Source: Desulfosporosinus youngiae DSM 17734 | GTDB taxonomy: Bacteria > Bacillota > Desulfitobacteriia > Desulfitobacteriales > Desulfitobacteriaceae | Length of the DNA stretch: 64,000 bases | NCBI RefSeq assembly: GCF_000244895.1 | Contig: NZ_CM001441.1 | Span: forward strand, 558,001-622,000 | Reading direction: 5' to 3' | Part shown: positions 1 through 64,000 of the stretch, piece after piece | Layout of the letters: the number at the start of each line of letters is the position of its first letter | Numbering within the stretch: the stretch's first letter is position 1 | Translations under genes and position numbers: made by a program | The notes under the pieces: generated by a model | Seen by the model: the letters and a program-made list of their open reading frames with translations, nothing else | Databases searched by the model: none | What the model was told of the DNA's origin: nothing

Positions 1-613
1 CTTCTATAACTTGCAGGTGAAGGCGAATACGATTATGGACATTTCCACCGTATTCATCGGTACGTTTGTTGGTTAGAGGAGAGAAGAATTGATGGAGAAG
101 ATAGCCATGGGCGGCATGAATTTCAACCCCATCAAAACCAGCTTCCTTAGTACGTCTGGCCGCATTTTGAAAGGCTTGAATAATCGTCGCCATGTCCTCC
201 CGGGTAAGTTCATCCGGTAAAACCTTTCTGCGGGGATGGGGGACAACTGAAGGGGCTAAAGGAGTGCTTCCGGTAACCTCTGAAGTCGTATTGCTTCCGG
301 CGTGATTTATTTGCATCACGGTTTTTGAGCCATTACGGTGAATGACCTCCGCCAATTTGTTTAGGCCTTCCACCACGCTGTCGTCGGAAACGGAAAGCTG
401 CAGATCACTTGCTTTTCCATCCAACTGGATGAAACTGTGCTCTATTATAATGAGCGAAAGGTAGCCGCCTTCAGATTTTTCTGCATAGTAGTCGAGAATA
501 GACTGGTTTACTTTCCCATCAGGATCTGCTTTTGCGGTAGCCATCGGCGGCATTACCAAACGATTAGTCAGTGTTAATGGTCCGGCTTGTAACGGTTTAA
601 GTAAATAGGACAT
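1..613 (-). CDS. NADH:flavin oxidoreductase / Old Yellow Enzyme family (5' part only)
   Basis: The N-terminal ~204 residues are present; the gene runs off the left edge. The ATG at 613-611 is preceded by a strong AAGGAGGG ribosome site. The reading begins MSYLLKPLQAGPLTLTNRLV and contains the FMN-barrel elements MPPMAT (about residues 21-26), QINHAGSNT, and the family signature GFDGVEIHAAHGYLLHQFF followed by SPLTNKRTDEYGG. Proteins of this family use FMN and NAD(P)H to reduce enoate or enal substrates. Some homologues, such as 2,4-dienoyl-CoA reductase, carry a C-terminal Fe-S/FAD half, and the cut means I cannot tell whether that half exists here. The substrate is unknown. The gene is divergent from the DUF134 regulator and has no partner in view. 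Confidence 0.9.
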   Translation of the reverse strand, partial: MSYLLKPLQAGPLTLTNRLVMPPMATAKADPDGKVNQSILDYYAEKSEGGYLSLIIIEHSFIQLDGKASDLQLSVSDDSVVEGLNKLAEVIHRNGSKTVMQINHAGSNTTSEVTGSTPLAPSVVPHPRRKVLPDELTREDMATIIQAFQNAARRTKEAGFDGVEIHAAHGYLLHQFFSPLTNKRTDEYGGNVHNRIRLHLQVIE

Positions 614-865
614 AAATCCACCCTCCTTGTAGTTTACATGATATATGTTATACCTGTGGAAATTCTTTGGCAAATATAAATTAAGCCTTTGCTGACTTAG
701 TAGCATTGTTTCGTTTTTTATCACTGCAGCATAAAAAGTAAGCTCCGAATCAGATGCGGACAAGAGGCTATCTCAATGAGACAGCCCCTGTTAAACATAG
801 TAATACTGATTATAGTATTTATCAATTATAAACGATTGGGTATAAGAAAAAATGAAAAAGCCTTT

Positions 866-894
866 TTGAATAAACTTATAAATTTTGGTATATT
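866..894 (+). promoter_or_regulatory. sigma-A type promoter upstream of the DUF134 gene
   Basis: A -35 box TTGAAT (866-871) and a -10 box TATATT (889-894) are separated by exactly 17 bp, about 80 bp before the start codon at 974. The rest of the 614-973 gap is AT-rich. Besides the upstream gene's ribosome site it holds only a short inverted repeat, GGCTATCTC/GAGACAGCC (about 766-787). Confidence 0.55.
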
Positions 895-973
895 AGTGTT
901 AGTTCGCCTGTCTGAAAGCGTCAGAGTCGGTGCCACACAAGTTTAGATATCGTAAGATTGAGGTGAATAAATT

Positions 974-1354
974 ATGCCGAGACCCAGAAAATGCAGGAAA
1001 GTATGTTGTTTGCCGGAAAGTAACCGATTTGGGCCGCTTAATGTTACAATAAAACCCGAGCAATATATTGTTATGACTGTAGATGAGTACGAGACAATTC
1101 GACTCATTGATTTAGAGGAGTTTACGCAGGAAGAGTGTGCCGACCATATGAATATTGCCCGAACAACTGTTCAGCGTATTTATACGGATGCTCGAAAAAA
1201 ACTTGCTCAGTCTCTGGTCAATGGGAAAGTGCTGAGAATAGAAGGCGGAGATTACAAGCTGTGTGAAGGACATGAAAAATCCTGCGGTTGCGGCGGTTGC
1301 CGCGGACTTAGATGCGGCAGAGATTTCATGAAAGATGATAACAGGGGCGATTGA
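974..1354 (+). CDS. DUF134 (UPF0251) predicted DNA-binding protein
   Basis: This 126-residue protein matches the DUF134/UPF0251 pattern. It has an N-terminal [15 protein letters not shown] segment, a central sigma-70 region 4-like helix-turn-helix (about residues 38-80, [20 protein letters not shown] then [19 protein letters not shown]), and a Cys-rich C-terminus ([19 protein letters not shown]). The Cys pairs suggest metal or Fe-S binding, but that is inference. GAGGTGA 8 bases before the ATG sets the start, and a canonical promoter lies upstream. Family members are presumed transcriptional regulators, often near redox or Fe-S genes. No target is evident here; the divergent OYE-family reductase is the only neighbour that could be one. 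Confidence 0.85.
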
Positions 1355-1390
1355 TTATAGTCTAAAGAAAGCAATAAAAAATGTAAGGGA

Positions 1391-1424
1391 CATAGACCTC
1401 CGGGCAAATGCGCGAGAGGTCTTA
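1391..1424 (+). terminator. probable terminator of the DUF134 gene
   Basis: The arms AGACCTC and GAGGTCT, about 14 nt apart, are followed by TTATCTTAT. They lie 40 bp after the DUF134 stop. The T-tract is weak, so termination is likely but not certain. Confidence 0.45.
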
Positions 1425-1640
1425 TCTTATGTTCCGCCTTGTTTCTTCTGAGTATCTGATACTAAGATGCCAATAACTTATTACATGTTTGCTGCAAAGT
1501 GATAAATCGCTGCTGGATCTTATACCCATTAACATCTAATTTTTCATGCCTGATTTAGTATCAGACAGTGTACCTGTCCCCTTGTTTTTCCCGTGCATGA
1601 AAAGTCAGGATAATTGTTACAATAGCTTTAAACGATGAGA

Positions 1641-1670
1641 GACCTCTCGGCTAGAAACAGCCGAGAGGTC
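1641..1670. repeat. 12-bp perfect hairpin in the DUF134-XRE intergenic region
   Basis: GACCTCTCGGCT and AGCCGAGAGGTC form perfect 12-bp arms around AGAAAC. No T-tract follows. The outer sequence GACCTC/GAGAGGTC echoes the hairpin at 1394-1422. The 1355-1787 gap also holds CCTGTCCCCTTGTT near 1571, a half-site of the GGGGAC palindromes found elsewhere in the window. Function unknown. Confidence 0.5.
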
Positions 1671-1732
1671 CTTGACTAGCGGAACCTATTGTCAATTAAA
1701 TTTGAAAAAACGTCCCCTTTAGGTTACAACTG

Positions 1733-1741
1733 TGGTATACT
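1733..1741 (+). promoter_or_regulatory. extended -10 promoter of the XRE regulator
   Basis: TGGTATACT fits the extended -10 pattern TGnTATAAT. It lies about 50 bp upstream of the chosen XRE start and downstream of the longest possible ORF start (1689), which argues that translation begins near 1782-1788. Confidence 0.4.
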
Positions 1742-1787
1742 TATTGTAATAAGGAAAACTCAACTTTCTCGAGGAAGAAGGATGATC

Positions 1788-2132
1788 ATGAGTGATCTGG
1801 GAAAATTTATCTTAGAACATCGAACCGCAAAAAACCTTTCCAGCCGTAAACTAGCTGAGCTAGCAAATATAAGCCATACAGAGATACATCGCCTTGAACA
1901 TGGAGAACGAAAAAAGCCCTCCCCTCTTGTGCTAAAGGCCATTGCAATTCCCCTTGGAGTGACGTTTGAGGAGATAATGCATGCCTCAGGATATATGGAG
2001 AGTAGTCCTCCTTGCCCAGTTACATCACGCATAACAGATATTGACGATTTAACCGATCAAGAGATCGAAGAGGTACGCGATTTCATTGACTTTCTGCGTA
2101 GTAAAAGAAAGCGAAAACTAACCATAGAATAA
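1788..2132 (+). CDS. XRE-family helix-turn-helix transcriptional regulator
   Basis: About 114 residues. The N-terminal HTH_3 domain (residues ~4-60) reads LGKFILEHRTAKNLSSRKLA then ELANISHTEIHRLEHGERKK, and a short acidic-then-basic tail follows (DLTDQEIEEVRDFIDFLRSK). Such proteins bind operators as dimers, often their own. The open frame extends back to 1689, but an extended -10 promoter lies inside that extension and GAGGAAGAAGG sits 7 bases before the ATG at 1788. An ATG at 1782 is the alternative. The gene is single, and the DUF1538 gene begins 65 bp downstream, so control of that gene is possible but unproven. Confidence 0.8.
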   Translation: MSDLGKFILEHRTAKNLSSRKLAELANISHTEIHRLEHGERKKPSPLVLKAIAIPLGVTFEEIMHASGYMESSPPCPVTSRITDIDDLTDQEIEEVRDFIDFLRSKRKRKLTIE

Positions 2133-2197
2133 AGCTATAGTCAATTATAAACGTCAGCTAGTTTTATATTGACTTAAGGAAAGGAAGGGACTAATAT

Positions 2198-3697
2198 TTG
2201 AGTGTTCTAAGTGAAAAGTTTAAAGAGGTCATTATTGCAGTTGTTCCAATTACCCTCATAGTATTACTACTAAATTTCACAATTACTCCCCTTGAATCCC
2301 ATGTAATCTTCAGGTTTTTACTCGGCGCTTCCTTAATCATTATCGGCCTTTCAATTTTTTTAATGGGTGTAGAGCTTGGTGTAACACCGATAGGTACTTT
2401 AATGGGAAGATCTCTTGTTAAGAGCAATAAAATGTGGGTTATCGGAATTGCTGGTTTATTGCTGGGCTTTTTTATTTCAATTGCAGAGCCCGATCTGCAT
2501 ATTCTTGCCGGTCAGGTTAGTAATGTAACATCAGGTATGATATCTAAAGTTTCTATTGTCGTTGTTGTCTCCATCGGAATTGCAGTGATGGTATCGCTGG
2601 GTTTATTGAGAATCGTTTACAATCAGTTATTACGTAAAGTGTTAACTGTACTATATTTGCTCATCTTTGGCTTAGCATTATTTACATCGTCTGAATTTTT
2701 AGCAATATCATTTGACGCATCAGGAGCTACGACCGGGGCAATGACGGTACCCTTTATATTAGCTCTTTCCTTAGGGGTATCTTCGTTGAAAAAAGGGGGT
2801 AAAGCCTCAGAAGAGGATAGTTTTGGTCTGGTTGCAATAGCATCGGCAGGTGCGATTATAGCCGTCATGATCATGAGTATTATTTCTAAAACGGATAAGA
2901 TTACTGGAGGGATAGACTCTGCTAAGTTAGAATCGACCTCTGTTATAGGACCATTTGTTGAAAAGTTGCCCACCATGATGTTTGAGGTTTTTTTTGCCTT
3001 ATTACCCTTGTTGATACTATTTCTGATTTTTAACAAGGTTTCATTTAAACTATTAAAAAAAGCATTTTCAAAAATACTCAAAGGGCTATTATATTCATAT
3101 ATTGGCTTGGTGGTCTTTTTAACAGGAGTCAATGCCGGCTTTATGGAGATTGGCTCGGTTGTAGGCTACAGGGTTGCTTCTCTTGATAATGATTGGATTC
3201 TTGTCCTTATTGGTTTTATACTTGGGCTGGTTGTAATTTTAGCTGAGCCTGCTGTATATATTCTTACCAATCAAATAGAAACTGTAACAAGTGGGCATAT
3301 CAAAAAAGGTATAGTAATGCTTGCACTCTCCATTGGAGTTGCCTTTGCTGTGGCTTTGTCAATGCTAAGAATTGTTATACCGGAGATTCAATTGTGGCAT
3401 TATCTTTTACCGGGCTATTTAATATCCGTTCTATTGACCTACTTTGTGCCGAACCTATTCGTTGGCATAGCGTTTGACTCTGGAGGTGTTGCTTCTGGTC
3501 CTATGACGGCAACGTTTATCTTAGCTTTTGCACATGGTGCGGCAGAAGCCATTGAAGGTGCCAATGTCTTAATTGATGGATTTGGAGTAATTGCTCTGGT
3601 AGCTTTAACTCCGCTGATTGCTTTGCAAGTTTTAGGTTTAATCTTTCAAATTAAGACTAAAAAGGGAGGATTAGATGCGGGTGGAAACCATTTGTGA
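2198..3697 (+). CDS. DUF1538 integral membrane protein, two tandem DUF1538 repeats
   Basis: A 499-residue, strongly hydrophobic protein with many membrane segments, starting at TTG after AAGGAAGGGA. The two halves (about 1-240 and 260-490) repeat the same motifs: AEPDLHILAGQV against AEPAVYILTNQI, GVELGVTPIGTLMG against GVNAGFMEIGSVVG, and FDASGATTGAMTVPFILA against FDSGGVASGPMTATFILA. This pseudo-symmetric duplication with conserved acidic and Ser/Gly-rich turns resembles a secondary transporter or channel, but no substrate has been assigned to DUF1538 that I know of. The next gene, a tandem PII-like protein, overlaps the 3' end by 23 bp, so the two are translationally coupled. By analogy with AmtB-GlnK, the PII protein may gate this membrane protein. 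Confidence 0.85.
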   Translation: MSVLSEKFKEVIIAVVPITLIVLLLNFTITPLESHVIFRFLLGASLIIIGLSIFLMGVELGVTPIGTLMGRSLVKSNKMWVIGIAGLLLGFFISIAEPDLHILAGQVSNVTSGMISKVSIVVVVSIGIAVMVSLGLLRIVYNQLLRKVLTVLYLLIFGLALFTSSEFLAISFDASGATTGAMTVPFILALSLGVSSLKKGGKASEEDSFGLVAIASAGAIIAVMIMSIISKTDKITGGIDSAKLESTSVIGPFVEKLPTMMFEVFFALLPLLILFLIFNKVSFKLLKKAFSKILKGLLYSYIGLVVFLTGVNAGFMEIGSVVGYRVASLDNDWILVLIGFILGLVVILAEPAVYILTNQIETVTSGHIKKGIVMLALSIGVAFAVALSMLRIVIPEIQLWHYLLPGYLISVLLTYFVPNLFVGIAFDSGGVASGPMTATFILAFAHGAAEAIEGANVLIDGFGVIALVALTPLIALQVLGLIFQIKTKKGGLDAGGNHL

Positions 3698-4346
3698 TAT
3701 AAAACAATTTGATTTGCTTTGTGTTGTTGTAAATTATGGGGCAGGCAAAAAGGTCATTAAAGCTTCGAAAGAACTTGGAATAACCGGATTTACAGCTTTG
3801 CTGGGAAAAGGAACCGTACAGAATCATCTGTTAGACTTGCTGGGTCTCAATGAAGTTAAAAAAGAAATAATTTTGTTGATATGCGAGGCGGATTGTTCTG
3901 ATCGTGCGTTCACAGAACTTAATAAAAAATTTAAGTTTGAAAAACCAAATCACGGCATAGTCTTTTCTACTTCTATTGCGAACTTATTGGGAGCTAGAAA
4001 TTGCAGCTATTCTAAAGATACTGAAAGCAGAGGTGTAGAAGATATTATGTATAATGCTATCTTCACAATTGTAGATAAGGGTATGGCAGAATCGGTTATT
4101 GATGCAGCAGTTTTGGGCGGTTCCAAAGGCGGCACGATTATCAATGCCCGAGGTGCCGGTATTCATGAATACAGTAAGTTATTGGCAATGGCTATCGAGC
4201 CGGAAAAGGAAATCGTTATGATATTGTCTGAAAAAACCATTACTGAAGCTATTGTTTCTTCAATTAGAACTACTATGAAAATTGATGATCCTGGAAATGG
4301 GATACTCTTTGTTATTGATATCAATAAGGCACATGGTCTCTATTAA
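3675..4346 (+). CDS. tandem PII-like (GlnB superfamily) regulatory protein
   Basis: A 223-residue protein with two PII-like ferredoxin-fold repeats. The first (~10-100) carries CVVVNYGAGKKVIKASKELG and ends in KKEIILLICE. The second (~120-215) carries FTIVDKGMAESVIDAA, GGSKGGTIINARGAG and EKEIVMILSE. The G-rich GGSKGGTIINARGAG block sits where PII proteins have the base of the T-loop. A classical uridylylation Tyr loop is not obvious. The start overlaps the DUF1538 gene by 23 bp, indicating one operon. PII proteins bind ATP/ADP or other ligands and contact membrane transporters, so the likely role is regulation of the DUF1538 partner. The ligand is unknown. Confidence 0.75.
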   Translation: MRVETICDIKQFDLLCVVVNYGAGKKVIKASKELGITGFTALLGKGTVQNHLLDLLGLNEVKKEIILLICEADCSDRAFTELNKKFKFEKPNHGIVFSTSIANLLGARNCSYSKDTESRGVEDIMYNAIFTIVDKGMAESVIDAAVLGGSKGGTIINARGAGIHEYSKLLAMAIEPEKEIVMILSEKTITEAIVSSIRTTMKIDDPGNGILFVIDINKAHGLY

Positions 4347-4382
4347 ATAGCTGGAGATTATATCAAAGAATTTATATAAAAT

Positions 4383-4422
4383 GACTAGCCCGCTCTTGTT
4401 TAAGGATGGGCTAGTCTTTTTT
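4383..4422 (+). terminator. rho-independent terminator of the DUF1538-PII operon
   Basis: GACTAGCCC and GGGCTAGTC form a 9-bp stem with a 16-nt loop, followed by TTTTTTA. It also separates this operon from the convergent NtrC-type gene. Confidence 0.85.
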
Positions 4423-4464
4423 ATCTGCTTGCCCGTGAGCGCTTCTCCAGAAAGAACCGGTAAA

Positions 4465-5811
4465 CTACAGCTTCAGGCCATGTTTATTTATGCGGTATAG
4501 AAGGGTTGGACGGGAAATCCCCAGATATTTCGCGGTCTTCGTCTGGTTATAGTTATGCTTTTCTAAGGCTTTAATGATAAGACGTTTTTCCAACTCCTCC
4601 AACGAGAAACCAGCCTCGGGGAGATTGATGATCAGATCTGAAGTCTGCTTTGTACTTTCCAATAACTCCTTGGGCAGGTGTACCGGCTGAATCTCATTGC
4701 TCTGGCAAACAATAAGAGGTCTTTCAATGGCGTTTTGCAGCTCTCTTATGTTGCCGGGCCAGTCATAACAAGTCAAAATCTTCATAGCTTCAGGGGAAAT
4801 TTTCTTAGTGCGGGAAGGATCAAATTTTCCCAGGAAATGATTAACCAGCAGAGGAATATCGTCCTTTCGTAATCTGAGCGGGGGCATATTGATCTGCATA
4901 ACATTTAAGCGATAATACAGGTCCTCCCGGAAGGTTCCCTTGGAGATGGCTGTAGAAAGCTCTGTATTAGTGGTGGCAATGACCCTGACATCTATCTGAA
5001 TGGTTTCAGTGCCTCCAACTCTCTCAAAGCACCTTTCCTGCAAAACACGCAGTAATTTTACCTGCATATTAATTGGCATATCACCAATTTCGTCTAATAA
5101 AATAGTCCCTTTATCAGCTAACTCAAAGCGGCCCTTTTTCTTGTTGGTTGCACCGGTGAAGGCTCCCTTTTCGTGGCCGAACAGTTCACTTTCTAACAGT
5201 TGTTCAGGCAGTGCCGCACAGTTGACCGCTACAAAGGGCATGTGAGCACGGTTACTGGCCTTATGTATTTCTACAGCTGCGACTTCTTTACCAGTTCCGC
5301 TTTCCCCCGTGATCAAAACAGTGGCATTTGTTTTGGCAACCTGCTGAATTAGAAGGGCAACCTCTTTCATAGCCTCACTCTGACCAATCATTTTTCCATA
5401 TTTTTTACCTAATTCCAGACGCAAATAATTAACTTCATTCTCTAAATTACCTAAATGAAGGGCCTGTTTTACTTGTACTTTTAATTCATCAAGTTTAAAG
5501 GGCTTGGTAATATAATCGCTTGCTCCGATTTTCATGGCTTCAATCGCAGTTTCAATGGTCCCGTGAGCGGTAATCATAATGACAGGGATTTTTGGATTAA
5601 TACCTTTTAGCCTTTTTAACACCTCAATACCATCAATATCAGGCATCTTCAAATCCAATATCACGGTAGAAGGTTCAGTTTCAAGAGCCATTTCAATGCC
5701 CTGCAAACCTTTTGTTGCTGTTACTACCTGGTATCCTTCATTACTTAGAGCTCTTTCTAATGCCCAACACATTCTCTCTTCATCGTCAATGACCAGAATT
5801 CTAGGTATCAA
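4465..5811 (-). CDS. sigma-54-dependent NtrC/AtoC-type response regulator
   Basis: Domain order is receiver (~1-120; phospho-Asp in VILDLKMPD, KPF near 105), AAA+ sigma-54 activation domain (Walker A GESGTGKE, sigma-54 contact loop GAFTGA, Walker B LLDEIGDMP), and a C-terminal Fis-type HTH (NQTKTAKYLGISRPTLLYRI). It should drive ATP-dependent open-complex formation by sigma-54 polymerase. AAGGAG before position 5820 fits a TTG at 5811 (about 10-nt spacing) better than the GTG at 5820. Either start gives the usual receiver beginning and avoids a long overlap with the kinase gene, which ends 22 bp upstream. Its likely target is the -24/-12 promoter at 7588-7604, just beyond the kinase gene. Confidence 0.92.
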   Translation of the reverse strand: MIPRILVIDDEERMCWALERALSNEGYQVVTATKGLQGIEMALETEPSTVILDLKMPDIDGIEVLKRLKGINPKIPVIMITAHGTIETAIEAMKIGASDYITKPFKLDELKVQVKQALHLGNLENEVNYLRLELGKKYGKMIGQSEAMKEVALLIQQVAKTNATVLITGESGTGKEVAAVEIHKASNRAHMPFVAVNCAALPEQLLESELFGHEKGAFTGATNKKKGRFELADKGTILLDEIGDMPINMQVKLLRVLQERCFERVGGTETIQIDVRVIATTNTELSTAISKGTFREDLYYRLNVMQINMPPLRLRKDDIPLLVNHFLGKFDPSRTKKISPEAMKILTCYDWPGNIRELQNAIERPLIVCQSNEIQPVHLPKELLESTKQTSDLIINLPEAGFSLEELEKRLIIKALEKHNYNQTKTAKYLGISRPTLLYRINKHGLKL

Positions 5812-5833
5812 GAAGATCACTCTCCTTCGAACA

Positions 5834-7348
5834 TTATGGCGAGATAGGAAGCTTAATGATAAAGGTTGTGCCACTATTGGGGGCGCTGTCCACTTCGATC
5901 ATGCCACCATGTAATTTAATACTTTGATAAGAGATTGATAGTCCAAGACCGGTTCCAGCGTCTTTAGTAGTGTAGAAAGGGTCAAATATTCTGTGTAGTT
6001 CCTCTTCTGATATTCCCTCCCCGGTATCAGTTAAACTAACAATCATTAAATCATCGGATTGACTTGTTTTAATATCTAAATTACCACCAAAGGGCATGGC
6101 TTCAGCAGCGTTTACAATAATATTTACAAATACCTGTTTTAGCTTTTCGGTATCGGCAAGGATCTTGGGAAGATTATCATCCAACTCCAATTGAACCTTT
6201 ACTTTTTGCTTTCTCAACATCGCTGCTGAAAATGATAAAACTCCCATTATTAGGTCATTGATAGAACACTCTTTAATAGCCACTTTGGTGGGACGTCCGA
6301 AGTCAAGCAGTTCTTGAATCACCATATCCTGTCTGTCCACTTGCTCATCAATGGCTCGTGTGTATTCCTCAATGCCGCTCATTTGGGAATACTCCTGCTT
6401 CATAAGATCGACTAAGGTCTTAATAATCCCAATGGGATTACGTAATTCATGGGCTACTCCGGTAGCTAAACGCCCAAGTGCAATAAGGTGTTCAGATTGT
6501 CTCAGCTGATCTTCCAGCCGTTCCTTTTCGGACAGGCTTTCCGCCATCCGGTTAACCGCCTGGGCGACTTGACCCAGTTCACCCGACATTTCCGGCAAAA
6601 GGTGATGCATATCATACTCCATACGATGCAAGCCGCGCTTTAAGCGGTCTACTCCGGTTGTGATCGTACGAATGGTCCGCAGAGCAGCAAACATAACCAA
6701 TGCCAGTACGCCTAAGGTGAAATAACGAAGCAATTTCCGGTAGAAACTGCTTTCATAAAAGAAGGGGTTGAGCCGCTCCCCCGCCCACATCACAGCAACA
6801 ACCTTGCCTTTTAAAACCACAGGAGAAATGTATTCAACGACTTGGTCGTTTAAAGACCCGGAAATTCGAACGAGGGGCTCATTACCCATCTCAGCTGCCA
6901 CAAGGCTTGATTTAGTATTGGCAAATATGTCCTTCTCCCTTTGAGTTTCTTCTGCCGGGGAGAGGTTCCGATAATTATGTAAGAATCCTAATACAGTAAT
7001 CTTTTCTGCCTGGGGAACGTATAATCCGAAACGAATACCTGAATTTGACGGGATGTAAGGTTCCACAACCTTTGTAAATTCGTTGTGCAGAAGCGTCGAT
7101 GAGGTATCTTCCGGCTCAATTCCCAAAGACTCCAGCTTTAGCGTCAGCTCTTGATTTGTACTATTAACCAGGGCTGCTAATCTCTGTTCTTTATCGAAGA
7201 AGATAACCTGATCTGTCTGCGAAGCGAAGAAAATATCGTACATCAAGGCCAACAAAGGCACAAGCATAATAATGGCGAAGATAGTAACTAACTGATTGGC
7301 AAGACTCTTTTCTTTGAAAGATAATAGCAATTTTTTATGGACCTTCAA
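5834..7348 (-). CDS. membrane sensor histidine kinase, partner of the NtrC-type regulator
   Basis: About 504 residues: TM1 (~15-37), an extracytoplasmic region (~38-205), TM2 (~210-232), HAMP, then HisKA (H-box GVAHELRNPIG) and HATPase_c (NIIVNAAEAMP, DTGEGI, GTGLGLSIS). This is an NtrB/ZraS-like architecture. The longest frame starts at an ATG at 7381 with no ribosome site. A TTG at 7348 lies 10 nt after TAGGAGG and is preferred. The regulator gene follows in the same transcript. The sensed signal is unknown, but the adjacent sigma-54 promoter controls a TauE/SafE exporter, so a sulfur oxyanion or related organic anion is a reasonable guess. Confidence 0.9.
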   Translation of the reverse strand: MKVHKKLLLSFKEKSLANQLVTIFAIIMLVPLLALMYDIFFASQTDQVIFFDKEQRLAALVNSTNQELTLKLESLGIEPEDTSSTLLHNEFTKVVEPYIPSNSGIRFGLYVPQAEKITVLGFLHNYRNLSPAEETQREKDIFANTKSSLVAAEMGNEPLVRISGSLNDQVVEYISPVVLKGKVVAVMWAGERLNPFFYESSFYRKLLRYFTLGVLALVMFAALRTIRTITTGVDRLKRGLHRMEYDMHHLLPEMSGELGQVAQAVNRMAESLSEKERLEDQLRQSEHLIALGRLATGVAHELRNPIGIIKTLVDLMKQEYSQMSGIEEYTRAIDEQVDRQDMVIQELLDFGRPTKVAIKECSINDLIMGVLSFSAAMLRKQKVKVQLELDDNLPKILADTEKLKQVFVNIIVNAAEAMPFGGNLDIKTSQSDDLMIVSLTDTGEGISEEELHRIFDPFYTTKDAGTGLGLSISYQSIKLHGGMIEVDSAPNSGTTFIIKLPISP

Positions 7349-7406
7349 ATCATATCCGCCTCCTACTATCGGGGGATTCATGAATTTGAATCATATAATG
7401 CATTTG

Positions 7407-7427
7407 AGTGTAGCAAAAGATACATAT
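7407..7427 (+). promoter_or_regulatory. candidate upstream activator site 1 for the NtrC-type regulator
   Basis: AGTGTAGCAAAAGATACATA shares AGTGTAGCA and an appropriately spaced TA with the inverted copy at 7518-7538. It is centred about 200 bp upstream of the predicted sigma-54 transcription start. Basis is sequence resemblance and position only. Confidence 0.35.
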
Positions 7428-7515
7428 CCGTTATTCTCAGGAAAACAAGTCAAAACCTAAAAGGGATAATAAAGTGCCTAAATTATAGGGATGTCAATTT
7501 CAGGGTTTAAGCAGT

Positions 7516-7547
7516 AGAAGTATAGCATATGCTACACTTCTTTTTTT
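7516..7547. promoter_or_regulatory. candidate activator site 2, palindromic (could instead be a terminator)
   Basis: AGAAGTATAGCA and TGCTACACTTCT form a 12-bp inverted repeat with one mismatch and a 2-nt centre. A run of T follows, so it could terminate rightward transcription, but no rightward gene precedes it. Its position about 90 bp upstream of the sigma-54 start and its AGTGTAGCA core (minus strand) favour an enhancer site. Confidence 0.4.
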
Positions 7548-7587
7548 AATGGTGACAATAAATGCAGAGAATACTGGGCTATTCGTA

Positions 7588-7604
7588 TTGGCACGGCAAT
7601 TGCT
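7588..7604 (+). promoter_or_regulatory. sigma-54 (-24/-12) promoter
   Basis: TTGGCACG-N4-TTGCT matches the sigma-54 consensus YTGGCACG-N4-TTGCW at every specified base. The predicted start is near 7616, about 75 bp before the first ATG of the small protein/TauE-SafE/UspA operon. The divergent regulator carries an intact GAFTGA activation loop, so the pair plausibly forms a local circuit. Confidence 0.88.
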
Positions 7605-7690
7605 ATATAGAGAATTATATCACAAATTTGATAAGGGGGGATATTTCTTTATAAATACCTTGGGCAATCAGAAATAAAGGAGAGATGGAT

Positions 7691-7921
7691 ATGAGTAAGG
7701 CATCTGAATCGAGCTCTTTAGAGACTATCATTTTCTTGGTTTTATCTGTTTGTGCTTACCTTTTGATTTTCATGAATATCGATCACCTGAATCATTTCTT
7801 TCTAAGTAAGTCAGTGATTCCCGCGCTTTGTCTATTGGGTACAGTCATTGGCATCGCTTTTCTCTATGGGACAGCGGTATCTCATGTTTTAAGCAAACTC
7901 GGCTTAGAAAGCACTCATTAG
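7691..7921 (+). CDS. small two-TM membrane protein, first gene of the sigma-54 operon
   Basis: About 76 residues with two predicted membrane helices (ETIIFLVLSVCAYLLIFM and VIPALCLLGTVIGIAFLYG) and short polar ends. I do not recognise a family. The ATG at 7691 lies 7-8 bases after AAAGGAGA; the in-frame ATG at 7685 is too close to it. Sixteen bases separate it from the TauE/SafE gene, so it probably works with that transporter as an accessory subunit. That role is inference from context. Confidence 0.7.
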   Translation: MSKASESSSLETIIFLVLSVCAYLLIFMNIDHLNHFFLSKSVIPALCLLGTVIGIAFLYGTAVSHVLSKLGLESTH

Positions 7922-7936
7922 AAAGGGGGTTAAACA

Positions 7937-9034
7937 ATGGCAGGCGAAGCAGTAAGTCTAGTCGGAGAAGTTATGAGATTTATTGATATTACACCAAAAA
8001 CAGCATTTTCCATGGCAGGATTGGGATTTTTAGGTGGTATGTTAAGTGGTTTTATTGGGAGTGGGGGCGCCTTTGTTATGACTCCGGGTATGATGGCCCT
8101 GGGAGTGCCAGGCATTGCTGCAGTAAGCTCAAACCTTGCCCACAAATTTGGCAAGGCAATCGTTGGGGCAAGAAAACATTCCAAAATGGGAAATGTGGAT
8201 GTTAAGCTGGGGATTTGCATGGTTATTTTCCTATTGCTAGGGGTTAATTTAGCAGTTTACCTCAATGAATTTATCTTTAACAGCATGGGTAAAGCAGGTT
8301 CAAACTTGTATATCAGTATGGTATTCGTTATTCTTTTATCCGCTCTTTCGGTATTTATTCTCAGGGATATTTTAAATCCTGACCATAAAAAGGGTGATAA
8401 ACCTAAAGGATTAGCTGAAAAACTGAGTCAAATCAACATTCCCCCGATGATTTATTTTAAAGTTGCGGATGTTCGTGTATCCCTATGGTTCGTCGCCTTA
8501 ATTGCCCTGGCAACGGGGTGGTTGGCGGGTACTGTTGGCGTTGGTGGGTTTATTGGAGTTCCGGCAATGATTTACGTCCTAGGTATTCCGACGATGGTGG
8601 CGGCAGGTACTGAGTTATTTTTGGCGATATTCTCCGGGGCCTCTGGTGCCTTTCAGTATGCGCTGAGCGGTTTTGTGGATATTCGTTTGGTTTTACTGCT
8701 TTATTTAGGTTCGCTGTTGGGCTTACACATCGGTGCAAATGCCACTAAAATGGTTTCTGAATTTCAAATAAAACTAGTAATGGCGGTAGTTATCGGTATG
8801 TCTGCTCTCAGCAGAGCCTTTGCAATTCCGAGCTATTTGGTGGATCTCAAAATAGCGAATTTTTCTCAAGGAGTTGCCACGGTTCTTGATTTTGCAGCTA
8901 CGGTTACACTGTATGGTGGTGCTATTCTCGGAGTATTAATGATCATTCGCTATATTATCCGGTTTAAGAAGGATAAGAAGACAGATATTCAATGTTCGGC
9001 ACAAAGTACCCTAAAACAAAGTTCAGCTAAGTAA
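7937..9034 (+). CDS. TauE/SafE family sulfite/anion exporter
   Basis: A 365-residue polytopic protein with two homologous halves that share glycine-rich signatures: GGMLSGFIGSGGAFVMTPGM (~30-50) and GWLAGTVGVGGFIGVPAMIY (~193-212). These are characteristic of the TauE/SafE (former DUF81) family, whose members export sulfite, sulfoacetate or other organic anions. AAAGGGGGT precedes the ATG. It sits between the small membrane protein and a UspA protein under a sigma-54 promoter. The substrate cannot be read from sequence. Confidence 0.88.
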   Translation: MAGEAVSLVGEVMRFIDITPKTAFSMAGLGFLGGMLSGFIGSGGAFVMTPGMMALGVPGIAAVSSNLAHKFGKAIVGARKHSKMGNVDVKLGICMVIFLLLGVNLAVYLNEFIFNSMGKAGSNLYISMVFVILLSALSVFILRDILNPDHKKGDKPKGLAEKLSQINIPPMIYFKVADVRVSLWFVALIALATGWLAGTVGVGGFIGVPAMIYVLGIPTMVAAGTELFLAIFSGASGAFQYALSGFVDIRLVLLLYLGSLLGLHIGANATKMVSEFQIKLVMAVVIGMSALSRAFAIPSYLVDLKIANFSQGVATVLDFAATVTLYGGAILGVLMIIRYIIRFKKDKKTDIQCSAQSTLKQSSAK

Positions 9035-9076
9035 GGCACTAAACTTATTTAATAAAATATGAGGTGATTATTTAGG

Positions 9077-9673
9077 ATGAATGAGGATTTATATAAGGTG
9101 CTGTTGTATTTTGATGGCTCACGGTATTCATTGTCTGCGGCCGTGTATACGGCCAACCTGTTCAATAGGCTATCTAACATGAGTTTAACGATTTTGCATG
9201 TTCAAGAAACTATCAAAGGGGCCAGGCCAGAGGATTATAATTTGATGGAACTATGGTCGGCCGGCCCTAACTTGGAATGGAAAAATGCTTTATTAGAAAA
9301 GGAAGAATCGGATCAATTAGACTTGTGTTCTAAACTATTTACTAAACTTAACGAAGTTTTTTGGGGGAAGGGATTGAGCATTACTCAAGAGGTTATCTTC
9401 GCTAATCCAACGATCCCTGATACCGTTGAGGCCATCATCGAATACGCCACTAAAAAGAATTTTGAATTAATCATCATGGGTACGCGAGGACCAAGTAGTT
9501 TGAAAGGGCTAATGTATGGCAGTCTGGCTCATAGCGTTCTGAACAAGTCCCATATACCAGTGCTGTTAATCAAGAAACTGCCTCAAGAGTTTATCGATCA
9601 TTTTTGCGCCGACCTCTCTGAGGAATCTAAACTTGTACGAAAAGATCATTTGTATTTGGCAAAAACTATGTAA
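9077..9673 (+). CDS. UspA-family universal stress protein
   Basis: A single Usp domain of 198 residues. The N-terminus KVLLYFDGSRYSLSA fits the first strand and Asp. The nucleotide-binding signature G-2x-G-9x-G-S/T is present as GTRGPSSLKGLMYGS (~135-149), and the C-terminus HIPVLLIKK is typical. It carries a ~25-residue C-terminal extension beyond the usual ~145-residue domain and an insertion near residues 45-75. It is the third gene of the sigma-54 operon, so it probably responds to the same signal as the exporter. ATP binding is expected from the motif. Confidence 0.88.
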   Translation: MNEDLYKVLLYFDGSRYSLSAAVYTANLFNRLSNMSLTILHVQETIKGARPEDYNLMELWSAGPNLEWKNALLEKEESDQLDLCSKLFTKLNEVFWGKGLSITQEVIFANPTIPDTVEAIIEYATKKNFELIIMGTRGPSSLKGLMYGSLAHSVLNKSHIPVLLIKKLPQEFIDHFCADLSEESKLVRKDHLYLAKTM

Positions 9674-9685
9674 TCGAATACCGCA

Positions 9686-9716
9686 ACAAACGTCTAGGGA
9701 TTCCCTAGACGTTTGT
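9686..9716. terminator. bidirectional terminator between convergent genes
   Basis: ACAAACGTCTAGGGA and its complement form a near-perfect 15-bp stem with almost no loop. It lies between the UspA stop and the DUF3786 stop. There is no strong T-tract on either side. Confidence 0.6.
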
Positions 9717-9735
9717 CATACCGCTCACGGGCTAT

Positions 9736-10386
9736 TTACAATACATAGTCCGTTTTAGCTTCTTTTAAGGCAAGCCTATATGAATTTACAACCTGGTTTT
9801 TGATAATGGTGCATAGCGCAGCACTGTCTTCGATATGCATTTGTTCTGATATTGTACTATCAAAGAGAATTTGACTGGCTGAAGGTATATCCTCTTCTCC
9901 TTCCCAGAAGTGCAGAAGAATCGGAATTCTGGGAGCAAAGAAACCTTTGGCGCTTAGATCAGCCTTGCCGTTTATCAATTCAAACCCCCCTTCTCTTAAA
10001 CTGCGGCGCAATATAGCTTTGTCACAACCGGAGAAAAAATCCCCTAAGGCTTCGATTGCATACTTTTTAATATGTGGATAGAAGACATTTCCACTGGGTA
10101 AATCACGGTAGGATATCCATTGACCGGAAAGAGGGATCGTTTTAGCGTAGGATAAATAATTAAGCAGGAGTAATCGTTTGTCCAGTGAATGGGAGGTTTC
10201 TGAAATAATTTGCCCTTCCGGATAGGATATTAAGATCGTCTGACCGAAGCTCTCGATACTGAAGCATTCGTTTGAAAAATCACAAAGGGAACGTTCCATA
10301 ATAGTCTGCGGCATCAATCTGCACAGATTTTCTCTGCTTTTCATAAATGCAGGAGCATACCCGCCTTCGAAATGATTATTGGTCAT
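9736..10386 (-). CDS. DUF3786 domain protein
   Basis: About 216 residues, soluble, matching DUF3786 by the SLDKRLLLLNYLSYAKTIPL, GQWISYRDLPSG and FEGGYAP features and by the C-terminal PRIPILLHFWEGEEDIPSAS block. GGAGGTGG precedes the ATG at 10386; the longer frame to 10416 has no ribosome site. In anaerobes this family is often near corrinoid or metal-cofactor genes, but nothing nearby supports a specific role here. It is a monocistronic, convergent gene. Confidence 0.75.
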   Translation of the reverse strand: MTNNHFEGGYAPAFMKSRENLCRLMPQTIMERSLCDFSNECFSIESFGQTILISYPEGQIISETSHSLDKRLLLLNYLSYAKTIPLSGQWISYRDLPSGNVFYPHIKKYAIEALGDFFSGCDKAILRRSLREGGFELINGKADLSAKGFFAPRIPILLHFWEGEEDIPSASQILFDSTISEQMHIEDSAALCTIIKNQVVNSYRLALKEAKTDYVL

Positions 10387-10503
10387 TGCCGGCCACCTCC
10401 ATAATATACCTGTCATAATCTAAGTTATTCTTGTTTTTATCGGTGTACTCCTTCTAATTAGGAAGAATTTTTAGTTTTGTTTTGAGGCTTGAGGAGGCAA
10501 AGC

Positions 10504-10614
10504 GTGTTGATTTTAGACGAAAACTTATGGTTGACGGAAGGGGACATTGATGATATTATAACCCTAAAGAAGATTGATAATGATTATCAATACCAACATA
10601 AACCTTACGGATAG
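10504..10614 (+). CDS. possible 36-residue small ORF
   Basis: A GTG start lies 6 nt after GAGGAGG and opens a 36-codon frame, acidic in its first half (GTG, then LILDENLWLTEGDIDDIITL), ending KPYG-stop. I recognise no family. The Fur-box-like palindrome at 10573-10591 lies inside the frame, so this may simply be promoter DNA of the next gene with an accidental ribosome site. Confidence 0.25.
   Translation: MLILDENLWLTEGDIDDIITLKKIDNDYQYQHKPYG
10573..10591. promoter_or_regulatory. Fur-box-like perfect palindrome
   Basis: ATTGATAATGATTATCAAT is a perfect 9-1-9 inverted repeat and contains TGATAATGATTATCA, an exact fit to the Bacillus Fur 7-1-7 box. It lies about 370 bp before the DUF2325 start. 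PerR/Zur boxes are related, so the regulator's identity is inference. Confidence 0.65.
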
Positions 10615-10751
10615 GAATAATACAAACCTAACATAATACTTTGAACCACAATACTTTGAAGCATAATACGTATCACTTTATGCTGAACTATTTTTTAGAG
10701 GTTATTTTCCGAAGATAGGGATTCTGAAGGAATTTTTTTTAAAATTAAAGA

Positions 10752-10766
10752 TGAGAATGGTTATCA
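10752..10766. promoter_or_regulatory. second Fur-box-like site
   Basis: TGAGAATGGTTATCA differs from the 7-1-7 Fur consensus at two positions. Together with the palindrome at 10573 it gives two Fur-type sites in the 10387-10961 gap, otherwise AT-rich and without recognisable genes. Confidence 0.4.
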
Positions 10767-10961
10767 ACAAAAAGGTGCATAAAGGGTGCTTAAACAGCGG
10801 CTGCGATGGAGAAGCCCATCATAGCTTTCGGAAATACATAATAAGAGCATCCTGGCCAGCGTCAAAGAAATTTGCAAGCAAAGCAAGTATTATTACTATT
10901 CAATAAACGATCAAAGTGAATGCAGGCAGGTAGTAAAAAAATCGTAGGAGGCGGTAAGATA

Positions 10962-11252
10962 ATGAGTATCGTATTAGTTGGTGGTCACGACAGAATGCAT
11001 AGCGAATACATGGGAATTTGCTCTAAGCGCGGACATAATGTAAAAGTCTATACCCAGATGCCTACTAAGTTTGATAAGGTAATCGGATCGCCTGATGGAA
11101 TTGTTTTATTCACTTCGACGGTCTCCCATAAAATGATTCACACGGCAGTTAAAGAAGCGAAGAGGAAGAAAATACCGGTATTCAGAAGTCATAGCAGCAG
11201 TGGTGCTTCCTTGGATAGACTGCTGGACGAACTTGAAGATAAGATCGTGTAG
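10962..11252 (+). CDS. DUF2325 domain protein
   Basis: A 96-residue single-domain protein. It begins MSIVLVGGHDRMHSEYMGIC (a Rossmann-like first strand with GGHDRM), then CSKRGHNVKVYTQMP, a central DGIVLFTSTVSH strand, and KKIPVFRSHSSSGASLDRLL. All are DUF2325 features. TAGGAGGCGG precedes the chosen ATG; the longer frame from 10920 lacks a ribosome site. The function of the family is unknown. The upstream Fur-like boxes suggest metal-responsive expression, and the HD-GYP gene follows 48 bp later. Confidence 0.8.
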   Translation: MSIVLVGGHDRMHSEYMGICSKRGHNVKVYTQMPTKFDKVIGSPDGIVLFTSTVSHKMIHTAVKEAKRKKIPVFRSHSSSGASLDRLLDELEDKIV

Positions 11253-11300
11253 AATCAAGGGGCATAAGCTGTTATCGACGATCAGGCGGAGGAAACATCA

Positions 11301-11960
11301 ATGTTTCAATTCATACAACGATTTTTACGACAGCAACACTTCCACGATATCATTGAGTGTTTAGCAACTGCTCTGGAAGCGAAGGATTTGTATACAAGCG
11401 GTCATTCTTCCAGGGTCGGAGATATGTCCTATGACTTGGGACGTGCCATGGGGCTTAAAGGTTTGGAACTGGAAAACATTCATATAGCTGCACATCTTCA
11501 TGATATTGGCAAGATGGGTATTTCAGAAACCATTTTAAACAAAAGAGATAGACTTCTGCCTCATGAATGGGCTCAAATCCAAACCCATCCGGAGATTGGC
11601 TATAAAATTCTAGCTAAATCAAAAGGGCTCAAAGAAATCGCTGAAATCGTGCTTCACCATCATGAAAGATGGGACGGAAAAGGATATCCTAGTGGCTTGC
11701 GAGAGAATGAAATACCACTGGGTTCAAGAATTATTGGGGTTGCCGATTCTATCGACGCAATCACTTCGGCCCGGCCGTATCGCAAGGCTTTATCCTGGGA
11801 GGAATGCTGGGACGAAATACTCCTGAACAAAGGTATACAATTCGACCCTTTGGCCGTGGAAGCCACTGAAAAACTGTTGAAAAAATGGCGGGCCGGATGG
11901 CTGGGATCTCAAAATAAGGGCGTCTATAGGGAACCAAGAATGAATGGGAGCGTTGTATAA
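11301..11960 (+). CDS. HD-GYP domain protein (probable c-di-GMP phosphodiesterase)
   Basis: 219 residues, nearly all one HD-GYP domain. Visible metal and substrate motifs are YTSGHSSRV, HLHDIGK (the HD pair), HPEIGYKIL, VLHHHERWDGKGYPSG (HHE plus the diagnostic GYP) and DSIDAITSARPYRKAL. There is no receiver, PAS or membrane segment, so its activity may be controlled through protein partners or expression. It should hydrolyse c-di-GMP to pGpG or GMP. A GGDEF protein lies 2 kb downstream and a c-di-GMP-I riboswitch at 33.5 kb. The C-terminal ~25 residues are variable, and the stop codon falls inside the terminator hairpin. Confidence 0.92.
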   Translation: MFQFIQRFLRQQHFHDIIECLATALEAKDLYTSGHSSRVGDMSYDLGRAMGLKGLELENIHIAAHLHDIGKMGISETILNKRDRLLPHEWAQIQTHPEIGYKILAKSKGLKEIAEIVLHHHERWDGKGYPSGLRENEIPLGSRIIGVADSIDAITSARPYRKALSWEECWDEILLNKGIQFDPLAVEATEKLLKKWRAGWLGSQNKGVYREPRMNGSVV

Positions 11961-11977
11961 CGCTCCCATTCATTCTT
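11937..11977 (+). terminator. terminator hairpin overlapping the HD-GYP stop codon
   Basis: AAGAATGAATGGGAGCGTT and its complement form a 19-bp perfect stem with a 3-nt loop. The stop codon lies at the start of the right arm. It can act on both strands, since the flavo-diiron gene converges on it. Confidence 0.7.
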
Positions 11978-11998
11978 GATAGTTACAGGGTAGACAAC

Positions 11999-13195
11999 TT
12001 ACTTAAGTGCTTCCCCGATACTCCGGCCAAGTTCCAGACAACTGGCTTCCGCATCACTATCCGGATTCCAAGTTACTCGCAAGCCTTCATTAATAAGTTC
12101 AAATCCGCCTTTGCTTAACTCAGACGATATAAGTTTAGTATTTTCACCGCTCCAGCCATAACTGCCGAAGGCGGCCGCTTTTTTATTTTTAAACCCTAAG
12201 CCTTTAATCATTTCCAGAATCCCGGCAACTGAGAAAAGGATACCTTTATTGATAGTAGGCGAACCTACCAGAATAGCTTTTGATTTAAAGACTTCGGAAA
12301 TAATATCATTTTTATCCGTATGAGTGGAATTGCAATTAAACAGCTTGACGGTGACCGAGCTGTCACTTTGCTTGATCCCGGCAGCAATCTTTTCAGCCAT
12401 TTGCTTGGTGCTGTTCCACATTGTATCGTAGATAATCGTAATTTGATTTTCCTGGTAATCCTTCGCCCAGTCCATATATTTATTAACAATTTGCAGGGGA
12501 TTATTACGCCAGATAACACCATGACTCGGACAAATCAAATCGACGGGCAGGTTAAAGCTTAAGATCTCGTTGATTTTATTCTCCACCATTTTACTGAAGG
12601 GAGTCAGGATATTAGCATAGTATTTAAGGGCTTCCTGATATAACTCGGCTTGGTCAACTAAGTCATTAAACATATGCTCTGACGCTAAATGCTGACCAAA
12701 TCCGTCATTGCTGAAAAGAATATTATCCCCGGTCATATAAGTAAACATCGTGTCAGGCCAATGAAGCATTCTGGCCTCCACAAAAATAAACTCCTTTGAG
12801 CCAAGGCTGAGTTTATCGCCTGTTTTAACGGGGATGAAATTCCAATCCTGGTGATACTGGCCTTTTAAGGATTTAATGGCATTAGCGGTACAGTAGATAG
12901 GAGTATCTGGAATTTCCCTCATCAACTCAGGTAAAGCCCCACTATGATCAGGTTCGCCATGATTGGCAATAATGTAATCAATCGAATTCAGATCAATTTC
13001 CTGCTTTAGTTTAGAGACGAATTCCTTGGCAAAAGGAGTCCAAACAGTATCGATAAGAGCTGTTTTTTCATCACGGACAAGGTATGAGTTATAGCTGGAA
13101 CCCCGATGTGTGGAGTATTCGTCACCATGGAACTTTTGCAGTTCCCAGTCTATTTTGCCAACCCATTTTACACATTTGTTAATTTCAAAACTCAT
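11999..13195 (-). CDS. A-type flavo-diiron protein (FprA/ROO-like O2 or NO reductase)
   Basis: A 398-residue cytoplasmic protein. An N-terminal metallo-beta-lactamase diiron domain (~1-250) has ligand motif HGEPDH (~79-84), further ligands in EARMLHWPDTM and SNDGFGQH, and CPSHG. A C-terminal flavodoxin domain (~255-395) has the FMN loop YDTMWNSTKQMA. There is no rubredoxin or flavin-reductase extension, so it needs external electron donors. These enzymes reduce O2 to water or NO to N2O and protect strict anaerobes. Start is ATG after AGGAGGTTGT. It has an unusually long ~500-bp upstream region holding the structured segment described at 13270. Confidence 0.95.
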   Translation of the reverse strand: MSFEINKCVKWVGKIDWELQKFHGDEYSTHRGSSYNSYLVRDEKTALIDTVWTPFAKEFVSKLKQEIDLNSIDYIIANHGEPDHSGALPELMREIPDTPIYCTANAIKSLKGQYHQDWNFIPVKTGDKLSLGSKEFIFVEARMLHWPDTMFTYMTGDNILFSNDGFGQHLASEHMFNDLVDQAELYQEALKYYANILTPFSKMVENKINEILSFNLPVDLICPSHGVIWRNNPLQIVNKYMDWAKDYQENQITIIYDTMWNSTKQMAEKIAAGIKQSDSSVTVKLFNCNSTHTDKNDIISEVFKSKAILVGSPTINKGILFSVAGILEMIKGLGFKNKKAAAFGSYGWSGENTKLISSELSKGGFELINEGLRVTWNPDSDAEASCLELGRSIGEALK

Positions 13196-13225
13196 AATAC
13201 AACCTCCTAAAGTTTATTTAAGCGC

Positions 13226-13258
13226 AGGACCCCGCTTTCCCAGTTGGGAGCAGGGTCT
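13226..13258. terminator. strong hairpin between the flavo-diiron gene and the structured segment
   Basis: GACCC/GGGTC outer pairs and GCT-CCCA/TGGG-AGC inner pairs enclose a tiny GT loop. No long T-tract follows on either strand. It could be the 5' hairpin of the adjacent RNA or an attenuator in the flavo-diiron leader. Confidence 0.4.
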
Positions 13259-13269
13259 TGTTCATCTTT

Positions 13270-13660
13270 AAGTCCTAACGCGCCCTACCCTGAAAGAAGA
13301 ACCTAAAGACATGCAGAAGAATCCCTTGGCCCGCAAGCAGGGCAGCTTCGTCCACAGAAGCGAACCCATTGCATGGAGAGGCGGTAAAAGCCCACAAGAC
13401 GGTGCGGGGATACGGAGCCACGGGTTCACATCAGGTATTACCCTGAGGTTTGGCACGAAAGTGTCCGGTGGACAGTTTCGCCGAAGCGGCTATCTCCAAA
13501 GAATACTTATCCGCTGAAGGTAGTCCCGCACCGGCGAGTGGGCGAGCCTCGGAGTACTGAGTGAACGGATGTGCGAGAAGCTGACCGACCCGAGAGCACT
13601 CCCGTTTTCATCCTCTGCTGGTGCCGCGACAGCGGCCTGAGGGTCTATTTCGAAACCTAA
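13270..13660 (+). ncRNA. candidate large structured non-coding RNA (family not assigned)
   Basis: This ~390-nt GC-rich segment has no credible ORF and many nested stems. A long-range pair joins GGTGCGGG (13401-13408) with CCCGCACC (13524-13531). Inside it are GGCAC-GAAA-GTGTC with a GNRA tetraloop (about 13450-13463), GTCC-GGT-GGAC, and AGCGG/CCGCT. Outside it are GCTTC/GAAGC, CATGCA/TGCATG, GAGTG/CACTC, CTCGG/CCGAG and GCCGC-GACA-GCGGC. The GAAA loop and a G-U pair in its stem favour the plus strand, which has no gene downstream in that direction. It does not fit RNase P, tmRNA, SRP or 6S as I know them. An orphan HEARO/OMEGA-type RNA or a group II intron remnant is possible but unconfirmed. 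Confidence 0.45.
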
Positions 13661-13708
13661 TCTTCAACGTCAGTTGAACAAGTTCACTTGGACTACCTTA
13701 GAGAACTG

Positions 13709-14914
13709 TTAACCGGATAAGTCAGCTAATTTATAACGGTTGCGCCCCCCCTGTTTTGCCTGATAAAGAGCATTATCCGCAGCTTCAATTAATGTCTCCG
13801 GTTGCTTTGCGGGATCAGCATACCCAATTGCCACTCCCAGACTAATCGTAACCTTTGGAGTAATCGAGGAAAGGAGATGAGGTATTTCAAGGCCTTCCAC
13901 ATTAACACGCAGAGTTTCAGCAATTTTCAAGGCACCTTCGACGTCCGTGTTGGAGAGGACGGCTATAAATTCTTCCCCGCCATAACGAGCCACAAAATCC
14001 CCTTGCCGTTTGAGAGAGCTCTTTAAAGAAGCCGCCACTTTCTTAAGGCATTCATCCCCTTGCAAGTGACCATAAGTATCATTATAGGCTTTAAAAAAAT
14101 CAATATCGCATAATATGAGTGCGATAGGCTCGCGAGTATAGGTCGCCTGCAGCCATAGCTGTTCAAAAAACTGGTTAAAATGACGGCGGTTGGCGATACC
14201 TGTTAAACCATCGACTGAGGAAAGAAGACTTAGTTCCTGATTTGCTTTCTCTAATTGAGACCTTTCTCTGAATAAAGTGTTTGCTAATGGCCGGAAAATA
14301 TACAAACCCAGAAACACAAGGGTGAGAAGAATGGTCAAGCCGCTGCTGATCTCAACCATCCGAAGATGCTGAACCTTGGCCTCACTTTCCCGCTGATACA
14401 TGGATACAATTTGATCGAGAGATTCCAAGAGGTTTTCACTGTTATGAAGCAGATAAGCAAGGTGGGGATTATCAGAATTAAGTAAGTGTTCAGGTTCATC
14501 AGCTAAAGCCAGAGCCTCAGATAGATATTGATTTATTTGTGAGTTCATATTTATAGGCGGGCTGAAATACACTTCCTGCATCTGAGGAGATAAGTTGTGG
14601 GATGCGGTCAGATTAGGATTACCTTTGACTAATGCCAGGTGATTTGTCTTTACCTGATCGATAATACTCCGCAGTTGCTTTCGAGTTCGATCACGCTCGG
14701 TTGAATCTGCAATGTAAACCAGCTCAACACTCAGAAGAGCTGCTTTCTGAGACAACCAGCGCTGACTGCCGCTTAAATTCACGAGCAGCGCACTATCCCT
14801 TTGTGTCAAGATACTTAAATACATGGTTATGAACGTTGCAAGGGTCAATAAGGCAATCAAACTTAAAGCGGTAACATAGGCGCGTGTTAATTTAGATAGG
14901 GAACGGATCGTCAT
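13709..14914 (-). CDS. membrane-anchored GGDEF diguanylate cyclase with PilJ/NarX-like sensor region
   Basis: About 401 residues: TM1 (~12-35), a helical periplasmic region (~36-200) with NLSGSQRWLSQKAALLSVEL, reminiscent of the type IV pili/NarX N-terminal sensor, TM2 (~205-228), a short coiled linker, then GGDEF (~245-400). The active-site motif is RYGGEEF, with LTGIANRRHF and DIDFFKAYNDTYGH also present. The canonical RxxD inhibitory site is not obvious. ATG at 14914 follows AGGGGGA; the longer TTG frame to 14959 lacks a well-spaced site. It should make c-di-GMP, opposing the HD-GYP protein upstream and feeding the riboswitch near 33.5 kb. Confidence 0.9.
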   Translation of the reverse strand: MTIRSLSKLTRAYVTALSLIALLTLATFITMYLSILTQRDSALLVNLSGSQRWLSQKAALLSVELVYIADSTERDRTRKQLRSIIDQVKTNHLALVKGNPNLTASHNLSPQMQEVYFSPPINMNSQINQYLSEALALADEPEHLLNSDNPHLAYLLHNSENLLESLDQIVSMYQRESEAKVQHLRMVEISSGLTILLTLVFLGLYIFRPLANTLFRERSQLEKANQELSLLSSVDGLTGIANRRHFNQFFEQLWLQATYTREPIALILCDIDFFKAYNDTYGHLQGDECLKKVAASLKSSLKRQGDFVARYGGEEFIAVLSNTDVEGALKIAETLRVNVEGLEIPHLLSSITPKVTISLGVAIGYADPAKQPETLIEAADNALYQAKQGGRNRYKLADLSG

Positions 14915-15151
14915 AGGTATTATTCCCCCTGGCCAGGTTCCTCTCCTTAAAATAATCAATTTCTACGTTCCTGAACAATAATCCTGCATTACGAGAGAAA
15001 TATTTTAAAGAAATTACAAAGTGGAAAGCAGTCTAAGAAAAGTTTGCCCTGTTGGTCTTAGATTAATTAAATCTCTGTAATATTACTGATAAGCAACTTT
15101 GAAACCAAAGCGTTTCATCAATTGAAAATTAATGGTTTATACTATAAAAGT

Positions 15152-15188
15152 AGGGTAGTTGGTGCATTGTCAATGCATCAACTACCCT
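15152..15188 (-). terminator. terminator of the cytochrome c gene
   Basis: AGGGTAGTTGGTGCATTG and its near-complement form an ~18-bp stem with one loop base. On the minus strand it is followed by ACTTTTATAG. It lies 20 bp past the cytochrome stop. Confidence 0.75.
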
Positions 15189-15209
15189 TGCCTTATTTGA
15201 AAGGTGAGA

Positions 15210-16280
15210 CTACTTAGCCAGTGCAGGCAGCTGTTTCTTAATCAGTTCGATTAATGTAGGATTTTTTATCTCAATCGGCTTTGTTGCCGGATCATCCTGA
15301 AGATCTTCATATTTCATTGCCCCGAAACTATGATCTCTTGTGAAGTGTCCGCGTTCATCCGTTGGGTTTTTCCACATTAGTTTATCCAGATCGAAGGTTT
15401 TTCCAGCGTGACATTTAGCGCAGTTATCGGTTGGTTTGTCCGATGGAAGGAGAGAACCATTAGCATTCGCTTTATGAGTGGTATGGCAAGTCTGGCATTG
15501 ATTCAGTTGTAAACTCTGAGCATGTTTGCTTGCAAAGTAATTGCGGGTACCATAGTGGGTATTAGCGATAAAGTTGCCTTGGGCATCTTTGGATGGATTG
15601 CTTTCATGACAGGTATTGCATGATTTTCTTGCCATATCAGGACTCATTGTTCCCTTCTTATCGGTAGCACTTACGTGATTTTCACCAGGGCCGTGACAGG
15701 ACTCGCAAGATATGCCATAGCTGGGAGATCCGGTTTCGACACCAGGAGAATGGCATTTTCCGCAGGTATAACTTTCAGCAGTCCAATCATTTTTGCCATC
15801 CTTATCGACATCGGCTTGCTTTGGGGATTCGACCGTCCATTTATCATTTGTTTTCGTAAGAGATCCCACACGATAATATTGCTCTTTAAATCCGGCTTCT
15901 TTAGGTATTTCAGCAACAATATAATGGTCCATCATGACTCCGTAAACTTTTGCTTTAGATAAGTCAAGAGTTGTGGAGGTTGGTTTGTCTTTATTAGCTG
16001 AATCAAAGATGGTAATTGGCTCTAAAGGTTTATCCAGAGGAAAATCAGCAAGAGGCTTAAAGGCTACGTGATGTTTCGTATGAGTGACACTTTCATAGGT
16101 CTCGCTGTGACAGGCTTTACATGAATCCTCCCCTACATAAGATACCTTTGGTGTTTCAGTTAGTTGAGGCCCAGTCGGCTGAGGAGTTGGGGTTTCATCT
16201 GCCTTGTTACATCCCATAGCCAATGCCGTCAAGAATGTAAGGGAGATAATTGAGGCTAAGAAAGGCTTTTTCCAGTTCAT
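15210..16280 (-). CDS. lipoprotein hexaheme cytochrome c (cytochrome c554-like)
   Basis: 356 residues. The signal peptide ends in lipobox LAMGC (Cys at ~24), followed by a Thr/Pro-rich tether, so the protein is anchored on the outer face of the membrane. Six CxxCH heme sites are visible: CKACH, CGKCH, CESCH, CNTCH, CQTCH and CAKCH. Spacing and the CESCHGPGENH motif resemble the cytochrome c554/multiheme family. It likely passes electrons between the quinone pool and extracytoplasmic acceptors. SD AAAGGAGGAAC precedes the ATG. It is divergent from the Cache-HAMP-HTH regulator, which is a candidate controller. Confidence 0.93.
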   Translation of the reverse strand: MNWKKPFLASIISLTFLTALAMGCNKADETPTPQPTGPQLTETPKVSYVGEDSCKACHSETYESVTHTKHHVAFKPLADFPLDKPLEPITIFDSANKDKPTSTTLDLSKAKVYGVMMDHYIVAEIPKEAGFKEQYYRVGSLTKTNDKWTVESPKQADVDKDGKNDWTAESYTCGKCHSPGVETGSPSYGISCESCHGPGENHVSATDKKGTMSPDMARKSCNTCHESNPSKDAQGNFIANTHYGTRNYFASKHAQSLQLNQCQTCHTTHKANANGSLLPSDKPTDNCAKCHAGKTFDLDKLMWKNPTDERGHFTRDHSFGAMKYEDLQDDPATKPIEIKNPTLIELIKKQLPALAK

Positions 16281-16450
16281 TGAGTCGTTCCTCCTTTAAT
16301 CTATCCATTAGGTGATATGATATTGTGTTGACCAAAGCTTTAAACATTTGCTTTCATTGTGCTCTTAGTTTGCTTAGAAATTAAACGGTTAATGCTTATA
16401 TATAAACAGAATTTGCATGAAATTTATGGAAAATAGTTTGTGTCAGGTTG

Positions 16451-16459
16451 TGTTATAAT
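16451..16459 (+). promoter_or_regulatory. extended -10 promoter of the Cache-HAMP-HTH gene
   Basis: TGTTATAAT is a perfect TGn-TATAAT. It lies ~160 bp before the GTG start, so the transcript would have a long AT-rich leader (16470-16600), in which I see no structure. The rest of the 16281-16617 gap shows only the divergent gene's ribosome site. Confidence 0.5.
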
Positions 16460-16617
16460 TAGTCTAAAAAGCATGGTTGAAAGAATGGATGAAATCATAA
16501 ATATTTATTTTTTTCAATAAATATTGTCTAAATAGAGGTTTTATTAATATTATTATCGAAGTTACTCTAAATATTTTGTTTGAATTAATAGATATTAAGC
16601 CGAAAGAGGTGAACTAT

Positions 16618-17730
16618 GTGCGTTCGCTAAAACATCAAATTCTTATATTTTTGTTGGGGTCGCTTATACTATTGGCATCCAGCTTTCTTGTTGTCATGGG
16701 GTTCTATATGAAAGACCGGGCTGTAGCCACGGCTATCATCAAAGTTAAAACAGATTTGGCAACCTGTGAGGAAATCCTGGATAAGACATATCCCGGCCCA
16801 TGGTCGGAGCAAGCCGGAAATCTGTATAAAGGCTCCATAAAAATTAGCCTTAATAATGATATAGTAGACCATTTGGCAAATCTTACAGGGGACACAGTAA
16901 CCATATTTCTAGGAGACACGCGAATCGCTACCACGGTCCGCGGCTCAAACGGGGAACGGGCGATTGGGACTAAGGTTGCTCCCAATGTGGCCCAGACAGT
17001 ACTTCAGGATGGTCAGACATATGTAGGAGAGGCTAATGTCGTAGGCGAATGGTACCAAACGGGTTACATTCCATTGCGCACAGAAAACGGGAACATCATC
17101 GGGATTTTTTACGTCGGCATTTCGCACGCCTATGAGCAGGAGATTTTCACTCAATCCTTAATTAAAACGGCTGGGATTGGGTTAGTCTTAACCTGTTTGG
17201 TAGCTCTTCTTACGTGGTTTTTCCTTCAGAGAGCTATCGTTTATCCTCTGCACAATATCATGTTAGCAACCCGGGACGTAGCAACCGGTCACATTACCGA
17301 GAAAGTAAAGGTTTCCGGAGCCAAGGAAATTGGAGAGCTTGAGGATGCCTTCAACCAAATGGTGGAGCAGATTCAATCTCTGACAGAGGAAATTAGCCGT
17401 ATGACCTGCAACAGCCCGGAGAATGAACCAATAGAAACCAAAAATTTGCTGACTGCGGAATGTCCGCCAATACCCATCCCAAATATTGTTGGAAGAATCG
17501 GAGAAGCGGGGTTGCCTAAGGGTTTGCATCAAGCCACTTTAGGGCAAATAACTCAATTTTTGCAAGCCAACCGGCGTCCTCTCTCTGCTGAGGAAGTTGC
17601 CGAAGGAGTTAAGCTGACAAGGGTAACTGTACGTCGTTACCTCGAGTTTTTAGAACATAGCGGGGCATTAAGATCTGAACAGAAATACGGCACAGTTGGC
17701 CGGCCTGTTAAGCTATTTATACCGTTGTAA
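16618..17730 (+). CDS. membrane one-component regulator: Cache sensor, HAMP, CitB-type HTH
   Basis: About 370 residues: TM1 (~6-28), an extracytoplasmic single-Cache region (~29-180; PGPWSEQAGNLYKGS, TVTIFLGDTRIATTV, GEANVVGEWYQTGYIPL, GNIIGIFYVGIS), TM2 (~188-210), HAMP (~211-262), a linker, then a C-terminal HTH. The last ~60 residues (LSAEEVAEGVKLTRVTVRRY, then KYGTVGRPVKLF) match the DNA-binding end of CitB/DcuR response regulators. There is no histidine kinase, receiver or MA domain. The simplest reading is a membrane-bound transcription factor whose ligand signal goes directly through HAMP to DNA. GTG at 16618 follows AGAGGTG; a TTG at 16576 is less likely. Confidence 0.85.
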   Translation: MRSLKHQILIFLLGSLILLASSFLVVMGFYMKDRAVATAIIKVKTDLATCEEILDKTYPGPWSEQAGNLYKGSIKISLNNDIVDHLANLTGDTVTIFLGDTRIATTVRGSNGERAIGTKVAPNVAQTVLQDGQTYVGEANVVGEWYQTGYIPLRTENGNIIGIFYVGISHAYEQEIFTQSLIKTAGIGLVLTCLVALLTWFFLQRAIVYPLHNIMLATRDVATGHITEKVKVSGAKEIGELEDAFNQMVEQIQSLTEEISRMTCNSPENEPIETKNLLTAECPPIPIPNIVGRIGEAGLPKGLHQATLGQITQFLQANRRPLSAEEVAEGVKLTRVTVRRYLEFLEHSGALRSEQKYGTVGRPVKLFIPL

Positions 17731-17762
17731 AAAACGGCCCTCGATGAGGGCCGTTTTTTATT
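17731..17762 (+). terminator. rho-independent terminator
   Basis: AAAAAACGGCCCTC and GAGGGCCGTTTTTT pair around GAT. This is a textbook terminator directly after the regulator stop. Confidence 0.92.
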
Positions 17763-18001
17763 ATGATGAGAATTGTTGTCTAAATTGACTGATTAGGCAA
17801 CAAATTCACTTTTTCATAATTAATAAAATTTTCTTTACTCACAAAACGCTTATTTAAAGTACATAAACACGACAGGCAGAGAGAAGAACGTTAAACTTAT
17901 GGCATAGACATTATTCTTGATTCCATTACCTTAATAGAAGACATTATATAGAAGAGAGGTGTAACTAAATAGAAGTATGTTCGTAATAAAGGAGGATTCT
18001 T

Positions 18002-18490
18002 ATGTGTGACGCGGCTTCGCCGAATCCATTTGTCAAAAAGCTAGATGACTATATCGACAGTTTGACCCACAAAAAGGAGAATCTTATTGGGGTCCTGCAT
18101 TATGCTCAAGAAATATACGGATACTTACCTGATAATGTACAGTGGCATATTGCCCAGAAGCTTGATATACCCTCCGCGACAGTCTATGGTGTTGTGAGCT
18201 TCTACTCGTTTTTTACGATGGTACCGAGAGGGGAACACGTTGTTAACGTATGTACAGGGACCGCTTGTTTTGTACGAGGGGCCGAAAAATTAAAAAATGA
18301 GCTCGAAAATCAGCTTAAGATTAAAGCTGGAGAAACCACTCCGGATAATCTCTTTACTTTAGAAACTTTGCGCTGCGTTGGAGCCTGCGGCCTCGCTCCA
18401 GTCATGATCGTCGACGGTGAAGTGCATGGACGCATGCAAAATCCCCAAGACATTAATGAGGTTCTGGCAAAATATCGCCCAGAGAGTTAA
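18002..18490 (+). CDS. hndA: [FeFe] hydrogenase NuoE-like [2Fe-2S] subunit (HndA/HydC type)
   Basis: 162 residues, a single NuoE/thioredoxin-like domain. The four [2Fe-2S] ligands are in CTGTACF (C-x4-C) and CVGACG (C-x3-C), and the helix bundle contains IGVLHYAQEIYGYLPDNVQ. It passes electrons between the flavin subunit and the other centres. AAAGGAGGATTCTT precedes the ATG. It is the first gene of a three-gene hydrogenase operon. A paralog serves the formate dehydrogenase at 47940. The symbol follows the Hnd nomenclature by architecture and was not tested by alignment. Confidence 0.9.
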   Translation: MCDAASPNPFVKKLDDYIDSLTHKKENLIGVLHYAQEIYGYLPDNVQWHIAQKLDIPSATVYGVVSFYSFFTMVPRGEHVVNVCTGTACFVRGAEKLKNELENQLKIKAGETTPDNLFTLETLRCVGACGLAPVMIVDGEVHGRMQNPQDINEVLAKYRPES

Positions 18491-18505
18491 GAAGCGTGCC
18501 AAGAG

Positions 18506-18532
18506 TGTCAAGGGGACCGTCCCCTTGACACA
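18506..18532. repeat. GGGGAC-type intergenic palindrome
   Basis: GTGTCAAGGGGA and its complement TCCCCTTGACAC flank CCG. This perfect 12-bp inverted repeat sits between hydrogenase genes 1 and 2. Related repeats occur at 32017, 44549, 54091 and 58949. No T-tract follows, so it need not terminate the operon. Confidence 0.8.
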
Positions 18533-18576
18533 GGAGTCACGACCAAAGAAGGTCACCGAAGGAAGGGAAAAGCCAT

Positions 18577-20463
18577 ATGAAACTCTTAAATATCGATGCA
18601 TTAAATGCATTACGAGCCGACAATCTCAAACTTCTTGAATCCCGGCAGGCTGTCGATTCGATTAGCACAGAAAACACCCAAGCTTTAGTAAGGCATGTTA
18701 TGGTCTGTGGAGGTCCTGGTTGTCACTCCTCGGGCAGTCCCAATATAGCCAAACGGCTGGAAGAGGAGCTCAAGGGATTTGGGCTGTCTGAACAGATTAA
18801 AGTCTTTCAACCAGGATGTTTTGGTTTTTGTGAAAAGGGCCCGATGATTCAGATTTTCCCCGATAATGTCACTTATTGTGAGGTTTCGGCAGATGACGTA
18901 ACGACCATCATCGAAGAGCACTTTGTAAAAGGTAATATTGTAGAACACCTTCTTTTTACGGACCCAAACACCAAAGAACGGTTTGCCGCTGATATTCCTT
19001 TTTACAAAGGACAGCTTCGCATAGCGCTGCGCAACGTTGGTTACATTGCCCCGGAAAATATTCTTGAGTATATTGCCGCTGACGGTTATCAGGCTTTAGG
19101 CAAAGTTCTTTTTCAGATGACTCCTTTGGAGGTCATTGGCGTCCTGAAAGACAGTGGACTGCGGGGACGGGGCGGCGCAGGTTTTCCTACCGGCCTGAAA
19201 TGGGAACTGACTCGTAAAAGCCCGGCTGATCAGCGTTATATCATATGCAACGCTGATGAGGGGGACCCAGGTGCTTTCATGGACCGCTCCGTCCTGGAAG
19301 GCGATCCTCATAGCGTTTTAGAGGCTATGATGATCGCGGGTGTAGCCATTGGAGCTTCTGAAGGTTATATTTATGTCCGGGCTGAATATCCTGCTGCGAT
19401 TCACAGTTTACAAGTTGCCATTGCCCAGGCAAGAGAATACGGTTTACTTGGCAAAGATATTTTAGGCAGCGATTTTTGCTTTGATATTGAGCTTAAACTC
19501 GGAGCCGGCGCCTTTGTCTGCGGTGAGGAAACGGCACTGATCCATTCCATTGAAGGCGCCAGAGGAGAACCTTCCGTCAAACCGCCTTTTCCCGCCCAAC
19601 AAGGATTGTGGGGAAAACCAACCAGTGTCAACAATGTGGAAACCTTAGCCAATATCCCCCCAATTATTTTAAAGGGAGCAGGTTGGTTTTCGGCAATTGG
19701 CACGGAAAAGAGTAAAGGCACAAAAGTGTTTGCTTTAGCTGGCAAAGTAAATAATGTCGGACTGGTGGAAGTTCCAATGGGAACAACCCTCCGGCAAATT
19801 ATTTTCGACATTGGCGGAGGAATTAAGCAGCGCAAGACCTTTAAGGCGGCACAAACCGGAGGGCCCTCCGGCGGATGTATTCCAACCAGGTATTTAGATT
19901 CCCCCATTGATTATGAATCCTTAGCAGCAATTGGCTCGATGATGGGTTCCGGAGGACTCATTGTCATGGATGAAGATGATTGCATGGTCAATATAGCCAA
20001 GTTCTTCCAGGAGTTTACGATGGATGAGTCCTGTGGCCGATGCACGGCCTGTCGGGTGGGAACCAAACGCCTTTATGAAATCTTGACTAAGATTACGGAA
20101 GGCAAAGGGACTCTGGAGGATTTAGATAATTTGGAGAAATTGTGTCATATCATTAAGGACACAGCACTGTGCGGATTAGGGCAGAGTGCGCCCAATCCGA
20201 TCCTGTCTACTTTAAAATATTTCCGCGAAGAATACATTGCGCATGTCGTCGATAAAACCTGTCCGGCCGGCGTTTGTAAGAGCTTGCTAAAATACGAAAT
20301 CACAGAAAAGTGCGTAGGGTGCGGCCTGTGCGTAAAGAAATGTCCTATGCATTGCATCACCGGCACCACCAAGAAGCGCCACATCATCGACCAAGAACGC
20401 TGCCTGAAATGTGGGGCATGTATGGAACAATGCCGCGTCGTTGGCGCCATCATCTGCCATTAA
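18577..20463 (+). CDS. hndC: [FeFe] hydrogenase NuoF-like flavin subunit (HndC/HydB type, N-terminal HndB-like domain)
   Basis: 628 residues. An N-terminal thioredoxin-like [2Fe-2S] domain (~38-125; CGGPGCHSSG, PGCFGFCEKGP) is equivalent to a fused HndB. The NuoF core (~140-540) has the FMN/NAD sites GLRGRGGAGFPTG and CNADEGDPGAFMDR and the N3-type cluster SCGRCTACRVGT. The C-terminus has two [4Fe-4S] ferredoxin motifs (CVGCGLCVKKCP, CLKCGACMEQCR). It binds NAD(P)H and, in bifurcating homologues, splits electrons between NAD(P) and ferredoxin. ATG follows GGAAGGG after an 86-bp gap holding a palindrome. The catalytic gene follows 24 bp later. Confidence 0.93.
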   Translation: MKLLNIDALNALRADNLKLLESRQAVDSISTENTQALVRHVMVCGGPGCHSSGSPNIAKRLEEELKGFGLSEQIKVFQPGCFGFCEKGPMIQIFPDNVTYCEVSADDVTTIIEEHFVKGNIVEHLLFTDPNTKERFAADIPFYKGQLRIALRNVGYIAPENILEYIAADGYQALGKVLFQMTPLEVIGVLKDSGLRGRGGAGFPTGLKWELTRKSPADQRYIICNADEGDPGAFMDRSVLEGDPHSVLEAMMIAGVAIGASEGYIYVRAEYPAAIHSLQVAIAQAREYGLLGKDILGSDFCFDIELKLGAGAFVCGEETALIHSIEGARGEPSVKPPFPAQQGLWGKPTSVNNVETLANIPPIILKGAGWFSAIGTEKSKGTKVFALAGKVNNVGLVEVPMGTTLRQIIFDIGGGIKQRKTFKAAQTGGPSGGCIPTRYLDSPIDYESLAAIGSMMGSGGLIVMDEDDCMVNIAKFFQEFTMDESCGRCTACRVGTKRLYEILTKITEGKGTLEDLDNLEKLCHIIKDTALCGLGQSAPNPILSTLKYFREEYIAHVVDKTCPAGVCKSLLKYEITEKCVGCGLCVKKCPMHCITGTTKKRHIIDQERCLKCGACMEQCRVVGAIICH

Positions 20464-20487
20464 GGTATCCCTGAAGGAGGACTCCAT

Positions 20488-22230
20488 ATGGATATTCAAC
20501 TAACGATTAACGATATAGTGCTTAAAGTACCAGAAGGAACGTCCATTTTAGACGCCGCCCGGACCGTAAACATAGATATTCCAACCTTATGCTACTTAAA
20601 GCTTAATGAAATGCACTACAATAATAACATCGCTTCCTGTCGAGTTTGTGTTGTCGAAATAGAGGGCCGCCGCAATCTGGCTTCCTCCTGCTCAACTCCC
20701 GTAGCAAATGGCATGGTGGTCAGAACGGATTCGCTGCGTGCTATTCAGGCCAGACGAGCTATGGTTGAACTTCTCCTCTCTGACCACCCTAAATCTTGTC
20801 TGACCTGTGCAAAAAACCAAGATTGTGACCTTCAATCCTTAGCCTCGGAATTAGGGGTACGCCATATCTCTTATGAAGGGGAAGAATCCGAGTTTGAAAT
20901 CGACCGGTCAAGTTCTTCCATTGTTCGGGATCCTAACAAATGTATTCGTTGCCGTCGTTGCGAAACCATGTGCAACGAGGTACAGACGGTTGGCGTTTAC
21001 TCCGCTGTAGGACGTGGTTTTGAGACGGTAATTAAAACAGCCTTTGACCTGCCCCTTAGTCAAACCGCTTGCACGTTTTGCGGACAATGTATCGCAGTAT
21101 GTCCAACTGGTGCATTGACCGAACTGGATCAGGTCGATAAAGTTTGGAAAGCTCTCAACGATCCTAATCAATTTGTCGTTGTCCAAACCGCGCCAGCCGT
21201 ACGGGTCGCGCTAGGGGAGGAATTCGACTTAGAACCTGGGACGATTGTGACCGGTAAGATGGTCGCCGCTCTTCGACGACTTGGTTTTGACCGAGTCTTT
21301 GATACGGATTTTGCTGCTGACCTGACAATTATGGAGGAAGCAACAGAGCTTGTGCACCGCATAAAACATGGTGGACGTTTGCCTCTTCTCACAAGTTGTT
21401 GTCCTGCCTGGGTTAAATTCTTTGAACATCAATTTCCAGATCTCTTAGACATTCCTTCAACCTGCAAATCTCCTCATGAAATGTTAGGGGTTTTAATCAA
21501 AAGTTACTATGCGAGAACGCTGGGGATTGACCCCAAAACTATTACGGTTGTTTCCGTCATGCCTTGTGTTGCTAAAAAATACGAAGCAGCTCGTCCTGAA
21601 CTTTCGCAAGGCGCGGAAACTGCGGATGTGGACATCGTCATCACTACTCGTGAACTTGCTCGCATGATTCGGGAAGCCAGCATTCATTTTGATCACCTCA
21701 AAGACCAGGAATTTGATCACCCCTTAGGGGAATCAACCGGTGCTTCCGTTATTTTTGGAGCAACCGGTGGAGTGCTCGAAGCCGCCTTGCGGACAGCTTA
21801 TGAGGTGATCACTGGCGAAACCTTAGAAAAAGTGGAGTTTGAAGCCCTCCGGGGAATGGATGGGCTTAAAGAAGCTGTAATCCCAATCGCTGGACAAGAT
21901 TATCGAGCTGCGGTTATCCATGGTTTAGGTAATGCTCGTAAGGTTCTTGAGAAAATACAAGCAGGGGAAAGCAATTATGACGTAATCGAGATTATGGCTT
22001 GCCCCGGAGGTTGTATCGGTGGAGGCGGACAGCCCTATCATCATGGAAACCTGGATATTCTTGCAGATCGAGCGGGAGCCTTATACCGCGAAGACCGCGC
22101 TAAGCCTTTGCGGAAGTCGCACGAAAATCCGGCCATTATAGGTCTTTATAAGGATTATCTGGGCGAACCCTATGGAGAAAGAGCCCATAAGCTGCTGCAT
22201 ACCAGCTATGTGCCGCGTAAGAAGATCTAA
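20488..22230 (+). CDS. hndD: [FeFe] hydrogenase catalytic subunit (HndD/HydA type)
   Basis: 580 residues. An N-terminal plant-type [2Fe-2S] domain (CxxxxxNNNIASCRVCVVE) precedes a His-Cys3 [4Fe-4S] site (HPKSCLTCAKNQDC), two [4Fe-4S] motifs (CIRCRRCETMC, CTFCGQCIAVCP), then the H-cluster domain with signatures L1 TSCCPAWVKFFE, L2 MPCVAKKYEA and L3 MACPGGCIGGGG. The small-subunit domain is fused at the C-terminus (YRED...HKLLHTSY). It reduces protons or oxidises H2 together with the two upstream diaphorase subunits. GAAGGAGGA precedes the ATG. Maturases HydEFG are not in this window. Confidence 0.96.
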   Translation: MDIQLTINDIVLKVPEGTSILDAARTVNIDIPTLCYLKLNEMHYNNNIASCRVCVVEIEGRRNLASSCSTPVANGMVVRTDSLRAIQARRAMVELLLSDHPKSCLTCAKNQDCDLQSLASELGVRHISYEGEESEFEIDRSSSSIVRDPNKCIRCRRCETMCNEVQTVGVYSAVGRGFETVIKTAFDLPLSQTACTFCGQCIAVCPTGALTELDQVDKVWKALNDPNQFVVVQTAPAVRVALGEEFDLEPGTIVTGKMVAALRRLGFDRVFDTDFAADLTIMEEATELVHRIKHGGRLPLLTSCCPAWVKFFEHQFPDLLDIPSTCKSPHEMLGVLIKSYYARTLGIDPKTITVVSVMPCVAKKYEAARPELSQGAETADVDIVITTRELARMIREASIHFDHLKDQEFDHPLGESTGASVIFGATGGVLEAALRTAYEVITGETLEKVEFEALRGMDGLKEAVIPIAGQDYRAAVIHGLGNARKVLEKIQAGESNYDVIEIMACPGGCIGGGGQPYHHGNLDILADRAGALYREDRAKPLRKSHENPAIIGLYKDYLGEPYGERAHKLLHTSYVPRKKI

Positions 22231-22322
22231 TCCTGATTTGGATCTAACGTATGGACGGGTTTTATCAGCCAAATCCATCGCTTATACGCCGATTGGTATA
22301 AGTCATTGTTCCTAAATAGTTT

Positions 22323-22365
22323 GAAGACCGCCTTTTTGTTCATCAATTACAAAAAGGCGGTCTTC
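22323..22365. terminator. bidirectional terminator between the hydrogenase and ABC operons
   Basis: GAAGACCGCCTTTTTG and its exact complement form a 16-bp stem with an 11-nt loop, followed by GTTCT. It serves the convergent operons on both sides. Confidence 0.85.
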
Positions 22366-22415
22366 GTTCTGCCCGGCGAACGTATAAGTTACTGTCCCTA
22401 TTCTTTTCTAATCCT

Positions 22416-23153
22416 TTAAAACAAGTTTTGGAGATCTTTCTTCAATGCCATAAAATCAGGGTGATCCGGGCAACGGGGATATGAAAACGGGACTTGAATG
22501 ATTTTTCGAATGCTTCCTGGTGAAGGGTGCATGACAATGATTCTCTGACCAAGAATTAAGGCCTCATCCATGTCATGAGTGACATGGATGCAAGTTTTGT
22601 GCGTAGACTGCCATAAGTTTAATAAATCGGATTGTAATTTGGTTCGTGTTTGGGTGTCAAGAGCAGCAAACGGCTCGTCCAGCAACAAGATTTGGGGATC
22701 CGCTGCCAGAGCACGGGCGATAGCGGCTCTTTGCGCCATGCCGCCGGATAGTTGGTTAGGCATGGCCTTGGCAAAATCGCTTAACCCGACCATTTTTAAT
22801 AAGTCGTGGACGATCTTGCGCAGAAGGTTTTTTTCCACTCGTCCCTTTATTCCGAAGGCGATATTCTCTGCCACTGTCAACCACGGAAAAAGGCGGGGTT
22901 CTTGAAAAACCATCCCTCTTTCCCGACCTGTAGATTCAATGAGCCGGCCCTTAAACAGGATTTGCCCGGATGTCTGCTTTTCCAAACCAGCGATAATCCT
23001 AAGTAAGGTTGTCTTTCCGCACCCGCTCGGACCGAGTAAGCAAATTAACTCGCCTGAGGCAACCTTAAAGTGAAGATTATCGAGAGCGAGAACCTGACCC
23101 TTGCCGAGGTTAAAGGATTTTGTAATGTTATTAATTTCTAAGAAATCTGCCAC
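22416..23153 (-). CDS. ABC importer ATPase, SsuB/TauB/NrtD type
   Basis: 245 residues with Walker A GPSGCGKTTLL, Q-loop MVFQEPRLFPW, signature LSGGMAQRAAIARALA, Walker B ILLLDEPFAALD, and the H-loop His in CIHVTHDMDEA. The FxEPRLFPWLTV segment is typical of the nitrate/sulfonate/taurine subfamily. The 5' end overlaps the permease gene by 16 bp. It powers uptake of the ligand captured by the lipoprotein encoded upstream. The substrate is uncertain: aliphatic sulfonate, taurine or a pyrimidine precursor. Confidence 0.92.
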   Translation of the reverse strand: MADFLEINNITKSFNLGKGQVLALDNLHFKVASGELICLLGPSGCGKTTLLRIIAGLEKQTSGQILFKGRLIESTGRERGMVFQEPRLFPWLTVAENIAFGIKGRVEKNLLRKIVHDLLKMVGLSDFAKAMPNQLSGGMAQRAAIARALAADPQILLLDEPFAALDTQTRTKLQSDLLNLWQSTHKTCIHVTHDMDEALILGQRIIVMHPSPGSIRKIIQVPFSYPRCPDHPDFMALKKDLQNLF

Positions 23154-23998
23154 TTTGGCACCTCTTTAGTATCAACCTTTGTTTGCCAGGGTAATAACTT
23201 CTTTTCCAGACGGCTGAAAATAAAATCTAAGATAAGGCCGACGAGGCCAATAACGAACACCCCTACAAGCATCAAATCAGGCTGTGCCATTTCACGGCCC
23301 TCCTGAATGAGGTAGCCGATCCCCTTGGAAGCCCCGAGTAATTCTGCCGCCACTAAGGAGCGCCAACTAAAGCTTAGACCGAGTCTCATACCGACAAAGA
23401 CAGAGGGAGCAGCCGATGGAAGATAGACCCGGCTCATCAGACCCCAGCGGGAAAGACCATAAGTGTAGGCTACTTCTTTCAGCTGAGGGTCCGTGCTGGC
23501 GATGCCATGTAATGTGTTAAGAAAGAGGGGGAAAAAGGCAGAATAAACAATGATAGCAATCTTGGATGCTTCGTCAATACCCAACCAGAGAATGAACATA
23601 GGAATCCAGGCAATGGCGGGAATTTGCTGCAGAAAGCTCAAGCTGGGAGACAAATAATTACGGATACCCGGTAATAAACCGAGTAAGAAACCCAAAGGAA
23701 GAGCCAGACACAGAGCCAGGCCGAACCCGAAAACTACGCGGTACAGACTGGCTCCAATATGTCTTGTTAGTTGTCCGTTACCGGCAATCGTCGAAAAACG
23801 TTCCCAAATCTGCGAGGGAGGAGGAAGAAGATAGTCATTTAACCAGCCCAAGCCACTTAAGACCTCCCATAGAACAAGAATAAAAACAGGGAGAGCTAAT
23901 CCTTGCAATAATCTTAGGATCATCAATGGCTTAGTTGGTTGATAAGATTTCTCCTTTAACGTCAGCGGCTTCTTTCGTTCGCTCGCGAAAGCCTTCAT
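23138..23998 (-). CDS. ABC importer permease, SsuC/TauC type
   Basis: 286 residues with about six membrane helices and the BPD_transp_1 EAA loop (EVAYTYGLSRWGLMSRVYLP, centred ~175). The start is AGGGAGGATTTTATG, 15 bp after the binding-protein stop, and the end overlaps the ATPase gene. The basic cytoplasmic N-terminus (KAFASERKKPLTLKEKSYQ) is normal for the family. It forms the membrane channel of the importer. Confidence 0.92.
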   Translation of the reverse strand: MKAFASERKKPLTLKEKSYQPTKPLMILRLLQGLALPVFILVLWEVLSGLGWLNDYLLPPPSQIWERFSTIAGNGQLTRHIGASLYRVVFGFGLALCLALPLGFLLGLLPGIRNYLSPSLSFLQQIPAIAWIPMFILWLGIDEASKIAIIVYSAFFPLFLNTLHGIASTDPQLKEVAYTYGLSRWGLMSRVYLPSAAPSVFVGMRLGLSFSWRSLVAAELLGASKGIGYLIQEGREMAQPDLMLVGVFVIGLVGLILDFIFSRLEKKLLPWQTKVDTKEVPKWQIS

Positions 23999-24013
23999 AA
24001 AATCCTCCCTAAA

Positions 24014-25006
24014 TTAGGTTGTGGGCAGGTAACTGGGATCGACTAACTCTTCCACGACGTTATTGATGTCAACATCAGGACGGATCATGCCTTCTTTTTG
24101 CAAAAAGGAGGCGGATTTGAGTAAATCACTCTTAACCTCATCAAGGCTCATTTCAAAGTTAAATATGGGATAAAGGGCTTTAACCCCGTTTATGTCCATT
24201 TGATTTTTTTGTGCGGTCATAGTTAAGGCTTCCTCCAGGTTTGCTTCGCTCCACTCGATAGAAGTCCTATGTATGTCTAAGTAGCGTTTTACTAATTCGG
24301 GATGAGTCTGTGCAAAGTCACTGCGAACAGCAATCACGGATAAGCCGGGTATTAAGCCGTCCGCTGAACGCAAAGGTTTTATCTTGCCGGTTGCAACTGC
24401 TTTAGAAAGCAAAGGTTCCGGCAGAATTGTGGCATCAACATGTCCTGCAGAAATAGCGGCGGTCGCGGCGGTTGAGTCCATATTAATCAGTTCAAGGTCT
24501 TGAGTGGTCAGATTAACCTCCGCTAAAGCACGGATTAACATCTCATGCAGCATGGTTCCTTTTTGCAAGGCGATCTTCTTTCCTTTGAGGTCAGCGACTG
24601 TGTTTACTGATCCGTCAGTTTTAACAACCAGACTTATTCCTTTAGGAAAGCGGGAATAGGAGGATACGATTTTGATGTCATTGCCATTGGCTTTAGCTAA
24701 GATAGCTGAAACGTAATTAAGACTATTGGAAATATCCAGGGATTTTGCAGCTAATGCTTCAAGTTGGTTGCTGGGAACCGGGATATCATGCCACTTAAAG
24801 GCGATACCATCCTTCTGAAACTCGTTTTCGAACATCTTTTTTTCCTGAGCGACAATTGAAGGGACGTTAATAGGCCGGGAAACGTAAGAAGCATTTATAG
24901 TTTCAGGCTTTTCCGGCAGGGGTTGATTGGACGGTTGGGAAGGTGTGCAGCCAATGAGAGTAAAGGTTACTAAAATAAGAAGGAATAACATCTTTGAGCG
25001 AAACAT
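24014..25006 (-). CDS. ABC importer substrate-binding lipoprotein (SsuA/TauA/NrtA-like)
   Basis: About 330 residues. The signal peptide is followed by lipobox LIGC (Cys ~20), so it is membrane-anchored. The body is a periplasmic-binding-protein-2/NMT1-like fold, with VADLKGKKIALQKGTMLHEM and GHVDATILPEPLLSKAVA as the typical ligand-cleft elements. It is the first gene of the three-gene operon. ATG at 25006 is chosen; a GTG at 25015 sits only 2 nt after AAAGGA. Sulfonate-type ligands are the default guess for this architecture. No sulfonate-degrading monooxygenase is nearby, so the ligand is open. Confidence 0.88.
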   Translation of the reverse strand: MFRSKMLFLLILVTFTLIGCTPSQPSNQPLPEKPETINASYVSRPINVPSIVAQEKKMFENEFQKDGIAFKWHDIPVPSNQLEALAAKSLDISNSLNYVSAILAKANGNDIKIVSSYSRFPKGISLVVKTDGSVNTVADLKGKKIALQKGTMLHEMLIRALAEVNLTTQDLELINMDSTAATAAISAGHVDATILPEPLLSKAVATGKIKPLRSADGLIPGLSVIAVRSDFAQTHPELVKRYLDIHRTSIEWSEANLEEALTMTAQKNQMDINGVKALYPIFNFEMSLDEVKSDLLKSASFLQKEGMIRPDVDINNVVEELVDPSYLPTT

Positions 25007-25133
25007 AATAATCACAATCCTTTATTATTGAGTTTAAACTTAAACTATATTTGCTTGTTAATAGTTTAACATAAGTAAGTCATATGAGCTACAATAATCG
25101 AAATGGAACTTGCCGGAACAATTTTTGAAAAAG

Positions 25134-25173
25134 ATAATGGCGCATGTTCAATACTTGAACGTGCGCCATTATT
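25134..25173. terminator. hairpin between the ABC operon promoter and the YopX gene
   Basis: ATAATGGCGCA and TGCGCCATTAT enclose a loop that itself pairs (GTTCAA/TTGAAC). It lies past the YopX stop on the minus strand and probably terminates that gene. Confidence 0.7.
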
Positions 25174-25239
25174 TGATATAAGAAACCTACTATATGACGG
25201 AACAGGGTCTTAATGGAAGCTGAATTCCAAATATTGGCC

Positions 25240-25626
25240 TTAAAATAATGTATATCGAAGTTTCTCTTGTGAAAGATTAGATTTTTGAAATTCATTACCG
25301 ATAACAACACTGCATTCAACAGTACTGATTTCGCATTTTGAAAAGCTTCCCAATTCAAGAAGCTCGAAGGTTGCCAGCGTTTTATTCCATACGACTTTGT
25401 AAATGATTGAGGAGATTCTGACTAAATCTCCTTCATACACTTCGATTCCATTTGAATCAGAAAAGCCGGTCCATTGCATCAATATGTATTTTCCGATGGG
25501 TTCCCATGATCGGCCAGGTACACTCACCGCAAAAGGAGCTGAACTTTGCATATCAAAACTTAAGGCCTGAGGTTTTAGCATTTTTTCCTGAATTCTGTCC
25601 CATACTCTGAATTTTTGTTCCCTCAA
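25240..25626 (-). CDS. YopX family protein
   Basis: 128 residues. It matches YopX proteins of prophages and firmicute genomes: N-terminal MREQKFRVWDRIQEKML, then the hallmark QWTGFSDSNGIEVYEGDLVR and a beta-rich C-terminal half. AAAGGAGGT is 7 nt before the TTG start. No other phage gene is visible within 10 kb, so it is an orphan cargo or remnant that has stayed intact. Function is unknown. Confidence 0.85.
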   Translation of the reverse strand: MREQKFRVWDRIQEKMLKPQALSFDMQSSAPFAVSVPGRSWEPIGKYILMQWTGFSDSNGIEVYEGDLVRISSIIYKVVWNKTLATFELLELGSFSKCEISTVECSVVIGNEFQKSNLSQEKLRYTLF

Positions 25627-25754
25627 TTGTGTTACCTCCTTTATGACTTGAAACGTCCCCTATCGTAATGTAAGATACTTCAAACTCACATAATAAGTAC
25701 GTATGGGGGAAAAAGTTTAAGAGGGTAGGAAACATGATTTAATTTAAAATTTAA

Positions 25755-25806
25755 TTGACAAACGTCTAAGTCTTGATAAAATAATTGTAAGTGAGTAATC
25801 ACTCAT
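25755..25806 (+). promoter_or_regulatory. promoter and probable TetR operator of the efflux operon
   Basis: TTGACA (25755-25760), 16 bp, TAAAAT (25777-25782) form a good promoter. The palindrome TGAGT-AATC-ACTCA (25792-25805) overlies the expected start site. TetR-type repressors that autoregulate adjacent efflux operons bind this sort of site, so control by the downstream TetR gene is likely. Confidence 0.7.
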
Positions 25807-25847
25807 TTGATTACAACGCCCAAAAGGTGCTTTGTTAGGAGGAGCCC

Positions 25848-26468
25848 ATGAACTTGAATGAAAGCGAACAACGGGAAACCCGTAAAAAGAAAACAGCGGA
25901 AGAGCGGCGCCGGGATATTCTTGAAGCGGCCTTAAACATTTTTATTCAAAAAGGCTATAATGGCTCAACGACGGCGGAAATTGCCCGGGCAGCGGGTGTC
26001 GCCGAAGGAACGATTTTTCGTCATTTTGCAACCAAAAAGGAATTACTGATCGCAATCTTGGAACCGAAAATTCTTGACGGAATCATTTCCCTCGATAAGG
26101 AGCACAATGATCCCGTAGAATTTTTCCGGTGTTTTTTTAGGAACCGCCTGGAGATCATTAACGAAAATGATGGTCTTGTCCGCTTTATGTTTGCCGAAGC
26201 GCAGTTTCATGCTGAAGTCAGAGAGGCCTTGTTTAATGGGATTTTAGGGCAGGGCATAAGGATCGTGAAGCCTTGGTTTGAAAAGGGTGTCGAACAGGGA
26301 GTTTTCAAACCTGTTCCATTTCTATTTGTCATGCGCAGTTTTATGGGGATGGCTTTGTTTTATGGGATATTCAACCACGTTATACCGGAGCTGTCTCCGG
26401 AAAAAACCATTGAGGAGGCGGCTGATCAAATGCTAGAGCTTTTTCTGCATGGGTTGATGGTAAGGTAA
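25848..26468 (+). CDS. TetR/AcrR-family transcriptional repressor
   Basis: 206 residues. The N-terminal HTH (~18-65) reads RRDILEAALNIFIQKGYNGS, then TTAEIARAAGVAEGTIFRHF, then ATKKELLIAIL. The helical ligand-binding C-terminal domain ends with MLELFLHGLM. SD TAGGAGGAG precedes ATG. It is the first gene of an operon with an HlyD adaptor, an ABC ATPase and an ABC-2 permease, so it is almost certainly the local repressor that responds to an exported compound. A matching palindrome overlaps the promoter. Confidence 0.93.
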   Translation: MNLNESEQRETRKKKTAEERRRDILEAALNIFIQKGYNGSTTAEIARAAGVAEGTIFRHFATKKELLIAILEPKILDGIISLDKEHNDPVEFFRCFFRNRLEIINENDGLVRFMFAEAQFHAEVREALFNGILGQGIRIVKPWFEKGVEQGVFKPVPFLFVMRSFMGMALFYGIFNHVIPELSPEKTIEEAADQMLELFLHGLMVR

Positions 26469-26511
26469 GAGGAGCACCAATAGCCTAAGTTTATGAGCGG
26501 GAGGAGAAACC

Positions 26512-27528
26512 ATGAGAAAAAAAGCCGGAGTCCTTGTCATTGTCCTGATGTTCATTGCCTTAACGGTCTTAGGAGATCGGTATTTGAATCGCTCTGCAGA
26601 AACAAACCTATATTCCGGAACCATCGAAGGAACTGAGCTTCCCGTCCAGCCGGAACTGGGCGGCAGAGTTGTTGAGTTGCTAATTCAAGAAGGTCAGATG
26701 ATAAAAACGGGGGATATTATAGCAAAATTAGACGACAGCCAGGCTAAAATTTCCTTGGATATTGCTAAAAGCCAGCAAATCCAGGCTCAGGCCAAACTTA
26801 ACGACCTTTTAGGCGGAGTGCGGGCGGAAGAACTTCGACGGCTCGAGCACTTAGTCAATCAGGCCAAGGCCAATCTATCGGCACTGGAGCCAACCCTTAA
26901 GTTCGAGGAAGAAACTTTAGCCGCTAATCAGAAACTCTATGAGAGTGGTGCCCTTAGTAAACAAGCTTTAGATGCTCAGCAAAATAAACTTGATACATTA
27001 AAAGCCCAGTATCAGGGTGCTCAAGCGAGCGCAGATGCGGCACAGGCCAGTTTGGATCAGGCTCAGGCCGGCTTTACTCAGCCGACTATTCAGGCTCAGA
27101 AAGCGGCAGTCGATATTGCCGTTCAGTCTGTCAAAACGGCAGAGTTAGGTTTGAGCAAACATACCATAAAGAGCCCTGCCAGTGGCCAAGTGCTCTATCA
27201 AAATGTTGAGTCAGGTCAAGTTGTTAATCCCGGTACAACCCTGGCAACGATTCTGAATCCCGATGATTTATGGATCAAAATCTATATTCCGGGTGCTAAG
27301 CTGGGTCAGGTGAAAATGGGGGGAGAAGTTTCTATTGCGGCGGATGCATACCCGGATAAGTCATTTAAAGGACAGATTCAATATATCAGTACTCAAGCGG
27401 AATTTACTCCGAAGAACGTTCAAACTAAGGAAGAACGAACTAAAACGGTTTACGCTGTTAAAATAAGTATTACAGAAGGTAAAGATCAGTTAAAAGCCGG
27501 TATGCCAGCAGATGTGACCCTGGAGTAA
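26512..27528 (+). CDS. HlyD/EmrA-type membrane fusion protein (YbhG-like)
   Basis: 338 residues: an N-terminal membrane anchor (~5-23), a biotinyl-lipoyl half (PVQPELGGRVVELLIQEGQ), a long alpha-helical coiled hairpin (~75-205, rich in QAKANL, QYQGAQASADAAQASLDQA), the second lipoyl half (TIKSPASGQVLYQNVESGQ) and a beta-barrel C-terminus. It is 44 bp downstream of the TetR gene. In Gram-positive relatives such adaptors couple ABC exporters to extracytoplasmic release. Partner genes are the ATPase and permease that follow. Confidence 0.92.
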   Translation: MRKKAGVLVIVLMFIALTVLGDRYLNRSAETNLYSGTIEGTELPVQPELGGRVVELLIQEGQMIKTGDIIAKLDDSQAKISLDIAKSQQIQAQAKLNDLLGGVRAEELRRLEHLVNQAKANLSALEPTLKFEEETLAANQKLYESGALSKQALDAQQNKLDTLKAQYQGAQASADAAQASLDQAQAGFTQPTIQAQKAAVDIAVQSVKTAELGLSKHTIKSPASGQVLYQNVESGQVVNPGTTLATILNPDDLWIKIYIPGAKLGQVKMGGEVSIAADAYPDKSFKGQIQYISTQAEFTPKNVQTKEERTKTVYAVKISITEGKDQLKAGMPADVTLE

Positions 27529-27542
27529 AGGAGTGGGCTGAA

Positions 27543-28316
27543 ATGAATTTAGCAATTGATTGCCAGGGTTTAGTTAAACGCTTTGGCATGTATACAGCGG
27601 TTCGCGGGGTAAGCTTCCAACTGCCTGCCGGGGCAATTATGGGTTTCGTGGGACCGAACGGCGCGGGCAAGACAACGCTGATCCGCATGCTCTGCGGTGT
27701 TCTGGTGCCGACGGAAGGACAGGCCACTGTGCTTGGCTACGATGTTTCAACTCAGCCGGAGGAAATCAAACAGCGTATTGGCTATATGTCCCAAAAGTTT
27801 AGTCTTTATGAAGACCTGACGGTCAAGGAGAATCTGGACTTTTATGCAGGGGTTTATAGTTTGCATGGGAAAATGGCCCAAGAGCAGAAAGCTCGGGTCA
27901 TAGAACGAATTGGCTTGGCTGAACGAACTACTCAGTTAGTTTCTTCCCTTTCAGGCGGCTGGAAGCAAAGAGTGGCTTTAGCCTGTGCTTTGCTGCATAG
28001 CCCCCGCTTGCTCATTCTTGATGAACCGACAGCTGGTGTAGATCCGGTTTCACGACGGGTTTTTTTAGAGTTGATCCATCAGTTAGCTAAAGAAGGAATG
28101 ACGATTCTTGTCAGTACTCATTACATGGATGAAGCGGCAACCTGTGATTATTTGGGTTTTGTATTCTATGGGCGCTTAATCGCCTTTGGTTCTCCGGACG
28201 ATATGAAAAAAAGAGAGGCTAAAGATAGTTTAGATGATCTCTTCATCCATTATGTTGAACATGAAGCCCCGGATGATCCGCGTAATCTTGCCCTGAAGAA
28301 AGGGGGGCGGGGCTGA
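27543..28316 (+). CDS. ABC exporter ATPase (YbhF/DrrA-like)
   Basis: 257 residues with Walker A GPNGAGKTTLIRML, signature SLSGGWKQRVALACALL, Walker B RLLILDEPTAGVDP and switch His in LVSTHYMDEA. A single nucleotide-binding domain means it dimerises. AAAGGAGTGGGCTGAA precedes the ATG. The stop overlaps the ABC-2 permease start by one base, showing translational coupling. It drives drug or lipid-like substrate export together with that permease. Confidence 0.93.
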   Translation: MNLAIDCQGLVKRFGMYTAVRGVSFQLPAGAIMGFVGPNGAGKTTLIRMLCGVLVPTEGQATVLGYDVSTQPEEIKQRIGYMSQKFSLYEDLTVKENLDFYAGVYSLHGKMAQEQKARVIERIGLAERTTQLVSSLSGGWKQRVALACALLHSPRLLILDEPTAGVDPVSRRVFLELIHQLAKEGMTILVSTHYMDEAATCDYLGFVFYGRLIAFGSPDDMKKREAKDSLDDLFIHYVEHEAPDDPRNLALKKGGRG

Positions 28317-29461
28317 TGGGGAAGTTTTCCTGGGTGCGCTTTTTAGCCGTCTTGAGAAAGGAATTCCTCCATATAAGACGAGACCGTGCCAGTTTAATTA
28401 TGGCTATTGTCATGCCGATCGGTATGCTCCTTTTGTTTGGTTATGCCGTCAATACGGATGTAGACCACCTGCCTACTGTGGTTTGGGATCAATCTCAGAC
28501 TTCTGATAGCCGGGAGTTTATTACCTCAATACGTAATACCCAATATTTAGATCCTGATGATTATGTCCAAGGATATCATCAGATCGAAAGCTATCTGGAC
28601 AGCGGTAAGGCCCGGGCAGCAGTCATTATCCCGCCTGAGTTTGGCAAGGAGTTGCAGAGGGATAATGGGCAGGCTGACATACAGGTTTTAGTTGATGGAT
28701 CCGATCCCACGGTTGCCCGGGCAGCTATGTCCGCGGTTCAGATGCTTGGTCTTAATAAATCCTTAGAAATTCAAGGGGTTCGCTTAGCAGCTAAAGGCGC
28801 ATCGGCGGGTACAAACATGCCTCTGAATATTGAGACCAGAGTTTGGTACAACCCGGACATGAAGTCGATGGTCTTTAACATTCCGGCCTTAATCGGTCTG
28901 ATCTTACAGAACGTGATAGCCATGTTAACCTCCTTCTCGATTGTGCGCGAAAAAGAACGCGGCACCATGGAACAAGTCGTCGTAACCCCGATCCGCTCTC
29001 TTGAGTTGCTGTTGGGAAAGCTTCTGCCCTTTGTATTTATTGGTTTTGTCTCCCTGTCCTTAATTCTAGCTACCGGGATTTTTTGGTTTGGAGTCATGCC
29101 GGCAGGAAGTATTCCCCTTTTGGTGCTCTTATCCACCATCTTTTTGTTTACGATTCTAGCCATTGGACTTTTAATTTCCAGCGTCGCAAAGACACAGCTC
29201 CAAGCAATGCAAATGACGTTCATTTTGATATTGCCTTCAATCCTATTGTCAGGCTTTATCTTTCCCCGGGAAACCATGCCGACGTTCTTAAAAATTCTCG
29301 GTGGGCTATTTCCCTTGACATATTTTCTGGAAATTGTACGGGGAATCTTTCTTAAAGGGGTAGGGATGGAGTATCTTTGGCAGGATACCCTCATCCTCTG
29401 TGCTTTTGCTATTGTCTTGGTCGGAATCGCAGCTAAGAAGTTTAAGAAGAACTTGGATTAG
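28316..29461 (+). CDS. ABC-2 type exporter permease (YbhR/YbhS-like)
   Basis: 381 residues: one N-terminal TM (~24-44, MAIVMPIGMLLLFGYAV), a large extracytoplasmic domain (~50-180), then five C-terminal TM segments with the ABC-2 signature KERGTMEQVVVTPIRSLELL and a conserved SGFIFPRETMP loop. Many tripartite YbhFSR-type systems have two permease genes; only one occurs here, so it probably homodimerises. It is the last gene of the operon, and a strong hairpin follows. Confidence 0.92.
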   Translation: MGKFSWVRFLAVLRKEFLHIRRDRASLIMAIVMPIGMLLLFGYAVNTDVDHLPTVVWDQSQTSDSREFITSIRNTQYLDPDDYVQGYHQIESYLDSGKARAAVIIPPEFGKELQRDNGQADIQVLVDGSDPTVARAAMSAVQMLGLNKSLEIQGVRLAAKGASAGTNMPLNIETRVWYNPDMKSMVFNIPALIGLILQNVIAMLTSFSIVREKERGTMEQVVVTPIRSLELLLGKLLPFVFIGFVSLSLILATGIFWFGVMPAGSIPLLVLLSTIFLFTILAIGLLISSVAKTQLQAMQMTFILILPSILLSGFIFPRETMPTFLKILGGLFPLTYFLEIVRGIFLKGVGMEYLWQDTLILCAFAIVLVGIAAKKFKKNLD

Positions 29462-29474
29462 GGGTGTGATGTTG

Positions 29475-29500
29475 TTCCGCCCCACTCGGGGCGGAATTTT
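29475..29500 (+). terminator. terminator of the efflux operon
   Basis: TTCCGCCCC and GGGGCGGAA form a 9-bp stem with a 4-nt loop, followed by TTTT. It lies 13 bp after the permease stop. Confidence 0.85.
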
Positions 29501-29575
29501 GATGGACTTTAACGAATATCGCGTGAGATAATTATAGAATGGGGGAGATTGATTGAAAGAGGAGGTGAAAGCAAC

Positions 29576-29779
29576 TTGAATGAAGAAGTTTATGGTACCG
29601 AACAAAAAGGCAAAAATAATAATGATGCTATTAAATCATCAATCAAAAAGGGAATATCGTTTGGTTCTTGTTTAGCTATGATTATTTCATATACTGCATG
29701 GAAGTCAATTCCCTGGGCTATTATCCATGGTTTAATGAGTTGGGTATATGTAGTTTATTATTGGGCTAATTATCAGTAG
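29576..29779 (+). CDS. small membrane protein (67 residues)
   Basis: The TTG start is 8 nt after AGGAGGTGA. The N-terminal third is polar and charged (NEEVYGTEQKGKNNN). The rest contains two short hydrophobic stretches (ISFGSCLAMIISYTAW and IPWAIIHGLMSWVYVVYYW). I know similar small hypothetical membrane proteins in clostridia but no function. It lies between the efflux terminator and the cyclophilin gene, with its own spacing. Confidence 0.6.
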   Translation: MNEEVYGTEQKGKNNNDAIKSSIKKGISFGSCLAMIISYTAWKSIPWAIIHGLMSWVYVVYYWANYQ

Positions 29780-29851
29780 ATTATAAGAATAATCGTTACT
29801 CGGTCAAATGTATTGACTATTGCAGTTAAAGGATTATGGAAGGAGTAAATC

Positions 29852-30526
29852 ATGAAGAGATTTAAACTAGGTCTCTTATTCTTGACGTTAGCCGTGATCC
29901 TGGCAAGCATAGGCTGCGGATCCCAGGCCCCTAATTCGGCCAGCCCACAACCGGCTGCGGACAATACACAACCAAAAAACAACCTGACATCCACCGTCAA
30001 AAATAATCCGATTGTCACAATTACCATGGCCAGTGGGGAACAGATTAAAGTGGAGCTTTACCCTAATATAGCTCCCAATACAGTAAAAAGCTTTGTGGCC
30101 TTGGCTAAAAAGGGGTTCTATAACGGGTTGATCTTTCACAGAGTGATTCCGGGATTTATGATTCAAGGCGGGGATCCCAACGGAAATGGCACTGGTGGTC
30201 CCGGTTATAGCATTAAAGGAGAGTTTACGAACAATGGCTTTGTAAATAATTTAAAGCATGAACGTGGTGTGATCTCCATGGGCAGAACTCCATATGATCT
30301 TAATTCTGCCGGCTCCCAATTTTTCATCATGGTAAGTAATGTCCCAAACTTGGATAAAGATTATGCTGCCTTTGGTAAAGTTATCAGTGGTATGGAGACT
30401 GTAGACAAAATTGTAAATAGTCCGAGAGATGATGAGGATAAACCCAATCAAGATCAGGTCATGAAAAGTGTAACCGTTGACACCTTAGGGGAAGAGTATT
30501 CTGAACCGGAGGTAATAAAAAAATAA
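29852..30526 (+). CDS. lipoprotein cyclophilin-type peptidyl-prolyl isomerase
   Basis: 224 residues. The signal peptide ends in ILASIGCGS (Cys ~22), then a low-complexity linker (~23-50) precedes a cyclophilin domain (~52-215) with the catalytic/CsA-site motifs FHRVIPGFMIQGGDP, GTGGPGYSIKGEF, SMGRTPYDLNSAGSQFFIM and YAAFGKV. It catalyses proline isomerisation and is tethered outside the membrane, where it may help fold exported proteins. SD AAGGAGTAAATC precedes ATG. Monocistronic. Confidence 0.93.
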   Translation: MKRFKLGLLFLTLAVILASIGCGSQAPNSASPQPAADNTQPKNNLTSTVKNNPIVTITMASGEQIKVELYPNIAPNTVKSFVALAKKGFYNGLIFHRVIPGFMIQGGDPNGNGTGGPGYSIKGEFTNNGFVNNLKHERGVISMGRTPYDLNSAGSQFFIMVSNVPNLDKDYAAFGKVISGMETVDKIVNSPRDDEDKPNQDQVMKSVTVDTLGEEYSEPEVIKK

Positions 30527-30556
30527 GGTATGAAAGTAAATTTATTACCAAAGATA

Positions 30557-30593
30557 AAAACCTGTCGTTAGGCAGACCCTAACGACAGGTTTT
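30557..30593. terminator. bidirectional terminator, cyclophilin / dapL
   Basis: AAAACCTGTCGTTAGG and its exact complement form a 16-bp stem with a 5-nt loop. The T-rich end is TTTT on the plus strand and the reciprocal A-run serves the minus strand. It lies between convergent genes. Confidence 0.9.
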
Positions 30594-30599
30594 ACATAG

Positions 30600-31838
30600 T
30601 TAACTACCCATTTTTGTTTTAATTCGCTCGATGGCTTTTTCCGTATTCTCCCGGGTTCCAAAGGCTGTTAAGCGGAAGTACCCTTCGCCATTAGCACCAA
30701 AGCCTGCTCCTGGGGTACCAACAACATTGGCTTCTTTCATGAGTTTATCGAAAAACTCCCAAGATCCCATATTATTGGGAGTTTTCATCCAGATATAGGG
30801 GGCATTAATTCCACCAAATACTTCATAGCCTGCCTTCGTCAGACCTTCCCGGATGATACGGGCATTTCCCATATAGTAGTCGATAGTTTCTTTAACCTGC
30901 TTTTTTCCTTCTTCAGTGTAAATCGCTGCTGCAGCAGCTTGCACCGGATAAGAGACACCATTAAACTTTGTGGTCTGTCTTCTCAGCCAAAGCTTATTTA
31001 GGTTATGAGCATTGCCCTCAGAATCATAGACCATAACTTCCTTTGGGACAACCGTATAGGCGCAACGCGTTCCGGTAAAGCCTGCTGTCTTAGAAAAGCT
31101 GCGGAACTCTACAGCAACCTCACGAGCACCTTCAACCTCATAGATTGTGCGAGGGACTTCTTCTTCGCGTATGTATGCTTCATAAGCAGAATCGTATAGG
31201 ATAATCGATTTGTTTTCCCTTGCGTAGTCCACCCATTGCTTAAGCTCTGCTTTGGTTAAGGTCATTCCGGTCGGATTGTTCGGGAAACAAAGATAGATCA
31301 TATCTACATGAGTTGCAGGAAAGCTGGGTTTCATTCCGTTTTCTTCAGTACACGGAAGATAAACAATACTCTCATACTGACCTTTCTCCGCATCGAAGTT
31401 TCCGGTACGTCCTGCCATCACGTTACTATCCACGTAAACCGGATAGACGGGGTCGGTGACTGCCATGATATTATTGACACCAAAGATTTCTTGAAAGTTG
31501 GCTGTATCACTCTTCGCTCCGTCGCTGATATAGACTTCGTCTAAATCAAGTTCGACTCCTCGGGGTTTGTAATCATTTTCAATGATTTTTTCGATTAGGA
31601 AGTCATACCCTTGCTCAGGGCCATACCCTCTAAAGGTTTCAGCTCTCCCCATTTCATCGACGGCTGTTTTCATTGCTTCAATAACCGCAGGAGGAAGCGG
31701 ACGGGTTACATCCCCTATTCCTAAGCGAATAATATCCGCAGCGGGGTTCTCATTTTTAAATTGACTAACCCTGCGGGCAATTTCTGAAAACAGATAACTC
31801 CCAGGTAACCTTAGATAATTCTCATTCATCAGTGCCAT
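30600..31838 (-). CDS. dapL: LL-diaminopimelate aminotransferase
   Basis: 412 residues, class I/II PLP aminotransferase. The N-terminus [20 protein letters not shown] and the [16 protein letters not shown] segment are diagnostic of DapL. The Schiff-base Lys is in [15 protein letters not shown] (~270), and YSDGAKSD-like and CFPNNPTG motifs are present. It makes LL-diaminopimelate directly from tetrahydrodipicolinate for lysine and peptidoglycan. The upstream ATG at 31868 is ignored because DapL proteins start M-x(2-3)-NENYL. AAGGGGG precedes by 12 nt, a loose spacing. Confidence 0.93.
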
Positions 31839-32016
31839 AAATTTATGAGTCCCCCTTCTTAACTCCATTGCCTAAATTAAGTATTCTCTTATTAAACAAT
31901 TTCTATAATTATAGCACATTTTACTTTATAGACCGTTTTTCTGCAATTGGGTTGAGTTAAAATATTAATTTTGCTTTATAACTGCATAATTTGCGTGGTA
32001 AAATAAGAATTAAAGG

Positions 32017-32072
32017 TGTGTCAAAAGGGGATATCAATGGACAATCCCTTTGACAGCCCCTTGACACCCACA
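32017..32072. repeat. GGGGAC-family imperfect palindrome
   Basis: GTGTGTCAAAAGGGG at the left and CCCCTTGACACCCAC at the right form an imperfect inverted repeat. The interior contains the extra half-sites GGACAATCCC and CTTTGACAG. It lies in the leader of the aminotransferase gene at 32095 and resembles the repeats at 18506 and 44549. Confidence 0.65.
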
Positions 32073-32094
32073 GGACAGAATTGGAGTGTAAACA

Positions 32095-33255
32095 ATGCAA
32101 ATACCATCGATACGTTTGGAAGGGTTAGGAGCGTCCGTTTTTACAGAAATGGATAATTTGAAGAGGGAATTGGAAAGGGCGGGAAAGAGCCTTATTAATC
32201 TTAGTATTGGAAGTCCTGACCGTGCTCCGGATCTTGAAATTCGTAAGGTTCTTAGTCAAGGAGTTCTGGATGATAACCAATATGGTTATACCCTAACCCG
32301 GGGAACAGAAGAATTTCGCAGGGTTTGTGCAAAATGGTACCAGGAACGGTTTGGAGTCACTTTAAATCCGGAAACTGAGGTTCTGCCATTAATGGGTTCC
32401 CAGGATGGGCTGGCTCATATTTTTCTGGCCTACATTGATTCTGGTGATCTGGCTTTAATTCCCGACCCGGGATACCCCATCTATTCGGCTGGTTTAATGC
32501 TTGCCGGCGGAGAAAAAATTGCGATGCCTTTGTTGAAAGAGAATGAGTTTCTGCCTGACCTGAAACAAATTGAGCCTGATATCGCCCGCAAGGCAAAGCT
32601 TATGTTTTTAAATTATCCCAACAACCCCACTGCAGCAGTTGCCAGCCTCTCCTTTTTTGACGAGGTTGTCGAGTTCGCTAAAGAATATGATCTTCTTATC
32701 TGTCATGATGCTGCTTATTCCGAACTGGCCTTTGAGGGCTTCAGACCTGTGAGTTTCTTGCAGGCACGAGGGGCAAAAGAGGTCGGAATTGAATTCCATT
32801 CCGTATCCAAGACCTACAATTTAGCCGGAGCGAGATTAGGCTTTGTCGTCGGGAACGCTGATGTCATTGGAACTCTTTCTCAACTTAAATCAAATATCGA
32901 TTATGGTGTCTTCGCTCCAGTCTTAGCCGCCGGAGCTTACGCACTTCGCAATGCACAAGATTCAATTGAAGAGAATAAGAGCGCTTATCAGAGGCGACGG
33001 GACATCTTGATCGAGGGGTGTGCTAAAGCCGGTTGGAAAATGCCGATTCCCCAGGGTTCCATGTTTATTTGGGCGCCTGTTCCGAATGAGCAGGACTCAG
33101 TATCCTTTGCGATGGACTTGGCTCGTGAGGCAGGTGTCATCGTAGTGCCGGGGATGGCCTTTGGAGAGTATGGAGAGGGATTCGTCAGGATAGCTATGGT
33201 TCAGAATGAAAGCGTGCTGCGGGAAGCGGTGCAGCGAATTCAGCAGTTCTTATAA
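32095..33255 (+). CDS. class I/II PLP aminotransferase, DapL/AspC-like paralog
   Basis: 386 residues. The fold-type I core includes LINLSIGSPDRAPD, YGYTLTRGTEEFR, FLNYPNNPTAAV and HDAAYSELAFEG, with the PLP Lys in SVSKTYNLAGARLGF and the substrate Arg near EGFVRIAMV. It is closer to LL-diaminopimelate/aspartate-type aminotransferases than to histidinol-phosphate ones. Divergently placed to dapL, it may arise from a duplication and act on a related amino acid. The specific substrate is not determinable. The start ATG has GGAG 9 nt upstream. Confidence 0.85.
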   Translation: MQIPSIRLEGLGASVFTEMDNLKRELERAGKSLINLSIGSPDRAPDLEIRKVLSQGVLDDNQYGYTLTRGTEEFRRVCAKWYQERFGVTLNPETEVLPLMGSQDGLAHIFLAYIDSGDLALIPDPGYPIYSAGLMLAGGEKIAMPLLKENEFLPDLKQIEPDIARKAKLMFLNYPNNPTAAVASLSFFDEVVEFAKEYDLLICHDAAYSELAFEGFRPVSFLQARGAKEVGIEFHSVSKTYNLAGARLGFVVGNADVIGTLSQLKSNIDYGVFAPVLAAGAYALRNAQDSIEENKSAYQRRRDILIEGCAKAGWKMPIPQGSMFIWAPVPNEQDSVSFAMDLAREAGVIVVPGMAFGEYGEGFVRIAMVQNESVLREAVQRIQQFL

Positions 33256-33323
33256 AGAGAGATGTCACAACTCATTTAATGAAGAAATGAACCAATGAAA
33301 ACGCCGGGCAATGATTTAGTGAG

Positions 33324-33364
33324 ACCTACGGAACACTTATTTGTGTTTCGTAGGTTTTCTTTTT
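33324..33364 (+). terminator. terminator of the aminotransferase gene
   Basis: ACCTACGGAACAC and GTGTTTCGTAGGT form a 13-bp stem with one mismatch, followed by TTTTCTTTTT. Confidence 0.85.
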
Positions 33365-33486
33365 GGAGAGGGATCAGGTTTTAATTATAGGGGGTATAAA
33401 AATAAGAAAACCTAAGGCAGGAGGAAAATAGAATTTTTTGTCGAATAAACGGTAACACTGATTTTTCTGAACTTATTTATTTGCAA

Positions 33487-33575
33487 ACATGTCACATGGT
33501 AAGGACGCAAAGCCACGGGTCTAAGGATAGTACTACTACAATCAGGATAGCCGGGCTGCGGAAGTGTACATTCAA
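33487..33575 (+). ncRNA. cyclic-di-GMP-I (GEMM-I) riboswitch aptamer
   Basis: The conserved GEMM-I elements appear in order: GGACGCAAAGCCACGGGTCT (P2 with the GNRA-like and Ccacgg segment), a variable stem, then GGATAGCCGGGCTGC. These match the class I core in which A and G bases sandwich c-di-GMP. It lies ~150 nt upstream of a chemoreceptor gene and is followed by a terminator-like stem. Boundaries are approximate. Confidence 0.9.
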
Positions 33576-33579
33576 AATG

Positions 33580-33620
33580 TCTATCTGCTGAAAGTTCGGT
33601 AGTTAGGCTTTTTTGTTTTT
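33580..33620 (+). terminator. expression-platform terminator of the c-di-GMP riboswitch
   Basis: CTATCTGCTGAA and TTCGGTAGTTAG pair (with G-U and one mismatch) before GGCTTTTTTGTTTTT. It sits just after the aptamer, so the switch probably works by transcription termination. Whether ligand turns the gene on or off cannot be decided by eye. Confidence 0.6.
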
Positions 33621-33724
33621 AGACGAATAGGGGGGATAGTTTAACTGAAATCAAGTTTGACCTATAGGCTGCTAAGCCGTATCAGCACGTAACTGATCGT
33701 TGACATATGAATGGAGCTGAAATT

Positions 33725-35791
33725 ATGTTTAAGAGATTATTTAATGGTTCTAGTATCAGTGGTAAGACAATGGCAACTATATTACCCTTAGTATTATTAA
33801 CCCTGGCGGCAATGTCCCTGGTTAGCTACAAATATTCGGAAACTGTACTAAAAAGCGAGATCCAAAATAAAATGACCGCTCAACTGAATGGGACGATCAA
33901 AGATATTGAGAAACAATTAACGGCCCATGATACGTTGCTTCAAGGCTTAGCACGTACTGTAGAATCTGTCGGAAATGGCGTAAATGCTGAGGAGTATGCG
34001 GGTTTACTAACAGAAATCATTACAGCTAATAGTGTTACATTCGGAGCAGGTGTGTGGTATGAGCCATATGCCTATAACAGTGACACCCAATACTTTGGCC
34101 CCTATGTCTACAAGGATAAAGAAGGCAACGTAGTATTTACCAATGAATTTGCTGACCCTAAATATGATTATCCCAGCCAAGGCTGGTATACAATAAGCAA
34201 AGGCATCTCAGAAAAATCAATATGGACGGATCCCTATTATGATGAGGGCACGAACGCTACCATATTAACGGATAACGTCCCGTTTTATGATAAGAGCGGA
34301 AATTTCAAGGGTACAATTACAGGTGGAATTGATTTCATAACTCTGCAAACCTTAATTAGTAATATCCAATTAGATATTAAAGCAGATATATATCTTTTGA
34401 ATAAGGAAGGGAAGTACCTGGCGAATCCAAACCCGGACAAGATCATGAATATCAAGATTACCGAAGAAGAAAATTCCAGTTTAAAGGAAGCGGCAGAAAA
34501 GATGCTGACTGAAAAAACCGGTACGTTTCCCTACAATGACAAGAGTGCTGCAAGGCAAGTTTACTATGCGGAAGTTCCTCAGTTTGGCTGGATTTTAGCC
34601 ATTGATGTTGAGGAGACTGATTTGCTGGCTCCTTTAAAGGATTTATTAAATCGGATGTTAATCCTGATTGTGCTGGCCGTTGCCATAACCGGCACAGTAC
34701 TCATCTTGTATAGCCGATATATTGTTAAAAATATAAAACAGGTCAACCAATTTGCAGCAGCTATTGTTCAAGGAGATCTGAGCCAAACTATTGTGGTTCG
34801 TTCAAAAGATGAGTTCGGACAAATGACAGACAATCTTAACCTGATGATCAAGAATTTTAAGGGCATTATTGAAGGGATCGTTAACAGTTCTCAGCAATTA
34901 GCGGCCTCAGCAGAAGAATTGACGGCCAGTGCAGACGAAGGCAGCAGAACAACGGAACAAATTGTTTACTCCATTCAGGAAGTATCTGAAGGGGTTAGTC
35001 AAAAACTCACGGGGGTTGATGCTACGGCACAATCCGCCCAATTAGTTTCTGAGCATATGAATTCGATAACTCAAGATATTCATTTGGTTACGGCTGGCTC
35101 GCTTTCCACATCAGAAAAAGCCGCTATAGGGAATAGTGTTGTCAGAAAAGCTGTTGACGAGATGCAAGCGATTAGCAGTAAGGTCACAGAGGCGGCAGAT
35201 GTTGTAAATAGCCTAGGGGTAAAATCAGGGGAAATTGGTGAAATAGTGGCATTAATAACCAACATTGCAGCTCAAACCAATCTCCTTGCTCTAAATGCAG
35301 CGATCGAAGCTGCAAGGGCGGGAGAGCAGGGAAGAGGGTTTGCAGTTGTTGCAGATGAAGTTCGTAAACTTGCCGAACAGTCCAGTGATGCAGCTGGAAA
35401 AATCAGTGGGTTAGTTGGTGAGATTCAAAAAGAAACCACGAAAGCGGTTAAGACTATGAACGATGGAACTGTTGCGGTCCAAGACGGGATTACCATGGTT
35501 AATTCGGCAGGTGAAGCGTTCCGGGATATCTTGCAGGGTGTTAACGACTTTTCAAAGCAGGCACAAGCTGTTGCTGAGGTAGTCGGGAAGGTTGGAGCAA
35601 GTACTGAGACAATCGTTTCCTCAATCATGGAGGTAGCTTGCATTCCGAAGGATATTGCCGGCAGTCTTGAAAATGTGGTTGCCGGGACAGAAGAACAGAG
35701 TGCTTCTATGGAGGAAATTCGCAGGTCGGCAGCCTCCCTTGCCCAAATGGCAGCAGATTTCCAAGGCAGTGTGACGATGTTTAAACTATAG
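33725..35791 (+). CDS. methyl-accepting chemotaxis protein with dCache sensor, c-di-GMP controlled
   Basis: About 688 residues: TM1 (~15-37), a double-Cache extracytoplasmic domain (~40-300; [20 protein letters not shown] and [12 protein letters not shown] are typical), TM2 (~305-325), HAMP (~327-380), and a cytoplasmic MA hairpin with tip [20 protein letters not shown]. It detects a small extracellular ligand, commonly an amino acid or organic acid, and feeds CheA/CheW. TGGAG lies 8 nt before the ATG at 33725, which is preferred over the ATG at 33707. Because a GEMM-I riboswitch precedes it, its production should track c-di-GMP. Confidence 0.93.
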
Positions 35792-35825
35792 CGGGGTAAG
35801 TATTCAACGTTAATTTGCTGATCAG

Positions 35826-35867
35826 GAAAGCTATGGAAAGGTACCTAAGACCTTCTCATAGCTTTTC
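35826..35867 (+). terminator. terminator of the chemoreceptor gene
   Basis: GAAAGCTATG and CATAGCTTTTC pair around a partly structured loop (AGGTACCTAAGACCT), followed by ATTTAATTT. The T-tract is moderate. Confidence 0.6.
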
Positions 35868-35986
35868 ATTTAATTTAGAAGCCTCACGTCTGAAGTTGGC
35901 GGAGTTTCCTTCGCTTAGCGAAGAATGTTATAATTAGATGTATACGTTTATCAAGTTATACAATCGGTTTTAGGGAGGATTAATCA

Positions 35987-38155
35987 TTGGATTTCAATGA
36001 GGTTATTGCCAGGGAACTTGGTCTTAAGTTAAACCAGGTTAAAGAGGCTGTTAATTTGCTGGATGGGGGAAACACGATTCCTTTTATTGCCCGCTATCGT
36101 AAAGAAGTAACCGGGGAACTCGATGAAAATGTATTACGTGATATTGTAGAACGTTTGGATTACCTGCGGCGTTTAGAACAGCGGAAAACCGAGGTCCTGC
36201 GCCTAATAGACGAACAAGGAAAGCTTACGGAAGAACTGTCATCTCAAATCGCGGCAGCTGCGGTGCTTCAAGACGTCGAAGATCTCTACAGGCCTTATAA
36301 GCAAAAACGTCGTACGCGGGCAACGATTGCCAAGGAGAAGGGGCTTGAACCTTTAGCGGACTGGTTATTGGTTCAATATACCAGAGGAGACCCTCAAGCA
36401 GAGGCAGAAAAGTACTTAAATGCAGAGTTTGAGGTGAATTCAACAGAGGAAGCGTTAGCTGGGGCGATGGATATTATAGCGGAAACCATAGCGGATGATG
36501 CAGCCCTCCGTAAACGGATTAGGGAACAAACCATAAGAACTGCAGATGTTGTAGCGGTCGCCGCAGCTAAGAAGGCCACAGAACGATCCCCCTTTGAGAT
36601 GTACTATGATTACCGTGAACCTGTACGAAAGATCCCGCCTCACAGGGTACTGGCCCTGAATCGCGGGGAGAAGGAAGAATTTTTATCTGTAAAGATTGAT
36701 GTACCGCTGGAAAATTTGCAGAGAATCATTGAAATGCGCTATGTCAAAGCGGGACCGTGTGCTCCGCTGGTACAAAAAGCAGCACATGATGGGTATAAGC
36801 GATTGATTGAGCCTTCCATAGAACGGGAAGTACGGGCAGAACTTTCAGCTCAAGCGGAAGAACAAGCCATTAAAGTCTTTGCAGCTAATCTTCGTCAACT
36901 TTTATTACAGCCTCCAGTTCGTGGGAAAATGGTTCTGGGGCTTGATCCGGGATTCCGAACAGGATGTAAGTGGGCGATTGTAGATGAGACAGGAAAGCTG
37001 CATCAAGTAGGTGTAATCTATCCGCATACCGGAAAGGGCAAACGAGAAGAAGCTAAAGCAATTTTACGGAAAGCGATCCGGGAGTATGATGTCAATATTA
37101 TTGCGATTGGCAATGGTACGGCCTCCAGGGAAACAGAGGAGGTCGTAGCGGAACTGATTCAGGAAGATGGAATTCCCGTCGAATTTACCCTGGTAAGTGA
37201 GGCAGGGGCTTCCGTGTATTCGGCTTCGAAGTTAGCAGGCGAGGAATTCCCGGATTTTGATCTTTCCTTGCGGAGCGCAGTATCTATCGCCAGAAGGCTG
37301 CAAGATCCCTTGGCAGAACTGGTAAAGATTGAACCAAAAGCGGTTGGGGTAGGACAATATCAGCATGATGTGCAGCCTAAACGGTTGGAAGAATCCCTGC
37401 ATGGAGTAGTAGAGTCTTGTGTTAATGTGGTAGGAGTTGATCTAAATACCGCTTCTGCCTCTCTGCTTCAATACGTGGCAGGTTTGAAGCCGGCGGTAGC
37501 TAAGAATATCGTTGCTTGGCGGGATGAACATGGGAAATTTAGTAATCGTGACCAGCTTAAGAAAATACCCCGTCTCGGTGCCCAAACCTATGTACAGTGT
37601 GCCGGGTTTATCCGTTTGCCTGATGGGGCTAATCCCCTGGAAAATACGCCCGTTCACCCGGAATCTTATCAGCTTGCTGAAAACATCTTGAAAGGGATTG
37701 GGCATACCACCGGGGATTTGCGGGACCGCATCACCGAAATCCGCAATAAACTGGTCGTGCTGGATCCTAAAGAGCTTGCGGACGAGTTTGGCGCAGGCGT
37801 TCCGACAGTCCGCGATATCTTAGATGCTTTGCAAAGACCAGGCCGGGATCCCCGGGAAGATTTGCCGCGGCCATTACTCCGCAGAGATGTCACTCATTTG
37901 GAGGATCTTAGCGAAGGAATGATCCTGGAAGGTACTGTGCGTAATGTTGTGGATTTTGGAGCCTTTGTAGATATCGGGGTTAAACATGATGGTCTGGTTC
38001 ATATTTCTCAGTTAAGCGATAAATTCATCAAACATCCCATGGAAGCGGTGGCTGTGGGGGATATTGTCAAAATACGAGTGATTGGAATTGATAAAGCGAG
38101 AGAGCGGGTCAGTCTATCTATGCGGGATCTTACGCCGAACGCTTCCGCTGTATAA
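35987..38155 (+). CDS. tex: Tex family S1 RNA-binding transcription accessory protein
   Basis: 722 residues with the full Tex layout. The N-terminal helical domain (~1-190) includes TIPFIARYRKEVTGELDE, the YqgF/RNase H-like domain (~320-440) starts MVLGLDPGFRTGCKWAIVD, helix-hairpin-helix repeats (~490-560) follow, and a C-terminal S1 domain (~645-715) reads EGTVRNVVDFGAFVDIGVKH. Family members bind nucleic acids and associate with RNA polymerase. The TTG start follows TAGGGAGGA by 7 nt. Length equals that of well-known Tex proteins. Monocistronic. Confidence 0.95.
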   Translation: MDFNEVIARELGLKLNQVKEAVNLLDGGNTIPFIARYRKEVTGELDENVLRDIVERLDYLRRLEQRKTEVLRLIDEQGKLTEELSSQIAAAAVLQDVEDLYRPYKQKRRTRATIAKEKGLEPLADWLLVQYTRGDPQAEAEKYLNAEFEVNSTEEALAGAMDIIAETIADDAALRKRIREQTIRTADVVAVAAAKKATERSPFEMYYDYREPVRKIPPHRVLALNRGEKEEFLSVKIDVPLENLQRIIEMRYVKAGPCAPLVQKAAHDGYKRLIEPSIEREVRAELSAQAEEQAIKVFAANLRQLLLQPPVRGKMVLGLDPGFRTGCKWAIVDETGKLHQVGVIYPHTGKGKREEAKAILRKAIREYDVNIIAIGNGTASRETEEVVAELIQEDGIPVEFTLVSEAGASVYSASKLAGEEFPDFDLSLRSAVSIARRLQDPLAELVKIEPKAVGVGQYQHDVQPKRLEESLHGVVESCVNVVGVDLNTASASLLQYVAGLKPAVAKNIVAWRDEHGKFSNRDQLKKIPRLGAQTYVQCAGFIRLPDGANPLENTPVHPESYQLAENILKGIGHTTGDLRDRITEIRNKLVVLDPKELADEFGAGVPTVRDILDALQRPGRDPREDLPRPLLRRDVTHLEDLSEGMILEGTVRNVVDFGAFVDIGVKHDGLVHISQLSDKFIKHPMEAVAVGDIVKIRVIGIDKARERVSLSMRDLTPNASAV

Positions 38156-38267
38156 TATAAGATCTTGACATTAGAGCTTTAGGCTAAAAGAGTATTTAGA
38201 TGTAAAATTGACAGTTTATAACCTTGAGTTAGATACTATTTTTAGTTCGCTTAATATAGGTACAAAG

Positions 38268-38311
38268 AAAACAGTCTAAAGAAGGGCATGCCTCTTTTTT
38301 AGACTGTTTTC
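38268..38311. terminator. terminator after tex
   Basis: AAAACAGTCTAAAGAAGGG and its near-complement form a ~17-bp stem with an ATGC-type tiny loop and T-rich right arm. It is likely active on the tex transcript, with a second hairpin (38347-38378) for the opposing gene. Confidence 0.75.
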
Positions 38312-38346
38312 TCTTTCGCTTTATAGTAAAAAACTATCTAAAGAAA

Positions 38347-38378
38347 TAGCTGACCTAATTTAATCATTAGGTCAGCTA
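38347..38378 (-). terminator. terminator of the lactate permease gene
   Basis: TAGCTGACCTAAT and ATTAGGTCAGCTA form a perfect 13-bp stem with a 6-nt loop, right after the lldP stop on the minus strand. On that strand it is followed by TTTCTTTAG. Confidence 0.75.
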
Positions 38379-38387
38379 AGAAAAGGA

Positions 38388-40121
38388 TTATTTCATAGTA
38401 GGAATCATCCAGGGGAAGACATAAGCTTGCAGCCAGACGAGGATACCCATCAGCATGGCCAGCACAACGCTGTGCCAGAAGACCTTACGGAAGATAACTC
38501 CGATATTTCTGACCCCTTCGTCGGCATCTGCATAACACGCGGCTGTCGCAACTGTAATACTCTGAGCGTCAATCATTTTACCCATAACCCCACCGGTACT
38601 GTTGGCAGTAACCATTAAGAGCGGGTCTAGATTCAGCTGTTGAGCGGTTACTAACTGAAGGTTACCAAACAGTGAGTTTGAAGCGGTGTCACTACCTGTC
38701 AGGAATACACCCAACCATCCAATCATAACTGCAAAGAAGGGATAGAGTGCACCGGTTTTAGCGAAGGCTAATGCCATGACAACGTCAGTTCCAGCATATT
38801 TTGTCATGTAGCTTAAACCGATAACTAAAGAGATAACGGAAAGAGGAATTTTCAGACGAACGATTGTAGTAACGAGAATTTCTTTCCACTGGGCAGCAGT
38901 AACTCTGAGGAACAGAATACCGGTGATGAACGCAGCAATAAGGATCCCGGTTCCTGCCATAGTAAGAAGATTGAAGCTGAATATAGCTGCTTCTCCTGTT
39001 TTTGCAACAGCTTCAGCCGTTACAGGTGCTGTTTTGAAAACTAAACCATGGAGGAAGGGAACTTGGAAACTCGGATTAAAGAGAGAATTCAACCAGGCCT
39101 TGATGCTTGGAACTCCCCATAGTCCAACAAAGATTGCCAAGAAGACCCAAGGCATCCATGCTTGTAAGAGAACCGGAAGAGGATGTTTGGGAATAGCTTT
39201 TGGTTTCCCGGGATCTCTTCCTTCTAATTTAGCATAAACCATTTCGTTCGTAATGATATTTTTAGGTTTCCATAGTTTCAAGAAGATTGCGGTGATAACA
39301 ATACTCATGATACCTGATCCGATATCGACGAGCATCGTCATTTGAGCTTCAGCCATTAAGAACTGGGTAACAGCGAAGGAGGCACCTGTAACAAGGATTG
39401 CCGGCCATACTTCAAAGATTTCCTTCAATTTCCCTTTTTCCATTACGGTCATAGTAGCGACCAACCAAAAGGGGATGAGGATCGAGAAGAATGGCAATTG
39501 TCTGCCAGCCATCATAGTGATCATGCCATCTGGAATACCAGTGACTTTGGCAAGGGTCAGAACCGGAGTTCCGATTGCTCCCCAGGCAACAGGTGCTGTA
39601 TTAGCGATCAAGCAAACGACAGCAGCGGTTAAGGGACGGAAACCCAGACCGACCATGATTGCACCGGCCACGGCGACAGGAGTACCAAAACCTGATGCCC
39701 CTTCGATAAAGGCTCCAAAGCTGAAGGAAACGAGCAGGGCTTGCAAGCGTCGATCCGCGGTGATTCCGGCGATCGAGTCTTTAACAATTTCGAACCTACC
39801 GGTAACAACTGTCATCGTGTAAAGGAAAATTGCACCGAAGACAATCCAGCCGATTGGGAATAAACCGCTTATGACACCATATCCAAAGGCTGCCGCAGCC
39901 GAAGATGCGGGCATCCCCATAACAAAGATACAAATTACAAAGGTCACGGCGACTGCAATAGCTGCAGCATACGGAGCATAAATACCTAAGATTTTCTCGC
40001 CATTTTTGGCTTTATGAGGGTGAAGTGCTAAGAAATAAAGCAGGGTTAAAATAGGTACCGATGCAAGGAAGACGGAAAACCAAAAGTTGCCTGTTGGATT
40101 ATAATTTTGCAAGTACGTCAA
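38388..40121 (-). CDS. lldP: L-lactate permease (LctP/LldP family)
   Basis: 577 residues with about 13 membrane segments. Family features include GFGAFIEGASGFGTPVAVAG (~135-153), NTAPVAWGAIGTPVLTLAKV, and GVFLTGSDTASNSLFGNLQL near the C-terminus. It imports lactate (and glycolate in some species) with protons. The TTG start follows AAGGAGG by 9 nt. It is a solitary gene; the lactate dehydrogenase genes are not within the window. Three TGTTTCA heptamers at exact 17-bp spacing lie ~175 bp upstream (40297-40342) and could bind a regulator. Confidence 0.95.
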   Translation of the reverse strand: MTYLQNYNPTGNFWFSVFLASVPILTLLYFLALHPHKAKNGEKILGIYAPYAAAIAVAVTFVICIFVMGMPASSAAAAFGYGVISGLFPIGWIVFGAIFLYTMTVVTGRFEIVKDSIAGITADRRLQALLVSFSFGAFIEGASGFGTPVAVAGAIMVGLGFRPLTAAVVCLIANTAPVAWGAIGTPVLTLAKVTGIPDGMITMMAGRQLPFFSILIPFWLVATMTVMEKGKLKEIFEVWPAILVTGASFAVTQFLMAEAQMTMLVDIGSGIMSIVITAIFLKLWKPKNIITNEMVYAKLEGRDPGKPKAIPKHPLPVLLQAWMPWVFLAIFVGLWGVPSIKAWLNSLFNPSFQVPFLHGLVFKTAPVTAEAVAKTGEAAIFSFNLLTMAGTGILIAAFITGILFLRVTAAQWKEILVTTIVRLKIPLSVISLVIGLSYMTKYAGTDVVMALAFAKTGALYPFFAVMIGWLGVFLTGSDTASNSLFGNLQLVTAQQLNLDPLLMVTANSTGGVMGKMIDAQSITVATAACYADADEGVRNIGVIFRKVFWHSVVLAMLMGILVWLQAYVFPWMIPTMK

Positions 40122-40296
40122 ATTAATAGGCCTCCTTCCAAGATTAGGGCTTTAAAAAAATAATAAGACCATGAGCTAAACCATTTATAACTTCCGGGCA
40201 TCCCCCCCTTTACGTCCTCAGATTTCCTTGGAAAGATTTAAACAAAGACAGATTGTAACTTGTTAAGAATACTTACTGTCTGTTTAAGCTGGGCAT

Positions 40297-40342
40297 TGTT
40301 TCATTATTTTCATTGTTTCAGTAACCATGTTGTTTCATTATT
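40297..40342. promoter_or_regulatory. three TGTTTCA heptamers at 17-bp intervals upstream of lldP
   Basis: TGTTTCA begins at 40297, 40314 and 40331, exactly 17 bp apart, and the first and third share TGTTTCATTATT. Read on the lldP strand they are TGAAACA repeats ~175-220 bp upstream of the start. Phased direct repeats suggest a multimeric regulator site. The remainder of the 40122-40615 gap is AT-rich and shows nothing else I can support. Confidence 0.45.
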
Positions 40343-40615
40343 GATTGCCCCATTAAAGTTTTCACAACTAAGATTACTGTTATAGTCAGCTAATAAACCG
40401 AACAACGGGTGGCGTTGGATTCATATTAATGCATATTTTAAAATAATTCAATATATTACATAAAAAAAATACATTTCACAAGATTTAGTTCACGTTTGGT
40501 GAACAATTACACTTGAATTGGCAATATAATTAAAGAATTCAGTTAATATGTTTCACAAAACCCATTAGCAATTTTCCCCGATATGCAATAATATACAGGC
40601 TGCCTATAACTGGAT

Positions 40616-40653
40616 TTTTCAACCTCGTACTGAGATAATGACATGTGTTATAA
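40616..40653. repeat. left 38-bp direct repeat flanking the IS element
   Basis: Identical to 42682-42719. The copy reads TTTTCAACCTCGTACTGAGA and continues to ATGTGTTATAA. Its last two bases overlap the IS terminal repeat, so the true duplication is 36-38 bp. This is far longer than most IS target duplications, but IS1634/IS1549 elements are known for long, variable ones. Confidence 0.9.
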
Positions 40654-42683
40654 CCCGACTTTTACAGTTAACATAGTAAATTAGTAAGGAACAACTAAAA
40701 AAGTTCCCCATTGACGCAGATTTCCGCGTTTTTTTGCAGACATAATTGATGTTATGCTAACGATGTGCTACTATATGTGTAGGGTGATTGTAACATGGTC
40801 AAAATAGACAAAAGAACGACGGCGGATGGAACACCTCGGACACAGGTGCGAGTGGTCGAGGGGTATCGTCCCGGCCCAGGAATGCCAACCAAACAACGAA
40901 CGATCCGAGACTTCGGTTACCTTGAAGACCAAAGTGACCCCGAAGTTTTCATGGCCAAAGTCAAGGAATTTAACGCCAATTACAGAGCAGAAAACGTTCC
41001 GCTTCGAATAGAGGCACCTGGAACTGCAAGGATGTACTGCGAGGAAAACCGACGGCAGAACTACGGATATAAATTTCTGGAGGCCGTCTATGATCTGCTT
41101 GAAATCAAGTCATTTATCAAGGGCTATGAGGCATCCCACAAGTTCCGAGGGGAGTATTCGCCCAGCGACATTTTTAAATTTCTGGTGTTGTTAAGAATTC
41201 TCCGCCCGGATTCCAAGCGCGCCTCCTGCCAGATGAAGAACGGTTTCTATGGAATGCGTACGGACTTCACGCTGCCGGATGTCTACCGATCGCTTGACTA
41301 TTTCGAAGAGTTCGGGGTAGAGTTGCAGCGACATTTGAATAAGCGTGTCAAGGAAACCATTGGTCGTGACCTTTCCTACGCATTCTATGACGTGACCAAC
41401 TATTTCTTCGAAATAGACTGTCCCGATGGCGAGGACGACCTGCGGAAAAGGGGTGTATCGAAAGAGCACCGCACCGACCCGATTGTCGCGATGGGTCTTT
41501 TCATGGATTCGAACGGACTTCCGGTCAGCATGTCGATTTTCCCTGGCAACACAAGCGATTCCCTCACGCTTCAGCCGACCATGAAGGACGTCAAGGAATC
41601 CTACGGGCTTGGCAGGCTGGTTGTGGTCGCCGACAAAGGGCTCAATTCGTCGAAGAATATTGACGTGATCCTAAACCAGGGCGACGGTTTCGTTTTCTCA
41701 CAGATACTAAAAGGGAAAAAGGGACAGCGCTACAATGAAAAACTGTTTGATAAAAACGGGTGGACGTCGAACGAGAGCGGTACCTACCGATATAAGCTGT
41801 TCACGGAAGACTATGAGGGAAAAGACAAGGACGGAAAAAAAGAACGCCGGACGAGGAACGTGCTTCTGTATTGGCGCAAGGCCGAAGCTGACAGGGCGAG
41901 GCGCAAGCGGGAGGAAAAGCTTGAAAAGGCCGCGCGCTCCGTCAAGAACAATGCCTATGGCATTAAAAAGGGCGTCGACGAATATACCAAAGAAACCCTC
42001 GTTGACAAGAAGACCGGTGAGGTTCTGGAAACTACGAAAAAGCTGCGCAGCGTGGATTTGGAAAAGGCGGAGAACGATGCGAGATATGACGGCTATTTTT
42101 GTATCATTACCAGCGAACTTGACTATGATGAGCGAAAAATGCGTCAGGTGTATGGCGGTCTTTGGCGGATAGAGCAGTCGTTTAGGATGATGAAAACGGA
42201 TTTTGATGCCAGACCTGTGTTCGTCCGTAAGAATGAGCATATCCGTGCCCATTTCCTGATCTGTTTCGTCGCACTCCTCGTCCTCCGAATCATTCAGCAC
42301 CGTATGGGAGAAAAGGCATTGTCAGCCGAGCGCATAGCAAGAGCGCTGGATGCCGCAACATGTCGGGTTTTGAAGGGCGGCATCATTCACCTTGACGATG
42401 TCGGCGGTGCGATCGCGTTTCAAACGATCCGTAACAAGAAAGGCAACCTTGTGGATGCGCTGGCCTTTTCAGACGAAGATGAAATCGCGCTAGATTACAA
42501 GTTAATTCAGGATACCTATGGTACAGATTGCTACAACATCTATTTTCGGCAAGAGGCGTTTAATAAGTTTTTGAAAACTATTGCCTTAGCATAACAAAAT
42601 TTAGATACACTCATATCAAGAAAAAGCCCACAGTTTCAACAACTACGGGCTTTTTGCATTCTTCAAACTGTAAAAGTCGGGTT
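40652..42683 (+). mobile_element. complete IS1634-family insertion sequence (~2.03 kb)
   Basis: The ends are perfect 18-bp inverted repeats: AACCCGACTTTTACAGTT (40652-40669) and its complement (42666-42683). They enclose one transposase gene and, at about 42624-42655, a terminator-like stem (AAGCCC/GGGCTTTTT). 38-bp direct repeats flank the element. The interior is visibly more GC-rich than its neighbours. Intact ends and ORF suggest recent insertion and possible activity. Confidence 0.93.
40795..42594 (+). CDS. IS1634-family DDE transposase
   Basis: 599 residues, intact. The N-terminal domain (MVKIDKRTTADGTPRTQVRV) and the IS4-superfamily catalytic core are visible: YDVTNYFFE (first Asp, ~199), VVVADKGLNS (second Asp, ~273) and the Y-(2)-R-(3)-E-(6)-K-like block YGGLWRIEQSFRMMKTDFDA (~450-470). 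An insertion of basic, Lys-rich sequence (~355-430) separates the second Asp and the Glu region, as is usual for IS1634. Start ATG at 40795; no strong ribosome site is visible. It mobilises the surrounding IS by cut-and-paste. Confidence 0.94.
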   Translation: MVKIDKRTTADGTPRTQVRVVEGYRPGPGMPTKQRTIRDFGYLEDQSDPEVFMAKVKEFNANYRAENVPLRIEAPGTARMYCEENRRQNYGYKFLEAVYDLLEIKSFIKGYEASHKFRGEYSPSDIFKFLVLLRILRPDSKRASCQMKNGFYGMRTDFTLPDVYRSLDYFEEFGVELQRHLNKRVKETIGRDLSYAFYDVTNYFFEIDCPDGEDDLRKRGVSKEHRTDPIVAMGLFMDSNGLPVSMSIFPGNTSDSLTLQPTMKDVKESYGLGRLVVVADKGLNSSKNIDVILNQGDGFVFSQILKGKKGQRYNEKLFDKNGWTSNESGTYRYKLFTEDYEGKDKDGKKERRTRNVLLYWRKAEADRARRKREEKLEKAARSVKNNAYGIKKGVDEYTKETLVDKKTGEVLETTKKLRSVDLEKAENDARYDGYFCIITSELDYDERKMRQVYGGLWRIEQSFRMMKTDFDARPVFVRKNEHIRAHFLICFVALLVLRIIQHRMGEKALSAERIARALDAATCRVLKGGIIHLDDVGGAIAFQTIRNKKGNLVDALAFSDEDEIALDYKLIQDTYGTDCYNIYFRQEAFNKFLKTIALA

Positions 42684-42719
42684 TTCAACCTCGTACTGAG
42701 ATAATGACATGTGTTATAA
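42682..42719. repeat. right 38-bp direct repeat flanking the IS element
   Basis: This is the second copy of the repeat at 40616-40653. It ends in TGTTATAAT (42712-42720), an extended -10 hexamer that probably serves the amidohydrolase gene starting at 42806. In the left copy the equivalent sequence continues as TATAACCC because the IS begins there. Confidence 0.9.
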
Positions 42720-42805
42720 TAATCCAATGGCGATCATGATGATCGATTGGTTGTAGAAAAGTTCAGGTTGGGGAGAAATCTAATTCTATTAATGGAGGCA
42801 GGACT

Positions 42806-44005
42806 GTGAGCAAAGGAATGAAAAAGCTTGTGATAAAGAACGGTCAGATTAAAACGATGGCCGGACGTGAATTCTTGGGAAATATTATGATAGAGGGGAC
42901 TAAAATAACCGCACTCTTTGAAACACTGGATGACCTGCCGGCAGATGCTGAGGTGATCGATGCCCTTGGGTGTCTTGTACTGCCGGGATTTATTGATGCC
43001 CATTGTCATGTCGGAATTGGAGAAGAGATCTATCGCTGGGAAGGAGAAGACTTTAACGAAATGACGGATCCTGTTACGCCGGATATGCGGGCAATTGATG
43101 GAATTAACCCGGAAGACGAAGGATTCCGTGATGCCCGTCTGGGTGGGGTGACTGCTGTGTTCACTGTTCCAGGGAGTGCCAATGTAATTGGAGGAACTGG
43201 AGTCGTGATGAAGACCGCCGGAAAGATCGTGGATAAAATGATTGTACGCGATCCGGCCGGTGTGAAAGTAGCGTTCGGGGAAAATCCCAAGATGGTTTAC
43301 GGTGAACAAAAGAAAATGCCTATGACTCGGATGGGAACTGCCGCACTTCTTCGTCAAACCTTAGTGGATGCTCAGACGTATAAAGATAAATTAGAACAGG
43401 GTAAAACTGATCCCGATAAACTCCCGGAGCGGGATTTAGGGTTAGAAGTCCTTGTAAGAGTAATCAATCGTGAAATTCCTCTTAGGGCTCATGCGCATCG
43501 TGCAGATGATATTATGACCGCAATTCGTATTGCCCGGGAATTTGATGTGGATTTAGTTATTGAACATTGTACCGAAGGACATAAAATCGCAGAGGAACTC
43601 GCAGAGCTGGGATATCCAGCTGTGGTAGGGCCATTGTTGACAAACCGGGCTAAGGTGGAGCTTAAAGATAAATCCTTTAAAACTCCTGGTGTTTTAGCCA
43701 ATGCAGGAGTAAAAGTGGCGATCATGACCGACCATTCAGTTACTCCAATTGAACAACTTCCGCTTTGTGCGGCCTTAGCCTGCAAAGCCGGGATGGACAA
43801 AGAGGATGCTTTACGGGCCATCACCATCAATTCCGCAGAAATTTTAGGTGTGTCTGATCGTATAGGGTCACTAGAAGTCGGAAAAGATGCAGATATTGTC
43901 ATTTGGTCGGAAGATCCATTGACAATTACGGCTAGGCCGCTCTACGTGATCATTGATGGAAGGATTGTAAAACCTGAATCCAGAGAAGGCGGAATTTACG
44001 AATGA
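42806..44005 (+). CDS. amidohydrolase (imidazolonepropionase/dihydroorotase-like)
   Basis: 399 residues, TIM-barrel metal hydrolase. Motifs: LPGFIDAHCHVGIG (first HxH, ~70), RAHAHRADD and VIEHCTEGHKI (later metal His), TDHSVTPIEQL (catalytic Asp region), and SLEVGKDADIVIWSEDPLT at the C-terminus. This group of ~400-residue amidohydrolases is common in Clostridia and annotated generically. Substrate is unknown. GTG follows GGAGG by 7 nt. An IS1634 element is inserted ~85 bp upstream, in or near its promoter region. The gene reads into the tsa cluster. Confidence 0.85.
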   Translation: MSKGMKKLVIKNGQIKTMAGREFLGNIMIEGTKITALFETLDDLPADAEVIDALGCLVLPGFIDAHCHVGIGEEIYRWEGEDFNEMTDPVTPDMRAIDGINPEDEGFRDARLGGVTAVFTVPGSANVIGGTGVVMKTAGKIVDKMIVRDPAGVKVAFGENPKMVYGEQKKMPMTRMGTAALLRQTLVDAQTYKDKLEQGKTDPDKLPERDLGLEVLVRVINREIPLRAHAHRADDIMTAIRIAREFDVDLVIEHCTEGHKIAEELAELGYPAVVGPLLTNRAKVELKDKSFKTPGVLANAGVKVAIMTDHSVTPIEQLPLCAALACKAGMDKEDALRAITINSAEILGVSDRIGSLEVGKDADIVIWSEDPLTITARPLYVIIDGRIVKPESREGGIYE

Positions 44006-44045
44006 TTGGAGGGCCTTTTCCCGCCATCCTTAGGAGGAACAAAGA

Positions 44046-44516
44046 ATGGACTATGAAGTTACAAGTTTAACGGTCGAACAAACCCGAGAACTGGGGAAAC
44101 GGTTGGGTGAGTGTTTACGTGGCGGAGATGTCGTCGCCCTGATAGGGGATTTAGGTGCCGGGAAAACAGCCTTTGCTCAAGGGATTGGTGAGGGATTAGG
44201 TGTCGCTGGCCCTATGACCAGTCCTACCTTCACATTGATCCATGAGTATAAAGGTTATGCTGATGAGTCTCAAATCCGTTTAATTCATATGGATCTTTAT
44301 AGATTACGACATCCGGAAGAAGCGGAAATCATTGGGATCGAAGATGCTTTTGTGGATGATGCGGTTTGTTTAATTGAATGGCCGGAAATTGCAAAGGATT
44401 ATCTGCCGGATGATCGTTTAAGTGTTGAGATTCAAGGAAGTGGAGACATGCCCCGTGAGATTATCTTTAGGGCGTTAGATTCAAGTTGGAAGCAACGATT
44501 AACCTTTCTATCCTAA
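44046..44516 (+). CDS. tsaE: tRNA threonylcarbamoyladenosine biosynthesis ATPase TsaE
   Basis: 156 residues. P-loop GDLGAGKTAFAQGIGEGLG (~38-56), switch TSPTFTLIHEY, DLYRL and the terminal CLIEWPE motif are typical. It supports TsaB/TsaD in making t6A37 in ANN-decoding tRNAs. TTAGGAGG precedes ATG. It heads tsaE-tsaB-rimI-tsaD, with a short GTGTCA-type palindrome between it and tsaB. Confidence 0.95.
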   Translation: MDYEVTSLTVEQTRELGKRLGECLRGGDVVALIGDLGAGKTAFAQGIGEGLGVAGPMTSPTFTLIHEYKGYADESQIRLIHMDLYRLRHPEEAEIIGIEDAFVDDAVCLIEWPEIAKDYLPDDRLSVEIQGSGDMPREIIFRALDSSWKQRLTFLS

Positions 44517-44548
44517 ATCAATTTGCTTAAAAATGATATTGAGACTTC

Positions 44549-44581
44549 GGCGTGTCAAAAGGATCGTTCCCGTGACACGCC
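44549..44581. repeat. GTGTCA palindrome between tsaE and tsaB
   Basis: GGCGTGTCA and TGACACGCC form a perfect 9-bp inverted repeat around AAAGGATCGTTCCCG. A third GTGACACG follows at 44583. Same general family as the repeat at 18506. Confidence 0.7.
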
Positions 44582-44617
44582 AGTGACACGTAAAAATGAG
44601 CAGACTCGGAGGATCTA

Positions 44618-45343
44618 ATGAAATACTTAACTATAGATACAACAACAAAAGTGACAGCCGTAGCCTTAGCGGAAGACGGAAAATTGATCGGCGAGGGCTT
44701 TTTACATACCACAAAGACGCATTCAGAGCGTATTATTCCAATGCTTGAGCAACTGATCACAGCGGCGGCTTGGACACTTCAGGAATTAGATATGATAGGC
44801 GTGGTGTGCGGACCGGGTTCATTCACTGGAATTCGGATCGGAATCGCGACAGCGCAGGGATTGGCACAGGTTTTGAATATTCCGCTTATTTCTGTAGTAT
44901 CATTAGATGCCTTGGCATGGGCGGGTAAGGAAAGAATGGAAGATGTTGTTCCTATTTTGGATGCACGTAAAAATGAATGGTACACGGCGCGTTATCACTG
45001 GATGCCGGGGATGGAGAAGCCCGAGTGTTTGACCATGCCGCAAGCTATGTCCACAGGTCAATGGTTGGAATATTTGTGGGGGTTAGACCGTTCCATTTGT
45101 TTTGTCGGAGATGCGGCAGTTAAAGCTAAGAAGCGTATAGAGGAAGTTCTGGGTGAAAGGGCAGTGATTTTACCAGAGTATATAAGTTTACCCCGTGGTG
45201 CTTATGCGGTAAGGGCAGTTTGGCAGAAATGGCAGGAAACAGGCCGGGGGGAACAGGTTGAACCCTACTACATTCGCTTTTCTGAGGCGGAAGTCAATTG
45301 GGCAAAGAAAGAGAAAGCGCGGAGGAGCAGCGGGAATGAATAA
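44618..45343 (+). CDS. tsaB: t6A biosynthesis pseudo-kinase-like protein TsaB
   Basis: 241 residues, ASKHA fold. It begins MKYLTIDTTTKVTAVALAED with THSERIIPMLEQL and CGPGSFTGIRIGIATAQGLA, hallmarks of TsaB (YeaZ). It scaffolds TsaD for t6A synthesis. SD CGGAGGATCTA precedes ATG. The last 8 bases overlap rimI. Confidence 0.95.
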   Translation: MKYLTIDTTTKVTAVALAEDGKLIGEGFLHTTKTHSERIIPMLEQLITAAAWTLQELDMIGVVCGPGSFTGIRIGIATAQGLAQVLNIPLISVVSLDALAWAGKERMEDVVPILDARKNEWYTARYHWMPGMEKPECLTMPQAMSTGQWLEYLWGLDRSICFVGDAAVKAKKRIEEVLGERAVILPEYISLPRGAYAVRAVWQKWQETGRGEQVEPYYIRFSEAEVNWAKKEKARRSSGNE

Positions 45344-45803
45344 CGGGATTGTACGTCCCATGCGCTTGGATGATCTCGAGGCGATCTTAGATATCGAGAT
45401 GGCCTCTTTTTCTACCCCTTGGTCTATGCAGGCTTTTAAAGCGGAGCTTAAAGATAATGAGTATGCACGTTATGTTTGCCTAGAGCTGGAGGGTAAGGTC
45501 ATCGGCTACATGGGGTTATGGTTTATCCTGGATGAGGGCCATATTACGAATGTGGCTATTGCTCCAAACTATCGGGGGCAAAAATGGGGGGAGTTTCTTA
45601 TGCGATCCGTCATGTCGAAAATGTCGAATGAGGGTATGGAGCGGATGACCCTCGAAGTTCGGGCATCGAATAGTCCCGCCCAATCCTTATATAGCCGGTT
45701 AGGTTTTGTTACAGCCGGCGTTCGCAAAGGATATTATGCGGATACTGGAGAGGATGCTTTAATTATGTGGGTGGAATTAGGAATGGAAGTGAATAAGTCA
45801 TGA
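45336..45803 (+). CDS. rimI: ribosomal protein S18 alanine N-acetyltransferase RimI
   Basis: 155 residues, GNAT fold. Acetyl-CoA-binding motif A is RGQKWGEFLMRSVM (~78-91; the usual Q/RxxGxG/A appears as RGQKWG), with VAIAPNYRG before it and LEVRASNSPAQSLYSRLGF after. GGAGGAG precedes the ATG at 45336; the longer frame from 45258 lies within tsaB and is not used. The stop overlaps tsaD (ATGA). Confidence 0.93.
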   Translation: MNNGIVRPMRLDDLEAILDIEMASFSTPWSMQAFKAELKDNEYARYVCLELEGKVIGYMGLWFILDEGHITNVAIAPNYRGQKWGEFLMRSVMSKMSNEGMERMTLEVRASNSPAQSLYSRLGFVTAGVRKGYYADTGEDALIMWVELGMEVNKS

Positions 45804-46828
45804 CAGAGAGCCAAGAGAGCAAGATTGTAATTTTAGGGATAGAAACAAGTTGTGATGAGACTTCAGCTGCGGTATTGCTGAACGGATCGGATTTACGCAG
45901 TCATATTATTTCGTCACAAATAAAGACGCATCAAAAGTATGGAGGAGTTGTGCCGGAAATTGCCTCACGTGAACACAGCCTCCACTTTCAGCCGGTTGTA
46001 CAACAGGCTTTAGATGAAGCTGAGCTGACGTTCAAGGATTTGTCGGCTATTGCGGTGACCTATGGACCGGGGTTGGTCGGATCATTATTGGTTGGGGTTT
46101 CCGGTGCAAAAGCAATGGCGTATGCGGCCGGGGTCCCACTGATTGGTATTAATCACTTGGAAGCACACGTTTATGCGAACTTTCTTGAGCATCAGGATTT
46201 AGAATTTCCACTTTTGGCTTTGTTAGTTTCAGGTGGACACACTCATCTCATTTTGTTTGAAGCTCATGGGAGGTATAAGGTTTTAGGTCATACTCGGGAT
46301 GATGCGGCCGGAGAAGCTCTGGATAAAGTGGCTAGAACTCTTGGTTTAGCTTATCCGGGCGGCCCCCAAATTCAAAGAGTGGCTCAGGAGGGAGATGCAC
46401 AAGCATTTAAGTTCCCGCGCGCTATGTTAGAAGCGGATAGTTTGGATTTCAGTTTCAGTGGTATGAAATCCGCGGTCTTGAACACCCTGAATTCTGCCCG
46501 AATGCGTGGAGAAACGCTTAGTGTTCCAGATATTGCCGCTTCTTTTCAGCAAGCGGTGGTGGATGTTTTGGTTCACAAAACATTGATGGCTATTAATAGA
46601 ACCAGAGTCAAGACCTTGCTCTTGGCAGGCGGAGTTGCGGCCAATAAGTTACTGCGTGAAACCTTAGACCGGACATTGGCAGAGCGGGGTGTCCGTTTGG
46701 TTTACCCTTCACCGATTTTCTGCACAGACAACGGAGCCATGATTGCGGCGGCCGGGTATTACCATTACTTAGAAGGGGACTTCGCCCCCTGGACACTTAA
46801 CGCGGTTCCGGGATTGGGATTTGCGTGA
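45800..46828 (+). CDS. tsaD: tRNA N6-threonylcarbamoyltransferase catalytic subunit TsaD
   Basis: 342 residues, ASKHA/Kae1. ILGIETSCDETSAAVL opens the protein, the metal-binding HxxxH occurs in INHLEAHVYA, and GGHTHLILFE, DDAAGEALDKVAR and CTDNGAMIAAAGYYHY complete the signature. It transfers the threonylcarbamoyl group to A37 of tRNA, with TsaB and TsaE. ATGA overlap with rimI couples translation. Confidence 0.97.
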   Translation: MTESQESKIVILGIETSCDETSAAVLLNGSDLRSHIISSQIKTHQKYGGVVPEIASREHSLHFQPVVQQALDEAELTFKDLSAIAVTYGPGLVGSLLVGVSGAKAMAYAAGVPLIGINHLEAHVYANFLEHQDLEFPLLALLVSGGHTHLILFEAHGRYKVLGHTRDDAAGEALDKVARTLGLAYPGGPQIQRVAQEGDAQAFKFPRAMLEADSLDFSFSGMKSAVLNTLNSARMRGETLSVPDIAASFQQAVVDVLVHKTLMAINRTRVKTLLLAGGVAANKLLRETLDRTLAERGVRLVYPSPIFCTDNGAMIAAAGYYHYLEGDFAPWTLNAVPGLGFA

Positions 46829-46855
46829 TACAGGCACGATCTTACGAAGCCAGGA

Positions 46856-46903
46856 AAACTAACCGTTTAAGCTCTTGTTAAGAGGAGCTTAAACGGTTAG
46901 TTT
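46856..46903 (+). terminator. terminator of the tsa operon
   Basis: AAACTAACCGTTTAAGCTC and its exact complement form a 19-bp stem with a 10-nt loop, followed by ATTAGTTTGC. The T-tract is imperfect. Confidence 0.7.
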
Positions 46904-46989
46904 ATTAGTTTGCTTACGTAAAAGATGTCGTACTTGTGTCCCACTTCGTCCTATGCAAAAGCTGAGGAACGGATGAGAATCATATGTTC

Positions 46990-47162
46990 TGTGGATAAGG
47001 TGAGCTGTGGACAATGTGGATAAGTCTGTAGATAAGTTATTATAGCGGTTTTGGAGTTCTGCGCAAAAATTATGAATTTGGGAAAGTATTATCCACAAGT
47101 CCTGTGGATAATGTGGATAACCTAGATACAAGGCCAAATACTTTAATTCCATAAGTGGATAA
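46990..47162. promoter_or_regulatory. DnaA-box cluster (eight sites in 173 bp)
   Basis: Perfect TGTGGATAA boxes occur at 46990, 47015, 47103 and 47112, and the inverted TTATCCACA at 47089. One-mismatch sites are TGTGGACAA (47006), TGTAGATAA (47027) and AGTGGATAA (47154). An AT-rich stretch follows (47165-47320). There is no dnaA, dnaN, parAB or gidA nearby, so this is probably not oriC but a DnaA-titration or regulatory cluster. It occupies most of the 46829-47328 gap. Confidence 0.75.
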
Positions 47163-47328
47163 CTTTGTGGGTTGAAATAAAGACTGACTTATTAAATAAT
47201 ATGAATAGGAGACAGTATGTTTGGATATTGAGAATATTAGCAAATTTTTCATTAATCTATAGAAGGATTTTGCCTATATTAATCGAATATTTTTAAATGC
47301 ACGAGATTTTACCGAAAGGATACTCCAC

Positions 47329-47916
47329 ATGAATGAGGAAAAGATAACTATAAAGGCTGAAGTGCGCAAATCGTGTTTGACTCAGCGAGCCGCGTTAAGA
47401 GAGGAAGAGAGAAAGACCAAAAGTTTAATTATTCAGCAAAAACTTAAGGATTTACCAGATTTCCAAAAGGCTGATACTGTGATGTTATTTCTTAACTTTC
47501 GTGATGAAGTAGAAACGACGGACTTGGCGGAGGCGACGATAGCGTGTAAGAAAAAGCTGGTATTACCTCGTTGTGCACCTAAAGGCATACTTCTGCCGCT
47601 TGAAGTCAGCGATCTGGCAGCAGATCTTGAGCCGGGAGCTTGGGGAATTCGTGAACCTAAACTGACAAAAGAAGAAGTAAATCCTTTAGAGATTGATTTA
47701 GTCGTTGTACCTGGGGCCGGTTTTGATCTGCAAGGGAATCGTTTAGGTTATGGGGGCGGCTTCTATGATCGCTTTTTTATGCGGCTGAAACCCTCAACAC
47801 CAAGAGTTGCCCTTGCTTTTGAATGTCAGATTATTAAAGAAGTACCCGTGGACAAGCACGACGCTAAAATGACTAAATTAATCACGGAAAAAACAGTTTA
47901 CGATTTTAATCAGTAG
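47329..47916 (+). CDS. 5-formyltetrahydrofolate cyclo-ligase
   Basis: 195 residues. N-terminal KAEVRKSCLTQRAAL and C-terminal VPGAGFDLQGNRLGYGGGFY-DRF are the family signatures (ATP and folate site). It converts 5-formyl-THF to 5,10-methenyl-THF and links to one-carbon metabolism, fitting for an organism with formate dehydrogenase. GAAAGGA lies 9 bases before the ATG. It is 23 bp upstream of the formate dehydrogenase NuoE-like gene and may be co-transcribed. The DnaA-box cluster lies directly upstream. Confidence 0.94.
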   Translation: MNEEKITIKAEVRKSCLTQRAALREEERKTKSLIIQQKLKDLPDFQKADTVMLFLNFRDEVETTDLAEATIACKKKLVLPRCAPKGILLPLEVSDLAADLEPGAWGIREPKLTKEEVNPLEIDLVVVPGAGFDLQGNRLGYGGGFYDRFFMRLKPSTPRVALAFECQIIKEVPVDKHDAKMTKLITEKTVYDFNQ

Positions 47917-47939
47917 CGATCTAATAGGGGGGGATTTTT

Positions 47940-48422
47940 TTGAGCACTGCATGTAAGGATTTAGTAGATCCTAAGCAAATTAAGTTGGATGAAATTATTA
48001 ACAAGCATAAAAATGAGAATGGGCCTCTCATTCCCATTTTGCAAGGAGCCCAAGAGGTGTATGGGTATTTACCCGCTCATGTCATTAAACACATCAGCAA
48101 AGGAATTCGTATTCCAGTGGCAAGGATTTATGGAGTGGTAACGTTTTATGCTCAGTTTCGTCTGACGCCAGTAGGTCGAAATCTCATTAATATCTGTTTA
48201 GGAACTGCTTGCCATGTTCGTGGAGGCGCCAAAGTCGTTGAAACGATCGAGAAAGAGTTAAAGATTAAAGATGGTGCTACGACCGAAGATGGCCGTTTTA
48301 CCTTGGAAGTCGTGGCATGTATTGGAGCGTGTGGTCTGGCGCCGGTGATATCTATTAATAATGAGGTGCATGGACGATTATCACCGGACAAAATTGCCGG
48401 GATATTGGCTAAATACGAGTAG
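47940..48422 (+). CDS. formate dehydrogenase-associated NuoE-like [2Fe-2S] subunit
   Basis: 160 residues, NuoE family. The four cluster ligands are in CLGTACH and CIGACG. It parallels the hydrogenase subunit at 18002 in length and motif order but is clearly divergent in sequence. TTG start after AGGGGGGGA. With the next gene it forms a diaphorase that connects FdhA to NAD(P). First gene of an operon that ends with fdhA. Confidence 0.9.
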   Translation: MSTACKDLVDPKQIKLDEIINKHKNENGPLIPILQGAQEVYGYLPAHVIKHISKGIRIPVARIYGVVTFYAQFRLTPVGRNLINICLGTACHVRGGAKVVETIEKELKIKDGATTEDGRFTLEVVACIGACGLAPVISINNEVHGRLSPDKIAGILAKYE

Positions 48423-48434
48423 GAGGATAAAGGG

Positions 48435-50231
48435 ATGGCTGAGAACCAACGGATTCTAGTTTGTGCAGGGACGGGATGTGCCTCTTCGGGAGCACTGCCG
48501 ATCATCGATATTTTAAATGATGAGATCAAACGACGAGGACTTGAAGAAACCGTAAGCGTCGTTGGGACAGGATGTCAGGGGTTTTGTGAAAAGGGTCCAA
48601 CCCTCGTCATTGAACCGCAGCAGATCTTGTATACTCGGGTTACAGGGGAAGATGTGGCGGAAATTATCGAGCAGGAGCTTATCAAAGGGGAACGAGTTGA
48701 ACGACTCCTTCTTGTCGATCAAACGACTCAAAAACCGGTAAGTTCAATGGAAGACATCACGTTTTTTTCGAAGCAGCATCGAATTGTTCTTCATAACTGC
48801 GGTGTGATTGATCCGAAGAAGATTGAAGATTACACGGCACGGGATGGTTATAAGGGCATTGAAAAAGCCTTAAAAGGGATGTCGCCCGAAGAGGTCATGG
48901 AAGAAGTTAAGCAATCCGGACTTCGCGGCCGAGGCGGCGCGGGGTTCCCTACAGGGGTAAAATGGGGTTTCTGTCGTTCAACTCCAAGTGATAAAAAATA
49001 TATTATTTGTAACGCGGACGAAGGTGATCCGGGTGCCTTCATGGACCGCAGCGTGCTTGAAGGAGATCCGCATTCTGTCATCGAAGGAATGCTTATTGGG
49101 GCTTATGCCATCGGAGCAGATGAAGGATATGTTTACTGTCGTGCAGAATACCCATTAGCCATTAAGCACTTGGGAATTGCGATCAAGCAAGCGGAGGAAG
49201 CAGGTTACCTGGGAGATAACATTCTAGGCTCAGGCTTTAATTTTCATCTGAAAGTGTTTGAAGGGGCTGGAGCCTTTGTATGCGGAGAAGAAACCGCATT
49301 GATGGCTTCTATCGAAGGGAAGCGCGGAATGCCGAGAGTTCGCCCGCCTTTTCCTGCTGTTAGTGGGCTTTGGGGTAAACCAACCAATATCAATAACGTT
49401 GAAACCTGGTCCAATATTCCCCATATTTTGCGTAACGGAGCTGAATGGTATTCCCAATTCGGGACTGAAAAAAGTAAAGGTACAAAGATCTTTGCTTTGA
49501 CCGGTAAGGTAAACAATACCGGCCTAGTAGAAGTTCCTATGGGCACAACTCTAAGGGAGATCATCTTTGAAATTGGCGGAGGTATTCAGGGCGGTAAGAA
49601 ATTTAAAGCGGTTCAAATTGGCGGTCCCTCCGGAGGGTGCTTGCCTGAGGACATGCTGGATCTTGCTGTGGATTATGATACTTTGACGCAAGCTGGAGCA
49701 ATGGTTGGCTCAGGTGGACTTGTCATCATGGATGAGACTACTTGTATGGTTGACATCGCCCGTTATTTCTTGAACTTTTCTAAGAAAGAGTCTTGTGGGA
49801 AATGTACTCCCTGTCGTGAGGGAACTACCCGAATGTACGAAATTCTGGATAGAATCACCAAAGGAGAAGGAAAAGAGGAAGATATCGATACCTTAGAGAA
49901 TCTTGCCTTAACCATTAAGGAAACCTCTCTTTGTGGATTAGGTCAATTCGCGCCAAGCCCGATTCTCGCAACCATTAAATATTTCAGGCATGAGTATGAG
50001 GCGCATATCCGTGACCATAAGTGTCCAGCCCATAATTGCTCGGCTTTACTGAGCTATACCATTGATACGGAGAAATGCAAAATGTGCAGTCTCTGTGCTA
50101 AAAACTGTCCGACAAATTGCATTTCAGGAGATAAAAAGACCAATACTCCGTATGTCATTGATGAAGAGAAGTGCATCAAATGCGGAACTTGTATGGACAA
50201 ATGTAAATTTGGTGCAGTTAGTCGAGCTTAA
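48435..50231 (+). CDS. formate dehydrogenase-associated NuoF-like flavin subunit
   Basis: 598 residues. N-terminal thioredoxin-like [2Fe-2S] domain (VCAGTGCASSG, TGCQGFCEKGP), NuoF core with GLRGRGGAGFPTG (FMN) and CNADEGDPGAFMDR (NAD), N3-type cluster SCGKCTPCREGT, and a C-terminal 2x[4Fe-4S] ferredoxin (CKMCSLCAKNCP, CIKCGTCMDKCK). Same domain order as the hydrogenase subunit at 18577. It should pass electrons from formate to NAD(P) and possibly ferredoxin. AGGAGGATAAAGGG precedes ATG. Confidence 0.93.
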   Translation: MAENQRILVCAGTGCASSGALPIIDILNDEIKRRGLEETVSVVGTGCQGFCEKGPTLVIEPQQILYTRVTGEDVAEIIEQELIKGERVERLLLVDQTTQKPVSSMEDITFFSKQHRIVLHNCGVIDPKKIEDYTARDGYKGIEKALKGMSPEEVMEEVKQSGLRGRGGAGFPTGVKWGFCRSTPSDKKYIICNADEGDPGAFMDRSVLEGDPHSVIEGMLIGAYAIGADEGYVYCRAEYPLAIKHLGIAIKQAEEAGYLGDNILGSGFNFHLKVFEGAGAFVCGEETALMASIEGKRGMPRVRPPFPAVSGLWGKPTNINNVETWSNIPHILRNGAEWYSQFGTEKSKGTKIFALTGKVNNTGLVEVPMGTTLREIIFEIGGGIQGGKKFKAVQIGGPSGGCLPEDMLDLAVDYDTLTQAGAMVGSGGLVIMDETTCMVDIARYFLNFSKKESCGKCTPCREGTTRMYEILDRITKGEGKEEDIDTLENLALTIKETSLCGLGQFAPSPILATIKYFRHEYEAHIRDHKCPAHNCSALLSYTIDTEKCKMCSLCAKNCPTNCISGDKKTNTPYVIDEEKCIKCGTCMDKCKFGAVSRA

Positions 50232-50280
50232 CTGAGTAACCGGCTTACCCAGGATTGACAAACTGAGAGGAGTGAACACT

Positions 50281-51216
50281 TTGGAGTGGCTCACACTAAC
50301 AATTGATGGGTGTGAAGTCAGCGTTCCCAAAGGAACGACTGTGCTTGATGCCTGTCGGATGAATGATATTCCTATTCCGACGTTATGTCATGCCCCTGAG
50401 CTTACATCGTCGGGTGCCTGTCGTTTATGCGTCGTCCAAATTGAAGGAATGAGGAATCTGCCGCCGTCTTGCGTTACTCAAGCAGCCCAGGGCATGAAAG
50501 TTGAAACACAGAACGCTAAAGTCCGAAATGCACGTAAAACAATTTTGGAATTGTTGGTAGCTAACCATCCCTTAGATTGTATGACCTGTCAAAAATTTGG
50601 AGATTGTTCTCTAGCGGACTATGCCTATGAATACGGCGTTACCGGTAAAATGTATCAAGGGGAAAAACGTGATTATCCTATCGACAACGATAATCCTTAT
50701 ATTTTAAGGGACCTCAATAAGTGTATTTTATGCGGCAAATGTATTGCCACATGTGAGGCAGTACCGGAACGTAGTGTCATTGGTTTCGCTTTTCGGGGAT
50801 TTAAGACTAAAGTATCCACGTTTATGGACACTGACCTAAAAGATTCGAGTTGTGTCTATTGCAACCGCTGTGTGGCAATCTGTCCAGTTGGAGCCTTAGT
50901 CGACAAAAATACGTTGGGCAAAGGACGAGCTTGGGAGTTTACGAAAGAAGAAGTTACTTGTACGTTTTGTGAAGCAGGGTGTAAGTTTAATATTAACTAC
51001 AAGAAAGGTAAAATTGTGGGAGTTACAGCGAAATCCGCCGCTAGCGGGCGACCACTTTGCCTTAAAGGGCGTCTTGGGTCTGATTTCAAGTATAACCCTG
51101 AGCGCCTGGAAAAGCCCTTTGTTAATCAAAATGGAGAGTTTGTCCAAGTGACTTGGTCAGAATTTTTAGGACTTGGCAACATTGTGGATAAAATTAACAT
51201 GCTAGAAGGGCAGTAA
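50281..51216 (+). CDS. short NuoG-like iron-sulfur protein, truncated relative to FdhA
   Basis: About 311 residues: [2Fe-2S] plant-type domain, His-Cys3 [4Fe-4S] site (HPLDCMTCQKFGDC), two [4Fe-4S] motifs (CILCGKCIATC, CVYCNRCVAICP), then only the first part of a molybdopterin oxidoreductase [4Fe-4S] domain (CTFCEAGCKFNIN, then RPLCLKGRLG), ending at WSEFLGLGNIVDKI. Residues ~1-150 differ from the FdhA N-terminus at only about a dozen positions; after the CILCGKCI motif they diverge strongly. Start TTG at 50281 follows AGAGGAG by 8 nt; the GTG at 50272 overlaps that site. It may be an electron-transfer subunit lacking Mo catalysis, or a decayed duplicate. Confidence 0.8.
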   Translation: MEWLTLTIDGCEVSVPKGTTVLDACRMNDIPIPTLCHAPELTSSGACRLCVVQIEGMRNLPPSCVTQAAQGMKVETQNAKVRNARKTILELLVANHPLDCMTCQKFGDCSLADYAYEYGVTGKMYQGEKRDYPIDNDNPYILRDLNKCILCGKCIATCEAVPERSVIGFAFRGFKTKVSTFMDTDLKDSSCVYCNRCVAICPVGALVDKNTLGKGRAWEFTKEEVTCTFCEAGCKFNINYKKGKIVGVTAKSAASGRPLCLKGRLGSDFKYNPERLEKPFVNQNGEFVQVTWSEFLGLGNIVDKINMLEGQ

Positions 51217-51233
51217 CAAGCAAATAATTAATA

Positions 51234-51277
51234 GCGAGTCCTTCTATCGATAATATTGGGAAGGACCGCTTTCTTTA
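51234..51277 (+). terminator. hairpin between the short Fe-S protein gene and fdhA
   Basis: GAGTCCTTC and GAAGGACC partly pair across a loop, followed by CTTTCTTTATT. It may attenuate rather than stop transcription into fdhA. Confidence 0.45.
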
Positions 51278-51352
51278 TTGTAGTCTCGCTTGCTTGAGCC
51301 GATTAGTTGTCTGAGAAGAGATATAAATCTAAAGTGAGAGGAGAGTAACATC

Positions 51353-54034
51353 TTGGAATGGTACACGCTAACAATTGATGGACGTGAAGTCAGCGTTCCC
51401 AAGGGAACGACCGTACTTGATGCCTGTCGTATGAATGATATTCCGATTCCTACCTTGTGTCATGCTCCGGAGCTTACCTCTGCGGGTGCGTGTCGCTTGT
51501 GCGTTGTTCAAATCGAGGGAATGCGCAATCTTCCGCCCTCATGCGTCACACAAGTAGCACAAGGCATGAAAGTGGAGACGCAAAATCCCAAAGTCCGCAA
51601 TGCTCGTAAAACGATCTTAGAACTTTTGGTGGCAAATCATCCCCTAGACTGCATGACCTGTCAGAAAATGGGGGATTGTTCCTTGGCAGAGTATGCCTAT
51701 GAATATGGTGTAACCGGTGAAGTTTATCAAGGTGAAAAACGCGATCTCCCGATTGACAATGGTAATCCGTTTATCTTAAGAGATCCTAACAAATGTATTC
51801 TATGTGGTAAATGCATTAGGGCTTGCTCTGAGATCCAGGGAAAAAGTATTCTGGACTTTTCCTTTAGAGGATTTGATACTCAGGTAGGTCCGGCTTTCAA
51901 TTTACCTTATCACGAGTCGGATTGTGATTTCTGCGGTTCCTGCCTTTCAGTCTGTCCGGTAGGAGCCCTGACCGAAAAACAAATGGCTGGTAAAGCACGT
52001 CCTTGGGAAGTATCCAAAGTTCAAACGACATGCCCATTTTGCGGCACTGGATGTAACTTTGACTTAAATGTCAAAGATGGAAAAGTCATTGGGGTGACCT
52101 CGAATGAGAATGCACCGGTTAATGGCAAAGCTTTGTGTGTCAAAGGCCGCTTTGGGATGGACATGATTTATAGTGATAATCGTCTGACAACTCCTCTGAT
52201 CAGAAAAAATGGGGAACTGGTTCCAGCGGATTGGGATGAGGCTTTAGATTTAGTCGCCAGCAAGTTAGGCGAGATCAAAAAGACCTATGGCCCGAACTCT
52301 ATTGCTGCCTTAAGCTCAGCTCATTGCACCAATGAAGAAAATTATTTAATGCAAAAATTTATGCGCGCGGTGATCGGTACAAACAATGTCGATCACTGCG
52401 CCAGGACTTGACACGCTCCCACTGTGGCCGGTCTGGCCACCTCATTTGGATCCGGAGCGATGACCAACTCCATCAATGAAATTCCAGATACCAATGTCAT
52501 GTTTGTCATTGGGTCAAACGCAACAGAAGCTCACCCAGTCATTGGGACGAAAATGAAGCAAGCACTCGCTAAGGGTGCAAAATTGATTGTAGCAGATCCT
52601 CGCTGCATCGATCTTGCCGAACATTCAGATGTTTGGCTGAGACTCCAACCGGGAACAGATATTGCCTTGATCAATGGGATCATGAACATTATTCTGGCTA
52701 ACGGATGGGAAGACAAAGCGTTTATTGAAGAACGTACGGAAGGTTTCGAAAAACTGCGTGAAGCTGTTAAAGCCTATACTCCTGAGGTAGTGAGTAAGGT
52801 AACGGGAGTTCCGGTTGAGAAATTGGAAGAAGCCGCTAAAATCTATGCTACTGCGGAAAAGGCCCAGATCTTCTATACCTTGGGAATTACTGAGCACACC
52901 TATGGTACGGATAATGTCATGAGTTTAGCAAACCTGGCAATGCTTACAGGCAATATCGGCAGAGAAAGCACAGGGGTTAACCCAATGCGCGGGCAAAATA
53001 ATGTTCAGGGTGCTTGCGATATGGGTGCACTGCCTAATGTTTACCCTGGTTACCAACAGGTTGCGAATCCGGAAGTACAAGCGAAATTCGAGGCGGCTTG
53101 GGGAGTACCGCTAGACCCCAATCCGGGCTTTATGATCCCAGACATGTTCGAAGCGGCGGTTAGTAAAAATTTGCGGGCTTTGTATGTTTTAGGTGAAGAT
53201 CCGGTGATTACGGATGCGGATGCCAATCATGTACGCAAAGGCCTGCAGTCCCTTGATTTCCTCATAGTCCAAGAAATCTTCTTGTCCGAAACCGCTAAGT
53301 TAGCAGACGTTGTCTTACCTGGGGCCAGTTTTGCCGAGAAAACAGGTACATTCACGAATACTGAGCGTCGGGTGCAAATGGTGAATCAAGCCATTAAGCC
53401 TATCGGTAATGCTAAGACAGATGGACAGATTATTTGTGAACTAGCTACTCGTATGGGATATCCTTTCGAATATAAATCTTCCGCTGAAGTTATGCAGGAA
53501 GTCGCCAGCCTTGCTCCTTCTTTTGCTGGGATCACCCATGAGCGACTAGGGACCCAAGGGTTGCAATGGCCGGTACCTCATGCAGAACACCCAGGCACCA
53601 AGTTCTTGCACGAAGGCAAGTTCACTCGGGGCAAAGGACAGTTTGTGGCGATCGAGAATCAACTGCCTGCTGAATTACCGGATGAGGAGTATCCGCTCTT
53701 ACTCAGTACCGGGCGTAAACTTTCTCATTATAATGTCTTCACACAACACTCGCCATCTTTGGAAGAACATTCTCCTGAAGAATTGGCAGAGGTCAATCCG
53801 TCAGATGCTGAACGGCTTGGAATCGAAGACGGTGAACAAGTCAAGGTGGCATCCCGTCGGGGTGAACTGAAAACTAAAATCAAGGTTACAAATCGAGTGC
53901 CTGAAGGCGTGGTCTTCATGACCCTCCACTACTTTGATTCCCCCACCAATGTCTTAACCAATGGGGCGTATGATAAAGTCACTAAAACCTATGAGTATAA
54001 AGTTTGCGGCGTGAAGATCTCAAAGATCAGTTGA
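51353..54034 (+). CDS. fdhA: selenocysteine formate dehydrogenase alpha subunit FdhA
   Basis: 893 residues when the TGA at 52409-52411 is read as selenocysteine (residue 353). Order: [2Fe-2S] (~1-80), His-Cys3 [4Fe-4S] (HPLDCMTCQKMGDC), two [4Fe-4S] (CILCGKCIRAC, CDFCGSCLSVCP), Mo/W-bisMGD domain with its [4Fe-4S] (CPFCGTGCNF), active-site DHCART-Sec-HAPTVAGL, GQNNVQGACDMGALPN, and C-terminal molydop_binding (STGRKLSHYNVFTQ). It oxidises formate or reduces CO2. TTG start after AGAGGAGAG. The two halves appear as separate ORFs only because of the UGA. Sec machinery genes are outside the window. Confidence 0.96.
52409..52440 (+). promoter_or_regulatory. UGA (Sec) codon with bacterial SECIS-like hairpin
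   Basis: TGA at 52409-52411 is followed after 12 nt by GTGGCC-GGTCT-GGCCAC (52424-52440). The perfect 6-bp stem carries a GGUCU loop, the same loop core as E. coli fdhF SECIS, at the same distance. It recruits SelB. The downstream peptide HAPTVAGL continues the FDH active site, so the TGA is not a stop. Confidence 0.93.
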
Positions 54035-54046
54035 GACTAAAGATCG

Positions 54047-54073
54047 AAGGGACCCTTTAAAAGGGTCCCTTTT
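54047..54073 (+). terminator. terminator of the fdh operon
   Basis: AAGGGACCCTTTT and AAAAGGGTCCCTT form a 13-bp stem, followed by TTTTC, just after the fdhA stop. Confidence 0.9.
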
Positions 54074-54090
54074 TCTGCTGGGTAGAGACG

Positions 54091-54126
54091 GTCCTTTTGG
54101 CACACTTAACGGTGTGTCCAAAGGAC
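54091..54126. repeat. GTCCTTTTGG palindrome
   Basis: GTCCTTTTGG-CACAC and GTGTG-TCCAAAGGAC form an imperfect 14-bp inverted repeat around a 5-6 nt loop. It lies between fdhA and the glutaredoxin gene, with GTTCCCGTTACACGC following. Related to the GTGTCA/GGGGAC repeats. Confidence 0.65.
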
Positions 54127-54234
54127 TGTTCCCGTTACACGCGATCATCCAGTCCTCGCCGTGACATAGAAGAATAAATATGGTACATTGAAGATAGAAC
54201 TATCAACTTCAAACGAGTTGAGGAGTGAAAAATT

Positions 54235-54471
54235 GTGAATCAAGAAGTAATTATGTATACTCTACCTCTTTGCCCTTACTGCGCACGCGCTAAGCGATTC
54301 CTTTCGGGGAGAGGGATTATGTTTACAGAGAAAAATATTTTCATTCCTAAGAATTTCAAAGAATTAAGAAAAGTAACTGATGCCATCGGAGTTCCGGTAA
54401 CCATTGTAGGGAAACGGATTCTAACCCGCTTTTCGTCTACTGAATATGAGGAGGTCTTCAGAAATTACTAA
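54235..54471 (+). CDS. glutaredoxin-like protein
   Basis: 78 residues. Redox motif CPYC near the N-terminus (MYTLPLCPYCARAKRFL), and the GVPVTIVGKRILTRFS cis-Pro segment, match NrdH/GrxC-type small thioredoxin folds. GTG start follows GAGGAG by ~8 nt. The 3' end overlaps mobA by 26 bp, so it is linked with the molybdopterin genes, though it is not known to act in that pathway. Confidence 0.85.
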   Translation: MNQEVIMYTLPLCPYCARAKRFLSGRGIMFTEKNIFIPKNFKELRKVTDAIGVPVTIVGKRILTRFSSTEYEEVFRNY

Positions 54472-55081
54472 ACTACTACGAGACTTCGAAAAACAACTTC
54501 CGAAATTGAAGGCGACTGGAGTTTTATTAGCAGGCGGAAAAAGCTCGCGTATGAAAAAAGAAAAGGCTTTTCTCGAAATAGACGGAAGGTCTCTGGCAGA
54601 ACGGAGTTTAGAGGTTTTGCGAAACGTATTTTCGGAAGTAATCATTAGCAGCAACACTCCAGAACGTTTTGCCCACTTTGGGGTACCTATTATTCAGGAT
54701 GAAGTTCTCGGCCGAGGCCCGCTGGAAGGGCTATATCAGGGTTTAACAGCGGCCGCATATGATGAGGTTTTTTTTGTCGCCTGTGATATGCCATTTTTAA
54801 AAGCAGACATTATCCGCAGCTTGGCAAAATGGATTTCAGACTATGATGTTGTCGTTCCAAAGCTTAAGTCAGGCCTCCATCCGTTACACGCCTATTATCA
54901 TCGCTGTTGCCTTCCCATAATAAAAAAGAATCTTGAGGCAGGGTGCCTCAAGATCATAGATCTCTATCCTGCCTGTTCCGTGAAGTATGTGGAAGAACAG
55001 GAACTGGAGGGGGTTTCGGATTCGATAAACGTCTTTTGCAACGTGAATACACCCGAAGACTGGGCAGCTATCCATAAATGA
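54446..55081 (+). CDS. mobA: molybdenum cofactor guanylyltransferase MobA
   Basis: 211 residues. It has the nucleotidyltransferase loop LLAGGKSSRMKKEKAFLEID (~28-47), then FVACDMPFL (metal Asp) and LHPLHAYYH. It converts Mo-molybdopterin to the MGD form used by FdhA. The ATG at 54446 lies inside the glutaredoxin frame and is itself part of an AGGAGG-like sequence. A start a few codons later is possible, but no good ATG/GTG/TTG fits before residue ~28, so the N-terminus is uncertain. Confidence 0.9.
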   Translation: MRRSSEITKLLRDFEKQLPKLKATGVLLAGGKSSRMKKEKAFLEIDGRSLAERSLEVLRNVFSEVIISSNTPERFAHFGVPIIQDEVLGRGPLEGLYQGLTAAAYDEVFFVACDMPFLKADIIRSLAKWISDYDVVVPKLKSGLHPLHAYYHRCCLPIIKKNLEAGCLKIIDLYPACSVKYVEEQELEGVSDSINVFCNVNTPEDWAAIHK

Positions 55082-55126
55082 TAAATCTACTCTTCGAAAA
55101 CTGAGCTAAAATCTTATTTTTAATGT

Positions 55127-55912
55127 TCAGAAAATAATTCGTTCCGGGCAGGTGTAAATATTTAAGCGTTGTTCCCTTGCAAACCCCACAATCGTAATGT
55201 TCAAAGCAGTTGCTTGAGAAAGGGCCATATCTGTCGGCGCGCCACGGGCAATGAGGATGGGAACATTCATTTTGGCAACCTTAAGCAGGATTTCGGAGGA
55301 AACTCTGCCGCTAAAGAAGATAACATGGTTTTCAAGGCTCAACTTAGTGCGAAAGGCTTCACCGCTGAGCTTATCAAAGACATTGTGCCTGCCAATATCA
55401 TAGCTGGTTAGGAGTATATCGCCTTTATTGCCAACTCCGCCGCTGTGTACCCCACCCGTCTCCTGAAAGAGAGGAAGATAGGATTGTAAAAATTTAGCAT
55501 AATTATAAGCTTCCTGAAGTGGGATGCTATAAGTTGAGACAAGAGGTTTAACCATAAGTGCATCATTGGCAAAACAAAACGAAGCTCTGCTTTTACCGCA
55601 GCAGGCAGATACAAATCGTTTGCTCATAAGTTCTTTCTGTAAAACACAAGGTTTACCCTCAACCCAAACCATGTGGTCTGAAGAATCTTGGCGAATTTCG
55701 TACACGTCCTCAGGAACCCGGATGAACCCTTCGTTGAATAAAAACCCAAGAGTAAGTTCCACAGTCTGGGAAGGTGAACACAATAGGGTGGCGATCTCAT
55801 CTCGATTATAGTGAATAGTTAATGGAACCTCTCGGACAACTGTATCTTCTCTTCCTTCTATTAATGCTCCATCGGCTTTAAGAATGGAAAGGGTAACCGT
55901 TTCGTTTGGCAT
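55127..55912 (-). CDS. fdhD: formate dehydrogenase accessory sulfurtransferase FdhD
   Basis: 261 residues. It matches FdhD: VREVPLTIHYNRDEIATLLC, LTLGFLFNEGFI, the cysteine block SACCGKSRASF, the TGGVHSGGV loop, and YDIGRHNVFDKL. It relays sulfur from a cysteine desulfurase to the Mo cofactor. In E. coli FdhD the active motif is CxxC; here it reads CCGKS, so the second canonical Cys is Ser and an extra Cys precedes the first. AAGGAGG before the ATG at 55912 sets the start. It is the only minus-strand gene in this Mo cluster. Confidence 0.92.
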   Translation of the reverse strand: MPNETVTLSILKADGALIEGREDTVVREVPLTIHYNRDEIATLLCSPSQTVELTLGFLFNEGFIRVPEDVYEIRQDSSDHMVWVEGKPCVLQKELMSKRFVSACCGKSRASFCFANDALMVKPLVSTYSIPLQEAYNYAKFLQSYLPLFQETGGVHSGGVGNKGDILLTSYDIGRHNVFDKLSGEAFRTKLSLENHVIFFSGRVSSEILLKVAKMNVPILIARGAPTDMALSQATALNITIVGFAREQRLNIYTCPERIIF

Positions 55913-56059
55913 TTTAACCTCCTTGGACCTTTTTTTTATAGTGTACACTAATTTTTCAAGAATCTGAATCAGTTTCTATTAAAAAGACAAAATGTAATAT
56001 ATTAATAAAAGGAATTTTCGACTTTATCACGAATTATTTCTTAAAGGTTAAAGTGAAGG

Positions 56060-56190
56060 TTAAATTGAATCGTTTCGCTCCGAAGCTGGATTGCCTAAAG
56101 CAATGCTATGGTGACCAGACTAGTGTCTTAGGCACTCGGGTATTATGGGAAACTGTGATATCTCCTGCTGGAAAGGAGTCTGTTGACAGG
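56060..56190 (+). ncRNA. probable Moco (molybdenum cofactor) riboswitch
   Basis: The leader of moaA holds elements I associate with the Moco RNA motif: CTCCGAAGC, GGATTGCCT paired with AGGCACTCGG, the TGACC segment, and CTCCTGCTGGAAAGGAGTC followed by TGTTGACAGG. A terminator follows at once. It controls molybdopterin genes in other bacteria, and its position here fits. I could not run a covariance search. The rest of the 55913-56266 gap is AT-rich with nothing else seen. Confidence 0.6.
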
Positions 56191-56201
56191 TGGATTATAT
56201 T

Positions 56202-56233
56202 CCCCCGGTTGTTTACAGACCGTGGGGTTTTTT
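56202..56233 (+). terminator. expression-platform terminator upstream of moaA
   Basis: CCCCCGGT and ACCGTGGGG pair around TGTTTACAG, followed by TTTTTT. It lies between the proposed riboswitch and the moaA ribosome site, so it can attenuate the operon. Confidence 0.75.
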
Positions 56234-56266
56234 GTTTTAAAATCTAATCCAGAAAGAGGAGACATA

Positions 56267-57238
56267 ATGCAAGATCAATTTCTTAGGCGAATTGATTATC
56301 TCAGAATTTCAGTGACGGATCGTTGTAATCTGCGTTGCAAATATTGTATGCCTGAAGAAGGGATACAATGGATGCCGCATGATTTGATTCTTACTTTCGA
56401 AGAAATACTTAGATTGATGAGGATAAGCACGCAATTAGGTTTTCGGAGATTTCGTATTACAGGCGGAGAACCTCTTGTGCGCAAGGACATTTTGGAATTC
56501 CTGCGCGAGGGGGCTCAACTTCCTGGAGTTGAAGATCTCATGCTCACAACGAACGGATTATTACTTCCGGAAATGGCTTTTGATTTAAAGGCTGCAGGAG
56601 TTCACCGAGTTAATATTAGCTTGGATACGATGGATAAAACCCGCTTTTTTGAGAATACTCGCGGAGGGGATGTCTCAAAAGTGATTCAGGGAATCTTTCG
56701 TTCGCTGGAGGCCGGCCTTAATCCGGTCAAAGTTAATGTTGTCGTTGTGCGCGGATTTAATACGGAAGAACTGCCCAGCTTTCTAAAGCTGGCTAAACAA
56801 TATCCGCTTCATGTTCGATTTATTGAACTCATGCCGATTGGTGTCAGCTCGGAGCATCGGAGTGATTTTGTCTCAATTAAAGAAATGAAAGAACTACTAG
56901 GGCTCAATGAAGATGCTCCAACTAAAGTGATTGCCGGCGGAGGCCCTGCTGAATATTTTCAGCCAAGCGGTTATAAAGGAAGTATCGGCTTTATCAGCGC
57001 CCTGAGTCGTCATTTTTGCAGCACGTGCAATCGTGTGCGTTTGACGGCAGACGGTAAATTAAGACCGTGTTTGCATAGTAAACATGAAGTTGATTTAAGA
57101 GAGGTCCTGCGTTCGGGCAGTTCGGATCAGGATATTCTGAAGGTATTTGCACAGGCGGTTTGGCATAAACCAGCAGAACATCATATGAACAATGAAGCTT
57201 GGCAAGATACACGTGTAATGTCTCAGATCGGAGGGTAA
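56267..57238 (+). CDS. moaA: GTP 3',8-cyclase MoaA
   Basis: 323 residues, radical SAM. N-terminal SAM-cluster CNLRCKYC (~22-29), GGEPLVR, and the C-terminal cluster CSTCNRVRL plus a further Cys (RPCLH). It ends with the Gly-Gly tail SQIGG that is needed for activity. It makes 3',8-cH2GTP, the first molybdopterin step. ATG follows AAGAGGAGA; the longer frame from 56183 runs through the terminator and is rejected. Confidence 0.97.
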   Translation: MQDQFLRRIDYLRISVTDRCNLRCKYCMPEEGIQWMPHDLILTFEEILRLMRISTQLGFRRFRITGGEPLVRKDILEFLREGAQLPGVEDLMLTTNGLLLPEMAFDLKAAGVHRVNISLDTMDKTRFFENTRGGDVSKVIQGIFRSLEAGLNPVKVNVVVVRGFNTEELPSFLKLAKQYPLHVRFIELMPIGVSSEHRSDFVSIKEMKELLGLNEDAPTKVIAGGGPAEYFQPSGYKGSIGFISALSRHFCSTCNRVRLTADGKLRPCLHSKHEVDLREVLRSGSSDQDILKVFAQAVWHKPAEHHMNNEAWQDTRVMSQIGG

Positions 57239-57241
57239 GCA

Positions 57242-57712
57242 ATGGAATTAACACATTTTGATGAAGAAGGACGCGCACGGATGGTGGATGTCAGTGACAA
57301 GGCAGAAACTGCTAGGGTTGCTGTTGCCCAAGGTAAGATACTGATGAAACCAGAAACCCTGGAAAGAATTCGCTCAGGGCAGATTGCTAAAGGAGACGTC
57401 TTAGCAGTGGCCCAAGTTGCGGGGATTATGGCGGCAAAGCAGACCTCACAACTGATTCCAATGTGCCATCCCTTAGCGATTACCGGTGCTAAATTAAGTT
57501 TTAAACTGGTGGAACCTGGTGAGATAGATATCGAAGCTAGCGTGAAAGTCCACGGAAAAACCGGTGTGGAAATGGAAGCATTAACAGCAGTTAGTATTGC
57601 TGCCTTGACCATTTATGACATGTGCAAAGCAATCGATAAGACGATGACGATCCAGGGAATTTTTCTGGCAGAAAAGCTGGGGGGAAAAAGCGGGCATTTT
57701 GTACGGGACTAA
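57242..57712 (+). CDS. moaC: cyclic pyranopterin monophosphate synthase MoaC
   Basis: 156 residues. [18 protein letters not shown], the active-site [13 protein letters not shown], and [20 protein letters not shown] with KAIDKTM are the MoaC signature. It completes cPMP synthesis after MoaA, which ends 3 bp upstream. Its stop codon lies within the first of two direct repeats. Confidence 0.97.
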
Positions 57713-57891
57713 CTGCCACTAAACATTTTAGGCGGAAAGTAAGTGGCAGTAAGTCCCTGCATAAGTTCGACTAGACATTTCTGAAGCGGGGCTTCAGAAA
57801 TGTAGTCTCCTATATACGAGACTAACTGCCACTAAACATTATAAGCAGAAAGTAAGTGGCACTAAGTCTTGCATAAGTTTGACTAACTGCC
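57707..57891. repeat. two ~67-bp direct repeats plus a third partial copy, flanking a hairpin
   Basis: Copies begin GACTAACTGCCACTAAACAT at 57707 and 57820 and end AAGTT-GACTA at 57773 and 57885; GACTAACTGCC starts again at 57881. Each copy contains AACTGCCACT ... AGTGGCAGT-like inverted arms. Between them a perfect 12-bp hairpin, ACATTTCTGAAG/CTTCAGAAATGT (57775-57803), could act as a terminator. Function unknown; it resembles a small mobile or REP-like element. Confidence 0.8.
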
Positions 57892-57932
57892 GTATGGACT
57901 AATAATTGAGCATGAAGGAGAGGCATATTATT

Positions 57933-58367
57933 ATGGGAAAAATAGTAGCTGTTTGTACAAGTGAACGAAAAGGGATGCGCAAAAAGAATGTGGGTGAAGG
58001 CATCTTAAAAGTGGGCTTTGGGCTTGAAGGCGATGCTCATGGCGGAGACTGGCACCGGATGGTCAGTTTACTGGCGATGGAGAGTATTAAGTCCATGCAA
58101 GATAAAGGGTTGAAGGTAGGCCCAGGGGATTTCGCAGAGAATTTAACAACAGAAGGTATTGAATTATTTACTCTGCCGATTGGAACAAAAATAAAAATTG
58201 GAGATACAAGCATTGGAGAGGTAACACAAATTGGTAAGGAATGCCACACAAAATGCGCCATCTACCATCAAGCTGGAGATTGTGTGATGCCGAAAGAAGG
58301 AATTTTTATTCGGTTATTGGAGGGCGGAGTTGTTCGAGTCGGAGATAGCATTGAGGTGATCAATTGA
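57933..58367 (+). CDS. MOSC domain protein
   Basis: 144 residues, one MOSC (Moco sulfurase C-terminal-like) domain. EGDAHGGDWHRMVSLLAMES and GPGDFAENLTTEGIELFTLP, then GKECHTKCAIYH with the conserved Cys, are typical. It probably binds or transfers the Mo cofactor or its sulfur. AAGGAGAGG precedes the ATG at 57933; the upstream TTG frame is ignored. It overlaps mogA by one base. Confidence 0.9.
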   Translation: MGKIVAVCTSERKGMRKKNVGEGILKVGFGLEGDAHGGDWHRMVSLLAMESIKSMQDKGLKVGPGDFAENLTTEGIELFTLPIGTKIKIGDTSIGEVTQIGKECHTKCAIYHQAGDCVMPKEGIFIRLLEGGVVRVGDSIEVIN

Positions 58368-58867
58368 TGCTTCGCGTGGGAGTTATAACGGCTAGTGACA
58401 AGGGGTCACGTGGGGAAAGGGAAGACCTTTCCGGACCTGCCCTTGCTAAGCTTGTTCAGGAAATCGATGGAGAGGTTGTGGAGTATGTAGTGCTTCCTGA
58501 TGACCAGGTGTTGCTGGAGAAAACCATGCGCCATTGGGCAGATGAACTTGGCCTGGATTTGATCTTAACGACCGGGGGTACGGGGTTTTCAATGCGGGAT
58601 GTCACACCAGAGGCGACTCTGGCTGTCGCAGATCGAATGGTCCCGGGTATTGCCGAAGTCATGCGGATGGAGAGTCTTAAAGTGACTCCAAAGGCAATGT
58701 TAAGCAGAGCAATTGCAGTTCTTAGAAAGCGAACCCTGATTATTAATATGCCAGGCAGTGTTAAAGCAGTTCGCGAATGCTTCGCAGCGATTGCGCCTGC
58801 AATTCCCCATGGAATTCAGATTCTCAAAGGAGAAGCAAGTGAATGTGGGTCAACAATTCAGCAGTAA
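58367..58867 (+). CDS. mogA: MogA/MoaB-type molybdopterin adenylyltransferase
   Basis: 166 residues. MoCF domain signatures: LILTTGGTGFSMRDVTPEAT (~66-85), INMPGSVKAVRE and APAIPHGIQILKGE. It adenylates molybdopterin before Mo insertion by MoeA, which is not in the window. GAGGTGAT precedes ATG at 58367. Gene order moaA-moaC-MOSC-mogA makes it a cofactor operon next to fdhA. Confidence 0.93.
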   Translation: MLRVGVITASDKGSRGEREDLSGPALAKLVQEIDGEVVEYVVLPDDQVLLEKTMRHWADELGLDLILTTGGTGFSMRDVTPEATLAVADRMVPGIAEVMRMESLKVTPKAMLSRAIAVLRKRTLIINMPGSVKAVRECFAAIAPAIPHGIQILKGEASECGSTIQQ

Positions 58868-58948
58868 TGGGATGAAATACATCAAAACTTTTTAATCCTA
58901 ATTTAACTATTAATAGTTTTTAATTTAAACGAGATTAACAGTTCTTTG

Positions 58949-59008
58949 GAAACAGGGGGACAGGTGCGTTGTTTTAAAACTAAAACAACGCACCTGTCCC
59001 CCTGTTTC
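58949..59008. repeat. 27-bp-arm perfect palindrome with GGGGGACAGG core
   Basis: GAAACAGGGGGACAGGTGCG continuing TTGTTTT pairs perfectly with its complement around AAAACT-like loop bases. It is followed by TTCTTC, so it could also terminate transcription. It lies in the 58868-59390 gap, which is otherwise AT-rich with no gene. It shares the GGGGACAGG core with the sequence near 1571. Confidence 0.85.
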
Positions 59009-59390
59009 TTCATAAATAATATCAAGTAAAAGTCGTTAATCTTTTACCTGGTCAAAACTTGGCCAATTAGCCCAGCTTATCTTTCGGAATTTAATGTATG
59101 AAAGTCCTTAGATGGGATGGTTCAAGCACTAAAATTTAACGTGCCTCGCAAAAGAGCATTTTGCACACAGGATGCTCAGGAAGGATTATGTGCTTTATAA
59201 AACTCTTTTTCCAAACATCATGTCATTATAAGGTAAACTTCTAATAGTTGGTTATGCCGATTCTCCTGCAGGTTGTAATAATTATGTTCAAAATTGCTGC
59301 TTAATCAATAAGTTAAGAGCTGAAGCTTGTCACGTTTGTCCAAAATGACACGTAGAATATGGTAGATTAGTGGCTTGTGAGGTGAATAAT

Positions 59391-60215
59391 TTGAAAGCCA
59401 TAGCATTTGTCGATTATGAAAATATTTGGGCCAGTTTATTAGAGCGCAGTTGTGAATTGACGCCGAAACAATTGGTAACATTTTTGCATCAATATGCCGA
59501 GCGCACTAATGTAGAATTATTAGCCATCTATCTCTACGCCAATTTTGACCGGGAAGAGTTTTGGCGAACGCAAACGACGTTTGAAAGCACGAATGTTTTT
59601 ACTCGTCATGTATTTGGAAAAAACAATTATGCTAGTACGCAACTTCGCCGCAATGCTGCCGATCTGGAGTTAATGCTTGAGGCCCAAGAGATATTGCTGA
59701 CAAGAGCATCCACATTTGATATGTTTTTATTGCTGACAGGGGATGGAGATTTTCTTTCCTTATTAAGAAAAATACGAGCCTGGGGGAAGGTTGTTAAAGT
59801 GATCGGGGTCGCAGGAAGTGTTCATCATACTTTGCAGCCTTTTTGTGAGGAAGACAATCTTTTACAGTGGATCCTCAATCAAAAACATGAGATAGAGTAT
59901 TATCCAGAGCATGATTTGGAACGAGGAATTCAGATTCTCGGAACACTCCAAATTCGATTGCCTTATGTTGCATCAACAAAAGCCAGAGCCACATTAACAG
60001 AATTTCTAGGGCGTTCGATCTTACAAGTAAAAGAGTTTATTCGCTACTTGTTAAAAGAAAATATTCTTACTGAAAAGGAGCATCCCGATCCAAATCTGAA
60101 GATTGGCAAGACTAAAATATACCTTCTTAATCTAAAGAATACTAAGGTTCAAGATGCTTTAGGAAGCCTTTATGAAGAAGTATTACAGCGGCAAATTAAA
60201 TTAATTTTGGACTAA
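59391..60215 (+). CDS. NYN/LabA-like domain protein (DUF88 family)
   Basis: 274 residues. The N-terminal NYN (PIN-like) domain (~1-160) has the acidic triad positions in FVDYENIWASL, NAADLELMLEA and LLTGDGDFLSLLRKI, characteristic of LabA/DUF88 nucleases. The C-terminal region (~185-270) is a helical, basic winged-helix-like extension. TTG start after GAGGTGA. It probably cleaves or binds RNA, but no substrate or phenotype can be predicted. Single gene upstream of groESL. Confidence 0.85.
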   Translation: MKAIAFVDYENIWASLLERSCELTPKQLVTFLHQYAERTNVELLAIYLYANFDREEFWRTQTTFESTNVFTRHVFGKNNYASTQLRRNAADLELMLEAQEILLTRASTFDMFLLLTGDGDFLSLLRKIRAWGKVVKVIGVAGSVHHTLQPFCEEDNLLQWILNQKHEIEYYPEHDLERGIQILGTLQIRLPYVASTKARATLTEFLGRSILQVKEFIRYLLKENILTEKEHPDPNLKIGKTKIYLLNLKNTKVQDALGSLYEEVLQRQIKLILD

Positions 60216-60431
60216 AATCATGAATAGAGGGATCATAATCTGGCAATTATAGTGGGTAGACAATAGGGAGATGCGCATGGGGAGAGGGGTATAGAGTTTT
60301 TAAATTAAAGAGCGCATGAAATTGGGAGAAAATTAAAGATTTAAAAAGTAAATGATGAATAAACCCCGGATTTCGCTTAATTAGGGGGGTTGCTTTCCTG
60401 CAGCCCCTTGCAATATATTATAGATATATTG

Positions 60432-60458
60432 TTAGCACTCAATAGAGTCGAGTGCTAA
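60432..60458. promoter_or_regulatory. CIRCE operator (HrcA site)
   Basis: TTAGCACTC-N9-GAGTGCTAA is an exact CIRCE. It lies ~45 bp before groES and shows HrcA control of the chaperonin operon. The 60216-60431 stretch upstream is AT-rich and holds a plausible promoter around 60408-60430. Confidence 0.97.
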
Positions 60459-60501
60459 CAATATTAAATAAAAACATAAACAATAGGAGGGACTTTTCTT
60501 C

Positions 60502-60786
60502 ATGAACATTAAACCTCTCGCTGATCGGGTAATCATCAAACCACTCCCGATGGAAGAAAAAACAAAGAGCGGTATTATTATGCCGGATACCGCAAAAGAA
60601 AAACCACAAGAAGGTGAAATCGTCGCCGCAGGTCCTGGAAAAGTGGAAAAAGGTGAACGCATTGCTCTTGAAGTAAAAGTGGGTGACCGTGTAATGTATT
60701 CCAAATATGCAGGAACTGAAGTCAAGTATGACGGTCAAGAATACTTAATTCTGAAAGAAACCGATATTTTAGCAATTGTTGGCTAA
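60502..60786 (+). CDS. groES: co-chaperonin GroES
   Basis: 94 residues, standard length. [20 protein letters not shown] start, mobile loop [19 protein letters not shown], and [20 protein letters not shown] end. It caps GroEL. ATAGGAGGGA precedes ATG. CIRCE lies upstream. Confidence 0.98.
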
Positions 60787-60799
60787 TTGATAAGACTAA

Positions 60800-62461
<1,662 letters not shown>

Positions 62462-62573
62462 GTCAGCCGTGTAAAGCCCTGATATAAGCGGAACTCGTGT
62501 TGCAATGTAGCTATATGCATGCAGGCTGATAGTGATCCTGCAGCGCAAACAATACAATCCTAGATATGACGAG

Positions 62574-62602
62574 GCCCTCTCCTTGATTGGAGGGGGCTTT
62601 TT
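62574..62602 (+). terminator. groESL terminator
   Basis: GCCCTCTCC and GGAGGGGGC form a 9-bp stem with a 6-nt loop, followed by TTTTTGCTTTTT. Confidence 0.85.
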
Positions 62603-62704
62603 GCTTTTTCAGAATCTCCTGCTATTTTTTATTTGCGAAAAAGAGGATAGTATATTTTTTTGTTGAATTCTAGTTGAAATACAGAATAAGAGGGAGTGCA
62701 ATTC

Positions 62705-64000
62705 ATGGAGAATACGCCTAAAATATCAGATTCTGCTATCAACTATGGAATTCGGATTAAACTACTGTTAGGATTTTTGGTGCTCCTGCTCCTAACCTTG
62801 CTCGTCGGGGGAGTGGGTTATTACGGAGTTTATAAGATCAATCTGGAGGCGGAAGACATTGGCGGACACTGGTTGAAAGCGACAAATTCCCTGTCAAAAG
62901 TGGTTGAGGATACAGAAGATACCCGACGTTATCTATTGGCGGGATTTCTGATGCGTTCAGATAGGCAAGCTTTTCAAGAGCATAAAGCTCAGTTCGACAG
63001 TATAAAAGTTAAATGGGAGCAAGATTTTGCCGAGTATGGTCAATATGCAACCTCTGCTGAGGGAAAAGCAAATTATGAGATGATGAAGGAATCCTTTTAT
63101 ATGTATATAGAAGATGCCGAACAAGTCTGGAAATTAACAGAAGAAGGCAAGGATGTTGAGGCTAGGCCTATATTAACAGAAAAAAGCAAAGAGAGTTTTG
63201 ACCAGTTGCTTAAGGATATGGAAGTTCAGATGGAGTTTATGGCCGAAGGCGGAGCCGAAGCAACTAACCATGCTAATGATATGGAGATTTCTGTAATAAG
63301 ACTTCTTATAATTTTTGTTACCCTTTCAATGATTATAGGGATAGCTTTGGCAACTCTATTAGCGCTGCATATTAGCCGGCCGCTTTCCTCAGTGACTAAG
63401 GTGGCTCAGGCTATAGCAAATGGGGACTTATCTGTTAAAATGCCGGATATTAAAAATCGAGATGAAATTGGTGTTCTATCTCAAGCAGTCAGCGAGATGC
63501 TGAATTCACTTCGGATAGTCATTGGTGAAGTATTAACTCAGTCCGAAAGTGTGGCAGCAACCAGTCAGGAATTATCCGCGGCTTCAGAGCAAGCAACTGC
63601 ATCAAGTGAGCAGATTTCCGAGACTATGGGTCAAATTGCCGATGGTTCTTCGAATTCAGCAATATTGATAGGAGATACGGTTAGTGTCATTGAACAGTTG
63701 TCCGCAAATGCCCAAATGGTGGCAGCAAATGCTGAGCTTGTTGGGCAAAGCAGTGAAAAAGCAGCACAGGCCGCTAATTCAGGGGCTCTTCAGGCAGAAA
63801 ATGCTATAAATAAAATTGAAGTAGTTCGGGAAAATTCAGCCCAATCAGCTGAAGTTATTTCCCGGTTAGGGGATCAATCTAAACAGATTGGACAAATTGT
63901 TGATGTGATCAAAGGGATTGCCGACCAAACTAATTTATTAGCTCTAAATGCAGCGATTGAGGCCGCAAGAGCAGGCGATCAAGGCCGGGGATTTGCAGTT
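62705..64000 (+). CDS. methyl-accepting chemotaxis protein, 4-helix-bundle sensor (3' end missing)
   Basis: 432 codons are visible and the frame is still open at the window edge. TM1 (~23-45), a helical extracytoplasmic domain (~46-200; the 4HB_MCP type, with [14 protein letters not shown]), TM2 (~203-225), HAMP (~226-280), then the start of the MA domain, ending at the hairpin tip [24 protein letters not shown] precedes ATG. It differs from the dCache receptor at 33725 in its sensor type and has no visible riboswitch. Ligand unknown. Confidence 0.93.

Follow-up and report, generated by a model that had tools for sequence, protein, structure and literature searches.

The stretch of the Desulfosporosinus youngiae DSM 17734 genome analysed here, called the window, comprises 64,000 nucleotides (NZ_CM001441.1, positions 558,001 to 622,000). 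At positions 16618-17730 (+), it carries a gene for a membrane protein that joins a chemoreceptor-like sensor directly to a predicted DNA-binding domain. Such a protein raises the question of what is sensed outside the cell and which genes are controlled from the membrane. The analysis makes it likely that the protein is a transmembrane one-component transcription factor that responds to formate and activates the adjacent operon, which is here the hydrogenase operon at 18002-22230.

Domain organization of the regulator

The regulator gene begins with a GTG start codon at 16618, which is preceded by the ribosome site AGAGGTGA, and encodes a 370 amino acid protein whose stop codon ends at 17730. 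The regulator domains, the promoter features and the hydrogenase operon described below all lie on the + strand. Hydropathy and the AlphaFold model place one transmembrane helix (TM1) at residues ~8-30 (16639-16707) and a second (TM2) at residues ~183-205 (17164-17232). Between them lies an extracytoplasmic sCache_3_3 sensor at residues 76-176 (16843-17145; PF17202, 2.1e-36), which scores 124.9 bits against a curated cut-off of 28.8. A HAMP domain is found at residues 202-253 (17221-17376; PF00672, 3.6e-12). It is followed by a disordered linker at residues 262-297 (17401-17508), with a pLDDT below 50 and a length that differs between relatives. According to profiles and the structure model, the protein ends in a DcuR/DpiA-like winged HTH at residues 299-369 (17512-17724). 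The sCache_3_3, HAMP and HTH_11 Pfam matches all exceed their curated cut-offs, and the Pfam profile search gave no match to HisKA, HATPase, Response_reg or MCPsignal. The regulator is a membrane-bound protein of the one-component type, with an extracytoplasmic sensor, transmembrane segments and a predicted DNA-binding domain in one chain and without phosphorelay domains. The initial annotation had proposed a Cache-HAMP sensor and a CitB/DcuR-type HTH in one membrane protein that lacks histidine kinase, receiver and MA domains. Pfam domains, hydropathy and the winged-HTH model bear out this architecture, and none of the three absent modules gave a Pfam match. A survey of domain architectures found the same layout, in a single ORF, in 81 non-identical full-length members, which form the set of relatives used here.

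The C-terminal ~60 residues had been likened to the DNA-binding end of CitB, and profile searches and structure prediction of residues ~300-370 partly agree with this. HTH_11 matches residues 310-358 (E 4.9e-6) with 26.8 bits against a cut-off of 25, and the DcuR model NF007750 matches residues 299-366 (2.4e-10), as a partial match only. HTH_64, a DpiA-like HTH, reaches 22 bits in the window protein, which is under its cut-off of 27, and passes the cut-off in a paralogue of the same genome and in relatives L085 and L141. AlphaFold models a winged HTH at residues 305-369, with a pLDDT of 87 when the HTH is modelled alone. The model has three helices and a two-strand wing, and its fold resembles that of winged helix regulators. 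Another protein encoded in this genome, a CitB-type response regulator, is 51% identical to the regulator over the HTH. A profile search of the PDB with the HTH alone returned weak matches only.

The hydrogenase operon and its predicted promoter

The predicted target operon (18002-22230) consists of a NuoE-like gene (18002-18490), a NuoF-like gene (18577-20463) and an [FeFe] hydrogenase gene of group A6 (20488-22230). A strong hairpin with a T tract at 17727-17763 (-26.6 kcal/mol, z -7.8) is the likely terminator of the regulator gene; therefore, transcription of the hydrogenase genes is expected to start from a separate promoter. A predicted sigma-A promoter lies at 17869-17897, with a -35 box ACGACA (17869-17874), a 17-bp spacer and a -10 box TAAACT (17892-17897), and it is conserved in relatives. 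A simple promoter and terminator scan detected neither this promoter nor the hairpin, which was found by folding.

Alignment of the intervals upstream of the hydrogenase operons of relatives revealed a conserved block ending in ACGACA-N17-TAAACT, and a closely similar block stands in front of FocA in FocA-linked Desulfosporosinus loci. Motif search placed a predicted binding region at 17812-17865, with TTTCTTTATTTACATA-like repeats from 17812, 17830 and 17850, the last of which is weak. De novo search of 53 dissimilar intervals recovered TTTCTTTATTTACATA, which occurs mostly in tandem with a 20-bp spacing. In many of the downstream operons of relatives, this tandem element immediately precedes the -35 box. 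The log-likelihood of the motif was 303, compared with 67-78 in shuffles, and a matrix built from hydrogenase promoters only beat all 100 dinucleotide shuffles in 18 of 44 FDH and FocA promoters and in 1 of 80 control regions upstream of the regulator, although these statistics are partly non-independent because the promoters of close relatives have a common ancestry. The hydrogenase-trained matrix gave no clear match in many distant FDH and FocA promoters. In the most distant families, a match is mostly missing, which would be expected if the site had drifted or was not shared.

Across both strands of the 64 kb window, the best site is at 17830, and the region at 17812-17865 before the hydrogenase operon is the single strong element. 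A lower-scoring match at 40299, near the 5' side of an opposite-strand lactate-permease-like gene (38388-40121), was taken as chance. A transposase-like ORF (40795-42594), recognized by eye, also lies near that gene. Genome search with a strict hydrogenase-type pattern, allowing up to three mismatches, found this promoter as the sole match. The corresponding search with an FDH-type pattern gave no match and also missed the FDH promoter of the paralogue itself, so a pattern of this stringency does not argue against other targets.

A weak -35 box with tandem sites directly in front of it is a typical activator arrangement. The regulator probably acts as an activator because its tandem sites stand right upstream of the conserved ACGACA-N17-TAAACT. 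A formate-sensing repressor, whose winged HTH would occupy the tandem sites until formate releases it, is the opposite reading. The sign of regulation cannot be supplied by computation, and the weak third repeat (17850-17865) ends near the -35 box. However, the sites lie upstream of the weak -35 box and not over it, which is the usual place of an activator, and repression is considered unlikely.

The sensor and its predicted ligand

Among solved structures, 8py0 (2.8e-14) and 8py1 (2.9e-11) match the sensor best in sequence, and they are also its top Foldseek matches. Their entry titles describe chemoreceptor sensor domains in complex with formate. In the VIA ranking of the sensor, 8py0 has a Z of 19.3 and 8py1 of 18.2, and CitA comes next with 12.2. 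The sequence and the model suggest a sensor of the formate-binding sCache_3_3 type, which is clearly more similar to formate chemoreceptors than to either CitA or DcuS. A CitA/DcuS-type sensor or a chemoreceptor input had been considered initially; the chemoreceptor type was retained, and the CitA/DcuS type was rejected owing to its weaker match.

The predicted formate pocket (16921-16971) is composed of R102 (16921-16923), T105 (16930-16932) and T118 (16969-16971), all of which align with 8py0. These residues form R-x2-T-x12-T, and their spacing is identical to that of R142, T145 and T158 of PacF, whose alteration affects formate binding (PMC12501870). For an sCache_3_3 domain in which the reported formate residues are present, another group has assigned formate as the ligand by experiment (PMC12415202). 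The R/T/T set is kept in 76 of the 81 relatives. It is also common among sCache_3_3 domains and occurs in one of two MCPs of the same genome that were checked; thus, it favours formate but is no proof. In L030, the formate residues are degenerate and the HTH is conserved, yet the gene adjoins NuoEF, which speaks against the formate reading.

The genes next to the regulator were assigned with the support of profiles. FdnG-FdnH-type formate dehydrogenase operons, mostly FdnGHI-FdhE, are preceded by 32 of the 81 relatives, HydABC-type NuoE-NuoF-HydA operons with an [FeFe] hydrogenase of group A6 by 20 (window included), and FocA-type channels by 14. Four relatives (L090, L093, L135 and L143) are divergent from an operon of a twin-arginine [FeFe] hydrogenase, an FdnH-like FeS protein and NrfD, and one further relative adjoins hypB-hypF-hypE. 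These formate and hydrogen neighbours recur across families of the phylum. In the paralogue, the formate dehydrogenase alpha subunit carries a Tat signal, and TGA stands at its selenocysteine codon position. On the tree of the relatives, the context label switches at least 14 times, which indicates that the link to formate and hydrogen genes was kept through several partner changes.

A sub-branch in which the Arg is replaced by Cys is found at L097 (5916-7040), L098 (2546-3670 and 6104-7249) and L099 (5748-6875). These four members adjoin MauE/DoxX and UGSC-family genes. When contig ends were left out, 69 of 73 R/T/T members had formate or hydrogen neighbours, compared with none of the four Arg-to-Cys members (Fisher p 0.0002 with L030 put in the non-R/T/T group). 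This correlation counts as about one event and is suggestive only, because the four members form one clade. The sub-branch probably has a different ligand and regulon.

The same protein could control the same targets in response to another small carboxylate or anion, such as acetate, nitrite or bicarbonate, or to a redox cue. Cache sensors switch ligands easily, the Cys sub-branch has lost the formate Arg, and FNT channels are able to carry nitrite too. HydABC itself is not a formate enzyme, which counts against the formate reading. In contrast, the nearest structures are formate complexes, R102/T105/T118 is conserved, and the neighbours are formate dehydrogenase and FocA-type channels, which makes a different ligand quite unlikely.

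Proposed mechanism

Formate outside the membrane would bind the sCache_3_3 domain via R102, T105 and T118. TM2 and HAMP would relay the signal in a chemoreceptor-like manner, and the relay would rearrange dimerized winged HTH domains at the C-terminus. This pair, anchored to the membrane, would then bind the tandem TTTATTTACATAA-like repeats directly upstream of the weak sigma-A -35 box and activate the neighbouring operon, in the window the NAD(H)-linked [FeFe] hydrogenase operon. The paralogue would control an FdnGHI formate dehydrogenase that contains Sec and is exported by Tat, and relatives would control the FocA formate channel. The formate-binding step is proposed from the conserved residues and the solved homologues, and the DNA-binding step from the promoter element.

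A long variable linker separates HAMP from the HTH, and regulated proteolysis could free the HTH as a soluble factor. However, most members retain HAMP, a point in favour of a conformational relay, and no conserved protease partner gene was found in the neighbourhood. Release by proteolysis is therefore judged improbable.

The divergent hexaheme cytochrome gene had been suggested at first as the target. It is the divergent neighbour of the regulator in the window and six related loci, and the interval at 16281-16617 on the cytochrome side carries conserved elements of its own. A search of this interval, however, found no copy of the tandem element, those seven are the only surveyed loci with this neighbour, and most relatives are without the cytochrome. 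The suggestion was thus not upheld, and there is only a slim chance that the regulator controls the cytochrome gene, solely or additionally. In the cytochrome promoter region (window; L009-L013 and L035), a TGACCA-n4-TGGTCA palindrome occurs in relatives and only half of it is retained in the window. This region may be the target of another regulator.

Family and distribution

Full-length relatives occur in most surveyed Desulfosporosinus genomes, in six of the nine genera of the family and in a second family of the order, and further ones are scattered across many other families of the phylum. The paralogue in the same genome is 57% identical over residues 2-369. The idea that a frameshift or assembly error joined two genes can practically be dismissed, because the single frame recurs in 81 distinct full-length relatives and in the paralogue, and no supporting point was found.

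Taken by itself, the sensor half is similar to many sCache-HAMP proteins with lengths of ~540-650 amino acids, which is chemoreceptor size. The MCPsignal domain is present in MCPs L003 and L004 and absent from the window protein. The simplest history would be that a chemoreceptor sensor gained a CitB-type output that replaced the MCP domain. In L032 and L033, HAMP is degenerate while the HTH is conserved. Locus L015 (6001-10027) has two tandem regulator copies, the first separated from the second by FocA and the second followed by hydrogenase genes, an arrangement that suggests duplication of the regulator plus its promoter. For the family as a whole, we lean towards a widespread Bacillota group in which a formate chemoreceptor with a CitB-type winged HTH output acts from the membrane, with no phosphorylation step, as a direct activator of formate dehydrogenase, formate channel and [FeFe] hydrogenase operons, and in which the Arg-to-Cys branch has a new ligand and new targets.

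Comparison with known systems

In the regulator, as in CadC and ToxR, a single chain senses on the outer side and is predicted to bind DNA in the cell interior. CadC and ToxR both have an N-terminal OmpR-type winged HTH and one TM, with no Cache and no HAMP, whereas the regulator has a C-terminal HTH, two TMs and no Trans_reg_C match. The early comparison with CadC and ToxR, as a similar layout built from different modules, is consistent with this. FhlA of E. coli provides formate-responsive control of formate and hydrogen genes. It is a cytoplasmic sigma-54 activator, whereas the regulator is membrane-bound and stands beside sigma-A-like promoters. The response regulators CitB, DcuR and DpiA have a C-terminal HTH that the one of the regulator resembles, but the regulator has no receiver domain and no phosphorylation site, and its HTH is fused straight to the sensor. 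The formate chemoreceptors 8PY0 (Oscillibacter ruminantium), 8PY1 (Asticcacaulis benevestitus), PacF, McpF and Atu0526 share the TM-Cache-TM-HAMP order and the formate residues, and 8PY0 and 8PY1 are the nearest in sequence and fold. In these receptors, the C-terminal module is an MCP signalling domain and the output is control of motility, whereas the regulator ends in a predicted DNA-binding winged HTH. ArnR and ArnR1 of Sulfolobus are also one-component regulators bound to the membrane and combine a putative HAMP with an HTH, but they differ in their N-terminal HTH, two C-terminal TMs, other sensor and archaeal motility targets (PMC6396743).

Significance

Formate chemoreceptors, CitB-type HTHs and membrane one-component regulators are known separately, and ArnR pairs a putative HAMP with an HTH. 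An open-licence literature search found no description of a transmembrane one-component formate regulator. To our knowledge, no formate-sensing transcription factor has been described in Bacillota, and we know this task otherwise only from separate sensor and DNA-binding proteins or from an intracellular sensor. There are predictions for the ligand, receptor residues, target operons and short promoter element alike, which makes the whole signal path testable. The regulator would show, in a clean natural example, how a chemoreceptor input can drive transcription directly via HAMP, and it may serve as a single-gene formate biosensor. Electron exchange between anaerobes runs mainly through formate and H2. 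If the proposed reading is true, the expression of hydrogenase, formate channel and formate dehydrogenase would be matched to the formate outside the membrane.
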